The position numbers were made by a program, and so were the translations under genes. Below are positions 1-64,000 of a stretch of 64,000 nt of DNA, one piece after another (within the stretch, counting starts at the first letter, position 1; each line of letters begins with the position of its first letter). A model generated the notes under the pieces. The model saw nothing but the letters and a program-made list of their open reading frames with translations, had not been told where the DNA came from and did not search any database. The stretch is from Haloarchaeobius iranensis (GTDB taxonomy: Archaea; Halobacteriota; Halobacteria; Halobacteriales; Natrialbaceae): the NCBI RefSeq assembly GCF_900103505.1, contig NZ_FNIA01000017.1, positions 1-64,000 of the forward strand, given 5' to 3'.

Positions 1-303
1 GACAGCAGCGTACAGCCAGTACTGTTCATCGTCGAGTTGGATCACGGTCTCGTCGACCGCGACGTGATCCGGCGAGTGACCGTCCTCGGGCTGTAGATCA
101 GCCTTATGCACCCAGTTGTGGACGGTCGATTTGACGCGGTCAACACCGAACAGTTCGAGAATCGAAACAGTATTCGAAAGCGAGAGACCAGCAAGATGTA
201 GTTGAATACTGAGCTTCATCAACAGTCGCGGTGTTGCTTCTCGCTCCACAAAACCTAACTCGATCTCGTCCAAAGAGTCGTTGAGGCGGGCATTTTCTGG
301 CAT
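1..303 (-). CDS. IS6-family DDE transposase (N-terminal 101 residues; partial)
   Basis: Translating the minus strand from the ATG at 303 gives an uninterrupted 101-residue N-terminus beginning MPENARLNDSLDEIELG. An HTH-like segment follows (SLSNTVSILELFGVDRVKST), then HNWVHKADLQPEDGHSPDHV, and AVDETVIQLDDEQYW, whose first Asp is the expected first residue of the DDE catalytic triad. This layout is that of the haloarchaeal IS6-type transposases of about 200-230 residues. The rest of the catalytic domain is beyond the window edge, so whether the element is intact cannot be judged. The downstream host gene is transcribed away from it. Confidence 0.85.
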   Translation of the reverse strand, partial: MPENARLNDSLDEIELGFVEREATPRLLMKLSIQLHLAGLSLSNTVSILELFGVDRVKSTVHNWVHKADLQPEDGHSPDHVAVDETVIQLDDEQYWLYAAV

Positions 304-350
304 AGAGCACTAGAAAACTGCTCCGCCTCACCTTTCAATCCTTATCTGAA
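1..350 (-). mobile_element. IS6-family insertion sequence, one end, cut by the window edge
   Basis: The window opens inside an insertion sequence. A transposase reads leftward out of the window from 303, and the AT-richer stretch 304-350 between its start and ordinary GC-rich DNA should hold the terminal inverted repeat. Read on the minus strand it begins near 350 as ggtgttcagataagg, which is a plausible IS end, but the matching end lies outside the window. No target duplication can be checked. Codon use differs from its neighbours (more A/T at third positions), as expected for a mobile element. The outer boundary is an estimate. Confidence 0.6.
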
Positions 351-407
351 CACCGCCTCCAGTTCAGGCCAGTCATTTATGACTCCGCCCGACGCAGTAC
401 CGACCGA

Positions 408-1082
408 ATGACCGACGCCGACGTCGACACCGTCCTCTTCGACCTCGACGACACGCTCTGCCGGTACCAGCGGAGCGTCGGCGAGGTCCTCTCGCTCGCG
501 TTCGACCGCACCGGGGTCGAGCCCGTCTTCGACGCCGACGACTACGTCGCCAGCTACGACGACTACGCCGAGCGAGCCGACAGCATCGACGACCTCCGTC
601 GGCGCTGCTTCGCGGACCTGGCAGCCGACCGTGGCCTCGCCCCCGACGCCGGCCGCGCCGTCGCCGACGCGTACACCGAGACGCGGGACCAGACCGCCGT
701 CGAGCCGCTCCCGGGTGCGGCCGCGGCCGTCGAGGCGCTCGCGACGGACCACCGGCTCGCCATCGTCACGAACGGCGCGCCGGAGATGCAGACCGCGAAG
801 CTCGGCGCGCTCCCGTTCGGGGACCGGTTCGAGCACGTCGTCCACGGGGGCTACGACGCGCCGGCGAAGCCGAGCCCGGAGCCGTTCCACCACGTGCTCG
901 ACCTGCTCGACGCCCGGGCCGACCGCGCGGTCCACGTCGGGAACTCGCTCGGGTCGGACGTGCGCGGGGCCCACGCCGCGGGCCTGCGCTCGGTGTGGCT
1001 CGCCGACGGCTCGACGCCGGCGCCGACGCCCACGTACGCGGTCGAGCGACTGGACGAACTGGTCGACCCGCCCTGGTGGTAG
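408..1082 (+). CDS. HAD-superfamily hydrolase (phosphatase-like)
   Basis: This is a 224-residue cytosolic HAD-fold hydrolase. Motif I is VLFDLDDTLCR near residues 9-19, with the nucleophile and acid/base aspartates. Motif II is IVTNG near residue 120. The lysine motif is AKPSPEPF near 155, and motif IV is VGNSLGSDVRGAHAAGL near 180. A long helical cap between motifs I and II suggests the C1 class seen in phosphoglycolate-type phosphatases. The substrate cannot be read from the sequence. A TATA-like catttatga is centred about 30 nt before the ATG, so the mRNA probably has almost no leader. The gene stands alone, convergent with the M48 protease gene 30 nt downstream. Confidence 0.85.
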   Translation: MTDADVDTVLFDLDDTLCRYQRSVGEVLSLAFDRTGVEPVFDADDYVASYDDYAERADSIDDLRRRCFADLAADRGLAPDAGRAVADAYTETRDQTAVEPLPGAAAAVEALATDHRLAIVTNGAPEMQTAKLGALPFGDRFEHVVHGGYDAPAKPSPEPFHHVLDLLDARADRAVHVGNSLGSDVRGAHAAGLRSVWLADGSTPAPTPTYAVERLDELVDPPWW

Positions 1083-1112
1083 CGCCAGCCCGCGACCGGC
1101 TCCGCGGCGTCG

Positions 1113-2066
1113 CTACTCGATCTCGATGGGCGTCCACGCCTCGTCGGCCCGGTCGAGCAGGCGTTCGACGCGCTCGCGCATCGGCGGGTGGGTCGCGAGC
1201 AGCCGCGTGAGTCCGCCGTCCTCCTCGCCGTGGATGTACAGCGACGACAGCAGCCCGCTGTCGGGGTTCGAGGCGCGCTCGATGCGGGTCAGTGCGCGGG
1301 CGAGGTCTTCCGGCCGCCCGGTCACGTCGGCGGCGCGGTCGTCGGCGACCAGCTCCCGTCGCCGGGAGTGCGCCCGGAGGAGCAGCGTCGCGACGACCGT
1401 GGCGGCGACGACGACCCCGGCGACGACGACGTACGCCCGCTCGACGTGCGCCGCGAGCGGTTCGAGCGGGCGGCCGAGCACCAGCCGCACCGCCCGACGG
1501 AGCCCCACGACGACCAGCCCGACGGGCAGCAACAGGAGGAAGAGCAGGCCGCTGAACGTCTCGACGACGCTGTAGCCGAGCGTCTGGACGAGGCTGTCGC
1601 GGCTCTCGATGTGGGCGAGCTCGTGGGCCACGATGGTCTCCATCTCGTCGAGCGTGAGCAGGCGGAACAGCCCCGCGTCGAGGACGACCACGCTCCCGCG
1701 GCCGCGGCCGCCGATGGCGAGCGCGTTGGGCATCGGCATCCGGCCGACCAGCAGGGTCGGCTCGGCGACATCCATCCGCTCGGCGAGCCGTTCGACGCGG
1801 GCGTGCAGCTCTGGGGCGCGGTCGTGCGGGAGCTCCGTCGCTTCGAGCGCGGCGAGGATGCGGGCGGTGCCGCCGCGGTAGCTCGCGTAGCCGAACAGCA
1901 GCGCGGAGGCGAGCAACGCGACGGCGAGCCAGACGGGGTCGGGGCTGCCGGCCCAGAGGACGGCGAACACGCCGGCGAAGAGCGCCCCGAGCAGCAGGTA
2001 CAGCGCGAGGAGGACCAGACCGGTGCAGACGGTGAGAAAGCGGGTGGCCAGGGCGTCGGAGTCCAT
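1113..2066 (-). CDS. M48-family (HtpX-like) membrane zinc metalloprotease
   Basis: This 317-residue integral membrane protease has two N-terminal membrane segments (about residues 10-37 and 45-62). The zinc motif HELAH is at residues 148-152 within IVAHELAHIESRDS. Two further membrane helices follow (about 163-192 and 205-225), then RRRELVADDRAAD, which provides the third metal ligand Glu, and the C-terminal THPPMRERVERL segment typical of HtpX/Ste24 relatives. The family degrades misfolded membrane proteins. The start is the ATG at 2066. The open frame continues upstream into the GTPase gene's region, but no family similarity lies there. A TATA-like element (cgataacgg) sits about 34 nt upstream. 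Confidence 0.88.
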   Translation of the reverse strand: MDSDALATRFLTVCTGLVLLALYLLLGALFAGVFAVLWAGSPDPVWLAVALLASALLFGYASYRGGTARILAALEATELPHDRAPELHARVERLAERMDVAEPTLLVGRMPMPNALAIGGRGRGSVVVLDAGLFRLLTLDEMETIVAHELAHIESRDSLVQTLGYSVVETFSGLLFLLLLPVGLVVVGLRRAVRLVLGRPLEPLAAHVERAYVVVAGVVVAATVVATLLLRAHSRRRELVADDRAADVTGRPEDLARALTRIERASNPDSGLLSSLYIHGEEDGGLTRLLATHPPMRERVERLLDRADEAWTPIEIE

Positions 2067-2167
2067 CTGGCGTGTAGCTACGGCCGGCGGTCTGAAACCG
2101 TTATCGGGGAGCGTGGCCTGCGTGGGCAGGGCGGTCGCGGGAACGGGGCCACAGAGAGCAGGTCCGC

Positions 2168-3781
2168 CTACTCCCGGTGGACCGCGGTGACGGTGCCGAC
2201 GCCCTTGGACTGGCCCTCGCGGAAGACGAACCGCTGGCCCTCCTCGACGAGGTAGGGCTGGAACTTGAACCGGACCGTCGCGTGGCCCGCGTCGCCGGGG
2301 AGCAACTGGCCGTCCGCCGGGTGGAAGACGGCGGCCTCGCTGATGGTCTCGACGTGGACGACCGGCTCGTAGCCGTCGTCGATGCGCGTCGGGTGGTTGA
2401 GCACCATCACGTCGGCCTCGAACTCCCGCACCGTGGCAGGGTCGCTCTCGCGCGGGACGAGCGCCATCCCGCGCGATAGCTCCGATTCGCTGACACCCTT
2501 GAGCGCGATACCGACGATGCGGCCCGCGCGTGCCTCGTCGACCCGGTGGTAGTGCATCTCGATGGAGCGCACCTCGACCTCGCGCCAGCCGCCGCCGGGC
2601 ATCGGCCCGAGCAGCAGCTCGTCGCCGGCCTCGACCTCGCCGGCCATGATGGTGCCGGAGGCGACCGCGCCGACGCCGGTGACCGAGTAGGTGCGGTCGA
2701 CGTACATCCGGAAGTCGCCGTCGTCGCCGGCGGTCTTGGGGAGCCGCTCGAACAGCTCGTCCAGCGTGTCCAGCCCGTCCATCGACACCGCGCTGGTCGT
2801 GACGATGGGGACGACCGTCTCGCCGATCTCCTCGACGGCCGCGTCGACGCCGTGGCGCGCGACCCGCAGCGGCGTCTTGTCGACCTCGCGGAGCAGGCGC
2901 TCGACCTCGCGTTCGACCTCGCGGAGGCGCTCCTCGTCGACGAGGTCGGCCTTCGTGATGGCGACCATCGTCGGGAGCTCGGTCGCGAGCAGCACGCCGA
3001 GGTGCTCGCGGGTCGTCTTCGTCGGGCCGTCGTCGGCCGCGACAGTCAGCAGGCCGTAGTCGAGCTTCTGCCCGACCAGCCCCCGGATGGTGGTGCGGAG
3101 CCAGGGCTCGTGGCCGACCGTGTCGACGAAGGAGACGAGGCGGTCGGCCTCCTCGACGACGCGGGCGCGGTCCTGCTTCCGGTGGGGGTTGTCCATGTGG
3201 ACCGACCCCGACTCGTCGTCGAAGCCGTAGACGGCGTAGGAGAGGTCCGCGGAGAGCCCGCGCTCGACCTCGTGGGGCTTCACGTCGAGGTAGCCCCGCG
3301 TGGAGCCGTCGCCGTCGTCGGGCTGGCCCGTGACCAGCGAGCCGACGAGCGTCGACTTGCCGTGGTCGACGTGGCCCGCCGTGCCGACGACGATGTGCGT
3401 GTCGTCGGTCTCCAGCACCGCACCCTCGCGGACCACCGCGACGCCGACGATGCCGCGCTCGTCGTCCTCGCCGACGCCCCACGTCTGGACGTCGTCGATG
3501 TGCGCGCCGGCCTCCTCGGCCAGCAGGCTCAGCACGTCCATGGACTCGGAGAAGGTGCCGGGTTCGATGCCAGCGAGACCGCCGTCGTCCGTGACGCCGA
3601 CGACGTACAGCGCCTCGCCGTCACCGGAGAGGACGCGGTGACGGAGCTGCGCCGCCAGACTCTCGCGTCGCCCGTCCGTCAGGTGGACGTCCTTGCTGAG
3701 CCGTTCCTTGAATTCGACGTTGCCGCCTTCCTGCTCGCCGCGTTCGAGGGCCCGTTCCAGCACGGCCCTGTCGGGGCTCAT
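2168..3781 (-). CDS. GTPBP1/2-type translational GTPase (EF-1A relative)
   Basis: This is a 537-residue GTPase. The first ~120 residues carry an EFKE-type domain (NVEFKERLSK, then ALYVVGVTDDGGLAGI). The same arrangement is found in eukaryotic GTPBP1, which places the protein in that family rather than with EF-1A itself. The G domain has P-loop GTAGHVDHGKST (133-144), G3 DTVGHE, and G4 ITKADLV. It is followed by EF-Tu-like beta-barrel domains 2 and 3. GTPBP1 relatives act in ribosome- or mRNA-linked quality control; the archaeal role is not established. The ATG at 3781 follows an AT-rich stretch with TATA-like ggcttttcc about 30 nt upstream. Confidence 0.85.
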   Translation of the reverse strand: MSPDRAVLERALERGEQEGGNVEFKERLSKDVHLTDGRRESLAAQLRHRVLSGDGEALYVVGVTDDGGLAGIEPGTFSESMDVLSLLAEEAGAHIDDVQTWGVGEDDERGIVGVAVVREGAVLETDDTHIVVGTAGHVDHGKSTLVGSLVTGQPDDGDGSTRGYLDVKPHEVERGLSADLSYAVYGFDDESGSVHMDNPHRKQDRARVVEEADRLVSFVDTVGHEPWLRTTIRGLVGQKLDYGLLTVAADDGPTKTTREHLGVLLATELPTMVAITKADLVDEERLREVEREVERLLREVDKTPLRVARHGVDAAVEEIGETVVPIVTTSAVSMDGLDTLDELFERLPKTAGDDGDFRMYVDRTYSVTGVGAVASGTIMAGEVEAGDELLLGPMPGGGWREVEVRSIEMHYHRVDEARAGRIVGIALKGVSESELSRGMALVPRESDPATVREFEADVMVLNHPTRIDDGYEPVVHVETISEAAVFHPADGQLLPGDAGHATVRFKFQPYLVEEGQRFVFREGQSKGVGTVTAVHRE

Positions 3782-3861
3782 GGTGTCGCGTTAGCATACA
3801 GTACGGAAAAGCCTTCCCGTATTTTGGGTATTGTTCACACAGGAACCGACGATGACCCAGT

Positions 3862-4233
3862 TCAGTCCCGCTTCCCGTAGAACAGCACCAGCCGACCGAC
3901 CGCCGTCGCCCAGAACCACGCGAGCATCCCGAGCTCCACGGCGACCGGCAGCCCCTGCGGGAACAGCAGCAGGCCGACCACCAGTGCGACCCCGAGCAGC
4001 ACCAGGAACGCCAGCGTGTTGTCGAGCACCGTCGGCGGCTCGAGCACGTCCTCGAAGGCCAGCTGGAGCACCGCCGCGGCGACGCCGACGCCGACCGCGA
4101 GCGCGACCGTCCCCGCCCCCGGTAGCGGCGGCACCGTCCCGCCCCAGAACTCGAGGTAGACGATGCCGGTGAGTACGACGGCGATCACTACGGCGGTCCG
4201 GCTCCGCCGCCGGTCGACCGTCTCGGGGACCAT
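3862..4233 (-). CDS. small four-helix membrane protein of unknown function
   Basis: This 123-residue protein is not recognised. After a charged N-terminus (MVPETVDRRRSRT) it has four hydrophobic segments, at about residues 13-30, 39-60, 70-90 and 95-115, and ends in a basic tail (FYGKRD). It is therefore an integral membrane protein with no soluble domain. TATA-like gcttttgag lies about 28 nt before the ATG, which indicates a leaderless message of its own. Its neighbours on the same strand (GTPase downstream, J-domain protein upstream) have their own promoter-like elements, so an operon is not evident. Confidence 0.7.
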   Translation of the reverse strand: MVPETVDRRRSRTAVVIAVVLTGIVYLEFWGGTVPPLPGAGTVALAVGVGVAAAVLQLAFEDVLEPPTVLDNTLAFLVLLGVALVVGLLLFPQGLPVAVELGMLAWFWATAVGRLVLFYGKRD

Positions 4234-4304
4234 ACGTACTCAATCGGCGCCCGACCTCAAAAGCCCACACCCCGGCGATACGGCTCCGGCGCGTCCCGAC
4301 GTGT

Positions 4305-4880
4305 TCACTCCTCGGAGAGTCGGTCGTACGCCGCCGTCACCCGTTTGAACGCCTCCTCGTCGCCGCCGGTCGTGTCCGGGTGGACCTCCTTGACCTTCTC
4401 GCGGTACGCCGCGCGGACGTCGGCCTGGTCGGCACCCGAGTCGAGGTCCAGCCGGTCCAGTGCCTCGTTCCGGGACGGTCCGTCGGTCGTCCGGGGGGCA
4501 CGCCGACGCTCGCGCTGGCCCCGTTGCCGCCGGCCCCCCTGTCCCGCACCGGCCGCCGCGGCCCGTGCACGGCGGCGGCGCTCCTCCGCCGCCCGCCGTG
4601 CCTCCCGCCCGAACCGGCTCCGTGGACCGCGTGGTCCCTCCGCCGCCTTCTGCTCGGCGGCCCGCCGCCGCTGCCCGAACGCGTCGCGGTACGTGCCCGC
4701 GTCGACGCGCTCGCGCAGCTTCCCGCTCGCCTGGAACCAGAACAGGTACGTGGTCACGGCTAACGGGGCCGCGATCCCGAGGACGAACAGCTCGCGGGTG
4801 ACGATGGCGACGACCAGCAGCACCGTCGTCAGGCCCGCGAACACCGCCGCCAGACCGAACAACAGCGGTGAGTCTCGCAC
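4305..4880 (-). CDS. membrane-anchored J-domain protein
   Basis: This 191-residue protein has two N-terminal membrane segments (about residues 5-25 and 27-47), a long Arg/Ala-rich helical linker (about 65-130), and a C-terminal J domain. The J domain reads ALDRLDLDSGADQADVRAA, then KVKEVHPDTTGGDEEAFKRV, with the diagnostic HPD. J domains stimulate Hsp70 (DnaK); no dnaK is in the window. The start is set at the GTG at 4880 because a clear TATA element (agatattagg on the minus strand, centred near 4910) lies about 28 nt upstream, which fits a leaderless transcript. An upstream ATG would place the promoter inside the gene. Confidence 0.82.
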   Translation of the reverse strand: MRDSPLLFGLAAVFAGLTTVLLVVAIVTRELFVLGIAAPLAVTTYLFWFQASGKLRERVDAGTYRDAFGQRRRAAEQKAAEGPRGPRSRFGREARRAAEERRRRARAAAAGAGQGGRRQRGQRERRRAPRTTDGPSRNEALDRLDLDSGADQADVRAAYREKVKEVHPDTTGGDEEAFKRVTAAYDRLSEE

Positions 4881-5074
4881 GAATCGGGGGTAGGGACTAG
4901 CCGACCTAATATCTCTCGGTGGTCTGTCCGATGGCTCGGCTCCGGCGCTCGCTCCCCTCCCCACCCAGTCGTCGTTCGACCGACCGTGTGGACCTCGGGC
5001 CGACCCCGGAGTACGGGCGCCCGGTACGGCAGCACCCGGGCACACTCAAGGCCCGCGGCGTGCTACACGCTCGC

Positions 5075-5248
5075 ATGAGCGTCGAGACCCTCTGCCAGAT
5101 CTGCGAGGACGCCCGGGCGACCCATCGGTGCAACCGCTGTGGCGCGATGGTCTGTGACCGGCACTACGAGCGCGAGTACGGGATGTGCCTCGACTGTGCG
5201 TCGCGGGCGGACCCGGCGGGCCGCGGCGGCGACACGTACCAGTACTAA
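5075..5248 (+). CDS. HIT-type zinc-finger small protein
   Basis: This 57-residue protein is almost entirely a zinc-binding module. C7-x2-C10, C19-x2-C22, C27-x2-H30 and C38-x2-C41 give eight candidate ligands, the spacing of zf-HIT/MYND-like treble-clef fingers that bind two zinc ions. The tail is short and Gly-rich. HIT fingers usually mediate protein-protein contacts in RNP or chromatin assembly factors in eukaryotes; the archaeal partner is unknown. The start ATG at 5075 was chosen because the upstream in-frame region has no similarity and would run into the J-domain gene's promoter. Its stop overlaps the stop of the convergent pyrF. Confidence 0.75.
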   Translation: MSVETLCQICEDARATHRCNRCGAMVCDRHYEREYGMCLDCASRADPAGRGGDTYQY

Positions 5249-6084
5249 CGGTGCTGGTTCAGGCGGCGCTTGAGTCGACGGGCGGCGTCGCCCGCGGCGG
5301 CGAAGAACTCGTCCTCGCCGCGGGCGTTCTCGCCGGCGAAGATGATGCCTCGCGAGGAGTTGACGAGCCCGACGTCGACGCCCCGGGCCGCGGACTCGGT
5401 GCCCGCCGGCAGCTCCGTCAGTCCGTGCTCGACGGCGGCCTCGGCGTCGCCGCCCTGTGCACCGACGCCGGGGACGAGGAACGGGAGATGGGGGACGCGC
5501 TCGCGGACGGCCTCGAGCTCGTCGGGCGTGGTCGCGCCGACGACCAGCCCGACGTTGCCGTGCTCGTTCCACTCCGAGGCGCGGGTGGCGACGCGCTCGT
5601 ACAGCGGCTCGCCGGTGGCGAGTTCGAGGTCCTGGAAGTCCGTCCCGCCCGCGTTCGACGTGCGGGCGAGCACGAACACACCGGCGTCCTCGCGCGAGAG
5701 GAACGGCGCGAGCGAGTCCCGCCCGAGGTAGGGGTTGACCGTGATGCCGTCGACGACGTCGAGCAGTTTCGCGTACTGTCGCGTCGTGTTGCCGATGTCG
5801 GCGCGCTTGGCGTCCAGCAGCACGGGCACGTCCTTGCCGTGGGCGTAGGCGACGGTCTCCTGGAGGGCACGCCAGCCGTCGGCGTCCTCGTAGAACGCGG
5901 CGTTGGGCTTGAAGCAGGCCGCATGCTCGTGGGTCGCGTCGATGATGCGACGGTTGAACGCCCAGCGCGGCAGGTCGTGGTCGGCGAGGAACTCGGGAAT
6001 ACGGTCGGGGTCGGGGTCCAGCCCGACGGAGACGACCGTGTCCCGGTCGTCGATGCGGGCCGCGAGTCGGTCGAAGAAGCGCAT
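5245..6084 (-). CDS. pyrF: orotidine 5'-phosphate decarboxylase
   Basis: This enzyme performs the last step of UMP synthesis, decarboxylating OMP. It is a 279-residue TIM barrel of the longer archaeal/bacterial PyrF type. The N-terminal strand VVSVGLDPDPDRIPEF is followed by the catalytic LLDAKRADIGNTTRQYA with the Asp-x-Lys-x-x-Asp triad. The loops ITVNPYLGRDS, VLARTSN, and FLVPGVGAQGGD form the phosphate-binding end. NSSRGIIFAG near the C-terminus fits the family. The gene ends three nucleotides into the convergent HIT-finger gene, with the two stops overlapping. The upstream gene on the same strand ends 69 nt away. Confidence 0.95.
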   Translation of the reverse strand: MRFFDRLAARIDDRDTVVSVGLDPDPDRIPEFLADHDLPRWAFNRRIIDATHEHAACFKPNAAFYEDADGWRALQETVAYAHGKDVPVLLDAKRADIGNTTRQYAKLLDVVDGITVNPYLGRDSLAPFLSREDAGVFVLARTSNAGGTDFQDLELATGEPLYERVATRASEWNEHGNVGLVVGATTPDELEAVRERVPHLPFLVPGVGAQGGDAEAAVEHGLTELPAGTESAARGVDVGLVNSSRGIIFAGENARGEDEFFAAAGDAARRLKRRLNQHR

Positions 6085-6153
6085 TGCATCGGTGTGCGCG
6101 GGGGGTCGTCTTGGACCTGTCGAAGCCGCGTCGGCCCGTTCCGTCGCCGGAAC

Positions 6154-7116
6154 TCACTCGACCCGCGCGCCGCGGCTCGCGGCTTCGACGACGCGTACCT
6201 CGCCGTCCACGTCGGCCGCCCGGAGTGCCTCTCGCGCGGCGGCCGCGGCTGCGTCCTCGCGGGCCGCATCCGTCAGCCCGTACACCGTCGGCCCCCAGGA
6301 GGACTGGCCGACGCCGGTGACTGCGGGGTGGCCGGCGAGCTCGTCGACGACGGTGCCGACCGGCGGCCGGAACACCCCGCCCTGCTCGTCCGCGTACCAC
6401 GCGCCGTTGAGGCGGCCGACGGCGGCGACGGCGTCCCCGAAGTCGTCGAGCCGGCCCTCCGCGGCGGCAGGCAGGAGCCGGCGGTTCACGACGCCCGCGA
6501 CCTCGTCGGCGATACCGGGGTCGGCGCGTTCGACGACCGCTCGCATGCTCTCCTCCTCGTGGTCGCCGTTGCGCCCCCGGGCCGCGTCGGGAACCGCGAG
6601 CACGAACCGCCAGTCGGTGGGCAGCTCGTGCCGCGCGACGACCGGCGGGACGGTCCACTCGCCGGTCGCGGGTGGGTCGGTCGTGAACCGTGCCGTCGGG
6701 TGCCCGCCGTCGACGACGAACCCGCCGTCCTCGAAGGCGGCGACGCCGACGCCGGAGCGCCCGCCCCTGCCGAGTTCCGGAGCGCGCTCGCGGACCTCCG
6801 GCTCCCGGTCGTAGGCGTGTGCGACCGCCGCGAGCGTCGCCAGCGCGAGCTGGGTGCCGCTGCCCAGGCCGACGTGCCGCGGCAGCGACTCCGCCACCGA
6901 GACGGTGGCCCCGGGCACCTCGAGCACCGCGGTCGCCCGCTCGGCGTACCGGCGAACCGTCTCGTCCGCACAGTCCACGCTCTCGGCCCGCGTCGCCGTG
7001 ACCCGTACCCGCGGCTCCGCGAGCGCGACACCGAGCCCGCCGTAGAGCCGGGCGTGCGCCAGCGAGAGGTTCTGGAAGCCGAAGTGCAGGCGCGCGCCGA
7101 CGCCGACCGTTGCCAT
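6154..7116 (-). CDS. beta-ribofuranosylaminobenzene 5'-phosphate (beta-RFAP) synthase-like GHMP protein
   Basis: This 320-residue protein is of the GHMP-kinase fold. It shows an N-terminal ARLHFGFQNLS segment and the GHMP motif LPRHVGLGSGTQLALATLAA near residues 90-110. A C-terminal GVGQSSWGPTVYGL motif matches beta-RFAP synthases. Those enzymes join p-aminobenzoate (or hydroxybenzoate) to PRPP in the first step of methanopterin synthesis. Haloarchaea do not make methane, so here it may serve a folate-like C1 carrier; that is inference. The ATG at 7116 is preferred over the overlapping GTG at 7119. A tatac element lies only about 20 nt upstream, so the promoter assignment is uncertain. Confidence 0.8.
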   Translation of the reverse strand: MATVGVGARLHFGFQNLSLAHARLYGGLGVALAEPRVRVTATRAESVDCADETVRRYAERATAVLEVPGATVSVAESLPRHVGLGSGTQLALATLAAVAHAYDREPEVRERAPELGRGGRSGVGVAAFEDGGFVVDGGHPTARFTTDPPATGEWTVPPVVARHELPTDWRFVLAVPDAARGRNGDHEEESMRAVVERADPGIADEVAGVVNRRLLPAAAEGRLDDFGDAVAAVGRLNGAWYADEQGGVFRPPVGTVVDELAGHPAVTGVGQSSWGPTVYGLTDAAREDAAAAAAREALRAADVDGEVRVVEAASRGARVE

Positions 7117-7224
7117 CACCGGCTACTGGTGGTATACGTGGGAACCCGTTACGGCGGTGGCAACCGTATCCGGTGTCGACTGTCCGCGGAGTGTCTCTCG
7201 AAGGAGTGGTCTCGACTCGCAGTC

Positions 7225-8181
7225 CTACAGCCCGTCGAGGATGGCCTCGGCGGCCACCTCGGCGCCGTTCTCGAAGCTCGGCGGGTCCGGCGGGTTCGCG
7301 ACGGCGCGGCGGATGTGCGGTACCGAGTGCTCAACCTGGAAGCCGGTGACGCCGGCCCCCTGGATGACGCGGCCGACGCCGCGTTGCTCGTCGGTGAACG
7401 GCCAGATGATGCAGGGCGTGCCGGCGACGGCGGCCTCCATCACCGTCGAGTAGCCCGAGCAGACGACCACGTCGGCGGCCTCGAGGTGGGGGAGCATCGC
7501 GGGCACCGGCTCCCAGTCGTCGCCGCCGACACGGGTGACGCCGTGGCCGTCGTCGCGGAGCCCGGAGACGAGGTCGTCGAGCGAGTCCGAGTAGTGGCTC
7601 GGGACGACGAGCACGTCGAAGGGGTCGACCGTGCGGTCGTCGTCGCACTCCAGGGCGACGGGTGGGACGTGGGTGACACCGTCCGGGTCGTCGTCGCAGG
7701 GCGGCCACACGGCCGGGTAGAGGAACTGTTCGCACTCGTAGAGCTGGTGCTTGGTCAGCAGCCAGGTGAACCACTCCTCGACGGCGGCGTCGTAGAAGTG
7801 CGGCGAGTTGTGCGTCAGCACGTGCAGCGAGGTGTCGGTCAGCGTGGCGGCCATCGCGGCGAACATGTCGTCGGTGACGAGCGCGTCGGGCTCGGTCCGG
7901 CGGAGCCACTGCACGTAGTCGTAGACGCGCTTGCCGCTCATCGGGACGCTGTGGGTGATGACCCGGAGGAGGTTCCCGCCGTCCTGGTAGTCGCCGATGT
8001 AGTCGACGACCGCGGGGACGTACTCCTCGTAGCCGTTGAGTTCGACGAAGCGCTTCCCCGGGCCGCCGCCGGCGAGGCGGACGGTCGCGCCGCGGTCTTC
8101 GAGCGCCTTGGCCACGGCGAGCATCCGCGTGGCGTGGCCGGCACCTTCCGGATAGTGGGCGACGGCGACCTCGGGGTCCAT
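7225..8181 (-). CDS. MurG/MGT-like GT-B glycosyltransferase
   Basis: This 318-residue protein has a two-domain GT-B architecture. The N-terminal EVAVAHYPEGAGHATRML resembles the glycine-rich loop that starts MurG-type enzymes. The C-terminal nucleotide-sugar site is ADVVVCSGYSTVMEAAVAGTP, followed by WPFTDEQRGVGRVIQGAG. Acceptor and sugar are unknown. Candidates are lipid or S-layer glycosylation, or another UDP-sugar transfer. The start ATG at 8181 gives a clean N-terminus. AT-rich tttcaaaagcttctt about 30-40 nt upstream is the likely promoter. The gene diverges from ilvD across a 225-nt intergenic region. Confidence 0.8.
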   Translation of the reverse strand: MDPEVAVAHYPEGAGHATRMLAVAKALEDRGATVRLAGGGPGKRFVELNGYEEYVPAVVDYIGDYQDGGNLLRVITHSVPMSGKRVYDYVQWLRRTEPDALVTDDMFAAMAATLTDTSLHVLTHNSPHFYDAAVEEWFTWLLTKHQLYECEQFLYPAVWPPCDDDPDGVTHVPPVALECDDDRTVDPFDVLVVPSHYSDSLDDLVSGLRDDGHGVTRVGGDDWEPVPAMLPHLEAADVVVCSGYSTVMEAAVAGTPCIIWPFTDEQRGVGRVIQGAGVTGFQVEHSVPHIRRAVANPPDPPSFENGAEVAAEAILDGL

Positions 8182-8406
8182 GTCGTCTCGTCTGCCGCGT
8201 CCGCGCAAGAAGCTTTTGAAAGCCCAACACCGTCGGGTTGGTGGGGATGTCGGGCCCGACGCCGCGGCGGCAACTCGATTCCCCGCGGCCGTCGGTAGTG
8301 GGTCCGAACGTGGGCGTCGTGACCGACACGCCGGCCGGCGGTCGGGTTCGGCAGCAACATCTGTCCCAGCGACGGGACTTAAGCCCCGGCACCGCTACCT
8401 CCGACC

Positions 8407-10134
8407 ATGCACGACCGACCCGAGAAGCCCGAGAGCCTCCGGAGCCGCGAGGTCACCGAAGGGCCGGAACGGGCACCACACCGGGCGATGTTCCGCGCGA
8501 TGGGCTACGACGACGCCGACCTCTCCGCACCGATGGTCGGCATCGCGAACCCAGCCGCGGACGTGACGCCCTGCAACGTCCACCTCGACGACGTAGCCGC
8601 GTCCGCCATCGAGGGCGTGGAGGCGGCCGAGGGGATGCCCATCGAGTTCGGCACCATCACCATCTCCGACGCCATCTCGATGGGGACCGAGGGGATGCGC
8701 GCCTCGCTGGTCTCGCGCGAGGTCATCGCGGACAGCGTCGAACTGGTCGCGTTCGGCGAGCGCGTCGACGCGCTCGTGACCGTCGCGGGCTGTGACAAGA
8801 ACCTCCCAGGGATGCTGATGGCGTCCATCCGCACGGACCTGCCGAGCGTCTTCCTCTACGGCGGCTCCATCATGCCCGGCGAGCACGAGGGGCGCGAGGT
8901 CACCGTCCAGAACGTGTTCGAGGGCGTCGGCGCGGTCGCCTCGGGCGACATGACCGAGGACGAACTGGACGAACTGGAGCGCCACGCCTGCCCGGGTGCG
9001 GGCTCCTGCGGCGGGATGTTCACCGCGAACACGATGGCGTCCATCTCCGAGGCGCTCGGGATGGCTCCCCTGGGCAGCGCGAGCCCGCCAGCCGAGGCGG
9101 AGTCGCGGTACGAGGTCGCCCACCGCGCCGGCGAACTCGCGCTGGAGGCGGTCGAGGAAGACCGCCGCCCGTCGGACATCCTCTCGAAGGAGAGCTTCGA
9201 GAACGCCATCGCGCTCCAGGTCGCCATCGGCGGCTCAACGAACGCGGTGCTCCACCTGCTCGCGCTCGCCGCCGAGGCCGGCATCGACCTCGACATCGAG
9301 GAGTTCGACGAGATAAGCCACCGGACGCCGAAGATCGCCGACCTCCAGCCCGGTGGCACGCGGGTGATGAACGACCTGCACGAGCTCGGCGGCGTGCCCG
9401 TCGTCCTCCGTCGGCTGCTCGAGGGGGGCTACCTCCACGGCGACGCCGCGACCATCACGGGCCGCACCGTCGCCGAGGAGCTGGCCCACCTCGAACGCGA
9501 GGGCGAACTCCCGCCCGACGACGAGGTCGACGCCGAGTTCCTCTACACGACCGACGAGCCGCTCCACGAGGAGGGTGCCATCAAGATTCTCACCGGCAAC
9601 CTCGCCCCCGACGGCGCGGTCCTCAAGGTCACCGGCGAGGACAACTTCCACCACGAGGGCCCGGTCCGCGTCTTCGAGAGCGAGGAGGCCGCGATGAAGT
9701 ACGTGCAGGAGGACCGCATCGAGAGCGGCGACGTGCTCGCCATCCGGAACGAGGGGCCACGCGGCGGCCCGGGGATGCGCGAGATGCTCGGGGTCACCGC
9801 GGCCGTCGTCGGCGCGGGCCACGAGGACGACGTCGCGCTGCTCACCGACGGCCGGTTCTCGGGCGCGACGCGAGGGCCGATGGTCGGCCACGTCGCTCCC
9901 GAGTCCTACGTCGGTGGGCCCATCGGCGCGCTCGAGGACGGCGACGTCGTCACCGTCGACATCCCGAACCGCGAGCTGTCGGTCGACCTGAGCGACGAGG
10001 AGATAGCGGAGCGACTCGACGCCCGCGAGGAGCCCGAGCCGGCGTACACCTCGGGCGTGCTCGCCAAGTACGGCCGCGACTTCGGCTCGGCGGCCAACGG
10101 CGCGGTGTCGAACCCCGGCGCGAAGCGGGAGTAG
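8407..10134 (+). CDS. ilvD: dihydroxy-acid dehydratase
   Basis: This enzyme makes the 2-keto acids for valine, isoleucine (and thus leucine and CoA) by dehydrating dihydroxy acids. It is a 575-residue IlvD/Edd protein of normal length. Candidate Fe-S ligands are Cys56 (DVTPCNVHL), Cys129 ([10 protein letters not shown]) and Cys201 ([16 protein letters not shown]). Lys131 is the residue carbamylated in characterised enzymes. The C-terminal [20 protein letters not shown] is a family signature. A TATA element (gacttaagc) centred 26 nt before the ATG marks a leaderless transcript. No other branched-chain gene is adjacent. Confidence 0.96.
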
Positions 10135-10155
10135 CAGGACGGGCGGGGCGACCGC

Positions 10156-10821
10156 CTACTCGGCGGCCGCGTCGAGCGCCACCCAGCCCGGCGGCGCGGT
10201 CTCGATGCCGACGAACCGCACCTCGCGGCCGCCGTCGCGGCGGCGCACCCGGACCATCCCGCCGAACAGGTGCTTCAGTCGCTCGAAGTCCGTGCCATCG
10301 GTCACGTTCGTGTACACCGGGAACAGCGACAGCCCGGTCGCGCCGCCGGACAGGAGCACCTGGTGGGCGTAGCGGAACACGGCCTCGGCGTCGGCCGAGA
10401 GCAGCAGGGTCGACAGCGAGTCGAACAGGAGGTGGCGACGCTCGACGCCGGCGTCTCGCAACGTCTCCAGGCACTCGGTGATGGCCATGCTCGCCGCGGT
10501 CAGGTCCGTCGGCGACGGCACGCTCCAGTGGCGCTCGCGGGGGTTGGCCCGCACCACGTCGTGGGTCGGCGTGCAGTCGACGACGCCGAGGCGGTCGCGC
10601 TCGAGGGTGGGCACGTCGCGGACGACCCGGTCGAGGAGCGTGCGGGCGGCGTCTCGGGTCGTCACCAGCGCCGCGCCGTCGGCCGGTTCGGCCGCCCTTG
10701 CGAGGATGCGCGTCGGGACCGGTCGGACCGTCTCGCGGCTCGGCCCCGCGACCAGCAGGTCGCGGTGGCGAGAGAGCACGGCGTCGGTGAGGACGTCCTC
10801 GAAACGGTACGCCTGGGTCAT
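10156..10821 (-). CDS. RecA/KaiC-like protein lacking a clear P-loop (haloarchaeal DUF7504-like)
   Basis: This 221-residue protein resembles a group of small haloarchaeal RecA-superfamily proteins. Predicted strands DLLVAGPSR, GAALVTTRD, DRLGVVDCTP and RHLLFDSLSTLLL follow the KaiC core order, and LLFDS sits where Walker B would be. No GxxxxGKT P-loop is visible, so ATP binding is doubtful. A Ser/Thr-rich helix (PTDLTAASMAITECLETLRD) precedes the Walker-B-like strand. The function is unknown; relatives are often linked to signal transduction. TATA-like ggataagt lies about 40 nt before the ATG. The gene diverges from the Orc1-PolB2 chimera. Confidence 0.6.
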   Translation of the reverse strand: MTQAYRFEDVLTDAVLSRHRDLLVAGPSRETVRPVPTRILARAAEPADGAALVTTRDAARTLLDRVVRDVPTLERDRLGVVDCTPTHDVVRANPRERHWSVPSPTDLTAASMAITECLETLRDAGVERRHLLFDSLSTLLLSADAEAVFRYAHQVLLSGGATGLSLFPVYTNVTDGTDFERLKHLFGGMVRVRRRDGGREVRFVGIETAPPGWVALDAAAE

Positions 10822-10947
10822 GTCTCCCCGTCGAAGCTACCGAAAGACGGCGGTTCAGCGACTTATCCTTGTCGGTCGGTCCCACCCCGGGCCACTTTCA
10901 CTCCGGTCCCCGTCGACTTACGGTCCTCCCGGACGAACGCTCCACCG

Positions 10948-12222
10948 ATGATCACGGACCCGCGGGTGCTGCGGGACGAGTGGGTCCCCGCCGAGGTTCG
11001 CCACCGGAACGCCGAGTGCAACCAGCTCTCGACCGCGCTCGCCCCCGTCGCGGACGACGACCGGCCGGGCAACGTCTTCCTCCACGGCCCGCCCGGCACG
11101 GGCAAGACCTGCTGTGCGCAGTACATCGTCTCGCAGTTCTGCCGCGAGGTGCGCGACGTGGCCCACGAGTACGTCAACTGCTGGACGGACTCGACGCGCT
11201 TTGCCGTGCTCGAACGGCTGCTCGCGAACGTCGGCCGGGGCGTCGACGCGCACCGGCAGGCGACGGCGGCCGACGTGCTCGTCCGCCGGCTCCGCGAGTA
11301 CGGCGAGCCCTACGTCGTCATCCTCGACGAGGTCGACGTGCTGCGGGACACCGACGTGCTGTACGACCTCTACCAGCTGCCCCACGTCGCCCTCGTCCTC
11401 GTCGCCAACCGCGAGGAGTCGTTCCTCGCGGACCTCGACCCGCGCCTCCAGAGCCGCCTGCGCACCTGCGCCTCCATCCGGATGGCGCCGTACACGACGG
11501 ACCAGCTCGTCGCCATCCTCACCGACCGGGTGCGGATGGGCTTCGAGCCGGGGGCGGTCGGGGACGAACAGCTCCGGCGCATCGCCGACGCCGCCGCGGG
11601 CGACGCCCGCCTCGCCATCAACGTGCTCCGGATGGCCGCCCGACAGGCACAGGAGGCCGGCGCGGAGCGGGTCACGCCGGCCCAGGTCACGGCGGCCGTC
11701 CCGGAGGCCGAACACGACGTGCGTCGGAAGACCCTCTCGAAGCTCTCGAGGTACCAGCGCGTGCTGTACGAGATCGTCCACGAGCTCGACTTCGCGTCGC
11801 TGTACCCGAACGTCATCCGCGAGCACAACGTCACCCCCGAGACGGTGGGCTGTGACTGCCACGCCGACCGCGAGGATGTCCCGGGGCTCGGCTACGCCAT
11901 CTGCGACGAGCCGGGGTTCCTCCCGGACGTGCTCGCGCCGCTGCTTGACGACCGCGCCGGGTTCAAGGCACGGCTCGCGGACCTACCCGACGAGGACGCC
12001 GGCGACGTGGACGAGGAGGGCCTCGCCGCCAGGTCCGCCGCCATCAAGTGGGTGCTCGTCTCCTGCTTCGGCTACCAAGGCTACCGGAACGCGAAGTTCG
12101 GCCGCATCGAGTGCCACGAAGCCATCAACGCGTTCGCCCGCGAGACCCTGCTCGACGCCAAGGCCGAACTCGAGCGCGCGGGTGGCACGTCGTCCACGCC
12201 GTCGTCGACTCGCTCTGGGTGA
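10948..12222 (+). CDS. Orc1/Cdc6 AAA+ module fused in frame to a PolB2 palm fragment (chimera, probably non-functional)
   Basis: Residues 1-278 are a good Orc1/Cdc6 origin-binding ATPase. They show Walker A GPPGTGKT (47-54), Walker B VILDEVD (124-130), a sensor region LVANREES, and the lid up to KLSRYQRVLYEIVHE. At that point Orc1 should continue into its winged-helix DNA-binding domain. Instead, from residue ~280 the frame continues as LDFASLYPNVIREHN and later KWVLVSCFGYQGYRNAKFG, which are motifs A and B of a PolB2-type DNA polymerase. The frame then stops at 12222 through a frameshift. The winged helix is missing, so origin binding would be impaired. The junction lies near 11785. The simplest explanation is a deletion joining two adjacent genes. 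Confidence 0.8.
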   Translation: MITDPRVLRDEWVPAEVRHRNAECNQLSTALAPVADDDRPGNVFLHGPPGTGKTCCAQYIVSQFCREVRDVAHEYVNCWTDSTRFAVLERLLANVGRGVDAHRQATAADVLVRRLREYGEPYVVILDEVDVLRDTDVLYDLYQLPHVALVLVANREESFLADLDPRLQSRLRTCASIRMAPYTTDQLVAILTDRVRMGFEPGAVGDEQLRRIADAAAGDARLAINVLRMAARQAQEAGAERVTPAQVTAAVPEAEHDVRRKTLSKLSRYQRVLYEIVHELDFASLYPNVIREHNVTPETVGCDCHADREDVPGLGYAICDEPGFLPDVLAPLLDDRAGFKARLADLPDEDAGDVDEEGLAARSAAIKWVLVSCFGYQGYRNAKFGRIECHEAINAFARETLLDAKAELERAGGTSSTPSSTRSG

Positions 12223-12900
12223 CGCCGCGGGAGGGGGCCGACCAGGAGCCACTCGACGCCGTCGCCGCCCCGGGTCACCGAGGACGCCGGCATCCGCCTC
12301 GAACACGAGGCGCACTACGACTGGGTGGCGTTCGTCCCCCGCCGGGGCACCCAGGCGGGCGCGCTCACCCGCTACGTCGGCCGGGCCGACGACGGCTCGT
12401 TCAAGCTCCGGGGCATCGAGGCCCGCCAGCGGTCGACCCCCGAATGGGTGGCGGACTGCCAGCGCGACCTGCTCGACACCCTCGACGCCGAGCGCGCGCC
12501 CGAACCCGTCGTCGACCGCCTGCGCACCCACCTCATCGACCTCCACGCGGGCCGGGTCGACCCCGCCGACCTCGTCGTCACGAAGCGGGTCGGCAAGCGC
12601 CCCGGCGAGTACACCCAGGAGACCCGCACGGTCGGCGCGCTCCGACGGTACGAGCGCCACGACGTCGCCCGCCACCCCGGCCAGCCCGTCCGGTTCGTCG
12701 TGGTCGACGACGACGCGGCCCGGACCGCCGACCGCGTCCGCCTCGACTTCGAGTCGCCCGAGGAGTACGACGCGGAGTTCTACGCCGACCTCGCGACCCG
12801 CGCCGCCGTCAGCGTGGTCTCCCCGCTCGGCTGGGACCGCGAGCGCGTCGACCGGTACCTCAGGGACCGCCAGGACGCCGCGCTGTCGGCGTACCTGTGA
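11785..12900 (+). pseudogene. PolB2-type B-family DNA polymerase remnant (N-terminus deleted, two frameshifts)
   Basis: This stretch encodes the palm and thumb of a B-family polymerase in three frame segments. 11785 to ~12180 has motifs A and B. ~12181 to ~12275 carries GWHVVHAVVDSLWVTP, the motif C region, in the neighbouring frame. ~12276 to 12900 returns to the first frame with TEDAGIRLEHEAHYDWVAF and RGIEARQRSTPEWV. The shifts behave as a one-base loss near 12181 and a one-base gain near 12275. The exonuclease domain is absent. Motif C reads VDSLW rather than YGDTDS. Altered catalytic motifs are known for the archaeal PolB2 group, thought to be inactivated polymerases. A double sequencing error could mimic the shifts but not the missing N-terminus. 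Confidence 0.8.
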
Positions 12901-13348
12901 GCGGCCACTCGCGACGTGGCCCGACTTCCCAGCACGGCGCGCGCTGGCGAGCGTGCCGAACGAAGTGAGGCCGCTCGCCATGCACGTGCGAGGGGCGAGA
13001 AGCGCAGGGAGCGCCAGCGACTGAGCATCGCAGTCGGCTGGGGAGGGTGAGGCCGCGCTGCTGTGCGGGGTGGGACTGAAAGGGGCTGCTCGCTCGGCGA
13101 ATCCCGACGAAGTAAGGACCGCAGCGCAGCGAGGACCGCAACGAGTCGCGGGAGTCGAGCGAGCAGGGGCTTTCTGGCAGTTGGTAGCACGAGCTATTCT
13201 CGTCGATGATGGGGCTTTCTGGCTGTCTAAGGGCCGCGCGAGTGCGGCGGTCCGGCAGGCATTCAACCTGTTCGCGGTCCCAGCGAGTCCCACGACTGTC
13301 GAGACCGTCTGACGTAGATATTAAGCGCTGGCGGGCGAAACGGAGTGC
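12901..13348. other. 448-nt intergenic region without a convincing gene, containing haloarchaeal repeat-like DNA
   Basis: No reading frame here shows protein character. Short open frames are arginine/alanine-rich shadows. From about 13066 to 13172 lies a recognisable interspersed motif. It begins ggtgggactgaaaggggc and ends gcgagcaggggctttctgg, with imperfectly self-complementary interior (ctcgctcg against cgagcgag). The last decamer, ggctttctgg, recurs at 13213-13222. The 3' end of the region carries the promoter of the next gene (tagatattaag, 13315-13325, about 28 nt before its ATG). Confidence 0.55.
13066..13222. repeat. interspersed intergenic repeat of the gggactgaaagg...gggctttctgg type
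   Basis: The unit starts at tgggactgaaaggggc and closes with aggggctttctgg. A second gggctttctgg follows about 50 nt later, so the 3' end is duplicated. The interior is a GC-rich imperfect inverted repeat able to form a stem. I recognise this pair of end sequences as common between genes in many haloarchaeal genomes, where their function is not known. Within this window I see only this copy. Candidate roles are a transcription terminator or a non-autonomous element remnant. Confidence 0.45.
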
Positions 13349-14782
13349 ATGGCTTTCGACACCGGCTGGGACCTCCCGGCGACCGTGGCCGTGTCGTTCG
13401 ACCCGCCGGTCGAGGCGGACGGGGTCGCCAGCACGGACGCGTTCCGCGCGGCGTACGGGCCGTTCCTGCGCGGGGTGCTCGGGACGAACGTGGACCGGGA
13501 GCTGGACGAGCAGACGCTGACCGGGCTGGCGAACCGCCTCGGGGGCGTCACCTGGCAGCCCTCGTTCGCGCGGTTCGAGCGGCCCGCCGACGCCGACGAG
13601 CTCGCGGACCTGACACGGGTCGTGCAGGCGTACGCCCGTGCGGGGGGCGCGATGCGGCCGACGCGGCGCCCGGGCTACTGGCGACACGAGGAGTCGCGCG
13701 AGCGGGCGGTCGAACTCGTCGACGAGTGCGAGGCGTGCGAGGCGCGCGAGCTGACGGTGACCACCGGGTCGGCGACGTGCTACCGGCTCTGCGAGGCGCA
13801 CCACCGCGAGGTGTACCGCGAGTACGTCGATGCGACCCGGCAGGAGCCCGACCCGCCCGGACACGAGGAGGCGTTCGACCTCGCGGACCGGCTGCGAGAG
13901 GAGGCGCTGCCGACCGACGCGGCGAGCCGGCTGGCCGAGCTCGGCGCGCAGGACCCCCACCGGCTGCGCCCCGTCTCGGACGCGCTCGTCGACGCGTTCG
14001 AGGCCCAGCGCGGGGCCCACATCGTCAGTGTGGACTTCCTGCGGGCGGTGACGACGGCGCTGACCCACCTCGGGACCATCGACTCGACGGTCCGCCAGCA
14101 GCTCGTCGCGGGGCTGGGCGACGACGACGAGAGCATCCGCGGGGCGAGCGCGGCCGCCATCGCCGCGCTGGCGTGGGAGCGACCCGAGGCGTTGCTCGAC
14201 GTGGACGAGGAGAGCCTCGGGGGGTCGGCCGCGGAGCGCCGCCCGCCCGTCGTCAGGCGGCTCGGGTCGATGCTCGGGGCGGATTCGGTGCGCTGTCGCA
14301 CGCAGGCGCTGTCGGCGCTGCGGGAGTTCGCGCGGAGCGACCCCGCGCAGGTCGAGCCCTACGCGGACTCGATCCGTGCCGCGACCGAGGACGAGAACCC
14401 GCGCATCCGCTTTCTCGCGGGGGTCACGCTCGCGAACCTCGCCCGGGCCGACCCGGACCGCGGGGCGGACTGGCGGCCGGACTTCGCGCGGCTCGCCGAC
14501 GAGGAGAGCCACGTCGCCGCCGCCGGCGTCATCGGTCTCGGCGTCCTCGCGGCCGCGGGCCAGGCGGTGGGGGCCGAGCTGGACGATCTCACCGCGCTGG
14601 TCCGGACGTTCGCCGACCCGACGCGGCGGCCCCACCGGGTCGTCCGAGAGGCGACGTTCGCGCTCGGGCACCTCGGCGGCCCCGGCGACGCCGAGCACGT
14701 CGACTGGGTGGCCGACTGCGCGCGGACCGACGCGCTGCGGGACGCCTGCGAGCGGGCGACGGACGAGCTGTTCGTGACCTGA
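13349..14782 (+). CDS. HEAT-repeat protein with a CxxC-CxxH cluster, paralogue 1
   Basis: This 477-residue protein is not recognised by name. The N-terminal ~120 residues include PADADELADLTRVVQAYARAGG, which is shared with the next gene. Residues ~124-160 hold CEAC, then a CYRLCEAHHREVY segment, suggesting a zinc-binding cluster. The C-terminal ~300 residues are alpha-helical HEAT/PBS-lyase-like repeats (VRQQLVAGLGDDDESIRG, RFLAGVTLANLARADPD). Such repeats are protein-binding scaffolds. No enzyme motif is present. A TATA element (gatattaag) 28 nt before the ATG indicates a leaderless start. A paralogue follows 95 nt downstream with its own TATA box. Confidence 0.75.
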   Translation: MAFDTGWDLPATVAVSFDPPVEADGVASTDAFRAAYGPFLRGVLGTNVDRELDEQTLTGLANRLGGVTWQPSFARFERPADADELADLTRVVQAYARAGGAMRPTRRPGYWRHEESRERAVELVDECEACEARELTVTTGSATCYRLCEAHHREVYREYVDATRQEPDPPGHEEAFDLADRLREEALPTDAASRLAELGAQDPHRLRPVSDALVDAFEAQRGAHIVSVDFLRAVTTALTHLGTIDSTVRQQLVAGLGDDDESIRGASAAAIAALAWERPEALLDVDEESLGGSAAERRPPVVRRLGSMLGADSVRCRTQALSALREFARSDPAQVEPYADSIRAATEDENPRIRFLAGVTLANLARADPDRGADWRPDFARLADEESHVAAAGVIGLGVLAAAGQAVGAELDDLTALVRTFADPTRRPHRVVREATFALGHLGGPGDAEHVDWVADCARTDALRDACERATDELFVT

Positions 14783-14877
14783 ACCCGGGAGCCGCCGGCA
14801 CCGGTCCCGCGGCAGGACCAGCGCGACGGCCGGCGTCTCGGGACCGAACTTATACGCCCGGACACGGACCGGACCGT

Positions 14878-16335
14878 ATGGACGAGCCACTATGCTTCGC
14901 GCTTCCCGACAGCGTCTTCGTCGCGTTCGACGCGGAGCCCGCGGTCGCGAGCCGCCGCGGCGCGCGCCACGCCATCGACGGCGCCGACTACGCGGCGTTC
15001 TTCCGGCGCTACGGCGTCGACATCCGCGAGGCGGACGCCTCCGACGTGCGCTCGCTCGGCGACCTGCTCTCGACGCTCTCGTGGGCGGACGCCGAGGCGA
15101 CGACGGTCCCGCACCCGGCCGACGCCGACGAGCTCGCGGACCTGACGCGGCTGTTCCTCGCCTACGGCGCGGCGGGGGCCGGCCTGGAGCCGGACGACGG
15201 TGCCGGTACCTTCCTCGACGACGACGGGCTCCGGGCGACCGCGCGGCGGACCGCCGACGGCTGTGACCGCTGTACGGCGGCCGCGGTCGACCAGGTCGGC
15301 GCGACGTACTACGAGATCTGCAACCCCCACCGACGGGCGCTCTACCGACGGGCGGTCGAGCACGAGACCGGGACGGAGCCGGACCTCGCTGCCATCGACG
15401 TGGCGGACTGCGTCGACCGGCTGGACACCGAGGACGACCCGACCGCCGCGGCGGCCGCACTCGCCCGGGTCGCCCATGAGGAGCCCGGCCGCGTGGCGCC
15501 GGCCCGCGCGGCGCTGTTCGACGTGCTCGACCGGCTGCGCGCCGACCCGTTCGCCGACGAGGGGCCGGCGACGGCCGCGGTCACCGCGCTGGCCGGGCTG
15601 GCGACGGCCGACGCCGAGACCCGCACCCGGCTCGTCGAACTGCTCGACGACGACCACGCCGGGGTCCGTCGCTGCGCCGCGACCGCGGTCGGCGTGGCCG
15701 CGGAGGACCCGCCGACGGCGGCCGCCCTCGTCGCGAGCGCGGACGACGACGGCGGCGGGCTGCTCGACCGGGTCGTCGGGGGCGGCGGACCCCCACCGGC
15801 CATCGAGCGGCTGACGGCGATGCTCGACGAGGAGTCGCCCGGGAACCGCGCCCGGGCGCTGTTCGCGCTGACGGAGCTCGCGCGCGACGAGCCGGACGCC
15901 GTCGCGCCGGTCGCCGACGAGATTCGCGCGCGCCTCGGCGACGACGACCCCGACGCGCGGTTCCGAGCGGTCGTCGGCCTCGGCGTGCTGGCCCGCCACG
16001 ATTCGGGCCTCGTCGGCGACGCGCTCGGCCGACTCCAGGGGTTCGCCGGCGGCGACGGACCGGACGCCGACGCGGCGACCGTCGCGCTCGCGTACTGTCT
16101 GGCGGGCGGCCTGGACGTGGGGACGGACCGCGGTGACCTCCGTCGGGCGGTGCGCGACCTCGCGGACCCGTCCCGACAGCCCGACCGCACGGTCCGGGAG
16201 GCCGCGCTGGCGCTCGGTGCGGTCGGCACCGACGCCGACCGCGACTACCTCTCGTGGGTACGCGACTGCGCGGGCTCGCCCCGCGTGGCGAACGCGGCGG
16301 AGCGGGCGGCGCGGGACCTCCGCGAGCGGGTCTGA
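14878..16335 (+). CDS. HEAT-repeat protein with a CxxC-CxxH cluster, paralogue 2
   Basis: This 485-residue paralogue of the preceding gene has the same order: an N-terminal domain with PADADELADLTRLFLAYGAAGA, then CDRC and YEICNPHRRALYRR (candidate zinc ligands Cys-x2-Cys and Cys-x2-His), and a C-terminal array of HEAT repeats (LVELLDDDHAGVRRCAATAV, NRARALFALTELARDEPD). The two proteins have diverged widely at the sequence level, so the duplication is old. The start at 14878 is supported by a TATA element (cttatacgc) about 25 nt upstream, giving an independent leaderless promoter. The function is unknown; a scaffold or adaptor is the safest reading. Confidence 0.75.
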   Translation: MDEPLCFALPDSVFVAFDAEPAVASRRGARHAIDGADYAAFFRRYGVDIREADASDVRSLGDLLSTLSWADAEATTVPHPADADELADLTRLFLAYGAAGAGLEPDDGAGTFLDDDGLRATARRTADGCDRCTAAAVDQVGATYYEICNPHRRALYRRAVEHETGTEPDLAAIDVADCVDRLDTEDDPTAAAAALARVAHEEPGRVAPARAALFDVLDRLRADPFADEGPATAAVTALAGLATADAETRTRLVELLDDDHAGVRRCAATAVGVAAEDPPTAAALVASADDDGGGLLDRVVGGGGPPPAIERLTAMLDEESPGNRARALFALTELARDEPDAVAPVADEIRARLGDDDPDARFRAVVGLGVLARHDSGLVGDALGRLQGFAGGDGPDADAATVALAYCLAGGLDVGTDRGDLRRAVRDLADPSRQPDRTVREAALALGAVGTDADRDYLSWVRDCAGSPRVANAAERAARDLRERV

Positions 16336-16409
16336 GGACCACCTCCGGCGTGTGCGGAGCCGTCACACCCCTGGCAAACCGTTTTTAGCCGGCTGGACGA
16401 TGCAGGCGC

Positions 16410-17024
16410 ATGGACCTGTTCCCCGCCGCGTTCGAGACCGAGCGACTGCGGTACGAACGCCTCGACGAGTCGATGGGGGCGTTCGAGCTGTACGAGTACA
16501 CGAGCAGCGACGAGTTCGTCGAGGTCGGCCGGTTCATCTCGAAGGACCCCCACCACACCCCGAAGGAGACGGCGGACTACCTGGCCGAGTCCGCGGAGCG
16601 CTGGGACGAGGGGAGCCGTGCGAACTGGGCGATGTACCCGACCGCCGACGAGGACGGTGCCGGCGAGTTCGCCGGCGTCGCGAGCTGCATCCCGCTGTGG
16701 GACCGCCGGACCGCCCGCCTGGGCGTCTGGCTCCGCACGCCGTTCTGGGGGCGTGGCTACTCCGGCGAGCGGGCGGACGCGCTCGTCGCGCTGACGTTCG
16801 ACCGGCTCGACCTCGAACTCGTCGGCGCGGGCTGTGTCGACGGGAACGAGAACTCGAAGCGGGCCATCGAGAAGTACGTCGAGCGCTGGGGCGGCACGTA
16901 CGAGGGGCTGCTGCGGAACTGGCTCACGCTCGACGACGAGCCACGGGACCTCCACCGCTGGAGCATCAGTCGGGCGGAGTACGAGGAGAGCGACGTCACG
17001 CCGGAGCTGACCGTCGATGAGTGA
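16410..17024 (+). CDS. GNAT-family N-acetyltransferase (tandem copy 1)
   Basis: This 204-residue acetyltransferase is of the RimJ/RimL type. It opens with FETERLRYERL, has a central strand DRRTARLGVWLR, the acetyl-CoA loop FWGRGYSGERADALV, and NENSKRAIEKYVERWGG, all typical of GNATs that modify amino-terminal residues or small molecules. The substrate is unknown. TATA-like gtttttagcc lies about 26 nt upstream of the ATG. The next gene's ATG lies inside its last codons (8-nt overlap), so the two are co-translated. It is the first of three paralogues in a row. Confidence 0.85.
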   Translation: MDLFPAAFETERLRYERLDESMGAFELYEYTSSDEFVEVGRFISKDPHHTPKETADYLAESAERWDEGSRANWAMYPTADEDGAGEFAGVASCIPLWDRRTARLGVWLRTPFWGRGYSGERADALVALTFDRLDLELVGAGCVDGNENSKRAIEKYVERWGGTYEGLLRNWLTLDDEPRDLHRWSISRAEYEESDVTPELTVDE

Positions 17025-17691
17025 GCTGTTCCCCGACCGCATCGAGACCGAGCGGCTCGTCCTCGAGCACGAGTCGCCGGCCGACGCGGACCTGTTCGAG
17101 CGGTACCGCCACCTGTCGACGGACGCGACGGACCCCGAGGCGTTCGAGTACATCCCGGTCTCGCCCCACGAGCACCCACAGGACACCGCCGAGATGCTCG
17201 GCCACCGCCACGAGCGCTGGGTGGACGGCATCGGCGCGACCTACGTCGTCCGGCCGAAGGACGGGGCGAGCGAGGTGCAACACGCCTCGGACGGCCGAGC
17301 GGGCGACGCCCGCGATGCCGGTCCGCCAGCCGGCGAGGCCGAGCTGCTCGCCGACTGGGAGCACCGGAGCGCGTACTTCGCGTTCGGCCTCCGGAAGCGG
17401 TTCTGGGGCCGGGGCTACTCGGGCGAGCGCGCCGCCGCGCTCGTCTCGCTGGCGTTCGACCGGCTCGACCTGGAGCTGGTCTCCGTCACCCACCTCGCCG
17501 CCAACGAGAATTCCCGTCGGGCCGTCGAGAAGTACGTCGACCGCTTCGGCGGCCGCCGCGAGGGCACCGTCCGGAACCAGATCACGCTCGACGACGAGCC
17601 GGTCGACACCGTCCGCTACAGCATCAGCCGGGCAGAGTACGAAGCGAGCGACCCCGACCGCGACCACACGTTCCGCGACAGCGAGGACTGA
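17017..17691 (+). CDS. GNAT-family N-acetyltransferase (tandem copy 2)
   Basis: This 224-residue paralogue of the preceding gene overlaps it by 8 nt. The conserved parts are IETERLVLEHESPADADLF, FWGRGYSGERAAALVSLAF and NENSRRAVEKYVDRFGG. Between the substrate domain and the acetyl-CoA core, residues ~82-113 form an Ala/Gly/Asp-rich low-complexity stretch (GASEVQHASDGRAG and following) in place of the short loop of copy 1. This looks like an in-frame insertion on the protein surface. The acetyl-CoA loop itself is intact, so the enzyme should be active. The substrate is unknown. Confidence 0.83.
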   Translation: MSELFPDRIETERLVLEHESPADADLFERYRHLSTDATDPEAFEYIPVSPHEHPQDTAEMLGHRHERWVDGIGATYVVRPKDGASEVQHASDGRAGDARDAGPPAGEAELLADWEHRSAYFAFGLRKRFWGRGYSGERAAALVSLAFDRLDLELVSVTHLAANENSRRAVEKYVDRFGGRREGTVRNQITLDDEPVDTVRYSISRAEYEASDPDRDHTFRDSED

Positions 17692-17704
17692 CCACCGCAC
17701 TCGA

Positions 17705-17761
17705 ATGACGACCGACCACCGCACCCGACCGACCGCCGCACACGACGAGATTCAGCCATGA
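17705..17761 (+). CDS. possible 18-residue leader peptide overlapping copy 3 by ATGA
   Basis: A short frame, MTTDHRTRPTAAHDEIQP, begins 13 nt after the stop of acetyltransferase copy 2 and ends in the TGA that overlaps the ATG of copy 3. The arrangement would couple translation of copy 3 to the preceding message. There is no independent evidence that the peptide is made. It may be accidental. Confidence 0.25.
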   Translation: MTTDHRTRPTAAHDEIQP

Positions 17762-18447
17762 CGATAACGTTCACCGACTGGAAGGGTCTGCTGCCCCGAC
17801 GCATCGACACCGACCGACTGACGATGCTGCCCTCGACCCCCGAGGTGATGGACCCGCTGGAGTACTACCGGGTCTGCTCGGACGGGGGCGACATCGAGGC
17901 GGTGACCGAACACCTCACCTGGGACCCACACGCCCACCCGAAGGAGACACTGGAGTTCCTCGAGACGACCCGCGACGGGCTCGAATCGGGCGAGGACGCC
18001 TCGTACCAGCTGTACGTCGACCCGGCCGACGCACCCACCGACATCGACGGCCCGACGCCCCGCGGCCCGTACGCCGACGCGGACCTCGTGCTCGCCGGCG
18101 GCGCGGGCATGGGCATCGACTGGGACCGACGGACCGGCACCCTCGGGACCTGGCTCCGCAAGCCGTTCTGGGGACGTGGCTACTCCGGCGAGCGCGCCGC
18201 CGCGTTCGTCGCGCTCGCGTTCGAACGCCTCGACCTGGAGGTCGTCGCCGTCGAACACGTCGCCGGGAACGAGAACTCGAAGCGGGCCATCGAGAAGTAC
18301 GTCGAGCGCTTCGGCGGGCAGAAGGAGGGCGCGCTGCGCAACTGGGCGCTGAAAGACGGTGAACCGGTCACCCAGCACCGCTACAGCATCACCCGTGCGG
18401 AGTACGACGCCAGCGGGGCCGACCTCGACGTGACCGGGCGACCCTGA
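17758..18447 (+). CDS. GNAT-family N-acetyltransferase (tandem copy 3)
   Basis: This 229-residue third member of the GNAT array has RIDTDRLTMLPSTPEVMD at the start, WDPHAHPKETLEFLETT matching the HPKET segment of copy 1, then DRRTGTLGTWLRKPFWGRGY and NENSKRAIEKYVERFGG. A ~25-residue Pro/Asp/Gly loop (APTDIDGPTPRGPYADAD) occupies the same position as the insertion in copy 2. The start at 17758 overlaps a tiny upstream frame by ATGA, which suggests the three genes are read as one message from the promoter before copy 1. The substrate is unknown. Confidence 0.84.
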   Translation: MTITFTDWKGLLPRRIDTDRLTMLPSTPEVMDPLEYYRVCSDGGDIEAVTEHLTWDPHAHPKETLEFLETTRDGLESGEDASYQLYVDPADAPTDIDGPTPRGPYADADLVLAGGAGMGIDWDRRTGTLGTWLRKPFWGRGYSGERAAAFVALAFERLDLEVVAVEHVAGNENSKRAIEKYVERFGGQKEGALRNWALKDGEPVTQHRYSITRAEYDASGADLDVTGRP

Positions 18448-18632
18448 CGGGCGCCGTGTGACGGCACGAGACCCGCCCGGGTCGCGCCCGACCCGGAGGC
18501 AGTTCGCGGGCCGGGACTTGAAAGCGACCCCTACAGAATTTGATTGAAATGTGACACAGTTAACGCATCAGAAGCAACTCGAGGGGTGTTTGCCGAAGAT
18601 ATTTACCGTCTGCGTCAGAACCCGTTCCTGTC

Positions 18633-19274
18633 ATGTCAGCGAACACGAGGCTCGGCGGTTCGGGTTCGAGCGGGAACAGCGTCGACGCACGGTCGGTCGC
18701 GACCAGCGCCGGCGCCGGCGCGGTCGCGTTCGTCGCGAGCTATCTGGTGACGTTCCTGCTGTGGACCCAGACCACGCTTCCGGACCCCGAGACGTTCGAC
18801 CAGGCCATCGACCAGGCGTTCGTCCAGTCCGTCCGCGACACCGTGCCGTCGTGGAAGGCCGCCGGGATGATGCTGTACAACGCCCACTTCGTCGACCTCA
18901 CGTACAGCACGCCATCGACCACCAGCTCGGTGAACCTCATCGACGCGGCGGGCGGCGGCCTCGTCACGTTCGCGCTGTTCGTGCCGCCGCTGTTCCTGCT
19001 GCTCGCCGGGTTCGCGGCGGTGTCCGTGAGCGACGTGACGGCCGACCTGCCGAACGCGGTGGCCGCGGGCGCGCTCGTGCTCGTCGGTTACCTCCTGTTC
19101 GCGCTCGTCGGCGCGCTCCTGTTCGGCCACACCGAGACCGTCGAGTTCTTCGGCTTCTCCGGCCAGTACATCCTCTCCGTCCCGCTGCTCTCGACGGTCG
19201 TCTTCCTCGGGGTCGTCTACCCCGTCGTGTTCGGCGGGCTCGGCGGCGTCGGCGCGTACCTCCTGCGGGATTAG
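18633..19274 (+). CDS. four-helix membrane protein of unknown function
   Basis: This 213-residue haloarchaeal-type membrane protein is not recognised by function. It has a Ser/Gly-rich N-terminus, hydrophobic helices at about 22-45, 108-132, 142-167 and 178-208, and a ~60-residue extracellular or cytosolic loop after the first helix (TTLPDPETFDQAIDQAF). The start ATG at 18633 lies about 33 nt after an AT-rich TATA-like gaagatatttacc. The last four nucleotides overlap the end of the convergent acetyltransferase gene. No catalytic motif is visible. Confidence 0.72.
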   Translation: MSANTRLGGSGSSGNSVDARSVATSAGAGAVAFVASYLVTFLLWTQTTLPDPETFDQAIDQAFVQSVRDTVPSWKAAGMMLYNAHFVDLTYSTPSTTSSVNLIDAAGGGLVTFALFVPPLFLLLAGFAAVSVSDVTADLPNAVAAGALVLVGYLLFALVGALLFGHTETVEFFGFSGQYILSVPLLSTVVFLGVVYPVVFGGLGGVGAYLLRD

Positions 19275-19789
19275 AGCTCGCGAGCGACCATCTCGCCCCA
19301 GTGCGCGAAGCCGTGTCGCTCGTAGAACGCCTTCGCCCGCTCGTTCTCGCGGTCCACGTCGAGCACCAGCCGGTCGAGCGGCAGGTCCTGCGACCGCGCG
19401 AAGGCGACCGCCTCGTCCACGAGGTCGTCCGCGACGCCCGTGCCGCGGTCGTCCGGGGCGACCCACAGCTCGTTCAGCACCGCGGCATCCCAGACGTGCG
19501 CGAGGCGCTCGGGGAGGACGAACACGTAGCCCGCAAGCGCGTTCGCGCCGTCCTCCCCGTCGTCGCTCCCGGCGTCTGCGACCGGTTCGACGAGGACGCA
19601 GCGCTCGTCGGCGGCGACACAGCGGTCCACCCACGCCAGCCAGGACTCGCGGTAGGCGTCGGTGAGCTTGCCCTCGTACTTCGCGCGCTTGTCGTCGCCG
19701 CCGGTGCCGGAGCCCAGGCCGAGTTCGAACGCGCGCTTTGCCTGCCAGAGCGCCGCCTCGTCCGTCTCGGCGTCGTAGGGTCTGACCAT
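19271..19789 (-). CDS. GNAT-family N-acetyltransferase
   Basis: This 172-residue acetyltransferase has a classical small-molecule GNAT layout. The N-terminal helix is VRPYDAETDEAALWQAKRAF. The acetyl-CoA motif A is LNELWVAPDDRGTGVADDLV (R/Q-x-x-G-x-G/A variant DRGTGVA). The C-terminal motif is NERAKAFYERHGFAHWG. It is not closely related to the three tandem copies upstream. The start ATG at 19789 excludes a long unsupported extension that overlaps the next gene. The substrate is unknown. Confidence 0.8.
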   Translation of the reverse strand: MVRPYDAETDEAALWQAKRAFELGLGSGTGGDDKRAKYEGKLTDAYRESWLAWVDRCVAADERCVLVEPVADAGSDDGEDGANALAGYVFVLPERLAHVWDAAVLNELWVAPDDRGTGVADDLVDEAVAFARSQDLPLDRLVLDVDRENERAKAFYERHGFAHWGEMVAREL

Positions 19790-19848
19790 GGGCCGGCTTC
19801 GGCGGCGGTCGGCTTCAGTCGTGCGGGTCGCGGTCGTCGGGGGCCGAC

Positions 19849-20496
19849 TCAGGCCGCGTACTCGTCGTACAGCCGGCTCGCCATCACGAACGCCCCGGTG
19901 ACGACGAGCAGGAGCTGTTCGCCGCTGTCGGCGAGCGGGAACACGCGCTCTTGCACCTCGGCCTCGCCCGAACGGTCCGGGTTCGTGTCCACGCCCGTGT
20001 GGTACTGGGTCTCCTGCGTGGAGCCGCGAGAGACCGACTGCGCGGGCTCCTCGCTCTCGAGTTCGACGAAGGTCTGGACGAACCCCTTCCGGTTCGAGAG
20101 GTACATCTCGCCGTTGAACGCGTAGAACTGGTCGTGGACCGGCCAGAACAGGTTCGCGCCGTTGGTCATCAGGTCCGGGCCGAGAGCGCCGAAGAGGGCG
20201 GCGACGACGCCGACGACGCCGACGCGGTGGGCGGTGGGACCGAACCGGCTGCGGAGGAGCGAGTCGTCGCCGCGCGTACGGTCGGCGAGCAGCACGACCC
20301 CGATGGCACCGAGGAACACCAGCGAGTGGAACGCCGCCCGGTGGGCACCGACGACGACGAACCCGAGGAACACGTCGAGGTCGACCAGCACCGTCAGCCC
20401 GCAGACGGCGAGCAGCGCGCGCCAGGAGAAGGCGCGACCGAGGAGGGCACACCCGACGATGCCGGCGAGTGCCACGTGAACGACTGTCGAGGGCAT
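19849..20496 (-). CDS. YdjM/DUF457-type membrane-bound metal-dependent hydrolase
   Basis: This 215-residue membrane protein begins MPSTVVHVALAGIVGCALLG, the His-containing first helix of the LexA-regulated YdjM-like family. It continues with LVDLDVFLG, GAHRAAFHSLVF and ALGPDLMTNG, whose Asp and His residues are the presumed metal ligands, between hydrophobic helices. The C-terminal ~90 residues are soluble and acidic before a last hydrophobic segment. The biochemical activity of the family is not established. TATA-like gggttttgc lies about 26 nt upstream of the ATG, so the transcript is probably leaderless. The promoter is shared divergently with the HTH regulator. Confidence 0.78.
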   Translation of the reverse strand: MPSTVVHVALAGIVGCALLGRAFSWRALLAVCGLTVLVDLDVFLGFVVVGAHRAAFHSLVFLGAIGVVLLADRTRGDDSLLRSRFGPTAHRVGVVGVVAALFGALGPDLMTNGANLFWPVHDQFYAFNGEMYLSNRKGFVQTFVELESEEPAQSVSRGSTQETQYHTGVDTNPDRSGEAEVQERVFPLADSGEQLLLVVTGAFVMASRLYDEYAA

Positions 20497-20533
20497 ACGG
20501 GAGGCATCGTCGCTCGGAGCAAAACCCTTCGGG

Positions 20534-20549
20534 TTCGTCACCTGTCGAA
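20534..20549 (+). promoter_or_regulatory. 16-bp palindromic operator candidate upstream of the HTH regulator
   Basis: TTCGTCACCTGTCGAA lies 47-62 nt before the ATG at 20596, just upstream of the TATA region. In the gene direction it matches the hmgB site (TTCGACACCTGTCGAA) at 15 of 16 positions, and the maeB site closely, at the same distance from the start codon. A position upstream of TATA/BRE is typical of archaeal activators; repression is also possible. It lies 38-53 nt upstream of the divergent 20496 gene as well. Confidence 0.6.
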
Positions 20550-20595
20550 GGTGGCTTTCGATACGCTTTTGCGCCGCGTCCGCCACCACCGGACG

Positions 20596-21303
20596 ATGAG
20601 CGACAGCCCACGCCGACAGCTGGCGACGAAGATCGCCGGCGAGGTCACACTCTCGGCGGACCCCGGCTCGACCCTGCGGAAGTGGCGCACCGACTTCGAC
20701 GTCTCCCAGACGAACCTCGCGGCCGAGCTCGACGTCTCGTCGTCGGTCATCTCGGACTACGAGAGCGGCCGGCGCGAGAACCCCGGCATCGGCGTCGTGA
20801 GCCGCATCGTCGAGGCGCTGCTGACCATCGACGAGTCCCGCGGCGGCGACCACATCCGCCAGTACGCCCGCGTGCTCTCTGCCGGCTTCGAGAGCGACAT
20901 CGTCCGCGACCTGCGGGAGTACCCGACGACAGTCCGCCTCTCCCGGCTGTACGATGCCATCGACGCGACCGAGGTGCAGTCGGGTCACGCGACGAGCGTC
21001 TCCGGCCACACCGTCATCGACTCCATCGCGGCCATCACGCGCCTCTCCTCCGAGGAGTTCTACCGCCTCTACGGCCAGTCCACCTCGCGAGCGCTCGTGT
21101 TCACCGAGATCACCCGCGGCGAGTCACCGCTGGTCGCGATGCGCGTCGTCACCCCCACCCCGAACGCCGTCGTCCTCCACGGCATCGAGGAGGACGACCT
21201 CTGGGAGCACGCGCCGAAGCTCGCGCGCGCCGACGGCTTCTCGCTGGCCGTGACGAACGCCTCGACCGAGGAGATGCTGGAGTCGCTCGCGTCGCTGCCG
21301 TAG
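20596..21303 (+). CDS. HTH transcriptional regulator (COG1709/XRE-like)
   Basis: This 235-residue archaeal regulator starts RRQLATKIAGEVTLSADPGS. It has an XRE-type helix-turn-helix at about residues 27-60 (LRKWRTDFDVSQTNLAAELD, then SSVISDYESGRRENPG). A C-terminal ~150-residue domain containing EFYRLYGQSTSRALVFTEIT may sense a ligand. Its targets are not known from the family. TATA-like cgatacgctttt lies about 30 nt upstream, and a 16-bp palindrome shared with hmgB and maeB sits at -47 to -62. The regulator may therefore control itself and those genes; that link is inference. Confidence 0.8.
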   Translation: MSDSPRRQLATKIAGEVTLSADPGSTLRKWRTDFDVSQTNLAAELDVSSSVISDYESGRRENPGIGVVSRIVEALLTIDESRGGDHIRQYARVLSAGFESDIVRDLREYPTTVRLSRLYDAIDATEVQSGHATSVSGHTVIDSIAAITRLSSEEFYRLYGQSTSRALVFTEITRGESPLVAMRVVTPTPNAVVLHGIEEDDLWEHAPKLARADGFSLAVTNASTEEMLESLASLP

Positions 21304-21382
21304 CGCCGCTCGGGAACCACCCACTGTTTCCGACTCAGAAAATCTGCGACCCGGTTTTTATGCATCCCGGGCACAGGACAAC

Positions 21383-21532
21383 ATGGCGACGGCCGCCCAC
21401 CCCGCAACCACCCGTCGCCATCCACCGACCCCACCCCGAAGTCGGTGCCGGGCCCTGCCCACCCCCAGCCCGGTTCCGACCCCACCACCCACAGACAGCC
21501 TCCACCTTCCCCCGCTTGGGTCACCCCGCTGA
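21383..21532 (+). CDS. possible leaderless 49-residue proline-rich ORF
   Basis: The frame begins MATAAHPATTRRHPPTPPRS and is rich in Pro, Thr and Arg, unlike the acidic proteins around it. A good TATA element (gtttttatgc, centred about 26 nt before the ATG) precedes it, exactly as for leaderless genes in this window. The strongly C-rich strand bias of 21383-21525 is unusual. It could be a real short gene, a non-coding transcript, or chance. The transcript would run convergently into hmgB. Confidence 0.3.
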   Translation: MATAAHPATTRRHPPTPPRSRCRALPTPSPVPTPPPTDSLHLPPLGSPR

Positions 21533-21585
21533 CGCGACCGGCCGCCGCCACCGCGTCCGGCCGGACTCGTTCCCCGTCCGTCGCC

Positions 21586-22923
21586 TCACTCGACGTACGT
21601 GTACTTCCGCTCGCCCATCCGACCCCAGCCGTCGAAGACGAACTCCGCCTCGGGCGCGGTGAACTCCTCCAGCTCGGAGTCCGTCTCGTGGTTGTGTCGG
21701 TCGTGGACCTGCTCGTACTCCGCCCACGAGAGGTCGTAGCGGTCGGCGACCTGCTCGTCGATGTCCAGCGCGGCGATCTCCTCCTCCCAGCCGTCCTGGA
21801 CGGTCTCGCCGTGGATCTCCGCCTGCGCGCCCGAGCCGTAGGACGCGACGAGCATCGACTCGCCGGCGACGTCTCGTCCCGTCTCCAGCGCCGTCTTCAG
21901 CGCGGAGATGCGCGCCAGGTGGACCGACGCGGTGTACCAGTTGCCGACGTCGCGCGCGATGGAGAGCGTCGGGTCGACCGTGCCCGCGTACCAGTCCCGG
22001 TACTGCTCGGTCTCCTTCAGGGCGTCCATGTACTCGCGGACGGCCTCCTCGTACTGCCCGTCGTCGTCGAAGCTCTCGCGACGTGGCTGGCGGCCGATGC
22101 CCTCGGCGAGCTCCTCCTCGACGCCGGTGTCGCGGGTGACGTGGCGGTACGCGAGCGCGGCCGCCTTCCGGACCATCCCCGGGAACGGCGTGTGGAACGG
22201 CGCGTAGACGAAGTCGTCGATGTGCACGTCGCCGGCGACGCTCTCGTAGTCCTCCAGCGCCTCGCGCATCCGGGCGAGGTACACCTGCACCGAGCGCTTG
22301 CCGTCGACGCTCGGGAACTGCTGGTTCGGCTTCAGGAAGTCCGTCTCGTCGGCGCTCCCGTAGCCCTGGTGCGTCGACAGCTCGACGAGGTCGGGGTCCT
22401 CGCTGATGAGCAGCGCGACCGCACCCGCACCCTGTGTCGCCTCGCCGGCGTCGCCGCGGGCGTACAGCGCCGTGTCGGTCGCGACGACGATGGCGCTCCG
22501 GCCACGGTTCCGGCCCGCGCGGATCCAGTTGTACGCGTCGTCGACGCTCTGGGTACCCGCGATGCAGGCGAACTTGCGCTCGCCCTTGTTCGCGTGGTGG
22601 AAATCGCCGTCGTACACCTGCTCGAGGCAGCCCGCGATGTACGTCGAGATGGGCTTGGAGTTGTCGAAGCTCGACTCGGTGGCCACGTCGATGCGGCCGA
22701 TGTCGTCCGGCGTCAGCCCCTTCCGGTCCATGAGCTCCTTCGACGCGTTCGCCCCCATCGTCACGATGTCCTCGTAGGAGTCAGGGAACGACGACGCTCG
22801 CAGGCCGAGGCCCTTCGTGTACTTCTCCGGGTCGTCGCCCTTCTCCGGGGCGAACGTCTCCGCCAGGTCGAGTTTCAGGTTTCCAGTCCAGACTTCGACC
22901 GCGTCGATACCGACTGCTGTCAT
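21586..22923 (-). CDS. hmgB: hydroxymethylglutaryl-CoA synthase
   Basis: This enzyme condenses acetyl-CoA with acetoacetyl-CoA to HMG-CoA, the entry to the mevalonate pathway that feeds archaeal ether lipids and carotenoids. It is a 445-residue thiolase-fold protein of the long haloarchaeal type. The general base region is ATESSFDNSK (Glu83), the nucleophilic cysteine is Cys120 in KFACIAGTQ, and GAGAVALLIS and YAPFHTPFPGMVRK follow. A TATA element (cacaaatag on the minus strand) is centred 26 nt before the ATG. A 16-bp perfect palindrome lies 46-61 nt upstream, shared with maeB and the HTH regulator gene. Confidence 0.94.
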   Translation of the reverse strand: MTAVGIDAVEVWTGNLKLDLAETFAPEKGDDPEKYTKGLGLRASSFPDSYEDIVTMGANASKELMDRKGLTPDDIGRIDVATESSFDNSKPISTYIAGCLEQVYDGDFHHANKGERKFACIAGTQSVDDAYNWIRAGRNRGRSAIVVATDTALYARGDAGEATQGAGAVALLISEDPDLVELSTHQGYGSADETDFLKPNQQFPSVDGKRSVQVYLARMREALEDYESVAGDVHIDDFVYAPFHTPFPGMVRKAAALAYRHVTRDTGVEEELAEGIGRQPRRESFDDDGQYEEAVREYMDALKETEQYRDWYAGTVDPTLSIARDVGNWYTASVHLARISALKTALETGRDVAGESMLVASYGSGAQAEIHGETVQDGWEEEIAALDIDEQVADRYDLSWAEYEQVHDRHNHETDSELEEFTAPEAEFVFDGWGRMGERKYTYVE

Positions 22924-22944
22924 GTGGGGGAATGGGTGGACTGG

Positions 22945-22953
22945 CTATTTGTG
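22945..22953 (-). promoter_or_regulatory. TATA element of hmgB
   Basis: Read on the minus strand, cacaaatag is centred about 26 nt upstream of the hmgB ATG (22923), the distance expected for a leaderless archaeal transcript. Confidence 0.55.
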
Positions 22954-22968
22954 CGTGTCGATGGATGT

Positions 22969-22984
22969 TTCGACAGGTGTCGAA
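22969..22984 (-). promoter_or_regulatory. 16-bp perfect palindrome upstream of hmgB
   Basis: TTCGACAGGTGTCGAA on the plus strand has two 7-bp arms (ttcgaca/tgtcgaa) around GG. It sits 46-61 nt upstream of the hmgB start, upstream of the TATA element. It matches sites at the same distance before the COG1709 regulator and maeB. It is also 14 nt past the end of the 22998 gene, but a terminator role is unlikely because no T-run follows. Confidence 0.65.
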
Positions 22985-22997
22985 GTCTCATGGGTGT

Positions 22998-25900
22998 CTA
23001 ACAGGTTCCGGGACCATCCGGGGTGACGGTGAACGTCGCCTGTGAGCCATCGGCGAAGTACAGCGTGATTTCGACCGGTTCGCAGGTCATGTCAAACTCG
23101 TTGTCGCTGCTGTCGATGAACCGGTAGAGGTGGAACCACGCGACCCCACCACTCGTAATGACCGGCTCGTCGTTGGCGTTGCTCGCTGCACTGAGGTCGG
23201 CGGTACCGGGAACCGCGAACCCACCACCCAAGTCCGCCGTGTAACTCGTTCCGTCCACTTCGACGTGGAACTCGCTGGCGTAGACACCCACCTCGGGGAG
23301 CGGGTCGTCGAGCCGCGCGACGTTGCTGTTGGCGGGCTCGACACGAATTTCGGTCACCCGGACGTCGCTACTGCGCCCGTTCTCGACCGAGAACGCAACG
23401 CCACCCCGGATGTCGTCGTTGGTCACGTCGACAGCGATGCCGTTGTCGACGAGCGCAACGTCGGTCCCAACGGGCTCGCGGTCGGCCCCAGTCAGCCCTT
23501 CCGCACCGTACGTCACCGCGTTCCGGAGGAGCGCGTCCGCCTCGGACGAGTAGTGGTGGTTCTGGGCGTAGTACTCCCGGCCGATTGACGCGAGCAGCAC
23601 CGTCCCCTCGGCGTCGTCGACCGCCACTGCAGGGCCGTCGAAGCCGTTGTCGTCGCCGGAACTCGCGAGCGTCGTTCCGCTGTACCCCGTGAACCACGCG
23701 TGGTCGGAGAACTCCGAGTCGTGGACGACGAACGTATCGCCGGACCCACCGATGCCGTTGAACAGCGGGTGGTCCTGGTCGATGCGCATCCGAGCCAGGC
23801 TTCCGGAGGCGTAGTCCTCGCTCGTGCTGACTGGGTCACCGGTCGTCGCCGACAGCTCCGAGATGGCATTGCTGTTGTCGGGGTCGATCCCGTCGTCGCT
23901 CCACTGGTCGAGGTAGACCACTGCCGTGCTGGGGTCGTTCGTCGCATCGACGAACGACTGGACAGCGGTCGTGTCGCTCGGGAGGTCCTGAACCACGACG
24001 ACCTCGTACTCGTCCGGATTCGCGGTGACGTCGCCCAGACTCGCACCGGTGACGGAGTAGTTCGTTGGGAGTTCGTGGGTCAGGACCGACTCGACCTGAT
24101 GGCCGTAGCCTCCGGAGTCGTCAACGACGGCGACCTGAACCGGGTCGACGGTGACGGTAGTTGTCTCGGTCGTCGTGGCCCCATCGTCGTCCGTGACCGT
24201 CACCGTCACCGTATACGTCCCGGGTTCGGTGTACTCGTGGTTCGGCGTCCCCCCGGTCGCGTTCGGGGTGCCGTCGCCGAACGCCCACTCGTAACTTGCG
24301 ACCGAGCCGTCGTCGTCGCTCGCGCCTGCGTCGAACGCCACTGTGTCCGCAACAGTCGGGTCCGAGGGCGACGACGACGGTACAGCAGTTGGCGCGACGT
24401 TGTCGACCTGAACGCTCCTCGTCGTAGTGTCGCTGTTCCCGTTCGTGTCCGTCACGGTAAGCGTCACCGTGTACGTCCCGTTGTCACCGTAGCTGTGGGT
24501 GACGCTCTGGCCCGTCGCGGTGGTGCCGTCCCCGAAGTCCCACTCGTAGCTCCCCGGGGCGGCGACCGTGCTGCCAGTGGCGTCGAACGTGACGGAGTCG
24601 CTCGTGTCGGGACTCGACGGCGCGTAGGTGAACGACGCGTTCGGCGCGGGGTCGAAGAAGTCCGTCTCGGCCACGTCGGACCAGTCGCTCGGGTCGTCGG
24701 TGTCCTCGTACCAGCCGCTCCCGTCACCGTTCCGGGTCGCCACGCCGGTCGCGTTGCCGTAGGCGTAGCTCCAGCCGTCGCTCGTACTCGCCGAGCCGTA
24801 GGCGAACTCGTCGATGACCTGCCCGTTGCTGGTGTTTACGAGTTCGAGCGGCTCGCCGCCGTTGGCGAGCACACCGCTCCCGCCCGGGTCGAACTCGACG
24901 AGCGTCACGTCGGCCGGAACCGACCACTGCTGCTCGAACGCGGTGGTGTTCCGGACGAACCACACCCGGCCGTCGGCCGTCGCCGGGAGTTCGGCACTCG
25001 TCTCGCCGCTCCCTGTCTCGTCGTCGCGGACGACCCAGTCGGTCGTGTTGAGCGGGCCATCGACCTCGATGGCGATGAACTCCCCGTCGTTGTCGGCGAG
25101 CGTGTCGGGGTTCGGTTGGACGGCGGTCAGCAGCGCCGCCGGGCGGACCGTGACCGTCCGCGTCGTGCTGTCGGTGAGGCCGTCGTCGTCGGTGGCGGTG
25201 AGCGTGACCGTGTACGTGCCGGGCTGGCCGTAGGAGTGGCTCGCGGTCTGTCCGGTCGCGGTGGTGCCGTCGCCGAACTCCCACTCGTAGCTGGCGATGG
25301 TGCCGTCCGAGTCGGTGGAGCCCGACGCGTCGACCGAGAGCGTGTCACGCGTGGTCGGGCTCGACGGCGAGGCGGTGAACGACGCGGTCGGCGGCGTGCC
25401 GCTCGCGTCGTAGGTCGGACAGTCGCCGGCAACCGCGACACCGTTCGCACCGTCCGGTTCGACGGTCAGCCCCGCGAGACACGGACTCTGGGTGGGCGCG
25501 GTTGAGTTCAGTTCGACGACGACGCGGAACCGGTCGCTCGAGGTTCCGAAATTCCCGTCACCGACCGCGTAGGACCGCTGGCCATCGACGATGGAGACGG
25601 GGTCGCTCCGGTTCCACGTCCCGTCGTCCTCGGAGTCGGACTCGACGTAGACCGTGAGGCTCGTCCCCGACGGCACGTCGGCGGTGACGTTCTCGAGCCG
25701 GATGGTCCGCGGGTCGACCGTGACCGAGGTCGTCTTCTCCGCGGTCGTGATGGTCCCGTTCCTGCTGGTCTCGTACAGTGCCAGTGCCTCGGCGTCGGAG
25801 AGCGCGCGGTCGTAGAGCCGCACCTCGTCGAGTCGGCCGTCGAGGTACTCCGGCGAGCCCCCGGTGTCCTCGATGACGCCGATACCCGAGAACGAACTCG

Positions 25901-28145
25901 TCTTCGCGCCCGTCTCGGAGATTTCGGTGTCCTCCAGCACGCCATCGACGTACACTCGCGTCTCGCCGGAGGTCGCGTTCCGGACGAGGACGACGTGGTG
26001 CCACGTACCGTCGTTTATCTCTGTCGTGCTCTGTGCGCCGTCGTCGTTCCCTGCCATCACACCGATGTTGCCCGAAGCGTCGATCCAGCCGTAGAACACG
26101 TCGTTCCCGTCGCCGTTGCTCTCTACGCCGGTGATGCCCGGAGCCTGCCACATCGTGTCGTCGCCGCTCTGTGTCGTCCTGATCCACGCCGAGACCGTCC
26201 CGCTGGTTCCCATCGATGACGAGAGGTCCGTGGGGGCCTGCACCGAATCGTCGGCACCGTCGAAGTCGTACGCAGAGGTGTTCAGGATTCCGGGGACGCC
26301 CTGCATCACGCCGCTGATGGTTCCGTCGTTCCCGCCGCTGGCGTCGTTGGCCGTCGAGCCGGCGTTCCCGTCGAACGGGTAGTACGCAACGAGCCCAGCG
26401 CCATTCGTCGGATAACCGAGCTGGACCGCACCCGCGTCGTGATCCCCGTAGCCCGCGTGGACGACGCCTTGTTCGCTCGTCGCGGCGTCCCAGTCGGCGG
26501 CGGTCTGCCAGACCAGCGGCGAGAGCGCGCCGCTGACCACCTCGACGACCAGCCGGTCGCCGCTGCCCCCGCTCGTGACGTACGCGAGGAAGGTGCCCGT
26601 CCTCTGGAAGTCGAACGTCGCGTCGGCCGCACCGGAGGCGTTGGTCTGCCCGTCGACGCTCGTGATGGTCGCGACGCCCGTGTCGTTCACGCTGAACTCG
26701 ACCGGCTGGTTCGCCAGCCCCTCGACGATGCGGGCGGTGAAGTTCCGCGTCGGGGAGGCCGTCCTGTCGACGGTGACCGTGCTGTTGCGGTCCCACTCGA
26801 CGGTGTAGACGCCGCCACTGCCGCCACCGCTACCGCTGCCGCCGCCACCGTCACCGGGGGTGACGGTCGTCTCGACCGTCGCGTTCAGTGGTGCGTTCGG
26901 GTCGAATCCACTCCGGGGGTTCCCCTCGACGCTCACGTTCACCGTCACGTCGGTCGCCGTCGTCACCGAGCCCGGCGCGTCGTAGCTGACCGTCACCCGA
27001 CCGTCGTCGCCGACCACGAGGTCGCTGAAGTTGTCCCTGGTCGCCCCGTCGACGGTCAGGTCGCCCGGGCTCCCGTCGAGCGAGAGGTTCACCGTCGAGC
27101 CCGCCACCGGGTTGTTGTACCGGTCGCGGACCTCGACGGTGAACTCGCGCGACGAGCCGGCCTCGACCGTGCCCCCAGTCCCATCGGCGACCGTCACGTA
27201 CGCCGGGCCCGGGGTGTTCGGGTCGGGCTCCGACGCCGTCCCGAGGTGGACCTGCGTCGCCTGCACCGCGTACGTCTCGTTCGCGACGAGCGTGATGCCG
27301 ACCCGGTGGAGCGTCTCGCCGCCGGCCGTCGGTGCCGGCGTCGGCGTCCGGTTCACCACGCCGGTGACGTAGCCGCCGTCCTCGTCGAGCTGGCCGTCCC
27401 CGGCCAGGGTCTCGTTCCAGAACTCGGCCGACCGGTAGGACGTCACCGTCAGGGTCACCGGCCCGGAGTCGTTCCGGACCCGGACGGTGTTCGTCGAACT
27501 GCTCGTCGGCGTCACCTGAAGCGAGAGGTCGTCGGTGACGCCGGACCGCGTCTCGCTCACGTTCCCCGACGCGACCAGCAACGAGAGCCGCTTCCCGTCG
27601 ACGAGCGACTGCGGCGACCGGACGAGCGTGGTCGAGTCGTACCGGTCGTACAGCAGCGTGTTGTCCAGCACGGTCGTCGGTGCGCCTTCGTACTCGTGGT
27701 AGCCCGGCCGGTAGGTGACCAGCGCGGTGTCGTAGCTCAACTCGGTCCCCCAGAAGTCCGCCGTCTCGCCGTCGACCGGCGTCGCGTTGGAGACGTTCAG
27801 GGTGACCGCACCGCCTCCCGAGACCGTCCGCAGCTGGCCGACCGGCGGCTGCGGGTTCCGGTAGATGGTCCGGTCCGGGTACGTCGTCCCCAGCGGGATG
27901 GCGACGCTGCCACCGCGGCCGCCCGCGCTCGCCGAGACCATCCGGCTGCGGAGCTCCTGCATCTGCTCGTGGACCTGCTGGTTGTGGCCGTACTCGATCT
28001 CCTCGTTCTGGGCGGGGACGACGCTCACCTGCCACGCCGTCACCGCGAGGATGAGGAAGCCGAAGAGGAGGACGACCGCGAGGACGGTCGACTGGGCGCG
28101 GTCGTCGTCGACACCGCGACGTTCCACGTCACTACCAGTGGACAT
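22998..28145 (-). CDS. giant pilin-anchored surface protein with Ig-like, LamG, lamin-tail, PKD and amidotransferase-like domains
   Basis: This is a 1715-residue cell-surface protein. A class III (prepilin-like) N-terminus, DDDRAQSTVLAVVLLFGF, is followed by a membrane helix to residue ~40. Residues 45-300 are homologous to the upstream partner gene. Then come Ig-like (Big-1) stretches about 315-430, a Gly/Ser linker ~430-446, a second Ig-like part to ~540, a LamG/concanavalin-like lectin domain about 583-800, PKD 1 (917-1000), a lamin-tail domain (about 1003-1165), PKD 2 and 3 (1168-1247, 1250-1333), a glutamine-amidotransferase/ThuA-like domain (about 1336-1545), and a beta-rich tail ending in a Cys. 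It starts 3 nt after its partner's stop. Adhesion or polysaccharide binding is likely but inferred. Confidence 0.8.
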   Translation of the reverse strand: MSTGSDVERRGVDDDRAQSTVLAVVLLFGFLILAVTAWQVSVVPAQNEEIEYGHNQQVHEQMQELRSRMVSASAGGRGGSVAIPLGTTYPDRTIYRNPQPPVGQLRTVSGGGAVTLNVSNATPVDGETADFWGTELSYDTALVTYRPGYHEYEGAPTTVLDNTLLYDRYDSTTLVRSPQSLVDGKRLSLLVASGNVSETRSGVTDDLSLQVTPTSSSTNTVRVRNDSGPVTLTVTSYRSAEFWNETLAGDGQLDEDGGYVTGVVNRTPTPAPTAGGETLHRVGITLVANETYAVQATQVHLGTASEPDPNTPGPAYVTVADGTGGTVEAGSSREFTVEVRDRYNNPVAGSTVNLSLDGSPGDLTVDGATRDNFSDLVVGDDGRVTVSYDAPGSVTTATDVTVNVSVEGNPRSGFDPNAPLNATVETTVTPGDGGGGSGSGGGSGGVYTVEWDRNSTVTVDRTASPTRNFTARIVEGLANQPVEFSVNDTGVATITSVDGQTNASGAADATFDFQRTGTFLAYVTSGGSGDRLVVEVVSGALSPLVWQTAADWDAATSEQGVVHAGYGDHDAGAVQLGYPTNGAGLVAYYPFDGNAGSTANDASGGNDGTISGVMQGVPGILNTSAYDFDGADDSVQAPTDLSSSMGTSGTVSAWIRTTQSGDDTMWQAPGITGVESNGDGNDVFYGWIDASGNIGVMAGNDDGAQSTTEINDGTWHHVVLVRNATSGETRVYVDGVLEDTEISETGAKTSSFSGIGVIEDTGGSPEYLDGRLDEVRLYDRALSDAEALALYETSRNGTITTAEKTTSVTVDPRTIRLENVTADVPSGTSLTVYVESDSEDDGTWNRSDPVSIVDGQRSYAVGDGNFGTSSDRFRVVVELNSTAPTQSPCLAGLTVEPDGANGVAVAGDCPTYDASGTPPTASFTASPSSPTTRDTLSVDASGSTDSDGTIASYEWEFGDGTTATGQTASHSYGQPGTYTVTLTATDDDGLTDSTTRTVTVRPAALLTAVQPNPDTLADNDGEFIAIEVDGPLNTTDWVVRDDETGSGETSAELPATADGRVWFVRNTTAFEQQWSVPADVTLVEFDPGGSGVLANGGEPLELVNTSNGQVIDEFAYGSASTSDGWSYAYGNATGVATRNGDGSGWYEDTDDPSDWSDVAETDFFDPAPNASFTYAPSSPDTSDSVTFDATGSTVAAPGSYEWDFGDGTTATGQSVTHSYGDNGTYTVTLTVTDTNGNSDTTTRSVQVDNVAPTAVPSSSPSDPTVADTVAFDAGASDDDGSVASYEWAFGDGTPNATGGTPNHEYTEPGTYTVTVTVTDDDGATTTETTTVTVDPVQVAVVDDSGGYGHQVESVLTHELPTNYSVTGASLGDVTANPDEYEVVVVQDLPSDTTAVQSFVDATNDPSTAVVYLDQWSDDGIDPDNSNAISELSATTGDPVSTSEDYASGSLARMRIDQDHPLFNGIGGSGDTFVVHDSEFSDHAWFTGYSGTTLASSGDDNGFDGPAVAVDDAEGTVLLASIGREYYAQNHHYSSEADALLRNAVTYGAEGLTGADREPVGTDVALVDNGIAVDVTNDDIRGGVAFSVENGRSSDVRVTEIRVEPANSNVARLDDPLPEVGVYASEFHVEVDGTSYTADLGGGFAVPGTADLSAASNANDEPVITSGGVAWFHLYRFIDSSDNEFDMTCEPVEITLYFADGSQATFTVTPDGPGTC

Positions 28146-28148
28146 CTA

Positions 28149-30629
28149 TCAGGCGACCCCTGGGCCGACGCCGACGGTCACGTTCCCGCCGAACTCGTCT
28201 TTCACCCAGCCGGTCGTGTCGGTGGTGAAGTCGTAGTACTTCAGCTCCTGGTTCTGGTCGACGTAGATCAGTTCGGGAGTCCCGTCACCGGTGTAGTCGT
28301 ACAGCCCCATCGATGCGCCGGACTTCGGTTTGTCGCTCATCCCGGGGAGCGTGCTGTCCTCGCTGTTCGTCCCGTCCGCGAGCCGGACGAACGGGGAACT
28401 CCCGGTGCGCCAGACGACATCCGCCGGCGTGTCGCCGTCCAGTTGGGCAGGCTCGGTCGTCGCCGAGACGCCCACGACGTTCGGGTTGTCGACGGCTTTC
28501 TTCTTCTGATTGTCGCCGTTGCCCTTCTCGTCGACGTACGCGAGCTTCGAGTTGCTGTCGACGAACGCGATCTCGTCACCACCGCCGGCCCCGTCGTCGA
28601 GGAAGTTCCCGACGCCCGCGACGGACTGGGCCTGAATTGGGTCCTTGGTTTTCGACGGTTTCTTGTAGACAGCTTCCGCGCTCGTCGAGGCACCACCTTC
28701 CCAGTCAACCCGGTAGAGGTCGGAGCCGTCGGAGAAGTAAACCTCCGAATCCCCGGTTCGGTAGCTCCCGACTCCGAGCCGCCCGCTGGTGCTCGGGAGG
28801 ATGGACGCGCTATCTGGCACCAGCGTCTGCACCTCACCGTTGAGGTCGCGAATCTTGAGCGCGCCGTTACCGTCGACGTACGGAACCTCGACGAGCCCGT
28901 CACCGTCGATGTCCTCGTCCATCGGACCGAGGGACTGTGCTGTGACCTGACCCGAGGGACCGAACTCGTAGACGCGGCCGTTGGCGTCGAGACTGCGCAG
29001 GTAGCCGCCCGAGGTGGTGTATACCATCCCCGGCTGTGGGCCACCGGGAATCCCGGTCACGTCGAAGGTTACCCGGTCACCGCCCGCGCCGCTGGTGACG
29101 TACGTCGTCACCGACCCGTTCTGGCTCACGGTCAGCGTCGTCTGGTCTTCCCCGCTACTGCTCGTCGTCCCGCTGGTCGGCGAGAAGCTCCCGACCGTCG
29201 TGTTGCTCACCGAGTAGGTAACGCTGGCACCGTCAGCGACAGGGTCGGTGAACATCGTCATCGGGAGGTCCACGGAGGACTCGCCGTTGCCGTCGATGGT
29301 GCACTGCCCGCGAGGCTGTCCATCCGAGCACGAGATCGTCGCAGCGCCGGAGGGGCTCGACGAGTCCGGGTTCCGCCACGTGACGTTGTACGCGCCGTTC
29401 CCGCCGCCCCCGCCACCGCCGCTCGCGGTGACCGTAATGTCGAACTGGACCTGCTGGGAGCGGTTCGCGCCCGTCGAGAGGTTCACCGTCACGGTCGCAG
29501 AGCCGCTGCTGGAGGGTGCGTCGTACGTGAACCGCGCCCGGCCGTCGTCGCCGGTCAGTTCGGTGCCGTCGCCCTGGAGTGAGCCGTCACCGGCGACGGT
29601 TGCCTCGACCTGAACGCCGCTCTGTGCGCCGTTGAACCGGTCGCGGACCTCGACGGTGAGCGTCTCGCTCCCGTCGGCCGGGACGCTCCGGGACGTACTC
29701 CCGGGCGTGGTCAGGTAGGAGCCGCCGTCGACGGGTGTGACACCGGTGCCGACCCCGGCCTTCGCGAGCCGGAGCTGGTAGGTGCCGGGTTCGAGCTCGA
29801 ATGTGACGAGTTGCAACGGAACGGGGCCGTCGGTCGAGAGCGTCCCGTCCGGGCGGACCTCGGTGACGTTCGCGTTCGGGTCCGTTCCGGGTTCGTCGTA
29901 CTGCCCGGACTCGTTCAGGAGGTTTCGCCACTCGTCGGCCGACAGCGTGGTCGGGATGGTCACCGTGACGGGGTCGCTGGCGTTCCCCTCGACGGTGACG
30001 GTGCGCGGTTCGGCCGTGACCGCACGGACCGTCAGCGAGGCGGTCCCGCCCTCGCGGCGGACCTCGCCGTCGAGCGCGGTGAGCGTGATGCGGCTGCCCT
30101 CGAACACATCCTGCTGTGTCAGGGTGATGTTCGCGGTCCGGAAGCGGTTGTACGCCAGCGAGTTCTCGTACACCGTCGCCGGCGCGCTCTGGTAGACGTT
30201 GTATCGCGGTTGGTAGACGATGGCACCGGTCGAGAAGGAGCGGGCGGTGCCGTTCCAGTAGTCCGCAGTCTCGCCGTCGAGCGCGGAGGCGTTGTCGACG
30301 GTGAACCCGACCGACTCGTTGGTCGTCCCGATGGTTCGCAACAGCCCCGTCGGTGACGGTGGGTTCACGAAGATGCTCCGGGCCGGGTAGCGCGTGCCGA
30401 GCGGGACGGCGACCGAGCCGCCGACACCGCGCGCCGGCACCGTGCCGATGGTGTCGCGGAGGTCCTGCATGCGTTCCTGGACCTCGCGGTTGTGGTTGAC
30501 CTCGACCTCCTCGTTCTGGTTCGGGACGACCTGCACCTGGTAGGTCGAGATCGCGATGACGACGAACGCGAGCAGAATCACCGCGCCCACCTGGACGCTC
30601 ACTCCCCGCTCGTCGTCGAAAAACTCCAT
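28149..30629 (-). CDS. pilin-anchored surface protein with Ig-like and beta-propeller-like domains
   Basis: This 826-residue partner of the downstream giant protein has a prepilin-like N-terminus, DDERGVSVQVGAVILLAFVV, then QNEEVEVNHNREVQERMQDL and GGSVAVPLGTRYPARSIFVN, which closely match the partner's residues 45-100. Residues ~350-420 are Ig-like (VEVRDRFNGAQSGVQVEATV), followed by a Gly-rich linker. The last ~250 residues contain repeated blade-like units with Asp-rich loops (MDEDIDGDGLVEVPYVD, YDYTGDGTPELIYVD) of the FG-GAP/VCBS type that bind calcium. The ATG at 30629 follows AT-rich promoter-like DNA. The two genes form an operon. Confidence 0.78.
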   Translation of the reverse strand: MEFFDDERGVSVQVGAVILLAFVVIAISTYQVQVVPNQNEEVEVNHNREVQERMQDLRDTIGTVPARGVGGSVAVPLGTRYPARSIFVNPPSPTGLLRTIGTTNESVGFTVDNASALDGETADYWNGTARSFSTGAIVYQPRYNVYQSAPATVYENSLAYNRFRTANITLTQQDVFEGSRITLTALDGEVRREGGTASLTVRAVTAEPRTVTVEGNASDPVTVTIPTTLSADEWRNLLNESGQYDEPGTDPNANVTEVRPDGTLSTDGPVPLQLVTFELEPGTYQLRLAKAGVGTGVTPVDGGSYLTTPGSTSRSVPADGSETLTVEVRDRFNGAQSGVQVEATVAGDGSLQGDGTELTGDDGRARFTYDAPSSSGSATVTVNLSTGANRSQQVQFDITVTASGGGGGGGNGAYNVTWRNPDSSSPSGAATISCSDGQPRGQCTIDGNGESSVDLPMTMFTDPVADGASVTYSVSNTTVGSFSPTSGTTSSSGEDQTTLTVSQNGSVTTYVTSGAGGDRVTFDVTGIPGGPQPGMVYTTSGGYLRSLDANGRVYEFGPSGQVTAQSLGPMDEDIDGDGLVEVPYVDGNGALKIRDLNGEVQTLVPDSASILPSTSGRLGVGSYRTGDSEVYFSDGSDLYRVDWEGGASTSAEAVYKKPSKTKDPIQAQSVAGVGNFLDDGAGGGDEIAFVDSNSKLAYVDEKGNGDNQKKKAVDNPNVVGVSATTEPAQLDGDTPADVVWRTGSSPFVRLADGTNSEDSTLPGMSDKPKSGASMGLYDYTGDGTPELIYVDQNQELKYYDFTTDTTGWVKDEFGGNVTVGVGPGVA

Positions 30630-30697
30630 TCTACGCACAGGTTCGCTTGGCGCGAGTAAAACCCTTATGACCAAATTACCGCAGGGGTAACCCCCGA

Positions 30698-31285
30698 TTA
30701 CTCGGCGTCCTCGTCCTCCTCGACGACCTCGGGGTCCTCCATCGCGGACTGGAGGCTGGCGAGGCCGTTGAGCCACTGGGCGACCGGGCCGTACTCGAGT
30801 TCCTCGCCGAGTTCGGGCGAGAGCTCCTCGCCGTCGATGATGAGCGTCCCTGCCTTCACCAGGTAGCCACGAGCGCTCTCGATGTCCTCCTCGGCCTCGG
30901 CCTCGGCGGCGGCGGAGACGTACTCCGGGATGGCGGCCTCGTCGGCGACACCGGCGTGGATGTACTCCATCGCGGCGTGGAGGACGATGCTCAGGCTCTC
31001 CTGGACGCTACCGACGAGGAACAGCTTGTCCTCGTCGTCGAACTCGGGCTCGGTGAAGACGATGTCCCCGATCTCGTTGATCTTCTCGGACGCCGCCTCC
31101 TCGTCGAGTTCGCCGTCGTCTGCCGCGGAGACGATCTTCGCGACGGCGATGGCGGCGTCGTCCTGCATGAGGTCGAACACGCGCATCGAGTCCTCGTCTT
31201 CGGCGTCGACGTCCTCCGCTTCGACCCGGTCGATCCAGTTCTGCCAGCGTTCCGCCGAGTAGTATTCGGTCGGGGGATTGCTCAT
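30698..31285 (-). CDS. DUF2150-type acidic haloarchaeal protein
   Basis: This 195-residue, very acidic, predominantly helical protein begins PPTEYYSAERWQNWIDRVEA, the conserved opening of the DUF2150 family of haloarchaea. It has a tail rich in Glu/Asp (EDPEVVEEDEDAE). No catalytic residues or membrane segments are visible. TATA-like ggcatttcac is centred about 27 nt before the ATG, so it has its own leaderless promoter although it lies 68 nt upstream of the surface-protein operon. The function is unknown. Confidence 0.7.
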   Translation of the reverse strand: MSNPPTEYYSAERWQNWIDRVEAEDVDAEDEDSMRVFDLMQDDAAIAVAKIVSAADDGELDEEAASEKINEIGDIVFTEPEFDDEDKLFLVGSVQESLSIVLHAAMEYIHAGVADEAAIPEYVSAAAEAEAEEDIESARGYLVKAGTLIIDGEELSPELGEELEYGPVAQWLNGLASLQSAMEDPEVVEEDEDAE

Positions 31286-31427
31286 ACCACAACCTACCCC
31301 GGCGTAGTGAAATGCCTTTCTCTACGGTGACCGGTTCCGGTGCGAGACGCCCGTGCGTGGACACGACACGGCGGGGTGGCCCGGAACACGCCACGGACGC
31401 GCCGCGGAGGTGGCGGCCTCCCTGCGG

Positions 31428-32267
31428 TTACAGCGTCTCGGTGGTGTCGATGCCGTAGACGAGTTCGGGCGTCTCGACGTGGGCACGACGGACGGCCTCG
31501 TCGTGGCCCTCCTCGAGCAGCCAGCGGACGCGGCGTGGCACCGTCTTCGGGCCGAGCACCGCACCGGGACGGTCGGGGTCGTCGACGAAGTCGGTCTCCA
31601 TGAGGAACGGGGCGTCCGAGGCGGCGGCGACTTCGAGGCGGTCCGTCTCGCTCATGACGCTCGGGATGGGGCCGAGGAGCTCGCCGCCCGCGTAGTGCTT
31701 GACGACCTGCGTGCGGTCCAGCCCCTCGTCCTCGGCCCACTCGGCGACCTCGGTGAGGTCGTCGCTCGCCTCGGTGTGGAGCTGGACGGCGCAGTCGACC
31801 TCGGCCCCGAGCGAGAAGGCGTGACGCATCACGTCGTTCGAGGCGGCCCAGACGGCATCGTCGACGTCGTAGTGCGGGCGTCCGGACTTGAGCGCGAGTG
31901 CGCGGCCGTCGGCGACGTACTCCGCGGCGAGGTCGAGCCCAGCCTGCATCAGGTCGCGGGCCTCCGCGGGTGTGTGGCCGTCGTCCACAAGGTGGGAGAC
32001 GAGTCCGGGGTGGACGCCGAGGACGGGCCACGCGCGCCCGTCGAGGCGGTCGCTCGCTGCCGCGACCGCACCGAGGGTGGTCTCGAACACGTGCCGGAAC
32101 GATTCGCGGTCGGTCGGCAGGTCGCCCAGATGCCAGGACGGCTTGTTGACGACGAGCAGGTGGGTGCCACCCAGCCGCGCGAAGTCGTCGACGGCCGCCA
32201 TCCCGCGGCCGTGGTCGGGGTCGAGGTGCATGTGGTTGTCGAGAACGGGAGTGTCGATGTCGTCCAT
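31428..32267 (-). CDS. TatD-family metal-dependent hydrolase
   Basis: This 279-residue TIM-barrel hydrolase has the amidohydrolase signature DNHMHLDP at residues 10-17 (H-x-H metal ligands), then VLGVHPGLVSHL, AVQLHTEAS, and QVVKHYAG. Each supplies a further His at the end of a strand. APFLMETDFVDDPDRPG provides the last Glu/Asp ligands. TatD enzymes are DNases or proofreading exonucleases, but archaeal relatives are poorly characterised, so the substrate is open. A TATA-like ctaatatct lies about 41 nt upstream. Confidence 0.82.
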   Translation of the reverse strand: MDDIDTPVLDNHMHLDPDHGRGMAAVDDFARLGGTHLLVVNKPSWHLGDLPTDRESFRHVFETTLGAVAAASDRLDGRAWPVLGVHPGLVSHLVDDGHTPAEARDLMQAGLDLAAEYVADGRALALKSGRPHYDVDDAVWAASNDVMRHAFSLGAEVDCAVQLHTEASDDLTEVAEWAEDEGLDRTQVVKHYAGGELLGPIPSVMSETDRLEVAAASDAPFLMETDFVDDPDRPGAVLGPKTVPRRVRWLLEEGHDEAVRRAHVETPELVYGIDTTETL

Positions 32268-32427
32268 TGTCGTTGACCTTACGTGTGTGCGTGAACGCGT
32301 AAGTAGATATTAGCTCCCGTTTTATCGCGTCCTGGACCAGTGATTTCAGCGACCAGGAAGCGCCCAGGCGGAGCGAACTGACAACTACTCGTGTTTACCG
32401 CTAGTTAATTGAGTTCCGCGTTACCAA

Positions 32428-32438
32428 GATATAAATAT
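32428..32438 (+). promoter_or_regulatory. TATA element of subtilase gene 1
   Basis: The AT-rich box gatataaatat is centred about 31 nt before the ATG at 32464 in an otherwise GC-rich genome. Comparable boxes precede the other two subtilase genes and the fourth relic at 31-34 nt, so the group shares promoter geometry with a 5-8 nt leader. Confidence 0.6.
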
Positions 32439-32463
32439 AGGGCGGTAATTGCTATTGGTGGGC

Positions 32464-34320
32464 ATGGCAGAAGATACCCAAAGCGGTACGAACAGACGCA
32501 CTTTCCTGAAGACGACCGGCGCCGCGGCGAGCGCGGCCGCCTTCGCGGGCCTCACGCAGGCCACCCCCGGACGCGAGCCGGGTGCGAAGGAGAACGAGCT
32601 CCTCGTCGGCATCTCGTCTTCGACAAACATGGCATCCGTCCAGCGGCAGGTCGAGCGAGACCTACCCTCCGACGCGAACGTCGTCCACGAGAACGACAAC
32701 CTCGGCTACATCGCCGTCGAGGTCCGCGACGACGGACCGTCGACGATGGACGCCGTCGCCTCGCGTATCGAGCGCCAGTCCGGCGTCCGCTACGTCGAAC
32801 AGAACACGACGCACCACGCGTTCGCACAGCCGGACGACCCCAAGTTCGACCAGCAGTACGCGCCACAGCAGGTGAACGCGCCGGCGGCCTGGGACACCAC
32901 CTTCGGCAGCGAGAACGTTACCGTCGCCATCGTCGACACCGGCGTCGACTACACGCACCCGGACCTCCAGAGTCGGTTCGGGTCGAACAAGGGCAAGGAC
33001 TTCGCGGGCGGGGACAACGACCCCAACGCGCCCAGCGGCGAGAACCACGGGACTCACGTCGCCGGCATCGCGTCCGCGACCACCGACAACGGCACCGGCG
33101 TCGCCGGGATGTCCGACTCCACGCTACTCGCCTGTCGTGCGCTGGGCGGCGGCAGCGGCTCCACGGCGGACATCGCGGACGCCGTCGAGTGGGCGGCCGA
33201 CCAGGGCGCGGACATCATCAACATGAGCCTCGGTGGCGGCGGCTACACGCAGACGATGAAGAACGCCGTCTCCTACGCGGTCAACAACGGCGCCCTCCCG
33301 ATCTGTGCGGCCGGGAACGACGGCTCGGGCTCGGTGTCGTACCCCGCGGCCTACGACGAGTGTGTGGCGGTGTCGGCAGTCGACAGCAACGAGGACCTCG
33401 CGAGCTTCTCGCAGTACGGCCCGAACCTCGACGTCGCCGCACCCGGCGTCGACATCCTGTCGACGTGGACGGAGAACAAGAGCCAGTACGGTGGCCAGTA
33501 CAACAAGATATCCGGCACGTCGATGGCGTGCCCGGCGGCCTCCGGCGTCGCGGCGCTGGGCAAGGCGGCCGACGCCAGCCTCTCGCCGACGCAGCTGCGT
33601 AGCCAGCTGAAGAGCACGGCCGTCGACATCGGTCTCTCAGCGGAGAAACAGGGCGCGGGCCGCGTCGACGCGCTCAACATCGTCGGCGGCGGTGGCGGCG
33701 ACCCGCCGGAGAACGAGGCACCGACGGTCTCCATCGACGCCTCCTCGGCGACGGTCACGGTCGGCCAGGAGGTCACCTTCGACGGCTCCGGCTCCAGTGA
33801 CTCCGACGGCTCCATCAGCGCCTACGACTGGAGCTTCGGCGACGGCGCGACTGCGACCGGCCAGACCGTCACCCACACCTACAGCGCCGCCGGCGACTAC
33901 AGCGCCAGCCTCACCGTCACGGACGACGACGGCGCGAGCACGACCGACTCCGTCGCCATCACCGTCGAGTCCGACAACGGTGGCGGCAGCTGTGGCGACA
34001 CGTCAACGGGCGGCTCGGCCGACAGCTCGCTGTCGGGCTACTGGGACGCCGAGTCGTACACGTACACGAACAGCCTCGACGACCCGTGCCAGGTCACCGT
34101 CTCGCTGAGCGGGCCGAGCAACGCCGACTTCGACCTGTACGTCACGCTGGACGGTCGCACGCCGTCGACGAGCGACTACGACAAGCGCTCCATCACGCAG
34201 GACAGCCAGGAGCAGGTCATCGCGGACGCGGTCAGCGCCGGCCAGGATATCGGCATCCTCGTCGACTCCTACTCCGGCTCGGGCAGCTACACGGTGAGCG
34301 TCGAGGAGCTCGGGCAGTAA
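32464..34320 (+). CDS. Tat-exported subtilisin-like serine protease (halolysin-like), paralogue 1
   Basis: This 618-residue secreted S8 protease has a Tat signal at residues 11-35 (NRRTFLKTTGAAASAAAFAG) and an I9-like propeptide to ~120. The catalytic Asp158 is in VAIVDTGVDYTHPDL, His195 in NHGTHVAG, Asn285 in the oxyanion hole, and Ser353 in GTSMACPAASG. A PKD domain follows at about 417-500, then a C-terminal PPC-like beta domain (about 510-618) ending VEELGQ. The ATG at 32464 is preferred over an upstream TTG because it gives a normal Tat n-region. The PKD and catalytic-core DNA are identical in blocks to paralogues 3 and 2. Confidence 0.92.
   Translation: MAEDTQSGTNRRTFLKTTGAAASAAAFAGLTQATPGREPGAKENELLVGISSSTNMASVQRQVERDLPSDANVVHENDNLGYIAVEVRDDGPSTMDAVASRIERQSGVRYVEQNTTHHAFAQPDDPKFDQQYAPQQVNAPAAWDTTFGSENVTVAIVDTGVDYTHPDLQSRFGSNKGKDFAGGDNDPNAPSGENHGTHVAGIASATTDNGTGVAGMSDSTLLACRALGGGSGSTADIADAVEWAADQGADIINMSLGGGGYTQTMKNAVSYAVNNGALPICAAGNDGSGSVSYPAAYDECVAVSAVDSNEDLASFSQYGPNLDVAAPGVDILSTWTENKSQYGGQYNKISGTSMACPAASGVAALGKAADASLSPTQLRSQLKSTAVDIGLSAEKQGAGRVDALNIVGGGGGDPPENEAPTVSIDASSATVTVGQEVTFDGSGSSDSDGSISAYDWSFGDGATATGQTVTHTYSAAGDYSASLTVTDDDGASTTDSVAITVESDNGGGSCGDTSTGGSADSSLSGYWDAESYTYTNSLDDPCQVTVSLSGPSNADFDLYVTLDGRTPSTSDYDKRSITQDSQEQVIADAVSAGQDIGILVDSYSGSGSYTVSVEELGQ
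33295..33584 (+). repeat. 290-bp block identical to 35438-35727
   Basis: From ctcccgatctgtgcggcc to the first mismatch at 33585, the sequence is identical, base for base, to paralogue 2 (offset 2143). It covers the Asn285-Ser353 part of the catalytic domain. The flanks diverge sharply, including at synonymous sites, which points to recent gene conversion. Confidence 0.9.
33694..33968 (+). repeat. 275-bp block identical to 38392-38666
   Basis: The whole PKD domain and the preceding Gly/Pro linker of paralogue 1 are identical at the DNA level to those of paralogue 3, 4.7 kb away. The block starts at ggcggcgacccgccgg and ends at accgtcga. Paralogue 2 has a similar PKD domain with several differences. 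Confidence 0.9.
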
Positions 34321-34555
34321 GTCCCGTCACCGTCGCTCCCCCCGTGTCACTCGCCGGAGAGGTCCTCCGGCGAACGCCGCCCGCGGTTTCCAGACGCTAT
34401 CTCCGCCTGATGCGGACCGTAACCCGAGGTATCGAGATGGGAAGTCTGGAACTGTCGGCGCGTTTCTTCTAGTTTTTAACCGGGCGGACATGCAACTTTT
34501 TCGGAAATAGTGGCCAAATATTATAATTTAGAAATAAATTTACGCTCTATTCATA

Positions 34556-34565
34556 AAAATATAAG
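34556..34565 (+). promoter_or_regulatory. TATA element of subtilase gene 2
   Basis: The box aaaatataag lies about 34 nt before the ATG at 34595, at the end of an 85-nt AT-rich island (34470-34565) that contrasts with the GC-rich surroundings. Confidence 0.6.
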
Positions 34566-34594
34566 TGGGGCAGATGTGACTGGCGTTGTGTGTC

Positions 34595-36472
34595 ATGACA
34601 GGCAATAACACTCAATCGTGGGCACGACGTACCTTCCTCAAAGCGACGGGCGCTGCGGCTTCCGCCGCGGCACTGGCGGGCATCACCAGCGCGACCCCCG
34701 GCAGGGACCCGCAACCGCGGGAGAACGAGCTCATCGTGGGCGTCTCGGGCGCTGCGAGCATGGCGAGCACCGAGGCGAGCGTCCAGGAGGAGCTCCCCGG
34801 ACCGGCGAGTGTCACGCACCGCAACGAGAACCTCAGCTACTTCACGGTGGAGCTACCGGACCAGGCCGCCGCCCGGGCCGAGTCCGCCATCGCGGAGTCC
34901 CTCCGACGGAAGACCGGCGTCCGATACGTCGAGCCGAACGAGACCGTCCACGCGTTCGCGACGCCGAACGACTCGCTGTTCGACCAGCAGTACGCGCCCC
35001 AGCAGGTGCGTGCACCGTCGGCATGGGACACGACGCAGGGCAGCTCCGACGTGACCGTGGCGGTGGTCGACCAGGGCGTGAAGTACGACCACCCCGACCT
35101 ACAGGCGCGGTTCGGTTCGAACAAGGGCAAGGACTTCGTCGACAGCGACGGCGACCCGTACCCGGACTCGATGGCGGACGAGTACCACGGCACCCACGTC
35201 GCCGGCATCGCGGCGGCGACCACCGACAACAGCACCGGCGTCGCCGGAATCTCGGACTCGACGCTGCTGTCGGGGCGTGCGCTCTCCGAGCAGGGCAGCG
35301 GCTCGACGACGGACATCGCGGACGCCGTCGAGTGGGCGGCCGACCAGGGCGCGGACATCATCAACATGAGCCTCGGTGGCGGCGGCTACACTGACACGAT
35401 GAAGAACGCCGTCAGCTACGCCGTCAGCAACGGGTCGCTCCCGATCTGTGCGGCCGGGAACGACGGCTCGGGCTCGGTGTCGTACCCCGCGGCCTACGAC
35501 GAGTGTGTGGCGGTGTCGGCAGTCGACAGCAACGAGGACCTCGCGAGCTTCTCGCAGTACGGCCCGAACCTCGACGTCGCCGCACCCGGCGTCGACATCC
35601 TGTCGACGTGGACGGAGAACAAGAGCCAGTACGGTGGCCAGTACAACAAGATATCCGGCACGTCGATGGCGTGCCCGGCGGCCTCCGGCGTCGCGGCGCT
35701 GGGCAAGGCGGCCGACGCCAGCCTCTCACCGACGGAGCTACGCAGTCGACTGAAGAACACGGCCGTCGACATCGGCCTCTCGGCGGAGGAGCAGGGCGCG
35801 GGCCGCGTCGACGCGCTCAACATCGTCGACGCCGGCGGTGACGGCGGTGGTGGTGGCGGCAACACCGCGCCGACAGTCTCTATCGACGCCTCCTCGGCGA
35901 CGGTCACGGTCGGCCAGGAGGTCACCTTCGACGGCTCCGGCTCCAGTGACTCCGACGGCTCCATCAGCTCCTACGACTGGAGCTTCGGCGACGGTGCCTC
36001 TGCGACGGGCCAGACCGTCACCCACACCTACAGCGCCGCCGGCGACTACAGCGCCAGCCTCACCGTCACGGACGACGACGGCGCGAGTTCGACCGACTCC
36101 GTCGCCATCACCGTCGAGTCCGACAGCGGTGGCGGTGGCAGCTGTGGCGACACCTCTGCGGGCGGCTCCGCGGACGGCTACCTGTACGGCTACTACGACT
36201 CCACGTCGTACACGTACACGAACAGCCTCGCCGACCCGTGCCAGGTCACCGTCTCGCTGAGCGGGCCGAGCAGCGCCGACTTCGACCTGTACGTGACGAC
36301 GGACGGGCGCACCCCCAGCACGTCCGACTACGACAAGCGCTCCATCTCGATGAACAGCGACGAGCAGGTCATCATCGACAGCCCGAGCGCCGGTCAGGAT
36401 GTCGGCATCCTCGTCGACTCCTACTCCGGCTCGGGCAGCTTCACTGTCGACGTCGAGGAGCTCGGCCAGTAA
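34595..36472 (+). CDS. Tat-exported subtilisin-like serine protease, paralogue 2
   Basis: This 625-residue protein has the same domain plan as paralogue 1: Tat signal SWARRTFLKATGAAASAAAL, propeptide, catalytic Asp159 (AVVDQGVKYDHPDL), His198 (DEYHGTHVAG), Ser357 (GTSMACPAASG), Gly-rich linker, PKD domain, and C-terminal PPC-like domain. The central ~290 nt of the catalytic domain are identical to paralogue 1, whereas residues around the Asp and His match paralogue 3 better, so the gene is a mosaic. The ATG at 34595 is chosen over an upstream in-frame TTG. Secreted proteolysis, perhaps for nutrient release or surface protein processing, is expected. Confidence 0.92.
   Translation: MTGNNTQSWARRTFLKATGAAASAAALAGITSATPGRDPQPRENELIVGVSGAASMASTEASVQEELPGPASVTHRNENLSYFTVELPDQAAARAESAIAESLRRKTGVRYVEPNETVHAFATPNDSLFDQQYAPQQVRAPSAWDTTQGSSDVTVAVVDQGVKYDHPDLQARFGSNKGKDFVDSDGDPYPDSMADEYHGTHVAGIAAATTDNSTGVAGISDSTLLSGRALSEQGSGSTTDIADAVEWAADQGADIINMSLGGGGYTDTMKNAVSYAVSNGSLPICAAGNDGSGSVSYPAAYDECVAVSAVDSNEDLASFSQYGPNLDVAAPGVDILSTWTENKSQYGGQYNKISGTSMACPAASGVAALGKAADASLSPTELRSRLKNTAVDIGLSAEEQGAGRVDALNIVDAGGDGGGGGGNTAPTVSIDASSATVTVGQEVTFDGSGSSDSDGSISSYDWSFGDGASATGQTVTHTYSAAGDYSASLTVTDDDGASSTDSVAITVESDSGGGGSCGDTSAGGSADGYLYGYYDSTSYTYTNSLADPCQVTVSLSGPSSADFDLYVTTDGRTPSTSDYDKRSISMNSDEQVIIDSPSAGQDVGILVDSYSGSGSFTVDVEELGQ
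35438..35727 (+). repeat. 290-bp block identical to 33295-33584
   Basis: This is the second copy of the catalytic-core block shared with paralogue 1. It begins at ctcccgatctgtg, and the first mismatch is at 35728. Confidence 0.9.
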
Positions 36473-36541
36473 GGACTGCACCGCGGAACGACTTCCCCAT
36501 TCCCGCCGCCTTCCTCCCCGTCTTCTACCCCGAAAGCGCCG

Positions 36542-37003
36542 CTACTCCTCGATGACGATGTCGTCGTTCGCGGCGTTCCGGAGCGCGTCCGAGCGGCCGT
36601 GTTCGCCCGGTGCGATGGCCAGCGTCCGGATGCCGTAGCGGCCCGCCTTCTCGAGGACCGGTTTGAAGTCGGTGTCACGGGACGCGATGGCCAGCGTGTC
36701 GATGGCCTCGGTCACGACGGTCTCGGTCGCGTCGACCGCGAGCTTCACGTCCACGTCCCCGCTGGTGATGACGACCTCGAAGCCGCGTGCCTCGGCTGCC
36801 TGGATGAGGCCGGGGGTCGCGTGCTCGTCGAGGTACAGTCGTGCCACCGTGAGGTCGCCCGCGTCCGTCGCGGCCGTCCGTACGTCGTCGAGGTCGACGT
36901 CGAACTCGTCGCGGAGCACGTTCGGACCGTCGACGAAGAGTCCCACCCGTGCCCGCGGATGCGGCTCCGTGCCGGGTAGGAGCCGCCTGAATCGCTCGTC
37001 CAT
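36542..37003 (-). CDS. NYN-domain (LabA/DUF88-like) putative RNase
   Basis: This 153-residue PIN-like NYN domain protein has VGLFVDGPNVLRDEFDVDLD, which supplies the first acidic pair. GFEVVITSGDVDVKLAVDA provides the central Asp residues, and TLAIASRDTDFKPVLEKAGR is the diagnostic S-x-D-x-D-F motif. NYN domains cut RNA with a metal-ion mechanism; the target is not known. It is encoded on the opposite strand between two subtilase genes and has no functional tie to them that can be seen. A GGAGG lies only one nucleotide before the ATG, too close to act as a normal ribosome-binding site. Confidence 0.82.
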   Translation of the reverse strand: MDERFRRLLPGTEPHPRARVGLFVDGPNVLRDEFDVDLDDVRTAATDAGDLTVARLYLDEHATPGLIQAAEARGFEVVITSGDVDVKLAVDATETVVTEAIDTLAIASRDTDFKPVLEKAGRYGIRTLAIAPGEHGRSDALRNAANDDIVIEE

Positions 37004-37124
37004 ACCTCCTCTCTCTCCGTATCGCTCAAAGCCGTGACGGTTCGGACGAACGAAGTTGCAACAACTCTTGGAAACCAGTATACAATTTGTATATGCAGTA
37101 AAATTAGCAATTGAATCTACAAAA

Positions 37125-37133
37125 ATTTAAATA
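37125..37133 (+). promoter_or_regulatory. TATA element of subtilase gene 3
   Basis: The box atttaaata, centred about 32 nt before the ATG at 37162, lies at the end of an AT-rich stretch (37075-37135). Confidence 0.6.
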
Positions 37134-37161
37134 GGGAACGGGTTCTCGGTAGGACTGTCTC

Positions 37162-39018
37162 ATGACAGACGATAGCAGCTACGACTGGGGGCGGCGAACC
37201 TTCCTGAAAGCAACTGGTGCCGTGGGGGCGGCAGCAGCCTTCGCAGGGTTGTCGTCCGCGACACCGACGCGAGAACCGGGCGCACGGCCGAACGAGATCC
37301 TCGTGGGCGTCACGAACACGTACTCGGTGGCCGACGTCGCGTCGGCGACCGCGAACGACGAGCGACTCCCCGACGAGATGTCGGTCACGCACGAGAACGA
37401 CGACCTCAGCTACATGGCACTGTCGAAGCCCGAGGTCACGACGATGTCGGACGACGACATCCTCGAGACGCTCGAGTCGCTCGACCACGTGCGCTACGCC
37501 GAGTTCAACGAGACGCTACACGCGCTCGCGGAGCCGAACGACCCGCGCTTCGGCGACCAGTACGCGCCACAGCTCGTCAACGCACCCGCCGCGTGGGACA
37601 CCACGTTCGGCAGCGAGGACGTCACCATCGCCGTCATCGACCAGGGCGTGAAGTACGACCACCCCGACCTCTCGGGGCAGTTCGGCTCGAACAAGGGCAA
37701 GGACTTCGTCGACAGCGACGGCGACCCGTACCCGGACTCGATGGCGGACGAGTACCACGGCACCCACGTCGCCGGCATCGCGGCGGCGACGACGAACAAC
37801 GGGGACGGCATCGCCGGGATGTCGAACTCCACGCTGCTGTCGGGGCGTGCGCTCTCCGAGCAGGGCAGCGGCTCGACCAGCGACATCGCGGACGCCGTCC
37901 AGTGGGCGGCCGACCAGGGGGCAGACATCGTGAACATGAGCCTCGGTGGCGGTGGCTACACGAACACGATGAAGAACGCCGTCAGCTACGCCGCGGACAA
38001 CGGCGTCACCATCATCTGTGCCTCCGGGAACGACTCGTCGGGCTCGGTCTCCTATCCCGCCGCGTACGACGAGTGTATCGCGGTCGGTGCCATCGACGAG
38101 AACGAGAACCTCGCCAACTTCTCGAACTACGGCGAGAAGCAGGACGTCGTCGCACCGGGCGTGAACATCCTCTCGGCGTGGACCGACTCGCCGTACAACA
38201 GCATCTCCGGAACCTCCATGGCGTGCCCGGCAGCGGCCGGTGTCGCCGCACTCGGTCTCGCGGCGAACCCCGGCTGGTCGAACACCGAGCTGCGCAGCCA
38301 GCTGAAGAACACGGCCGTCGACGTCGGGCTGCCCGAGAACCAGCAGGGCGCGGGCCGCATCGACGCAGCGAACCTCGTCGGCGACGGCGGCGGCGGCGAC
38401 CCGCCGGAGAACGAGGCACCGACGGTCTCCATCGACGCCTCCTCGGCGACGGTCACGGTCGGCCAGGAGGTCACCTTCGACGGCTCCGGCTCCAGTGACT
38501 CCGACGGCTCCATCAGCGCCTACGACTGGAGCTTCGGCGACGGCGCGACTGCGACCGGCCAGACCGTCACCCACACCTACAGCGCCGCCGGCGACTACAG
38601 CGCCAGCCTCACCGTCACGGACGACGACGGCGCGAGCACGACCGACTCCGTCGCCATCACCGTCGAACCCGACGACGGTGGCGGCAGCTGCGGCGACGAG
38701 TCATCGACCGGCTCCGCGGACGGCTACCTGTACGGCTACTACGACTCGGACGACTACACGTGGACGAACGACCTGCAGAACCCGTGTCAGGTAACCATCT
38801 CGCTGTCGGGCGGTAACTGGTCCGACTTCGACCTGTACGTGACGACTGACGGGCGGACGCCGAGCCAGTACGACTACGACAAGCGCTCCATCACGCCGGA
38901 CAGTCAGGAGCAGGTCACGCTCGACGACGTGAGTGCAGGCCAGGAGATCGGCATCCTCGTCGACTCCTACTCCGGCTCGGGCAGCTACACGGTGAACATC
39001 GAGGAGCTCGGCCAGTAA
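37162..39018 (+). CDS. Tat-exported subtilisin-like serine protease, paralogue 3
   Basis: This 618-residue S8 protease has Tat signal DWGRRTFLKATGAVGAAAAF, a propeptide to ~125, Asp160 (AVIDQGVKYDHPDL), His199 (DEYHGTHVAG), an oxyanion Asn in CASGNDSSGS, and Ser352 (GTSMACPAAAG). A PKD domain and a PPC-like C-terminal domain ending VNIEELGQ follow. Its catalytic half is the most diverged of the three, yet its PKD DNA is identical to paralogue 1 over 275 bp. All three keep the triad, so none looks inactive. Expected location: outside the cell after Tat export and propeptide removal. Confidence 0.92.
   Translation: MTDDSSYDWGRRTFLKATGAVGAAAAFAGLSSATPTREPGARPNEILVGVTNTYSVADVASATANDERLPDEMSVTHENDDLSYMALSKPEVTTMSDDDILETLESLDHVRYAEFNETLHALAEPNDPRFGDQYAPQLVNAPAAWDTTFGSEDVTIAVIDQGVKYDHPDLSGQFGSNKGKDFVDSDGDPYPDSMADEYHGTHVAGIAAATTNNGDGIAGMSNSTLLSGRALSEQGSGSTSDIADAVQWAADQGADIVNMSLGGGGYTNTMKNAVSYAADNGVTIICASGNDSSGSVSYPAAYDECIAVGAIDENENLANFSNYGEKQDVVAPGVNILSAWTDSPYNSISGTSMACPAAAGVAALGLAANPGWSNTELRSQLKNTAVDVGLPENQQGAGRIDAANLVGDGGGGDPPENEAPTVSIDASSATVTVGQEVTFDGSGSSDSDGSISAYDWSFGDGATATGQTVTHTYSAAGDYSASLTVTDDDGASTTDSVAITVEPDDGGGSCGDESSTGSADGYLYGYYDSDDYTWTNDLQNPCQVTISLSGGNWSDFDLYVTTDGRTPSQYDYDKRSITPDSQEQVTLDDVSAGQEIGILVDSYSGSGSYTVNIEELGQ
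38392..38666 (+). repeat. 275-bp block identical to 33694-33968
   Basis: This is the PKD-domain copy in paralogue 3. Identity with paralogue 1 extends over the whole domain and stops abruptly at both ends (mismatches at 38391 and 38667). Confidence 0.9.
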
Positions 39019-39221
39019 CGCGCGCCAGCGCGCCGAGCCATCGAACCGATTGTTCGAGGAACACTTTTTCCGGACTAACGGAGTTCTTCCTGGGCCTTCC
39101 AGGGAGTGGGAGCCGCCGCCGACAGACTTTTATGTCCAAACCTCATCTCCATAAGAAATTAGATACGCAGATAACTAATACCGAAGTTTTTAGTGTCGGC
39201 TCGTTGACCGGGAACCCGGTC

Positions 39222-39324
39222 ATGGCAGATGAGGACAACTGACAGCCTGGACGCGGAGGCTATCTGAAAGCGGCCGGCGCACTCGCCGTCGCAGCCCGGG
39301 GAACGACGGCCCGGGCAGCTTCGA
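39222..39324 (+). pseudogene. relic of a fourth Tat-signal gene, probably subtilase paralogue 4
   Basis: An ATG at 39222 opens MADEDN and then meets a stop. Immediately after, the sequence reads through as tggacgcggagg (Trp-Thr-Arg-Arg) and, after a frame change, GYLKAAGALAVAARG. This is a recognisable decayed Tat signal matching the SWARRTFLKATGA and DWGRRTFLKATGA openings of paralogues 2 and 3. A TATA-like gtttttagtg lies about 33 nt before the ATG, the same spacing as in the intact copies. Nothing similar to the propeptide or catalytic domain follows before adk, so most of the gene has been deleted. Confidence 0.6.
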
Positions 39325-39466
39325 GCGGACCAACACCGGGTGCGAGTAACCGCTCGGCGAGTCGTCAGTCGTTCGCCTGGAGGACCCGACGCGCGACCCG
39401 CGGCGGTCACCCCACGTGCCAGCCGTTTTCTTTAACTCTTTACGTGCCGGGTTCGAGCGCCCAGGT

Positions 39467-40117
39467 ATGAGCAGTCCGCACATCCTCATCCTCGGTGCAC
39501 CGGGCGCAGGCAAGGGAACCCAGTCCGCGAACATCGTCGACGAGTTCGGCGTCGAGCACGTCACCACGGGCGACGCGCTCCGCTCGAACAAGGAGATGGA
39601 CATCTCGGACATGGACTTCGAGTACGACACCCCCGGCGAGTACATGGACGCCGGCGACCTCGTCCCCGACGCGGTCGTCAACGCCATCGTCGAGGAGGCG
39701 CTCTCCTCGGCCGACGGCTACGTCCTCGACGGCTACCCGCGCAACCTGGAGCAGGCCGAGGAACTCGCCGATATGACCGACCTCGACCTCGTCCTCTACC
39801 TCGATGTCGACCGCTCGGAGCTGGTCGACCGGCTCACCGGCCGCCGCGTCTGCGATGACTGCGGCGCGAACTTCCACGTGAAGTACAGCCAGCCCGAGGA
39901 GGAGGGCATCTGTGACGAGTGTGGCGGCGAACTGGTCCAGCGCGAGGACGACACCGCGGAGGCCGCCGAGAACCGCCTCGACGTGTTCGAGGAGAACACG
40001 CTCCCGGTCGTCGAGTACTACGAGGGAACCGACGAGTTCGTCGCCGTCGACGGCGAACAGGCCCCCGACGAGGTCTGGAGCGACGTGAAGGCCGCTATCG
40101 AGGCTGTCACAGAGTAA
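39467..40117 (+). CDS. adk: adenylate kinase (zinc-lid type)
   Basis: This enzyme interconverts ATP + AMP and 2 ADP. It is a 216-residue bacterial-type Adk. The P-loop is GAPGAGKGT (10-18). The NMP-binding helix includes [13 protein letters not shown], and [15 protein letters not shown] is the AMP-binding segment. The long lid contains a four-cysteine zinc site, CDDC and later CDEC. The ATG at 39467 is chosen because an upstream in-frame start would precede the TATA-like ctttaactc (about 33 nt before the ATG). It heads the adk, EMC3-like, cmk, truB, tRNA series, a gene order that recurs in archaea next to secY, which is absent here. Confidence 0.94.
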
Positions 40118-40153
40118 AAGACTCTTATCCCACGACTGCCTAGAGGCTCTCAT

Positions 40154-41059
40154 ATGGCCTGGACGGCGGAAGACATACAGGATTTCCTCTCGGACAACCC
40201 CGGGACGTCGGAGGCGCTCCAGGTCGTCATGGACGCCTCCAACGACGGGGACGACGAGGTCGAGTGGAAGGACGTCAAAGACGAGGACGGCATGGACAGC
40301 GGCCGCTGGGGACGACTCATCCAGAGCGAGATCCTCCGCGAGCAGGAGGACGGCTTCGTGGTCGTCGACCCGGACGCCGTCACCGACGCACTCGAGGACG
40401 ACATCACCGTCGCCAGCGAGAGCATCGAGGTCGACAGCGAGGGGTCGAGCTGGCAGACCCGCGACAAGCTCGCGGCGGTCGTCTCCGTCGGCATGATGGC
40501 CGGCTACTACTACACCCCGATCCGCAACGCGGTCGGGAGCACCATCAACGTCATCTTCGAGCCACTCAACGACGTGCTCCCGTTCTACGCGGTCATCCTC
40601 TCGCTGGCGCTCATCACCGGCCTGTACTCGACGCTCCTGCAGGCGAACATGGTCGACCGGAGCAAGGTCAAGCAGATCCAGCAGAAGATGCAGGAGATCA
40701 CAGAGCGCGAGGAGGCCGCCAAGGAGCGCGGTGACGACGCCGCGCTCGACCGCATCCAGGACGAGAAGATGGACGCCCTCGGCGACCAGGGCGAGATGAT
40801 GAAGGAGAACTTCCGCCCGATGGCGTGGATCATGCTCCTCACCATCCCGGCGTTCCTCTGGATGTACTGGACCATCCTCGACGGCGGCCACCTCGTGCCG
40901 GCCGAGCAGAGCATGGTGCTGCCCATCTTCGGCGAACGGGAGTGGATGGCCGGCGCGATCGGCCCGATGCCCGCGTGGATCGTCTGGTACTTCCTCTGCT
41001 CGATGGGGTTCACCCAGCTGCTCCGGAAGACGCTGGACCTCGACGCGACGCCGACGTAG
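40154..41059 (+). CDS. DUF106/EMC3-TMCO1-like membrane insertase homologue
   Basis: This 301-residue membrane protein is of the archaeal DUF106 family, a distant member of the YidC/Oxa1/Get1/EMC3 insertase superfamily. A soluble acidic N-terminus (~1-105) precedes membrane helices near 113-130 and 145-165. The cytosolic coiled-coil DRSKVKQIQQKMQEITEREE typical of the family follows, then helices around 225-245 and 275-295. It probably assists membrane-protein insertion beside SecYEG, and its gene is usually adjacent to secY-adk. TATA-like ctcttatcc is centred about 27 nt before the ATG. Confidence 0.88.
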   Translation: MAWTAEDIQDFLSDNPGTSEALQVVMDASNDGDDEVEWKDVKDEDGMDSGRWGRLIQSEILREQEDGFVVVDPDAVTDALEDDITVASESIEVDSEGSSWQTRDKLAAVVSVGMMAGYYYTPIRNAVGSTINVIFEPLNDVLPFYAVILSLALITGLYSTLLQANMVDRSKVKQIQQKMQEITEREEAAKERGDDAALDRIQDEKMDALGDQGEMMKENFRPMAWIMLLTIPAFLWMYWTILDGGHLVPAEQSMVLPIFGEREWMAGAIGPMPAWIVWYFLCSMGFTQLLRKTLDLDATPT

Positions 41060-41133
41060 GACCGGCACACTCCGCTGCCGTCCGCCCGCCGTCCAATCAC
41101 AACCCATTTTACCGACACCCGCGCAGATAGGAT

Positions 41134-41709
41134 ATGTTGCTCACCGTCTCCGGCCCGCCGGGCAGTGGCAAGAGCACCACTGCGGCCGGGCTGGCCGATG
41201 CGTTCGACCTCGACCACGTCTCCGGCGGCGATATCTTCCGCGAGCTCGCCGACGAGCGCGGCTACACACCGCTCGAGTTCAACAAGCTCGCCGAGGAGGA
41301 CGAGGACATCGACCGCGACCTCGACCGACGCCTCCGCGAGATCGCCGTCGAACGCGACGACCTCGTGCTCGAATCACGGCTCGCCGGCTGGCTCGCGGCC
41401 GAACAGGCCGACTTCCGCTTCTGGCTCGACGCCCCCCTCGCGGTACGTGGCGAGCGCATCGCCGACCGCGAGGACAAAGAGCCCGCACTCGCCCGCGAGG
41501 AGACCGCGGCCCGCGAGTCCAGCGAGGCCCAGCGCTACCACGAGTACTACGGCATCGACATCGGCGACCTCTCCATCTACGACCTGAGCGTCAACACCGC
41601 GCGCTGGAACGCCGAGCACGTCCAGCACGTCCTCGTCGAGGCCGTCGAGTCCTACGACCCCGAGACCGACGAGGGGAAGGCGCCCGTCGAGCTCGACTAC
41701 GAGTTCTGA
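41134..41709 (+). CDS. cmk: cytidylate kinase (archaeal type)
   Basis: This enzyme phosphorylates CMP (and dCMP) for pyrimidine nucleotide salvage. It is a 191-residue P-loop kinase. The N-terminus is [20 protein letters not shown] (P-loop 7-14). [20 protein letters not shown] forms the NMP-binding segment, VLESRLAGW follows, and the lid is Arg-rich ([20 protein letters not shown]). The length is that of archaeal Cmk and shorter than bacterial Cmk. TATA-like cattttacc lies 27 nt before the ATG, an internal leaderless promoter. truB begins 3 nt after its stop. Confidence 0.92.
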
Positions 41710-41712
41710 CCC

Positions 41713-42618
41713 ATGTGCCTGCGCGCACCGCCCGACGAGCGCTCGCCCGCCGAACTGCTCGCGTTCGGCGTCGTCAACCTCGACAAGCCCGCCGGCCCGT
41801 CGGCCCATCAGTTCACGGGCTGGTGCCGCGACGCCGTCGCCGACGCCCTCGACCGCGCCGGCAGCGACGTCACCGTCGAGGAGGCCGCCCACTCCGGCAC
41901 GCTGGACCCGAAGGTCACCGGCTGTCTCCCGACGCTGTTCGGCGACGCCACCCGGCTCGCCCAGGTGTTCCTCGAGGGCACCAAGGAGTACGTCGCCGTG
42001 CTCGAACTCCACGGCCGCGCCCCCGGCGACGTCGCGGCCGTCGCCAACGAGTTCGAGGCCCCGCTCTACCAGAAGCCACCCCGGAAGAGCGCGGTCACGC
42101 GCCGCCTCCGGGTCCGCGAGGTCCACGACCTCGACGTGCTGGAGGTCGAGGAGCGCCGCGCACTCGTCCGCATCCGCTGTGAGTCCGGCACCTACATCCG
42201 GAAGCTCTGCCACGACCTCGGGCTCGCGCTGGGCACCGGCGCGCACATGGGCCACCTCCGCAGGACCGCCACCGACCCCTTCGACGACGCGACGCTCGTC
42301 AGCTACCACGACCTCGTCGACGCGCTCGCGTTCTGGGTCGAGGACGGCGACGAGGAACCCCTGCGGGACGTCGTCCAGCCCGCCGAGCGAGCGCTCACGC
42401 ACCTCCCACGCGTGGAGATCGCCCCCTCCGCCGCCGAGCAGGTCGCCAACGGCGCGCCGGTGTACGCCCCCGGCGTCATCAGCGTGGCGGGCGGCGAGCA
42501 GGGCGACCTCGTGGCCTGCTACCTGCCCGGCGGCACCGCGGTCTGCCTGGGGACGCTCGTCGGCGACCCCGACGCCGAATCGGGCACCGTCGTCGAGTTG
42601 GAGCGCGTGCTTGTGTAG
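41713..42618 (+). CDS. truB: tRNA/rRNA pseudouridine synthase TruB/Cbf5 (archaeal)
   Basis: This 301-residue protein isomerises uridine to pseudouridine, as a stand-alone tRNA enzyme and as the catalytic subunit of H/ACA RNPs. The catalytic aspartate is in AAHSGTLDPKVTGCLP. KPPRKSAVTRRLRVREVHDL and CESGTYIRKLCHDLGLALG are the substrate-contacting motifs. The last ~80 residues form a PUA domain (ANGAPVYAPGVISVAGGEQG). It lies 3 nt downstream of cmk and is certainly co-transcribed with it. The tRNA-Pro gene follows 55 nt later. Confidence 0.93.
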   Translation: MCLRAPPDERSPAELLAFGVVNLDKPAGPSAHQFTGWCRDAVADALDRAGSDVTVEEAAHSGTLDPKVTGCLPTLFGDATRLAQVFLEGTKEYVAVLELHGRAPGDVAAVANEFEAPLYQKPPRKSAVTRRLRVREVHDLDVLEVEERRALVRIRCESGTYIRKLCHDLGLALGTGAHMGHLRRTATDPFDDATLVSYHDLVDALAFWVEDGDEEPLRDVVQPAERALTHLPRVEIAPSAAEQVANGAPVYAPGVISVAGGEQGDLVACYLPGGTAVCLGTLVGDPDAESGTVVELERVLV

Positions 42619-42673
42619 CGTGGTGCCGACGAAACGACACGCTTAAACGGTAAACGGGCATCGGTTGACGTAC

Positions 42674-42744
42674 GGGACCGTGGGGTAGTGGTATCCTCTG
42701 CGGATGGGGTCCGTAGGACCCGAGTTCAATTCTCGGCGGTCCCA
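42674..42744 (+). tRNA. tRNA-Pro (anticodon GGG)
   Basis: This is a 71-nt cloverleaf. Acceptor stem gggaccg pairs with cggtccc. The anticodon stem tgcgg pairs with ccgta around loop atggggt, giving anticodon GGG at 42706-42708. The T arm is ccgag-ttcaatt-ctcgg, and the discriminator is A. The D arm is ggg-tagtggta-tcc. The CCA end is not encoded. A TATA-like gcttaaacggtaaac lies about 27 nt upstream, so it is transcribed from its own promoter. No intron is present. Confidence 0.95.
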
Positions 42745-43129
42745 TTTCTCGGATTTCGTGAGGGAACGATGAACAGGTAGCGAGCATGCCGAGCATCCAG
42801 GGTCCGTGCCCGAATCGGCCGCAGGGTAATCTAGCAACTGTCACCGTCTGCAGCGCCGAGTCGCCTCCCCATTCTCGGACGGAGGTCTGGGAGGTTCGGG
42901 AAAGACGGGTGCTGGGAAGTCCGCTGCTGGCTCGGGGTGCGCGACGCTCCCGCGGCTGGAGCACCTGACGTCGGAGAGCACGAGCCGACGACAGCGGAGT
43001 GTATCGCCGGCGGAACGGGGCTGTCGGGATATGCGAACCAGCGGACGCTTCACTGGGTTTATTGACCGTGCGTGTCAAACGTTGTCGTCAGTCCATCAGT
43101 TCCACCAGGGCCGACCACGAGCTCAGACA
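42745..43129. other. 385-nt intergenic region, no gene recognised
   Basis: Between tRNA-Pro and the UspA gene no frame looks coding. The only promoter-like element is gggtttattgacc near 43054-43066, about 70 nt before the UspA start, which would leave a longer leader than elsewhere in this window. No repeat or stable hairpin stood out. Confidence 0.5.
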
Positions 43130-43873
43130 ATGTCCAACAAACCCAGCATCTTAGTCCCGTTGCGTGTTCTCGAGGGGGAGTCGATTCCGGAGGGCGTCCC
43201 CGAACTCCTCGGGAACGCACACGTCGTCCTGCTTGGCTACCACGTTGTGCCGGACCAGACCGCGACCGACCAGGCAAGGTCCCAGTTCGAAGACAAGGCC
43301 ATGCGCCGTCTCGACGATTTCACGGCGATACTCGAACACGCCGGGGCGACGGTCGAGTCCCGGCTCGTGTTCACCCACGATGGACAGACGACGATCGATC
43401 GGACGACGGAGGAGCACGACTGCCTCGCGGTACTGATCCCGAACGCAACGAGGCCGGTGGAGAACGTCCTCGTCCCGGTCCGCGGCATCGTCGGCGTCGA
43501 TCGGTTCGTCCGGTTGCTTTCGGGGCTGTTCGCGTCGGAGGGCGTCGACGTAACGCTGTATCACGTCGCGACGGACGACGAGACCGACGCGGACGTCGAG
43601 ACGCTGCTCGATGGGGTGGCGACGCGACTCGCCGGGGAGGGACTCTCCGCGGACGCGATAGATATCGAGATATCGCGTGCGGGGAGTCCACAAGAGAGGA
43701 TCGTCGACACGTCCGACGACTACGATGCGATCGTCATGGGGGAATCCGACCCGTCGGTGACGACCTTCCTGTTCGGGATGACTGCGGACCAGGTCGCCGA
43801 CCAGTTCCTGGGCCCGGTCTTCGTGATACAGCACGGGGAACCCGAGGACGTCGAGGAGACCGACACCGAGTGA
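43130..43873 (+). CDS. UspA-domain universal stress protein
   Basis: This 247-residue protein has two Usp-like halves. The N-terminus is KPSILVPLRVLEGESIPEGV. The second half starts VENVLVPVRGIVGVDRFVRL and ends DYDAIVMGESDPSVTTFLFG, which resembles the Usp nucleotide-binding end (G-x2-G-x9-G/S) in weakened form, so ATP binding is uncertain. The ATG at 43130 gives the family-like N-terminus; an upstream frame extension has no similarity. The function is likely stress or transporter-linked regulation. Confidence 0.75.
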   Translation: MSNKPSILVPLRVLEGESIPEGVPELLGNAHVVLLGYHVVPDQTATDQARSQFEDKAMRRLDDFTAILEHAGATVESRLVFTHDGQTTIDRTTEEHDCLAVLIPNATRPVENVLVPVRGIVGVDRFVRLLSGLFASEGVDVTLYHVATDDETDADVETLLDGVATRLAGEGLSADAIDIEISRAGSPQERIVDTSDDYDAIVMGESDPSVTTFLFGMTADQVADQFLGPVFVIQHGEPEDVEETDTE

Positions 43874-43981
43874 GTCGCCGGCCCATCTCGTGTCTCCGAC
43901 CCCTCCCCCGGCGTTTAGGCCGACCGAAAAGTTGTAACAGAAGTGATAGAACTTATCTCTCCCGAACCGCTAGTCACACCT

Positions 43982-44917
43982 ATGAGCCTCGTGGGCAATC
44001 TCGTCGTTGTCTTCCTCGCCGGGTTGGCGACCGCGTTAGCGACCGGGCTCGGCGCGCTGCCGTTCTTCCTGGTCGACGACGTGAGCGACCGGTGGAACGT
44101 CGCGCTCTGGGGGGTCGCCTCGGGCATCATGATCTCGGCGTCCATCTTCGGGCTGTTGAACGAAGGCCTCGCAGCATCGGAGGGGTTCCCGACGATACTG
44201 CTCGCCGGCGTCGTGGTCGGCGTGCTGCTCGTCCTCGTCGCCGACAACCTGCTCGACCGGGTCGACGTGGCGAAGTACGCCGACGACGGACCGGAGCAGG
44301 CGACCGACGGTGGGGCCGTCGAGGAGGTGCCGAAGCACGAGGACGCGGGTCACGACCACGAGGAAGACAGCGAGCACGACCACGACCACGCGGAGCTGGT
44401 CCACCCGACCGTCGTCGCGGAGGGCGACATCAAGACGCTGGTGCTCGTCCTGGGCATCCTGACCGTCCACTCGTTCCCGGAGGGCGTCGCAATCGGCGTC
44501 TCGTTCGCGGACATGGGGCTGGCCGGCGGCATCGGGCTGCTCGGGCTCACCGTCCCCGTGCTGGCCATCATGATGACCGTCGCCATCTCCATCCACAACA
44601 TCCCGGAGGGGCTGGCCATCTCCATCCCGCTGCGGGCGATGGGTGTCGGTGGCTGGCGGATGGTCGGCGCGGCCGTCTTCTCAAGCCTGCCCCAGCCCAT
44701 CGGTGCGGTCATCGCGTTCGCGTTCGTCCGGTACGCCCGCGACTTCCTCCCGTTCGGCTTCGGCTTCGCGGCGGGAGCGATGGTGTTCCTCGTCCTGAGC
44801 GAGTTCATCCCCGACGCGCTCAAGGCGGGCGAGCAGTTGGAGTCGAAGGGCTACCCCGAGCTGGCCGTCGGGTTGGTCGCGGGCTTTGCGGTGATGGTCC
44901 CGTTCGCGTTCATGTAG
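43982..44917 (+). CDS. ZIP-family divalent metal transporter
   Basis: This 311-residue ZIP permease has eight predicted membrane helices and a histidine/acid-rich cytosolic loop (HEDAGHDHEEDSEHDHDHAE, about residues 118-137). The metal-binding helix motifs are TVHSFPEGVAIG in helix IV and SIHNIPEGLAIS in helix V, whose His and Glu residues form the transport site. Zinc, iron or manganese uptake is expected; the His-rich loop favours zinc. TATA-like aacttatct is centred about 27 nt before the ATG at 43982, which sets this start over an upstream one. Confidence 0.88.
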   Translation: MSLVGNLVVVFLAGLATALATGLGALPFFLVDDVSDRWNVALWGVASGIMISASIFGLLNEGLAASEGFPTILLAGVVVGVLLVLVADNLLDRVDVAKYADDGPEQATDGGAVEEVPKHEDAGHDHEEDSEHDHDHAELVHPTVVAEGDIKTLVLVLGILTVHSFPEGVAIGVSFADMGLAGGIGLLGLTVPVLAIMMTVAISIHNIPEGLAISIPLRAMGVGGWRMVGAAVFSSLPQPIGAVIAFAFVRYARDFLPFGFGFAAGAMVFLVLSEFIPDALKAGEQLESKGYPELAVGLVAGFAVMVPFAFM

Positions 44918-44969
44918 GCGTCCCACACCGCACCTCCCGTTTATCCGGCCCACCTCGGCGGGTCGATGT

Positions 44970-45136
44970 GTGAGTGACGAGACCGCCGGCGGTGAGTTCG
45001 ACGACGCGCTCCTCGACGACCTGGCAGCGACCGCCGTCGCGCTCGACGGCACCGACCCCACGGCGGCCTCGGCGGCACGGACGAGTGGCACGACGTGCTG
45101 ACTCGGGAGTTCGGTCTGCGGTACCGGCGGGGCTGA
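44970..45136 (+). pseudogene. small hypothetical gene with a probable single-base frameshift
   Basis: A GTG at 44970 sits 27 nt after a TATA element (cgtttatcc), the leaderless geometry common here. It opens SDETAGGEFDDALLDDLAAT and continues as an acidic haloarchaeal-like peptide until a stop at 45099. In another frame the same stretch continues as GTDEWHDVLTREFGLRYRRG and stops at 45134-45136, which looks like a genuine C-terminus. One missing base near 45065-45080 would join them into a ~55-residue protein. The function is unknown. It could be a real frameshift or a sequencing error. Confidence 0.4.
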
Positions 45137-45162
45137 AGGGCTGTCCCCGCCGCGCTCCGCTC

Positions 45163-46377
45163 TCAGTCCGAGGCGGCCGCGCCACCACCCGAGACCGCGG
45201 TCGTCCCCCCGCCGCTCCGCACGGGCCGGGTGAGGATCCAGAGCAGGCTGGCGACGACCACGAGGGCCGCGCCGGCCCGGGGCAGGAACGCGAGCGGGCC
45301 GAGCTGCTCCGCGATGCCACCAAGTGCGAGCTTCAGCAGCCCGCTCGACAGCGACAGCACCATCGAGACGCCCGAGAGCACCGTCGCACGCCCCACGTCC
45401 GCGAGCCGGTCGTTCAGGTACTGGTTCTGGACGGGCTGGACCACAGACCGGGCGCTCCGGTAGAGGAAGAACGTCGGGACGAGGAACACGGGGAACAGCG
45501 CCCCGAGGACGAACGCGACGGCGAACACCGGGACGAGCAGTCCGAGCACGCCCCGCGCGCCGAGGCGCTCCTCGAACCAGCCGGCCGTCGAGGCCGCCCC
45601 CGCGGACACCAGCTTGAACGCCGCGAAGACGACGCCGAGCCCGGCCGCCGGGACACCGAGCGCGTCCAGCGCCGGCTGTTCGACCATCCGGGCCAGCCCG
45701 AACAGGCCGTAGAACAGCGCGACGTAGGCGACGAGCCAGCGGACGCTCTCGCGGCTCGCCTGCACGCGGAGCATCCGGACCGCTTCGCGAACCGTGAACG
45801 CGTCCGCGTCCTCGTCGGCGACCCGGACCGAGGGGAACGTGTACAGCACGGGGACGCCGGAGACCGCGAGCGTCGCGCTGAGCAGGAACGGCAGCTCGTG
45901 GGCGACGCCGTACAGCAGCCCGCCGGCGATGGCCGTCACCGCCGACGTGAGGAGCAACACCGTGCTGCCCCGACCCTTGATGCGGGCGAACTCGTCGTCG
46001 TCGCAGGTCCGGGCGAGCAGCTCGTAGAGCCAGGCGTCGCCCGTGCCCGAGCGGAACGCCCAGCCCGTCGCCCAGACGGCCTGCATCGCCACGAAGCCGG
46101 CGGGCGTGTCGACGAAGGCGTAGCCCGCCATCCCCGCCGCCCGGAGGAGGTTGCCGACGGCCAGGCTGGCCCGCCGGCCGATTCGGTCGCCGAGGTACCC
46201 CGAGGGGATCTCGGCGGCCAGCATCGCGAGGGAGAACGTCGCCTGCACCAGCGCGACGAAGCCGAGCCCGAACCCCTGGTCAAGCAGGTAGAGGACGCTG
46301 ATGGGGAGGTAGAACCCGGCGGCGTTCGTCGCACGGAACAGGTAGTACCGCCGCACGACCGATTCGTCCGTCGCCAT
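45163..46377 (-). CDS. major facilitator superfamily (MFS) transporter
   Basis: This 404-residue integral membrane protein has about 12 hydrophobic helices. The MFS signature between helices 2 and 3 is present as GYLGDRIGRRASLAVGNLLR, with the family's G-x-x-x-D-R-x-G-R-R pattern. The central cytosolic loop holds PSVRVADEDADAFTVREAVR. Substrate and direction are unknown; the arrangement resembles the haloarchaeal drug/metabolite exporter type. It ends with a Gly/Ala-rich tail. No partner gene is adjacent on the same strand. Confidence 0.88.
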   Translation of the reverse strand: MATDESVVRRYYLFRATNAAGFYLPISVLYLLDQGFGLGFVALVQATFSLAMLAAEIPSGYLGDRIGRRASLAVGNLLRAAGMAGYAFVDTPAGFVAMQAVWATGWAFRSGTGDAWLYELLARTCDDDEFARIKGRGSTVLLLTSAVTAIAGGLLYGVAHELPFLLSATLAVSGVPVLYTFPSVRVADEDADAFTVREAVRMLRVQASRESVRWLVAYVALFYGLFGLARMVEQPALDALGVPAAGLGVVFAAFKLVSAGAASTAGWFEERLGARGVLGLLVPVFAVAFVLGALFPVFLVPTFFLYRSARSVVQPVQNQYLNDRLADVGRATVLSGVSMVLSLSSGLLKLALGGIAEQLGPLAFLPRAGAALVVVASLLWILTRPVRSGGGTTAVSGGGAAASD

Positions 46378-46486
46378 TACAGCTAGACGTACGGCGGGCA
46401 GACTTGTAGGGTTTCCCGGAAATTCTCTTTTGTAAACAGCCTTGCTGGAATCCGATTTTGTACGGATTCAGACAGGTTCGTCGCGG

Positions 46487-47155
46487 TCAGCGGGCGTCGT
46501 TCGCGATGTCCCGAACCGCGTGTAGCGTCTCCACCTCGTAGGTCGGCTCCGTCGACAGGCTCGCGTCGCGGCTGTGGTCGCGTCGGACGAACACCGAGTC
46601 CATCCCGGCCCGCTCGGCGGCGACCACGTCGCTCTCGCTGTCGCCGACGTACAGCGCCGACCCGCCGCCGAGGTCCGCCAGCGCCCGGTCGAGGTAGTGC
46701 GTGTTCGGCTTCTTCAGCGACAGGCTCTCGATGGTCATCGGCCGCCCGTAGTACGTCTCGAAGGCGTCGGCGAAGTCGAACCGGTCGAGTACGAACTCGA
46801 CGGTCGTGTGGTGGTTGTTGCTCACGAGTCCACAGGGCTGGGCGATGTCCGAGAGTGCTCCCACGTCCTCGTAGGTCTCACGCCGGCCCGCCCGGAACGC
46901 CTCGAACTGCGACCGCTCGTCGTGGCGCTCGCGGGCCGCCCACAGCGCCTCGCGGTCCACGCCGTAGGTCCGTTCCAGGTCGGCGAGGAGTTCGGGTGTC
47001 ACGCCACCGGTGAGGGCGGAGAGGTGGTCCTCGTCGGGCGAGTCGATGCCGAGCTCGTCGAACGCGTCCCGGATGGCCGCGAGCTGGTCCCCGTGTCCCG
47101 GCGGGTCGACCAGGACGCCGTCGTTGTCGAAGAGTATCGCGTCGTAGGTCGTCAC
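46487..47155 (-). CDS. HAD-superfamily hydrolase, beta-phosphoglucomutase/phosphatase-like
   Basis: This 222-residue HAD protein has motif I ILFDNDGVLVDPPGHGDQLA (nucleophile Asp with D-x-D-G-V-L), motif II GLVSNNHHTTV, the lysine in LSLKKPNTHYLDRALADLGG, and motif IV YVGDSESDVVAAERAGMDSV. DNDGVL and the helical cap fit the beta-phosphoglucomutase/phosphoglycolate phosphatase group. The substrate is unknown. The start is a GTG that overlaps the TGA of the upstream flavodoxin-like gene (GTGA), so the two are translationally coupled. Confidence 0.84.
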   Translation of the reverse strand: MTTYDAILFDNDGVLVDPPGHGDQLAAIRDAFDELGIDSPDEDHLSALTGGVTPELLADLERTYGVDREALWAARERHDERSQFEAFRAGRRETYEDVGALSDIAQPCGLVSNNHHTTVEFVLDRFDFADAFETYYGRPMTIESLSLKKPNTHYLDRALADLGGGSALYVGDSESDVVAAERAGMDSVFVRRDHSRDASLSTEPTYEVETLHAVRDIANDAR

Positions 47156-47790
47156 TTGTCGGCGGTAGTACCGGTCGCAAGTTGGGTGTTTTGGTCGTGT
47201 GTGGGTCGCTCCCGTGGTCCCCGACCGCTGTCCGGCGTCGGCGTCAGTCGGTGGCCTGCTCCGGGGCAGCGGTCGTCATCGACGGACCGGGCGAACTCGA
47301 CCGCGAACGGGTCAACCGCCGCCCAGTCGGTGTACTCGTAGTCCCGCGACGTGTCGGTGTCGCCGGTCGCCTCGGCGGCGATCTGCTTCATCACGAGGCG
47401 CTTGAGGAAGCCGTACTCCGAGAAGCGCAGCGCGCCCGCGAAGCTGGCGACGGCGTCGAGCTGCCAGCCGGTCTGCTCGACGAACGCGTCGATGTAGCCG
47501 GTGGCCTCGGCCCGGCGCGCCGCGTCGTCGCTGGCGCTGGAGAGGCACACCTGGAAGAACGCCGACGGGCGCGCCGCGAGCGCGTCGCGGTGGTCGCGGG
47601 CGAACCCGACTACGGCGTCCCGATGAGTGCCGACGTGGATGGAACCACCGACGATGACGGCGTCGTACGCCGGCACGTCGAGGTCCGCGGGGTACCGCCG
47701 CGACGTCGAACGCCGTGACCTCGTGCCCGCGTCCGCGACCTTCGCTGTCTGTCCCTCACCGGTGCCGTAGATGACGAGGAAGTGAGCCAT
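47152..47790 (-). CDS. HemG-like flavodoxin-domain protein with an internal deletion and compensated frameshift
   Basis: The protein starts with a normal flavodoxin FMN loop, MAHFLVIYGTGEGQTAKVAD, and from residue ~35 continues PADLDVPAYDAVIVGGSIHV, typical of HemG/protoporphyrinogen-oxidase-like flavodoxins. The ~13 residues between them (AGTRSRRSTSRRY) are basic and unlike the family. The neighbouring frame encodes the expected GHEVTAFDVAAVP there. About ten residues of the first helix are also missing. So there appears to have been a deletion that shifted frame and a one-base insertion (in ccccg) that restored it. The product remains open (212 residues) but is probably impaired. The C-terminus overlaps the HAD gene. 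Confidence 0.6.
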   Translation of the reverse strand: MAHFLVIYGTGEGQTAKVADAGTRSRRSTSRRYPADLDVPAYDAVIVGGSIHVGTHRDAVVGFARDHRDALAARPSAFFQVCLSSASDDAARRAEATGYIDAFVEQTGWQLDAVASFAGALRFSEYGFLKRLVMKQIAAEATGDTDTSRDYEYTDWAAVDPFAVEFARSVDDDRCPGAGHRLTPTPDSGRGPRERPTHDQNTQLATGTTADK

Positions 47791-47914
47791 CGTATCTTCA
47801 CCGGGTCCTGGTACGCGCTCTCGGGGTGTCTCAGTAGCGGTGATTCCCTCCCGGCGGGAACCACGCCGAGGGTGCTCCGCAACCACTAAACGCGGGCCGC
47901 CCCTCCCTCCGCTA

Positions 47915-49414
47915 ATGGCAGACTGGACGGAGAAGTACCGCCCGTCGACGCTGTCGGAGGTGCGCGGGAACGACAAGGCCCGCGACGCGCTCCGGAAGTG
48001 GGCGGAGACCTGGGACGACCACCGCGAGGCAGCCATCGTCCACGGCTCGCCGGGGGTCGGGAAGACCTCCGCTGCGCACGCGCTGGCCAACGACATGGGC
48101 TGGCCGGTGATGGAGCTGAACGCGAGCGACTCCCGGACCGCCGAGGACATCGAACGGTTCGCCGGCCGGGCGTCGAAGAATCAGACCCTCGGCGGGACCG
48201 ACGGGCGGCAGCTGCTCGTCGTCGACGAGGCCGACAACTTCCACGGGAACAGCGACTACGGCGGCTCGCGAGAGATAACGAAGGTCGTCAAGGAGGCGGA
48301 CCAGCCGATGGTGCTCATCGCGAACGAGTTCTACGACATGAGCAACAGCCTCCGGAACGCCTGCCGCGAGATCGAGTTCCGCGACGTCTCCCGGCGCTCC
48401 ATCGTCCCCGTCCTGCGCGACATCTGTCGCCAGGAGGGCATCGAGTACGAGGACGACGCGCTCGACGAGATCGCCAGCGAGACCAGCGGCGACCTCCGCT
48501 CGGCGGTGAACGACCTGCAGGCGCTCGCCGAGCGGAACCAGCGCCTCACCGTCGACGACGTGGTGACGGGCGAGCGCGACCGCACGGAGGGCATCTTCGA
48601 CTTCCTCGACGACGTCATCAAGCACAAGTCCGCCGAGGAGGCGCTGTACGCGTCCTACGACGTCGACGAGACGCCGGACGACCTGCTCAACTGGGTCGAG
48701 GACAACGTCCCGAAGGACTACCGCGGCGACGAGCTGGCCGACGCGTACGGCTTCCTCGCGAACGCCGACCGCTGGCTCGGCCGGGTTCGGGCCACGCAGG
48801 ACTACTCGTTCTGGCGCTACGCGACCGACAACGTCGCCGCGGGCGTCGCCGCCGCGCGGCGGCACGACCACGGCGGCTGGACCCGGTACGGTCCGCCGTC
48901 GTACTGGTCGAAGCTCGGGCGCTCGAAGGCGACGCGGAACAGGCGCGACGCCATCGCCCGGAAGATCGCCGAGAAGGGCGGGTTCAGCATGGGGACGGCG
49001 CGCCGCGAGGTGATGCCGTTCCTCGCGGAGATGACCCACCACTGCAAGCCCCGCGAGCTCACCGTCCGGATGACGATGGTGTACGACCTCGACGCAGCGG
49101 ACGTGTCGTTCGTCACGGGCAGCGGCGAGGACACGAACAAGGTGCAGGGCATCGTCGAGGAGGCCCAGGAGCGCCGCGACGACGCCGTCGTCGAGAACGC
49201 GGGCGGCGCGTTCGCCCAGTTCGAACCGGCGGACGACGACGACACTGCGGCGACCGACGGCGAGTCGGCCGCGGAGGGCGAGTCGGCCGCGGCCGACGAC
49301 GACGGCCAGCGGACACTCGGCGGCCCGGCGGCCGACGCCGACGAGCCGTCGCCGGCCGACCCCGAGACCGAAGAGACAGATGACGGACAGTCCGGACTCG
49401 ACGACTGGCTGTAG
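47915..49414 (+). CDS. rfcL: replication factor C large subunit
   Basis: This is the clamp-loader large subunit, which with RfcS loads PCNA onto primed DNA. It is a 499-residue AAA+ protein. It begins DWTEKYRPSTLSEVRGND. Walker A is HGSPGVGKTSA (43-53), Walker B is LLVVDEADNFHG, sensor regions lie around IANEFYD and SGDLRSAVNDLQ, and collar domains follow. The C-terminal ~90 residues are acidic and disordered and end in a PIP-box-like QSGLDDWL, which should bind PCNA. The ATG at 47915 is chosen over an upstream in-frame start without similarity. Canonical length and motifs suggest a functional gene. Confidence 0.95.
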   Translation: MADWTEKYRPSTLSEVRGNDKARDALRKWAETWDDHREAAIVHGSPGVGKTSAAHALANDMGWPVMELNASDSRTAEDIERFAGRASKNQTLGGTDGRQLLVVDEADNFHGNSDYGGSREITKVVKEADQPMVLIANEFYDMSNSLRNACREIEFRDVSRRSIVPVLRDICRQEGIEYEDDALDEIASETSGDLRSAVNDLQALAERNQRLTVDDVVTGERDRTEGIFDFLDDVIKHKSAEEALYASYDVDETPDDLLNWVEDNVPKDYRGDELADAYGFLANADRWLGRVRATQDYSFWRYATDNVAAGVAAARRHDHGGWTRYGPPSYWSKLGRSKATRNRRDAIARKIAEKGGFSMGTARREVMPFLAEMTHHCKPRELTVRMTMVYDLDAADVSFVTGSGEDTNKVQGIVEEAQERRDDAVVENAGGAFAQFEPADDDDTAATDGESAAEGESAAADDDGQRTLGGPAADADEPSPADPETEETDDGQSGLDDWL

Positions 49415-49526
49415 GGGCAGACCCCACCTCCGTCCCCGGAACTCGTGGAAACTTTCCCGCTGTTTCCGGTGAAACGAGACCGCAACGCCTAAGCGTACTA
49501 ACTCCTGTATTGGGAATAGTTCTCAC

Positions 49527-51002
49527 ATGAAGCGAGCGCTTCTCGCAGTCGCGTTGGCCCTCATGCTCGTGGTCGCGGGGTGTAACACCACCGACCAGGG
49601 TGGGGACTCGACGACAGTCGAGACCACGGGGGAGCCGACCGACGTGCAGACGACCGCGGAACAGACCGACACGCAGACGTCCGAACCGACGCAGACCACC
49701 ACGTCCGACGAGGACCAGGAGGACCAGGAGGAACCCTGTGAGTACCGCAGCGAGGAGAGCGACCTCGTGCAGGTGCAGGGTGCCTGCCTCGGCTTCGACG
49801 CCAACCAGGTCTACCTCAACGTCATGGAGATGGCGGGCGTCGAGCTCGACCAGGGCCCCTCGGTCCGGTCGCTCTCGCCCGAGCAGACGAACCCGTACAC
49901 GTTCGACCAGTTCGGGTTCAACAACGAGTCCTTCCAGGCCGTCATGGGCATCGCACCGGAGGGCACGCCCGACGTGTTCGTCGCGGGGTACGCCTCCCCG
50001 CAGACCGGCCCCGACGGCAGCGTCGAGGTCGACGTCGTGATGCGGTACATCAACGCCAGCAGCGGCGAGGGTCGCGCGCAGGGCCCGGAAGAGGCCGAGA
50101 TCACGCTCGCCCACGAGTTCCTGCACGCCATCCAGTTCTACGAGGGGAGCCAGGACCGCCTGGCGGCCAACCTCACCAGTGAGGGCGTCAACCTCGACAA
50201 CGTCGAGACCTCGCTCGTCGAGGGCAGCGCGGTCTTCTTCGAGAGCGAGTACCAGGAGCAGTACATGGACCGCGACGCCGCCTCCCGCGATGTCTCCGCG
50301 TGGGCGAACTCGTCGCCGTTCTCGATGTACCAGCTCGGCCCGTACGTGATGGGCGAGCGCTACACGAAGTTCCGCGTGAACTCGACCAGCGAGTTCCAGA
50401 CGCTGTACGACAATCCGCCCATCTCGATGGAGCAGATCATGCACAACCACATGCCGGACGAGGAACGGCCGCTGGACCTGAGCGTCGAACGCGGCCAGGA
50501 CTCCGTCTGGAACCACTACTCCACGAGCACCCGCGGTGAGCTGTTCCTGCGCTCCTCGCTCCGCGCCGGCGTGAGCGGGCCGCGCGCCGCCGCCGGTGCC
50601 GATGGCTGGGGCACGGACCGCGTGATGGTCTTCAAGAACCAGAGCTACGGCGACGCCTCCAAGTACGGCTACGCGTGGACGCTCCGGTTCGACAACGCCT
50701 CCGAGCAGGACGAGTTCCGCAGCATCTTCGGTGACTGGCTGGAGAGCCGCGGGCCCCTGTCCGACGGCGTCTACCGGATGGACGAGGACCAAACCTACCG
50801 GATGGTCGAGATCAGCGACGAGACGGTCGTCGTGCTCGCCGGTCACGAGCGCTTTACGACCCGAACCGTCGCCACGGGCAACTCGAGCCACGTGACGGTC
50901 ACGATGACCGACGCCGACCAGACGAACAGCAGCGTCCAGTCCGACGACGACGAGGAGCGCCTCGTCACCGCACAGGCCGGCGCGGTCCGCGCGGCAGTCT
51001 GA
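49527..51002 (+). CDS. Hvo_1808-type surface lipoprotein with an HEXXH motif
   Basis: This 491-residue exported lipoprotein has a Sec-type signal with lipobox LMLVVAGCN (lipidated Cys19), then a Thr/Glu/Asp-rich stalk to about residue 70. A globular domain contains ITLAHEFLHAIQFYEGSQDR, with HEFLH at 196-200, a zinc metalloprotease-like motif. LVEGSAVFFESEYQEQYM downstream may give the third ligand. The family is known in haloarchaea only as a surface protein; protease activity is inference. The C-terminal domain is beta-rich. A weak AT-rich element (tgtattggg) precedes the ATG. Confidence 0.78.
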   Translation: MKRALLAVALALMLVVAGCNTTDQGGDSTTVETTGEPTDVQTTAEQTDTQTSEPTQTTTSDEDQEDQEEPCEYRSEESDLVQVQGACLGFDANQVYLNVMEMAGVELDQGPSVRSLSPEQTNPYTFDQFGFNNESFQAVMGIAPEGTPDVFVAGYASPQTGPDGSVEVDVVMRYINASSGEGRAQGPEEAEITLAHEFLHAIQFYEGSQDRLAANLTSEGVNLDNVETSLVEGSAVFFESEYQEQYMDRDAASRDVSAWANSSPFSMYQLGPYVMGERYTKFRVNSTSEFQTLYDNPPISMEQIMHNHMPDEERPLDLSVERGQDSVWNHYSTSTRGELFLRSSLRAGVSGPRAAAGADGWGTDRVMVFKNQSYGDASKYGYAWTLRFDNASEQDEFRSIFGDWLESRGPLSDGVYRMDEDQTYRMVEISDETVVVLAGHERFTTRTVATGNSSHVTVTMTDADQTNSSVQSDDDEERLVTAQAGAVRAAV

Positions 51003-51119
51003 ACCGGGGAGCCCGACACCGACCACCTTCTTTCGCGCACTCGACGGCGAGTGGCGACGCCGCCGCTGGTCGACGAGGAGCCGGCAACGACCGACGAACA
51101 CCGCGGGACCGCCGTGGCG

Positions 51120-51782
51120 TTACGCCGTCGGCAGGAACGGGTCCGGGAGGTGTGCGTCGACGAGGGCGACCGAATCAGCCGGCTCGTCGATGTCGGCCGG
51201 CGGCACCGTCGCGACGGGCAGCCCGGTCATGCGCTCGAGTTCGGCGGGGTTCGTCCGCTCGGCGACCGTCTCGCCCGCCCACTCGTTCAGGACGATGCCC
51301 CGCACCGGGACCCCGGCCGCCTCGAGCGCGTCGACCGAGAGCGCGGTGTGGTTCAGCGTGCCGAGTCCGGAGCGGGCGACGAGAAGCGCCTCGCAGTCGC
51401 AGTCCGCGACGAGGTCGAGCACGTCGTGCTCGGCCGCCAGGGGGACCCGCAGCCCGCCGACGCCCTCCAGCACGCCCACCGCGGGGGCGGCGAGCGCGTC
51501 GGCCGCCCGCCGCCGCAGGTCGTCGTAGTCGATGGTCGTCCCCTCCCGCTCGGCGGCGACGCGCGGGGCCAGCGGCGGTTCGAGCCGACCGAGACAGGTC
51601 GCCGCCTCGTCGTCGTCGCAAGCCGCCTGCACGAACGCGGCGTCGTCGTCCGGCGGGAAGCCGGTCTGGTACGGTTTGACCGCGCGGGCGTCGACGCCGT
51701 CGCGGCGAAGGACGCCGGTCACGCCCGCCGTGACGACGGTCTTGCCGACGCCGGTATCCGTGCCGACGACGGCCAGCCTCAC
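51120..51782 (-). CDS. bioD: dethiobiotin synthetase
   Basis: This enzyme forms the ureido ring of dethiobiotin with ATP and CO2. It is a 220-residue P-loop protein with N-terminal MRLAVVGTDTGVGKTVVTAG (P-loop 7-15), AVKPYQTGFPP, and EGVGGLRVPLA. The start is a GTG that overlaps the bioF stop codon (GTGA), which is strong evidence of translational coupling. Last gene of the bioB, bioU-like, bioF, bioD operon. In organisms that use BioU, BioD works on the carbamated product, which fits this neighbourhood. Confidence 0.92.
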   Translation of the reverse strand: MRLAVVGTDTGVGKTVVTAGVTGVLRRDGVDARAVKPYQTGFPPDDDAAFVQAACDDDEAATCLGRLEPPLAPRVAAEREGTTIDYDDLRRRAADALAAPAVGVLEGVGGLRVPLAAEHDVLDLVADCDCEALLVARSGLGTLNHTALSVDALEAAGVPVRGIVLNEWAGETVAERTNPAELERMTGLPVATVPPADIDEPADSVALVDAHLPDPFLPTA

Positions 51783-52993
51783 AGCAGGCCCACCTCCTCG
51801 CCGGCGGCGCGGAACGCCTCGATGCAGTGCTCCACGTCGCTCCGGGAGTGGGTCGCCATCGGTGCGACGCGGATGCGACTCGTCCCCTCCGGCACCGTCG
51901 GCGGCCGGATAGCTGGTGCGACGACGCCGCGCTCCCGTACCGCGCGTTCGAGCGCGAGCGCGTCGTCCCGGTCGCCGACCACGATGGGGAGGATCTGCGT
52001 GTCGCCCCTGACCTCGTAGCCCACCGCTTCGAGCCCGTTGCGCAGCTGGCCGACGTTCGACCAGAGGCGGTCGCGGCACTCGCCGTGGCGCGCGAGATGC
52101 AGCGCCTCGCTCGCTGCGGCGGCGGCCGGCGGGGACAGCCCGGTCGAGAAGACGAACGAGCGCGCCTCGTTGACGAGGTGCTCGACGAGGGACTCGCTCC
52201 CGGCGACGTAGCCACCCTGGCTGGCGAGCGCCTTCGAGAGGGTCCCCATCTGGACGTGGACGCGGTCCTCGAGCCCCGCGCGCTGGACGATACCGCCGCC
52301 GTCGACGTGCAGGCCGGTGGCGTGTGCCTCGTCGACCATGACCCACGCGCCGACCGACTCGGCGGCGTCGCAGATGGCCTCGAGCGGCGCGACCGTCCCG
52401 TCCATGGAGAACACGCTGTCGGTGAGGACGAGCCAGGACTCGTCTGCGGCGGCTTCGGGCGCGGCCGCGGCACGCTCGGCCAGCCGCCGTTCGAGGTCGG
52501 CGACGTCGCAGTGGTCGTAGACGACGACCTCGGCCCCGGAGAGCCGGCAGCCGTCGACGATGCTTGCGTGGTTGAACGCGTCGGAGAACACGACGTCCGG
52601 CGAGAGCGCCGCGATGGTGCCGACGTTCGCGGCGTAGCCGGAGGAGAACGCGAGCGCCCGCTCGGTCCCCTTGACCTCCGCGAGCCGGCGTTCGAGGTCG
52701 CGGTGGACCAGCGTGTCGCCGGTGACGAGTCGGCTCGCACCCGCGCCGGTGCCGACCACCTCGGCGGCCTGCGCGGCGGCGTCCTGCACGCGGTCGTCCT
52801 GTGTCAGTCCGAGGTAGTTGTTCGCGGCGAAGACGAGGTGCTCGTCGCCGTCGAGGACGGGGAGGTCGCGACCGGGGTCGGGCGCGAAGTAACTGCGCTC
52901 GGCGACCCGGTCGACAGGTGCGATGTCGCGGTAGAGGGTGGAGTCCCGTCGGGCGGCGACGCGGTCGGCGAGGTCGAACCCGCGCTCTGTCAT
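51779..52993 (-). CDS. bioF: 8-amino-7-oxononanoate synthase
   Basis: This PLP enzyme condenses pimeloyl thioester with alanine to give KAPA. It is a 404-residue alpha-oxoamine synthase. It shows FAANNYLGLTQDDRV, TGAGASRLVTGDTLVHRDLE, DEAHATGLHVDGGG, and the PLP lysine Lys254 in GTLSKALASQGGYVAG. The ATG at 52993 gives the usual ERGFDLADR opening; a TTG seven codons upstream is the alternative. The stop overlaps the bioD start by four nucleotides. Confidence 0.92.
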   Translation of the reverse strand: MTERGFDLADRVAARRDSTLYRDIAPVDRVAERSYFAPDPGRDLPVLDGDEHLVFAANNYLGLTQDDRVQDAAAQAAEVVGTGAGASRLVTGDTLVHRDLERRLAEVKGTERALAFSSGYAANVGTIAALSPDVVFSDAFNHASIVDGCRLSGAEVVVYDHCDVADLERRLAERAAAAPEAAADESWLVLTDSVFSMDGTVAPLEAICDAAESVGAWVMVDEAHATGLHVDGGGIVQRAGLEDRVHVQMGTLSKALASQGGYVAGSESLVEHLVNEARSFVFSTGLSPPAAAAASEALHLARHGECRDRLWSNVGQLRNGLEAVGYEVRGDTQILPIVVGDRDDALALERAVRERGVVAPAIRPPTVPEGTSRIRVAPMATHSRSDVEHCIEAFRAAGEEVGLL

Positions 52994-53056
52994 CTGGTCG
53001 TAGATGTCAGTCAACGGCCCTTGAACCGTTCGGTACGGAGCTGGAACCGATGAGAA

Positions 53057-54124
53057 CTAAAATACCGGCAGGAGGTCGGCCGGCCCGAACACGCCGTAGT
53101 CGCCGACGCGGTTCATCCGGACGGCGGTCTTGAGGTAGCCCAGCGCGGGGCCGTTGACGTTCGCGGCCATGCTCGTCGCGTCGTCGAGTTGGAACGTGTT
53201 CGTGCCGCGCTCGCCGTCGAAGGTCCGGCCCGTCACGCGGACCGTCGTCGTCGTTGGCTTCTCGTCGCTGCGGACGTCGAGGATGCCGCCGACGGTGACG
53301 TCCGCGGCGTCGCAGATACCGGCGCGTTCGAGCAGCACGTCGTCGGCGTGCTCCATGTCCTCGAACTCGATGACGCCGTCGTGGTCGTCGACGATGGCCT
53401 CGATCTCGGCGTCGCTCAGTTCGCGGGCGCTCTCGATGTCGTAGCCGTCGAGGTGGGCGATGTCCTCCCGGACGGTGCCGCGGTTGTCCTCGTAGCCCGA
53501 CTTGAGGCCGACGCCCCACCAGATCTCGACCTCGTCGACCTCGACGAACGACTGGGCGGCGAGCGCCGCCGCACCGGTGAGGAAGCCAGGGGTCGCGCCC
53601 GCGCCGCAGACGAAGGTGATGCCCGACTCCTCGAACAGGTCCGCGCGCTCGTCGAGCATGCCGATGACCCGCGAGCGCTTGAGCACGTCCACGAGGACGC
53701 CCTCGTAGCCCGCCTCGGCGAACCGCTCGGCGGTCCGGGGGATGAAGTCGTGCGTGAGGTTCGGCAGGGCGAGCAGCACCGCGTCGATGGCCGCCGACTC
53801 GTCGATGACGTCCTGGATGGGCGTCTCCGTCGGCCGGGCCTGCTCGCTGGCGACGACCCCCGCGCCCTCGCCGTGCCGTTTGACCGCCGTTCCGCCGTCG
53901 GTTCGGGTGTCGTCGCCGCTCGGTGCGTTCCCAGCGTGCTCGCTGGCGACGTTCCCCTCCGTCGCCGCGAGGAGTTCGCCGACGTCGAGGCCGTCGTGGT
54001 CGACGGCGATGCCGTTCCGGTCACACGCCGCGACCGGCGTGAGTCCGTCCTTGTGCTGGCTCACTTCGAGCGTTCGTCGGCCGATACCGCCCGTTCCGAG
54101 TACCGCGAATGTCACGTCGTCCAT
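53057..54124 (-). CDS. BioU-like dehydrogenase-fold protein, candidate DAPA-forming enzyme replacing BioA
   Basis: This 355-residue Rossmann-fold protein (FAVLGTGGIGRRTLEVS at 6-22) resembles saccharopine/homoserine dehydrogenase-like proteins. It sits between bioB and bioF, exactly where the KAPA-to-DAPA step is missing because no bioA is present. BioU, a single-turnover enzyme of cyanobacteria with haloarchaeal homologues, performs that step using its own lysine amino group. Lys149 in VDVLKRSRVIG is a candidate. FVCGAGATPGFLTGAAALAA and VEIWWGVGLKSGYEDNRG lie downstream. Residues ~60-95 are a low-complexity insertion flanked in the DNA by direct repeats. The BioU assignment is inference from context and fold. 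Confidence 0.7.
   Translation of the reverse strand: MDDVTFAVLGTGGIGRRTLEVSQHKDGLTPVAACDRNGIAVDHDGLDVGELLAATEGNVASEHAGNAPSGDDTRTDGGTAVKRHGEGAGVVASEQARPTETPIQDVIDESAAIDAVLLALPNLTHDFIPRTAERFAEAGYEGVLVDVLKRSRVIGMLDERADLFEESGITFVCGAGATPGFLTGAAALAAQSFVEVDEVEIWWGVGLKSGYEDNRGTVREDIAHLDGYDIESARELSDAEIEAIVDDHDGVIEFEDMEHADDVLLERAGICDAADVTVGGILDVRSDEKPTTTTVRVTGRTFDGERGTNTFQLDDATSMAANVNGPALGYLKTAVRMNRVGDYGVFGPADLLPVF
53841..53950. repeat. 14-bp direct repeats bounding an in-frame 96-nt insertion in the bioU-like gene
   Basis: The 14-mer tgctcgctggcgac occurs at 53841-53854 and again at 53937-53950, 96 nt apart (32 codons). Both copies encode the residues VASE plus the next residue and Ala. The segment between them encodes a Gly/Asp/Thr-rich, presumably disordered, loop. 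Deleting one repeat plus the spacer keeps the frame and restores a compact Rossmann fold. Confidence 0.7.
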
Positions 54125-54161
54125 GGCTGATAGCAGGTTTCAGTCGTCGGTCCGCCGTCGG

Positions 54162-55286
54162 TCAGTCGTCCAGTTCCGCGTTGCTCGTCGCCGTCCCGGC
54201 CGCCGTCTCGACGGGCCCCTCGCGCCGGTCGTCGTCGCCCCGGGACTTCACCGCCTCGGGGTCGAACTCGTTGGCCGCGGTGTTCGGCTCCAGGCCGGCG
54301 CGCTCGATGACCTCGATGTCGTCGCCGGGGGTCTGCCCGCCGGTGGTCAGGTAGTCGCCGGTGAGGATGCCGTCCGCGCCGGCCTCGAACGGGCGATGCT
54401 GCTCGTCGACGGCGAGGTTGACCTCCCGTCCGCCGGTCAACCGGACCCGGGCCTCGGGGTGGAGTAGCCGGTACACCGCGATGGTCCGGATGATATTCTC
54501 GGTCGAGATGTCCGCGGAGTCGCCGAGTTCGTCGCCCAGCTCGGTGCCGGCGACGGGGTTGAGGATGTTCACCGGCAGCGAGGAGACGCCGACCTCCTGC
54601 AGCGCGATGGCCGCCTCGACGCGGTCGGTCGGCGTCTCGCCCATCCCGAGGATGACGCCCGCACAGAGGTCCATACCCACGTCCTTCGCGAGTTCGAGCG
54701 TCTCCACGCGGTCCTCGAAGGAGTGCGTGTCGACGATCTCGGGGAAGAACCGCGGCGAGGTCTCGATGTTGTGGTTGTAGTGGTTGATGCCCTCGTCGGC
54801 GAGTATCTCGGCCTCCTCGCGCGTGAGGATACCGAGGCTGGCGTCGACCTCCACGTCCGTCTCGTCGCGCACGAGACGGATGGCCCGGATGACCTCGCTC
54901 CACTCCTCGGGGCGGTGCTCCTTCGAGACGCCCTTCTCCGCGACGACGATGCCGAACCGCTGTGCGCCGTCGCGTTCTGCCCGCTTGGCGGCGTCGAGTA
55001 TCTCCTCGGGGTCGAGGAAGCCGTACGTCTCGATGCCCGTGTCGAAGTGGACCGACTGCGCACAGAACCCGCAGTCCTCCGCGCAGTCGCCCGCTTTGGC
55101 GTTCACGATGGAGCAGGCGTCGACGGTGTCGTCGCCCAGCTCCGACCGGACGTAGTCCGCCGCCGGCGCGAGGTCGTCCACCGGCTGTGCGATCAGTGCC
55201 AGACCGTCCGTGCGGTCGAGGCGTTCGCCCGCGAGCACGCGCTCGACGGCGTCGTCGACCGTCTGGTTTCCCGTCTCGTAAACCAC
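54162..55286 (-). CDS. bioB: biotin synthase (radical SAM)
   Basis: This enzyme inserts sulfur into dethiobiotin. It is a 374-residue radical SAM enzyme. The 4Fe-4S cysteines are Cys68, Cys72 and Cys75 in AGDCAEDCGFCAQS. The family's ACSIVNAKAG precedes them, and YNHNIETSPRFFPEIVDTHS and LCAGVILGMGET follow. The GTG at 55286 is chosen because a TATA element (aactaatatc on the minus strand) lies 27 nt upstream, giving a leaderless start; an upstream extension would remove the promoter. First gene of the biotin operon. The C-terminal 30 residues are acidic and disordered. Confidence 0.94.
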   Translation of the reverse strand: MVYETGNQTVDDAVERVLAGERLDRTDGLALIAQPVDDLAPAADYVRSELGDDTVDACSIVNAKAGDCAEDCGFCAQSVHFDTGIETYGFLDPEEILDAAKRAERDGAQRFGIVVAEKGVSKEHRPEEWSEVIRAIRLVRDETDVEVDASLGILTREEAEILADEGINHYNHNIETSPRFFPEIVDTHSFEDRVETLELAKDVGMDLCAGVILGMGETPTDRVEAAIALQEVGVSSLPVNILNPVAGTELGDELGDSADISTENIIRTIAVYRLLHPEARVRLTGGREVNLAVDEQHRPFEAGADGILTGDYLTTGGQTPGDDIEVIERAGLEPNTAANEFDPEAVKSRGDDDRREGPVETAAGTATSNAELDD

Positions 55287-55307
55287 GCTAGCGACGGCGG
55301 TTGACGG

Positions 55308-55317
55308 GATATTAGTT
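55308..55317 (-). promoter_or_regulatory. TATA element of the biotin operon
   Basis: On the minus strand aactaatatc is centred about 27 nt before the bioB GTG. No BirA-type palindrome is evident around it. Confidence 0.55.
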
Positions 55318-55486
55318 CTTGGGGTCTCGTCGTGGAACGGTCCAGTGGCTGCTGAATCATCCGGCAGTGGACGGCGTCGTCGACCTGTGCCCGTACCCAC
55401 CAACGGCGATTGCTCGGTTCGGGAGCGACCGAGAGCGGCTGTGTCACCCCGTCTGCGGGTTTCACCCGCTGAACGAGAACGGCGTG

Positions 55487-55807
55487 CTACACGGGTGGGT
55501 CCGCGTCCTCACCGAACCCACTCCCGTACGCCTCGACGACCTCGGTGACGACGACCTCGTACGCATCGTACCACTCCGTCCACCGCTGTTTCGCCCGTTC
55601 GTGGTCGGGGTCGGCTCCGAACGAGCCGAGCGCGTCCAACGACTCCCAGTAGTACACGACGAGGACCTCCCCACTCTCCGGGGCGTGCCACGTCCGCTTG
55701 CCCCGATACCCCTCCGTCTCCTCCGCGGCCGCCTGTATCGCGTCGTTCAACTCGTGGAACTCCGCATCGTACTCCCCGGGGTCCAGCCGAAACGTCACGA
55801 GATACAT
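55487..55807 (-). CDS. ABM/EthD-like dimeric alpha-beta barrel protein
   Basis: This 106-residue protein is built on a ferredoxin-like half-barrel. It has strand MYLVTFRLDPGEYDAEFHEL, helix NDAIQAAAEETEGYRGKRTW, and strand GEVLVVYYWESLDALGSF. The WESLDALGSF turn and the spacing match the antibiotic-biosynthesis monooxygenase/EthD group that dimerises to form a barrel. Activity varies widely in the family (oxygenase, heme oxygenase, or none), so the function is open. The start at the ATG at 55807 places MYLVTF at the N-terminus, as in relatives. Confidence 0.7.
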   Translation of the reverse strand: MYLVTFRLDPGEYDAEFHELNDAIQAAAEETEGYRGKRTWHAPESGEVLVVYYWESLDALGSFGADPDHERAKQRWTEWYDAYEVVVTEVVEAYGSGFGEDADPPV

Positions 55808-55884
55808 CACACGGCCCACTCGCCCACAGGACCAAGATGCTTCGCTTCCCGGGCGGAGTCACCCCGAATCGAGCACGAAGCGGT

Positions 55885-56835
55885 TCACTCCGTCAGCTCG
55901 AACCCGTCGAGCGTTCGCTCGCCCGCGTCGAACCGGTCCAGGTAGTACTCGATACCGGGCTGGTGGGCCGCGCCGACGAGGAGGTGGACCGTGTCCCCCG
56001 GGCTGGTGTGGGAGACCCCGTAGTCGGCCATGCGCTCGTTGCGGGCGTGGGTCAGGAGCTCGAGTTCGGGGTCGTGCCGCCGGAGCCACTCGCGTTCGAG
56101 GGGCTGGGGAAGGAACGTCGTCCGGTAGTAGTACTGGAGGTGGACGAGCCGGGAGGGGTCGGCGGCGGCGCGCTTCGTGAGCTTGAACGACTCGTAGTCG
56201 TCGCCGGTCGCCAGGCCCTCGTGGCTCGTGAGGAAGTCGGAGGCGAGGTCGCCCAGGGCGCGCTCCAGCGTGGCGCCGTAGACGCCGTTTCCGTCCTCGA
56301 CGAGCGTGAAGACGGCGTCCTGCAGCTCGCTGGTGAGCGAGTCCACGTCCTCCAGCAGCCCCTCGAAGTTGCCGGGCAGGTCCGCGAGGTGCGAGTCGAT
56401 GTCGAGGTCGCGACAGCGCTGCATCGCCCAGCGGTAGTCGTCCATCTCGCAGGCGCGGTCGAAATCGTCGAAGTACATCCGTCGGATGCCCTGCTCGCAG
56501 TACACCGACGCGCCCGCATCGAGGAACTCGGCGACGTGCTCGCGGAGGAACGAGCGCTCGGCCTCGGTGTCGGCGTGGGTGATGCCGTGGACGTGGAACT
56601 CGCGGTCGCCGACGGCGACGGTCGTGCCCGGGACGCCCGAGGTGGCCGTCGGCGTGAGGCGGCGCTCCTGGAGCGCCCGCCACTCGCGCTTGGCGGCGAG
56701 GTAGGCCGCGTGCTCGCCGTCCGCCGCCGTCACGTCCGCCAGTTCCGCGAGGCTGCGTGTCCGTCGAAGCCGGTCGAAGCGCTCGCGCTGGCCGGGAGTG
56801 AGCCGTCCTGAGCGCGAGGGGGACACGTCGGTCAT
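55885..56835 (-). CDS. TraB/EreA-superfamily-like protein
   Basis: This 316-residue protein is not firmly recognised. It has the motif order of the TraB/ChaN/EreA/TIKI superfamily: VHGITHADTEAERSFLREHV with a His near residue 84, then SVYCEQGIRRMYFDD with a central Glu. HARNERMADYGVSH carries the conserved N-x-R-M-A, and VHLLVGAAHQPGIEYYLDRF carries the terminal G-x-x-H. These residues would bind a metal. Known members cleave peptides, macrolides or pheromones, so the substrate cannot be told. TATA-like cctttagcac lies about 27 nt before the ATG. Confidence 0.65.
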   Translation of the reverse strand: MTDVSPSRSGRLTPGQRERFDRLRRTRSLAELADVTAADGEHAAYLAAKREWRALQERRLTPTATSGVPGTTVAVGDREFHVHGITHADTEAERSFLREHVAEFLDAGASVYCEQGIRRMYFDDFDRACEMDDYRWAMQRCRDLDIDSHLADLPGNFEGLLEDVDSLTSELQDAVFTLVEDGNGVYGATLERALGDLASDFLTSHEGLATGDDYESFKLTKRAAADPSRLVHLQYYYRTTFLPQPLEREWLRRHDPELELLTHARNERMADYGVSHTSPGDTVHLLVGAAHQPGIEYYLDRFDAGERTLDGFELTE

Positions 56836-56901
56836 CGGGTGAGAACTCGGGGCCGAGCGTGCTAAAGGATGACGGGGGTTGACGAACGGGTCGTCAGGCC
56901 G

Positions 56902-57837
56902 TCACGACCGTCCGCGGGTCTGGCCGAGACCGGGCAGCGCGACGCGGTCCTCGACGTAGCCCATCAGCCTCGTCGCGGTGATGACGATACCGATGTAGAC
57001 GAGAGCGACGACGGTGAACATCGCCGTGTAGTCGAACGTGTCGCTCGCGACGGCGTCGGCCCGCCGGAACAGCTCGGCGACCGTGATGAACGTCGCCAGC
57101 GAGGAGTACTTGATGAGGTAGACCAGCTCGTTCGTCCAGCCCGGGATGGCGAACCGGAGCGTCTGCGGGAGCACGACGTGCAGGATGCCCTCGCGCTGGG
57201 TCAGCCCGACCGACCGGGCCGCCACGAGCTGCTGTGGGTCGACGCTCTCGATGGCCGACCGGATGTACTCAGCCTGGTACGCCGCACTGTTGATGGTGAA
57301 GCCGATGAGCGCGACCCACAGCGCGGTCTGGACCTTCAACGGGCCGAGGTCGACGGCCCACACCGGGGTTCGAACCGTGAACGGGCCGAACTGGGTGAGT
57401 CCACGGAAGAACTGCGAGAGGTTCAGCCCGTAGTAGAGCAGGTAGAGCTGGGCGATGAGCGGCGTCCCGCGGATGAGCTCGGTGAACGACAGCGAGAGGT
57501 ACTTGGTCCACCGGCCGTACACGCGAGCCACCGACAGCGGGACCGCGAGCACGAGCCCGAGCAGGATGGACAGCACCGTGATGAGCACCGTGATGTACGC
57601 CCCTTCGGCGAGCTGTGGTAGCGACTGGAACGCTGTCGCGGTGCCGCCGGTCAGCCCGAGCGTCTCCGGCGAGACCAGCGGCTCGCCTGGCGTCCCGAAC
57701 GGCACCCACTCCCAGTTGATGAGCCAGCGCAGGAGCAAGTAGCCCCAGAACAGGCCCCCGAGCGCGATGAGGACCATCGAGCCGACGGACCGGCCCTCCC
57801 TCGTGCGGACCCGTCGGAGGTCCTCGGCGTAGCTCAC
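56902..57837 (-). CDS. polar amino-acid ABC transporter permease
   Basis: This 311-residue HisM/GlnP-type permease has a long N-terminal extension with a membrane helix (about 20-40), then five core helices from about 85. The ABC-contact EAA loop is in [40 protein letters not shown] is typical of amino-acid permeases. It overlaps the upstream ATPase gene by four nucleotides and is the last gene of the operon. It pairs with the permease at 58589 to form the membrane channel. Confidence 0.9.
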
Positions 57838-58592
57838 GTGCTCTCACCGCCGTGGAGCTGGGTGATGCGCTGCAGGAACTCCGCGGTGCGTGCCTGCTCG
57901 GGGTGCTGGAACAGCTGCTCGGGCGGCCCCCGCTCGACGATCTGTCCCTGGTCGAGGAACATCATGCGCGAGGCGGCCTCGCGGGCGAACCCCATCTCGT
58001 GGGTCACCACCAGCATCGTCATGCCTTCGTCGGCGAGTTCGCGCATCACGCTCGTGACCTCGCCGACGAGTTCGGGGTCGAGCGCGCTCGTCGGCTCGTC
58101 GAACAGCATGAGCTTGGGGTCCATCGCGAGCGCACGCGCGATGCCGACGCGCTGTTTCTGGCCGCCGGAGAGTTCGGCCGGGTACGAGCCGGCCTGATCG
58201 GCGAGCCCGACGCGGTCGAGGTGCTCCATCGCCCGCTCGCGGGCCTCGGCCTTGCCCAGGCCCTTCACCCGGCGCAGGCCGAGCGTGATGTTCTCGGCAG
58301 CGGTGAGGTGCAGGAACAGGTTGAAGTCCTGGAACACCATCCCGACCTGCCGACGGAGTTCGTTCACGTCGGTGCCGGCACCGCTGACCCGCTCGCCGTC
58401 GAGGTAGATGGTCCCCGAGTCCGGCTCGGTGAGTCGGTTGACACAGCGCAGCAGGGTCGACTTGCCGGAGCCGCTCGGTCCTGACAGTATCTCCACGTCG
58501 CCGCGCTCCAGCTCGAAGTCGATGCCGCGGAGCACCGTCTCGTCGCCGTAGCTCTTGTGCAGGTCCTCGACGCGCAGCAACGGGTCGCTCAT
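57834..58592 (-). CDS. glnQ: polar amino-acid ABC transporter ATP-binding protein
   Basis: This 252-residue ATPase is of the GlnQ/HisP group. Walker A is [13 protein letters not shown] near residues 36-48. The Q-loop is [20 protein letters not shown]. The signature motif is [18 protein letters not shown], Walker B is [19 protein letters not shown], and the H-loop is VVTHEMGF. All ATPase motifs are intact. It overlaps both neighbouring permease genes by four nucleotides (ATGA-like junctions). The glnQ symbol indicates the family, not proven glutamine specificity. Confidence 0.92.
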
Positions 58593-59332
58593 GCGTTCTC
58601 ACCCGTGGGGACGCCGAAGTAGTCGCCGGCGAACTCCAGCCCGCGGTTCGTGGTCACCGTCAGCACGAAGTAGACGAGGCTGATGGCGAGGATGAGTTCG
58701 AGCGCGGTGCCGGTCCGGTTCTGCTGGAGGAACAGGTCCTCCGCGGTCCCGAGCAGCTCGGTGACGCCGAGGATGATGGCGATACTCGTGTCCTTCAGCA
58801 CGATGGTGAACTCGTTCTGGAAGCCCGGAATCGACCGCCGCAGCGACTGCGGGACGATGACGTAGACGATGGCCTCCAGCTTGCTCATGCCGACCGAGCG
58901 AGCGGCCTCCATCTGGCCCTCGCCGACGCTCTGAATCGCGCCCCGGAAGATCTGGGACTGGTACGCTCCCGAGCGGAGCCCGAGGGCGAACGTCGCGGCG
59001 ATGAACGGGCTGCTCGACACGGAGAACACGTAGAACATGTAGATGAGGATGACCAGGATGGGCACCGCCCTGACGACGACGCCGACGGTCTCGACGGGCA
59101 CACGGAGCCACGCGGGCGCGTACACCTCCGCGACGCCCGCCGGGAGACCGATGAGGAACCCGAGGACGATGGAGACGAACGTCAGCTGGACGGTGACGAC
59201 CGTCGCATCGAGTATCGCGTCCCGGTTGCTCCAGACGTACCCCCAGTCGGGGTTGTCGAGGAAGAACCTGCTCGCGGCGTCGACGAGTCCGCCCTGGAGC
59301 GGTGCGGCTACCGGGGTAAGTTCCACTGCCAT
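58589..59332 (-). CDS. polar amino-acid ABC transporter permease (second subunit)
   Basis: This 247-residue permease has five membrane helices from about residue 45. Its EAA loop is [20 protein letters not shown], followed by [20 protein letters not shown] and [20 protein letters not shown], which is standard for HisQ/GlnP-like proteins. It starts 6 nt downstream of the binding-protein gene and overlaps the ATPase gene by 4 nt. It pairs with the other permease of the operon. Confidence 0.92.
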
Positions 59333-59338
59333 CGGGGG

Positions 59339-60121
59339 TTACTCGCCGAACCACTCCGACGTCAGGTCCTGGTAGGTGCCGCTCTCGCGAACCGCTGCGA
59401 GGCCGTCGTTGAGCGCGGTCTGTAGCTCGTCGTCGTCGGTGCGGACGCCGAACCCGTACTGCTCGCCGGTCTCGTAGACGAACGAGACGCTGACGCTGCG
59501 CTCTGACGCGAACGACGCCGCGACGGGCTCGTCGAGGACGACCGCGTCGATGTTCCCGTTCTCCAGGTCGGTCACCGCCAGCACGTACGTGTCGTAGGCG
59601 TTGTAGTTCGACTCCTGGAAGTTCCCCTCGTCGACCATGCCCTGGATGACGCTCTCGCCCGTCGTTCCGGACTGGGAGCCGACCTGGTGACCCTGCAGGT
59701 CAGACAGCTCGGAGGGCTGGAAGTCGCCGTCCTCGCGCACGAGGATGGACTGGTTCGCGCTGTAGTACGGGTCGCTGAAGTCGATGTTCTCGTCGCGCTG
59801 GTCGGTGATGGTCATCGCGGCGGCGATGGCGTCGATGTTGCCGTTGCGCAACGACGGGATGAGCGAGTCGAACGAGTTCAGGTCCTCCCAGTCCGCGAGC
59901 TCGTAGTCGGTCTCGGCGACGACGGCCTCGAGCAGGTCGATGTCGAAGCCGACGACCTCGTCGCCCTCCTTCATCTCGAACGGCGGGAACCCCGACGCCG
60001 TGCCCGGGACGATCGTGTTCTCCCCACCACCGCCACCAGCGGTGAACGAGTCGATACAACCCGCCAGAGAGATCGTCGCCACTGCTGCACCACTCGCCTT
60101 GAGATAGCTGCGTCTATCCAT
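59339..60121 (-). CDS. amino-acid ABC transporter substrate-binding lipoprotein (Tat-exported)
   Basis: This 260-residue periplasmic-type binding protein starts with a Tat signal and lipobox (MDRRSYLKASGAAVATISLA followed by GCID; lipidated Cys22). The mature part has FPPFEMKEGDEVVGFDIDLL and AIAAAMTITDQRDENIDFSD, with the Arg/Asp residues that clamp the alpha-amino and carboxyl groups of polar amino acids. It is the first gene of the operon. A TATA box (gttttatatc) lies about 26 nt upstream, with a 15-bp palindrome between TATA and the ATG. Confidence 0.93.
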   Translation of the reverse strand: MDRRSYLKASGAAVATISLAGCIDSFTAGGGGGENTIVPGTASGFPPFEMKEGDEVVGFDIDLLEAVVAETDYELADWEDLNSFDSLIPSLRNGNIDAIAAAMTITDQRDENIDFSDPYYSANQSILVREDGDFQPSELSDLQGHQVGSQSGTTGESVIQGMVDEGNFQESNYNAYDTYVLAVTDLENGNIDAVVLDEPVAASFASERSVSVSFVYETGEQYGFGVRTDDDELQTALNDGLAAVRESGTYQDLTSEWFGE

Positions 60122-60127
60122 ACGGTT

Positions 60128-60142
60128 GGGGTATGATACCCC
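60128..60142 (-). promoter_or_regulatory. 15-bp palindrome, likely operator, at the ABC transporter promoter
   Basis: ggggtat-g-atacccc has two 7-bp perfect arms around one base and lies between the TATA element and the start codon, 7-21 nt upstream of the ATG. A repressor bound there would block RNA polymerase or the start site. No second copy was seen in the window. Confidence 0.65.
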
Positions 60143-60152
60143 GATATAAAAC
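60143..60152 (-). promoter_or_regulatory. TATA element of the amino-acid ABC operon
   Basis: On the minus strand gttttatatc is centred about 26 nt before the binding-protein ATG (60121), directly abutting the palindrome. The transcript is expected to be leaderless. Confidence 0.6.
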
Positions 60153-60235
60153 GGTTAGCTGGTTCCGGGGAATGTTGCGACGGTCGACCACCGTCTTGTC
60201 AGTGTTTTTGTATAACTGCCGCAACGCGCGAGCGC

Positions 60236-60454
60236 TCAGTCCTCCACGGGGACCGGGTCGACGTGGTGGACCGCGTCGGGTGAGAGGAGCCGACCCGTCG
60301 GCAGTTCGACCCAGCCGTTGGCGAGGACGCGCACCTCGCCCTCGTGGAGGAGGTCCTCGGCTTCACGGTCGCCGTAGACCGTCGCGTTGCGGTACTCCTT
60401 GACAAAGTAGTCGTCGCCCCAGTCGAAGATCGAACTGGTCCCAGCGGGAAGCAT
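60236..60454 (-). CDS. small haloarchaeal protein, possibly a beta-barrel-like domain
   Basis: This 72-residue protein reads MLPAGTSSIFDWGDDYFVKE, NATVYGDREAEDLLHEGEVR and WVELPTGRLLSPDAVHHVDP in order. It is acidic, has no membrane segment, no Cys and no known motif. A TATA-like gtttttacgg lies about 25-28 nt before the ATG, so it has a leaderless promoter of its own. It is not recognised as a named family. It is real rather than a shadow, judging by codon bias and promoter. Confidence 0.6.
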   Translation of the reverse strand: MLPAGTSSIFDWGDDYFVKEYRNATVYGDREAEDLLHEGEVRVLANGWVELPTGRLLSPDAVHHVDPVPVED

Positions 60455-60490
60455 ACGCAGACTTCGCCGCCGACCGTAAAAACTGTGAGG

Positions 60491-61000
60491 TCAGTCCGCG
60501 TCGACCGTCCGCGCTGTGCTCTCGCTGTCCGCCGTCGCCTTCCTGACGCTCTCGTTACTGCGGTCGAACATCCACGCGGTCGCGCCGACGAGGGCGGCGA
60601 AGATAATCATCGCCGCTCCGTGGTGGAGGGTCTGGACGCCAGCGGTGTAGGTCACGACGGTCTGGCGGCCGAGCAGGACCTGCACCGGCAGGACGAGGAT
60701 GGAGATGGCGACCGCGGCGTGGATGCGCCGGCTGTCGAACGCCTTCCACGCCCCGTAGGCCGTCCCGAGGATGAAGAAGCCGGTGATCGACGCGACGAAC
60801 CGGTGGATCCACTCGGGGTACGATGCCACGTTCGGCGGGAGCAGGCCGAACAGCGGGCCGCCACAGAGCGGCCAGCGTCCCTGACAGGTGAGTCCCGTCC
60901 CCGTCGCGGCTGTGTACACGCCGAGCAGGATGAGGAGGAACGTCAGCCCCGTCGTCACCGCACCGAGGATGGCGACGTTCCGGCGGTCGAGCCAGTTCAT
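60491..61000 (-). CDS. ctaA: heme A synthase, half-size CtaA type
   Basis: This 169-residue protein with four membrane helices is the half-length archaeal form of CtaA/Cox15, which converts heme O to heme A for terminal oxidases. TGTGLTCQGRWPLCGG has the cysteine pair seen near the heme site of CtaA proteins. EWIHRFVASITGFFILG and QTLHHGAAMIIFAALVG carry the heme-ligand histidines. The ATG at 61000 gives a normal N-terminus and sits 26 nt after a TATA-like gatatgc. Bacterial CtaA has eight helices, so this protein is expected to work as a homodimer. Confidence 0.85.
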   Translation of the reverse strand: MNWLDRRNVAILGAVTTGLTFLLILLGVYTAATGTGLTCQGRWPLCGGPLFGLLPPNVASYPEWIHRFVASITGFFILGTAYGAWKAFDSRRIHAAVAISILVLPVQVLLGRQTVVTYTAGVQTLHHGAAMIIFAALVGATAWMFDRSNESVRKATADSESTARTVDAD

Positions 61001-61089
61001 AATCGGTTCTGAGGGGCACGGGCATATCAAGCGCACGGTCCTTCCAGCGCCGTGAGAACGCTTCGAAGGCCCCCTCGTGGCCCACGGAG

Positions 61090-61105
61090 TTCGACGACTG
61101 TCGAA
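61090..61105 (+). promoter_or_regulatory. 16-bp palindromic operator candidate upstream of maeB
   Basis: TTCGACGACTGTCGAA has two 6-bp arms and sits 47-62 nt before the maeB ATG (61152), just upstream of its TATA element. It matches the hmgB site (in gene direction) at 14 of 16 positions. The same relative position is seen for hmgB and the HTH regulator. Confidence 0.6.
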
Positions 61106-61120
61106 GCGTTGGTTCGATTA

Positions 61121-61129
61121 GCTTTTAGT
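61121..61129 (+). promoter_or_regulatory. TATA element of maeB
   Basis: The box gcttttagt is centred about 27 nt before the maeB ATG, so the transcript is expected to be leaderless. Confidence 0.55.
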
Positions 61130-61151
61130 CGTACCCGGTGGTGGGTTTCGT

Positions 61152-63416
<2,265 letters not shown>

Positions 63417-63430
63417 GCGGTCGCAGTCAC

Positions 63431-63435
63431 TTTTT
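63431..63435 (+). terminator. possible T-run terminator after maeB
   Basis: A ttttt run begins 14 nt after the maeB stop in GC-rich DNA. Archaeal terminators are often short T-tracts. There is no hairpin support and other T-runs exist, so this is tentative. Confidence 0.3.
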
Positions 63436-63611
63436 CGCCCAGCGTTTGCGAGCGTCGAGCACGGCGAGGCGACGCAGTCGCCTCGATGCGAACGGGGAAC
63501 GGAGTGAGCCGTGAGCCAGGCGAGACGCGAGACAAAAGGTGGTCGTGTGATATCTCAAACAGCCGTTTGTCTTTTCTCTGGACTTTTGGGCCTGCGAGCG
63601 TACTCTCCGGT

Positions 63612-64000
63612 ATGGAGCGTCGTCAGTTCCTCGCGGTCGCCGGGTCGGTCGCGTTCGCTGGCTGTGCCGGCCTCGCGTTCCCACGTTCGTCGAGCGGCGG
63701 CGACGGCAGAGACGGCGACTCGGCGCTCACGGCTGACGACCCGGCAGCGACGGGCCCGACCGGCGGCGGTGGGACGTCTGGAACGCCGCCGGCAGCGGAA
63801 CTGGAGATATTCTCGACCGCTTCGGGGACCATCGATGCGAGGTTCCAGCTCAAGGAGTACGACAGTCTGCGCACGGTACACGAACGAACGAGGGAGCTGG
63901 AGTACGGCGAGCGAGCCTACCTCTCAGGGCGGCTCACCGAGGGGACGAACTACCTGTTCGACCTGAGCGTCGACGACTCCCTCCTGGTCGAGCGGCCGGT
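63612..64000 (+). CDS. Tat-exported lipoprotein, N-terminal part (continues beyond the window)
   Basis: The ATG at 63612 opens MERRQFLAVAGSVAFAGCAG, a Tat signal with lipobox (FAGC), followed by a Ser/Gly/Asp-rich linker (residues ~25-60). A beta-rich domain then starts LEIFSTASGTIDARFQLKEY, and the frame is open to the window edge (129 residues seen). Its family cannot be named from this part. The promoter lies in the 195-nt intergenic region, for which no clear TATA was seen. Confidence 0.7.
   Translation, partial: MERRQFLAVAGSVAFAGCAGLAFPRSSSGGDGRDGDSALTADDPAATGPTGGGGTSGTPPAAELEIFSTASGTIDARFQLKEYDSLRTVHERTRELEYGERAYLSGRLTEGTNYLFDLSVDDSLLVERP

Follow-up and report, generated by a model that had tools for sequence, protein, structure and literature searches.

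An in-frame orc1-polB2 fusion in Haloarchaeobius iranensis is very probably a deletion scar of the PolB2 mutasome operon

The neighbourhood formed by orc1 and polB2 has been published previously (PMC4104785, PMC11791011), and a protein start reading MGRT is the described signature of PPB2, one of the genes of the PolB2 mutasome operon (PMC11791011). In Halobacterium NRC-1, orc4 and polB2 are both dispensable on knockout (PMC1906834). For Sulfolobus, an Orc1 paralog (Orc1-2) has been shown to be a damage-response regulator, and in Sulfolobus islandicus the protein behaves as a null when the winged helix is missing (PMC9738581).

The window analysed here is a stretch of 64,000 nucleotides from the draft genome of Haloarchaeobius iranensis (G000; 73 contigs, assembly 99.9% complete). 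It was compared with genomes of the same genus (including G002, G003, G004, and G005; six genus members in total) and with wider sets of 125 family and 392 order genomes, and proteins were assigned with the models TIGR02928 (Orc1/Cdc6) and NF004418 (PolB2-type), Pfam, and a PDB search. A first-pass annotation had described an in-frame fusion of Orc1/Cdc6 to PolB2 at 10948–12222 (+), and the model matches bear this out: the region is a single stop-free frame of 424 aa in which residues 3–278 match TIGR02928 (E = 1.5e-52) and residues 273–412 match NF004418 (model positions 335–475 of 717, E = 9.7e-65), values at which a two-part frame is not a product of chance. Pfam concurs (Cdc6_lid and DNA_pol_B), and in the PDB search the first part retrieved archaeal Cdc6 and the second family-B polymerases (Table 1).

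Table 1. Features of the fused orc1-polB2 locus and its promoter region (window coordinates).
Feature	Position	Strand	Basis
CCACTTTCACTCCGG, orc1 promoter element, 42–56 bp before the ATG	10892..10906	+	unique in window, 0.02 expected
Orc1/Cdc6 remnant, AAA+ domain and lid, Walker A (GPPGTGKT) and Walker B (LDEVD) retained	10948..11774	+	TIGR02928, residues 3–278
Deletion joint, CGTCC common to the orc1 and polB2 parents	11775..11779	+	three-way alignment with G002 and G003
polB2 palm remnant, motif A (DFASLYPNVI) and motif B region, in the orc1 frame	11780..12182	+	NF004418 335–475 of 717
Out-of-frame tail after 1-bp deletion, ending in TGA 12220–12222	12183..12222	+	alignment with G002 polB2
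CCCC run, 1-bp insertion relative to G002 and G003, returning to the PolB2 frame	12268..12271	+	alignment
polB2 C-terminal remnant (thumb end), unreachable, still in PolB2 frame	12272..12900	+	NF004418 526–715 of 717 for 12325–12900

Both parts of the frame are close to intact genes of a relative, with the Orc1 part 85% identical to the G002 Orc1 (over 1–288) and the palm remnant 91% identical to the G002 PolB2. The AAA+ ATPase and lid are recognised by TIGR02928 at 178.6 bits, just below the 181.3-bit cut-off that the intact G002 Orc1 clears (191.2 bits), and all AAA+ motifs are intact, leaving an Orc1 part that could still bind ATP. The C-terminal winged helix was not found in the fusion, where the TIGR02928 match stops at position 299 of 366 compared to 353 in the intact parent. 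Polymerase sequence extends past the end of the fused frame at 12222, to 12900, though a full-length PolB2 with exonuclease-like domain, motifs A to C, and thumb was not recovered with NF004418, only the segments 335–475 and 526–715; the G000 polB2 is a remnant and not a PolB2 member able to act.

The parent arrangement is preserved in G002, G003, and G005, in which orc1, iRadA, PPB2, and polB2 follow one another on one strand and the three mutasome genes occur together. At the G002 locus, orc1 (L039 7366–8382) is followed on the same strand by a gene for a 225-aa protein, a small gene with an MGRT start, and polB2 (9527–11653). Matches of the 225-aa protein to RadB/Rad51 are weak, and a profile of 12 homologues matches RadA/Rad51 structures (E = 1e-8); since a Walker A motif is also absent from the parent gene and the 12 homologues, the gene fits iRadA. 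The MGRT start recurs in most of the intact loci examined, and the parent locus is a PolB2 mutasome operon with an orc1 neighbour. The mutasome set is incomplete in G000, where only a degraded piece of iRadA was found on contig C61 and no MGRT-type PPB2 in the window or on C61. The first-pass annotation had read the fusion as the record of an orc1-polB2 neighbourhood joined by deletion and had proposed a search for intact neighbours in related genomes; these were found in the three congeners and, on the same strand, in many named haloarchaea. Among 42 named loci retrieved through this Orc1, a best-hit set and hence biased, polB2 lies within ~6 kb in all 42 and orc1 is upstream on the same strand in 39. 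Orc1 is kept without polB2 in several family genomes (e.g., G015 and G023–G027), and PolB2 matches at E = 1e-20 were present in 74 of the 125 family genomes, some as fragments only. A divergent DUF7504 gene (10156–10821, −) adjoins the orc1 promoter and is kept in G000 and in G002–G004, even after loss of the operon.

Comparison with these parents indicates that the fused frame is very probably a deletion scar of the mutasome operon, formed when a single deletion of ~2.33 kb (2332 bp missing in the alignment to G002) between short matching sequences joined orc1 to polB2 in an ancestor with all four genes on one strand. The joint connects orc1 codon ~276 to polB2 codon ~336 and lies inside a 12-bp imperfect repeat, ACGAGGnCGTCC, with 11 of 12 matches between the parents and 5 bp identical at the joint itself; a random pair of breakpoints would give such a 12-mer match with a probability of 0.00026. 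An in-frame joint arises by chance in one of three cases, so no selection is needed to explain it. The deletion may have proceeded by microhomology-mediated end joining or slippage, and the former is plausible given its known occurrence in Haloferax (PMC7776575). The Orc1 part had been said to end exactly at the start of the winged helix (YEIVHE), but the joint (11775–11779) sits just within the first predicted helix, with YEIV derived from Orc1 and HELDFASLYP from PolB2. Likewise, the Orc1 DNA-binding domain and polymerase exonuclease domain named as lost are indeed gone, but the deletion also took iRadA and PPB2 in their entirety; of the winged helix only the first helix is left, and PolB2 lacks residues 1 to ~335. 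The loss of these two genes and two later frameshifts had been overlooked.

These two single-base indels broke the polymerase a second time. Relative to the relatives, one base is missing after 12182, which leads to the TGA at 12220 and the end of the frame, and one extra base near 12268–12271 brings back the PolB2 frame; polymerase motif C (VDSLW in relatives) falls in the shifted segment and is lost from the frame, and the PolB2 protein match across the locus contains one TGA. An assembly artefact, in which the joint or the indels would be sequencing or assembly errors, is very unlikely. The genome is a draft and each indel falls in a run of G or C, but a 5-bp overlap is too short for an assembly join, the flanks are syntenic with G002, G003, and G004, and nowhere in the assembly does the deleted DNA occur: a search of G000 with the G002 PolB2, iRadA, and Orc1 returned neither PolB2 1–330 nor an intact iRadA, and this Orc1 only once. 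Sequencing error, a more plausible source of the two indels than of the deletion, was rejected as the cause of the frameshifts. None of the other genes aligned to G004, which covers most of the window, has an uncompensated frameshift, and the other compensating indel pairs are nearly all a few bases apart and represent alignment noise. A pair of frameshifts separated by 89 bp, with a TGA between them, is thus exceptional within the ~43 kb of aligned coding sequence.

The kept orc1 promoter may still drive transcription of the fused frame, whose product would be neither a polymerase (exonuclease-like domain, motif C, and thumb all missing) nor a DNA-binding Orc1 (no winged helix). It is hardly credible that the cell instead makes the 424-aa protein under selection, as might be imagined for an AAA+ protein with the palm as a DNA-binding tail. 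In favour of this reading are the in-frame joint, the intact AAA+ motifs, and the conserved promoter region, but the tail is frameshifted and without motif C, and no other Orc1-PolB2 fusion was found among the 125 family or 392 order genomes, nor was this one found in any relative. One candidate, L124, with a single alignment spanning both parts, was rejected because orc1 and polB2 are separate there and the span is a spurious extension of the alignment. Divergence at the locus also speaks to age and not to function. Between the G000 remnant and G002, dN was 0.039 for the palm and 0.046 for the C-terminal part, compared to 0.046 for the intact pair in each case; the C-terminal part lies beyond anything the fusion could translate and yet its dN is not raised, which points to a recent event and not to selection on the fusion. 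For the same reason dN/dS was set aside as a test of selection, the event being too recent for the ratio to be informative. The Orc1 part carries 16 amino-acid changes specific to G000, compared to 0 and 3 in the relatives, a modest acceleration that could mean relaxation or altered function.

The operon has also been lost in G004, the nearest relative by flank divergence (6.4%, compared to 8.5% for G002), by a different and larger deletion (L129, G004:C22) that leaves only orc1 codons 1–37, which now abut the promoter region of the following gene, and no PolB2 match was found in the G004 genome. A single ancestral deletion, later enlarged in G004, would accord with the close relationship of the two genomes at the flanks and with the G004 deletion covering that of G000, but is unlikely, as the G000 polB2 remnant has no excess of amino-acid changes relative to intact pairs and the deletion should therefore be much younger than the G000–G004 split. 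The two losses are thus probably independent. A second PolB2 operon in G000, on contig C61 (L042 6205–7510), has an internal deletion that joins an iRadA fragment to PolB2 at residue ~431, with 4 bp common to both sides of the joint; the element matching this operon in G003:C7 is also degraded. A Y-family polymerase (PolY) is present in all six genus genomes. Overall, the locus shows recent and repeated decay, not a useful fusion, and through it the cell would have lost the PolB2 translesion pathway, and probably the Orc1 switch as well, while keeping the Y-family polymerase. Elsewhere in the window, 16410–18440 and 32495–39018 are two tandem paralogous gene sets with off-diagonal matches to G004 of 73–78% identity.

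The fusion had been interpreted as joining two replication genes and as the loss of an origin-binding protein, neither of which is supported. PolB2 is a translesion polymerase, and for the intact Orc1 damage-response regulation of the mutasome is a likelier role than origin initiation, as suggested by the mutasome linkage, a candidate operator, and the analogy to Sulfolobus Orc1-2. The alternative, that this Orc1 marked an origin beside polB2 which was retired by the deletion, draws on its membership in the Orc1/Cdc6 family and on the tendency of haloarchaeal origins to adjoin orc genes, but is highly improbable. The AT-rich origin and ORB repeats proposed for a search nearby were not found beside the G000 orc1, where the 126-bp upstream gap is 65% GC and, apart from a single 10-bp direct repeat attributable to chance, holds no inverted repeat or repeat family; G000 retains at least six further Orc-type genes; the Orc1 subfamily tracks the mutasome; and the conserved upstream element is a candidate operator at promoter spacing that also precedes genes other than orc.

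This element was recovered by a motif search of 51 non-redundant upstream regions as the direct repeat TTTCGGAAnTnTCGGAAA (log-likelihood 326, compared to 54–65 in shuffles), placed mostly 61–67 bp upstream of the start codon, with a TATA-like box following after ~13 bp. The consensus, TWTCGGAAnTWTCGGAA, is a direct repeat with a 9-bp period that lies upstream of orc1 starts at a fixed distance of ~61 bp. In the 125 family genomes, the exact form, TWTCGGAANTWTCGGAA, was counted 98 times, distributed over 59 of them, compared to zero occurrences of the reversed control pattern. By hand comparison of coordinates, ~42 of these sites precede this orc1 and about a dozen precede iRadA, and many exact sites in other families of the order lie 61–66 bp before the same orc1. 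The repeat is candidate material for a haloarchaeal DNA-damage operator resembling an archaeal SOS box, and no description of it was found in the literature searched, the coverage of which is incomplete. The canonical repeat is absent from the genus of the window, where CCACTTTCACTCCGG occurs once each at the orc1 promoter in G000, G002, and G003 (one base different in each of the latter two) and, compared by eye, occupies the position where other lineages carry the repeat, so that the two may be equivalent. A scan of 2.9 million viral contigs for the operator gave 120+ matches, was dominated by chance, and was not used.

The copies upstream of orc1 (44–67 bp) and of iRadA include those at L045, L047, L048, L054, L058, and other loci, and single loci have the repeat before second iRadA copies. 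Six sites precede other Orc paralogs (L190, L192, L193, L199, L201, and L203; 61–85 bp, four of them at 61–62 bp), of which L190 matches phrog_7998, a virus protein family. At nine loci (L178, L181, L183, L186, L188, L189, L194, L200, and L204) the repeat precedes tyrosine integrases (phrog_1), with two sites 75 bp apart at three of the nine, which suggests damage-linked control of integrated elements. An RNase_H_2 protein (PF13482) at L175:1205-1963:- starts 61 bp after a copy and is a possible further member of the regulon. Whether the lost Orc1 belonged to an SOS-like system made up of these parts is at present an even call. In such a system the Orc1 paralog would bind the repeat ~61 bp before its own start and that of iRadA-PPB2-PolB2, with other orc paralogs, an RNase H-like exonuclease, and integrases of integrated elements also under its control, and the window would be naturally knocked out for both the switch and its main output.

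As a gene, the fusion represents ordinary decay of a known operon, and its most interesting part is the side result on the regulator and operator, not the fusion itself. The window offers a clean natural PolB2-mutasome knockout that can be compared with intact sister species, within a translesion system that has been lost repeatedly, and the conserved candidate operator in intact relatives could make haloarchaeal DNA-damage regulation directly testable.

Set against the described systems, the intact parents share with the PolB2 mutasome operon (PMC11791011; arCOG07300 neighbourhood with arORC2, PMC4104785) the iRadA-PPB2-PolB2 order, the orc1/cdc6 neighbour, the MGRT start of PPB2, and an iRadA without Walker A, while the window lacks iRadA, PPB2, the first ~335 residues of PolB2, motif C, and the Orc1 winged helix. 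Fusions published for the mutasome are iRadA-PPB2 or PPB2-PolB2, not Orc1-PolB2 (PMC11791011). The orc4/polB2 pair of Halobacterium NRC-1 likewise places a haloarchaeal Orc5-clade gene beside polB2, but is divergent (PMC1906834), whereas the G000 pair was formerly co-directional and is now fused by deletion. Like Sulfolobus Orc1-2 (PMC9738581), the haloarchaeal Orc1 would be a non-initiator paralog linked to a damage-inducible PolB2, with a conserved element upstream of its own gene and an expected null effect of winged-helix loss; an element in both its own and a target promoter is seen in the relatives only, where the repeat precedes orc1 and iRadA by 61–67 bp. The haloarchaeal gene differs from Orc1-2 in adjoining the operon and in having as its candidate site a direct repeat of 9-bp period, not the short DDRE.
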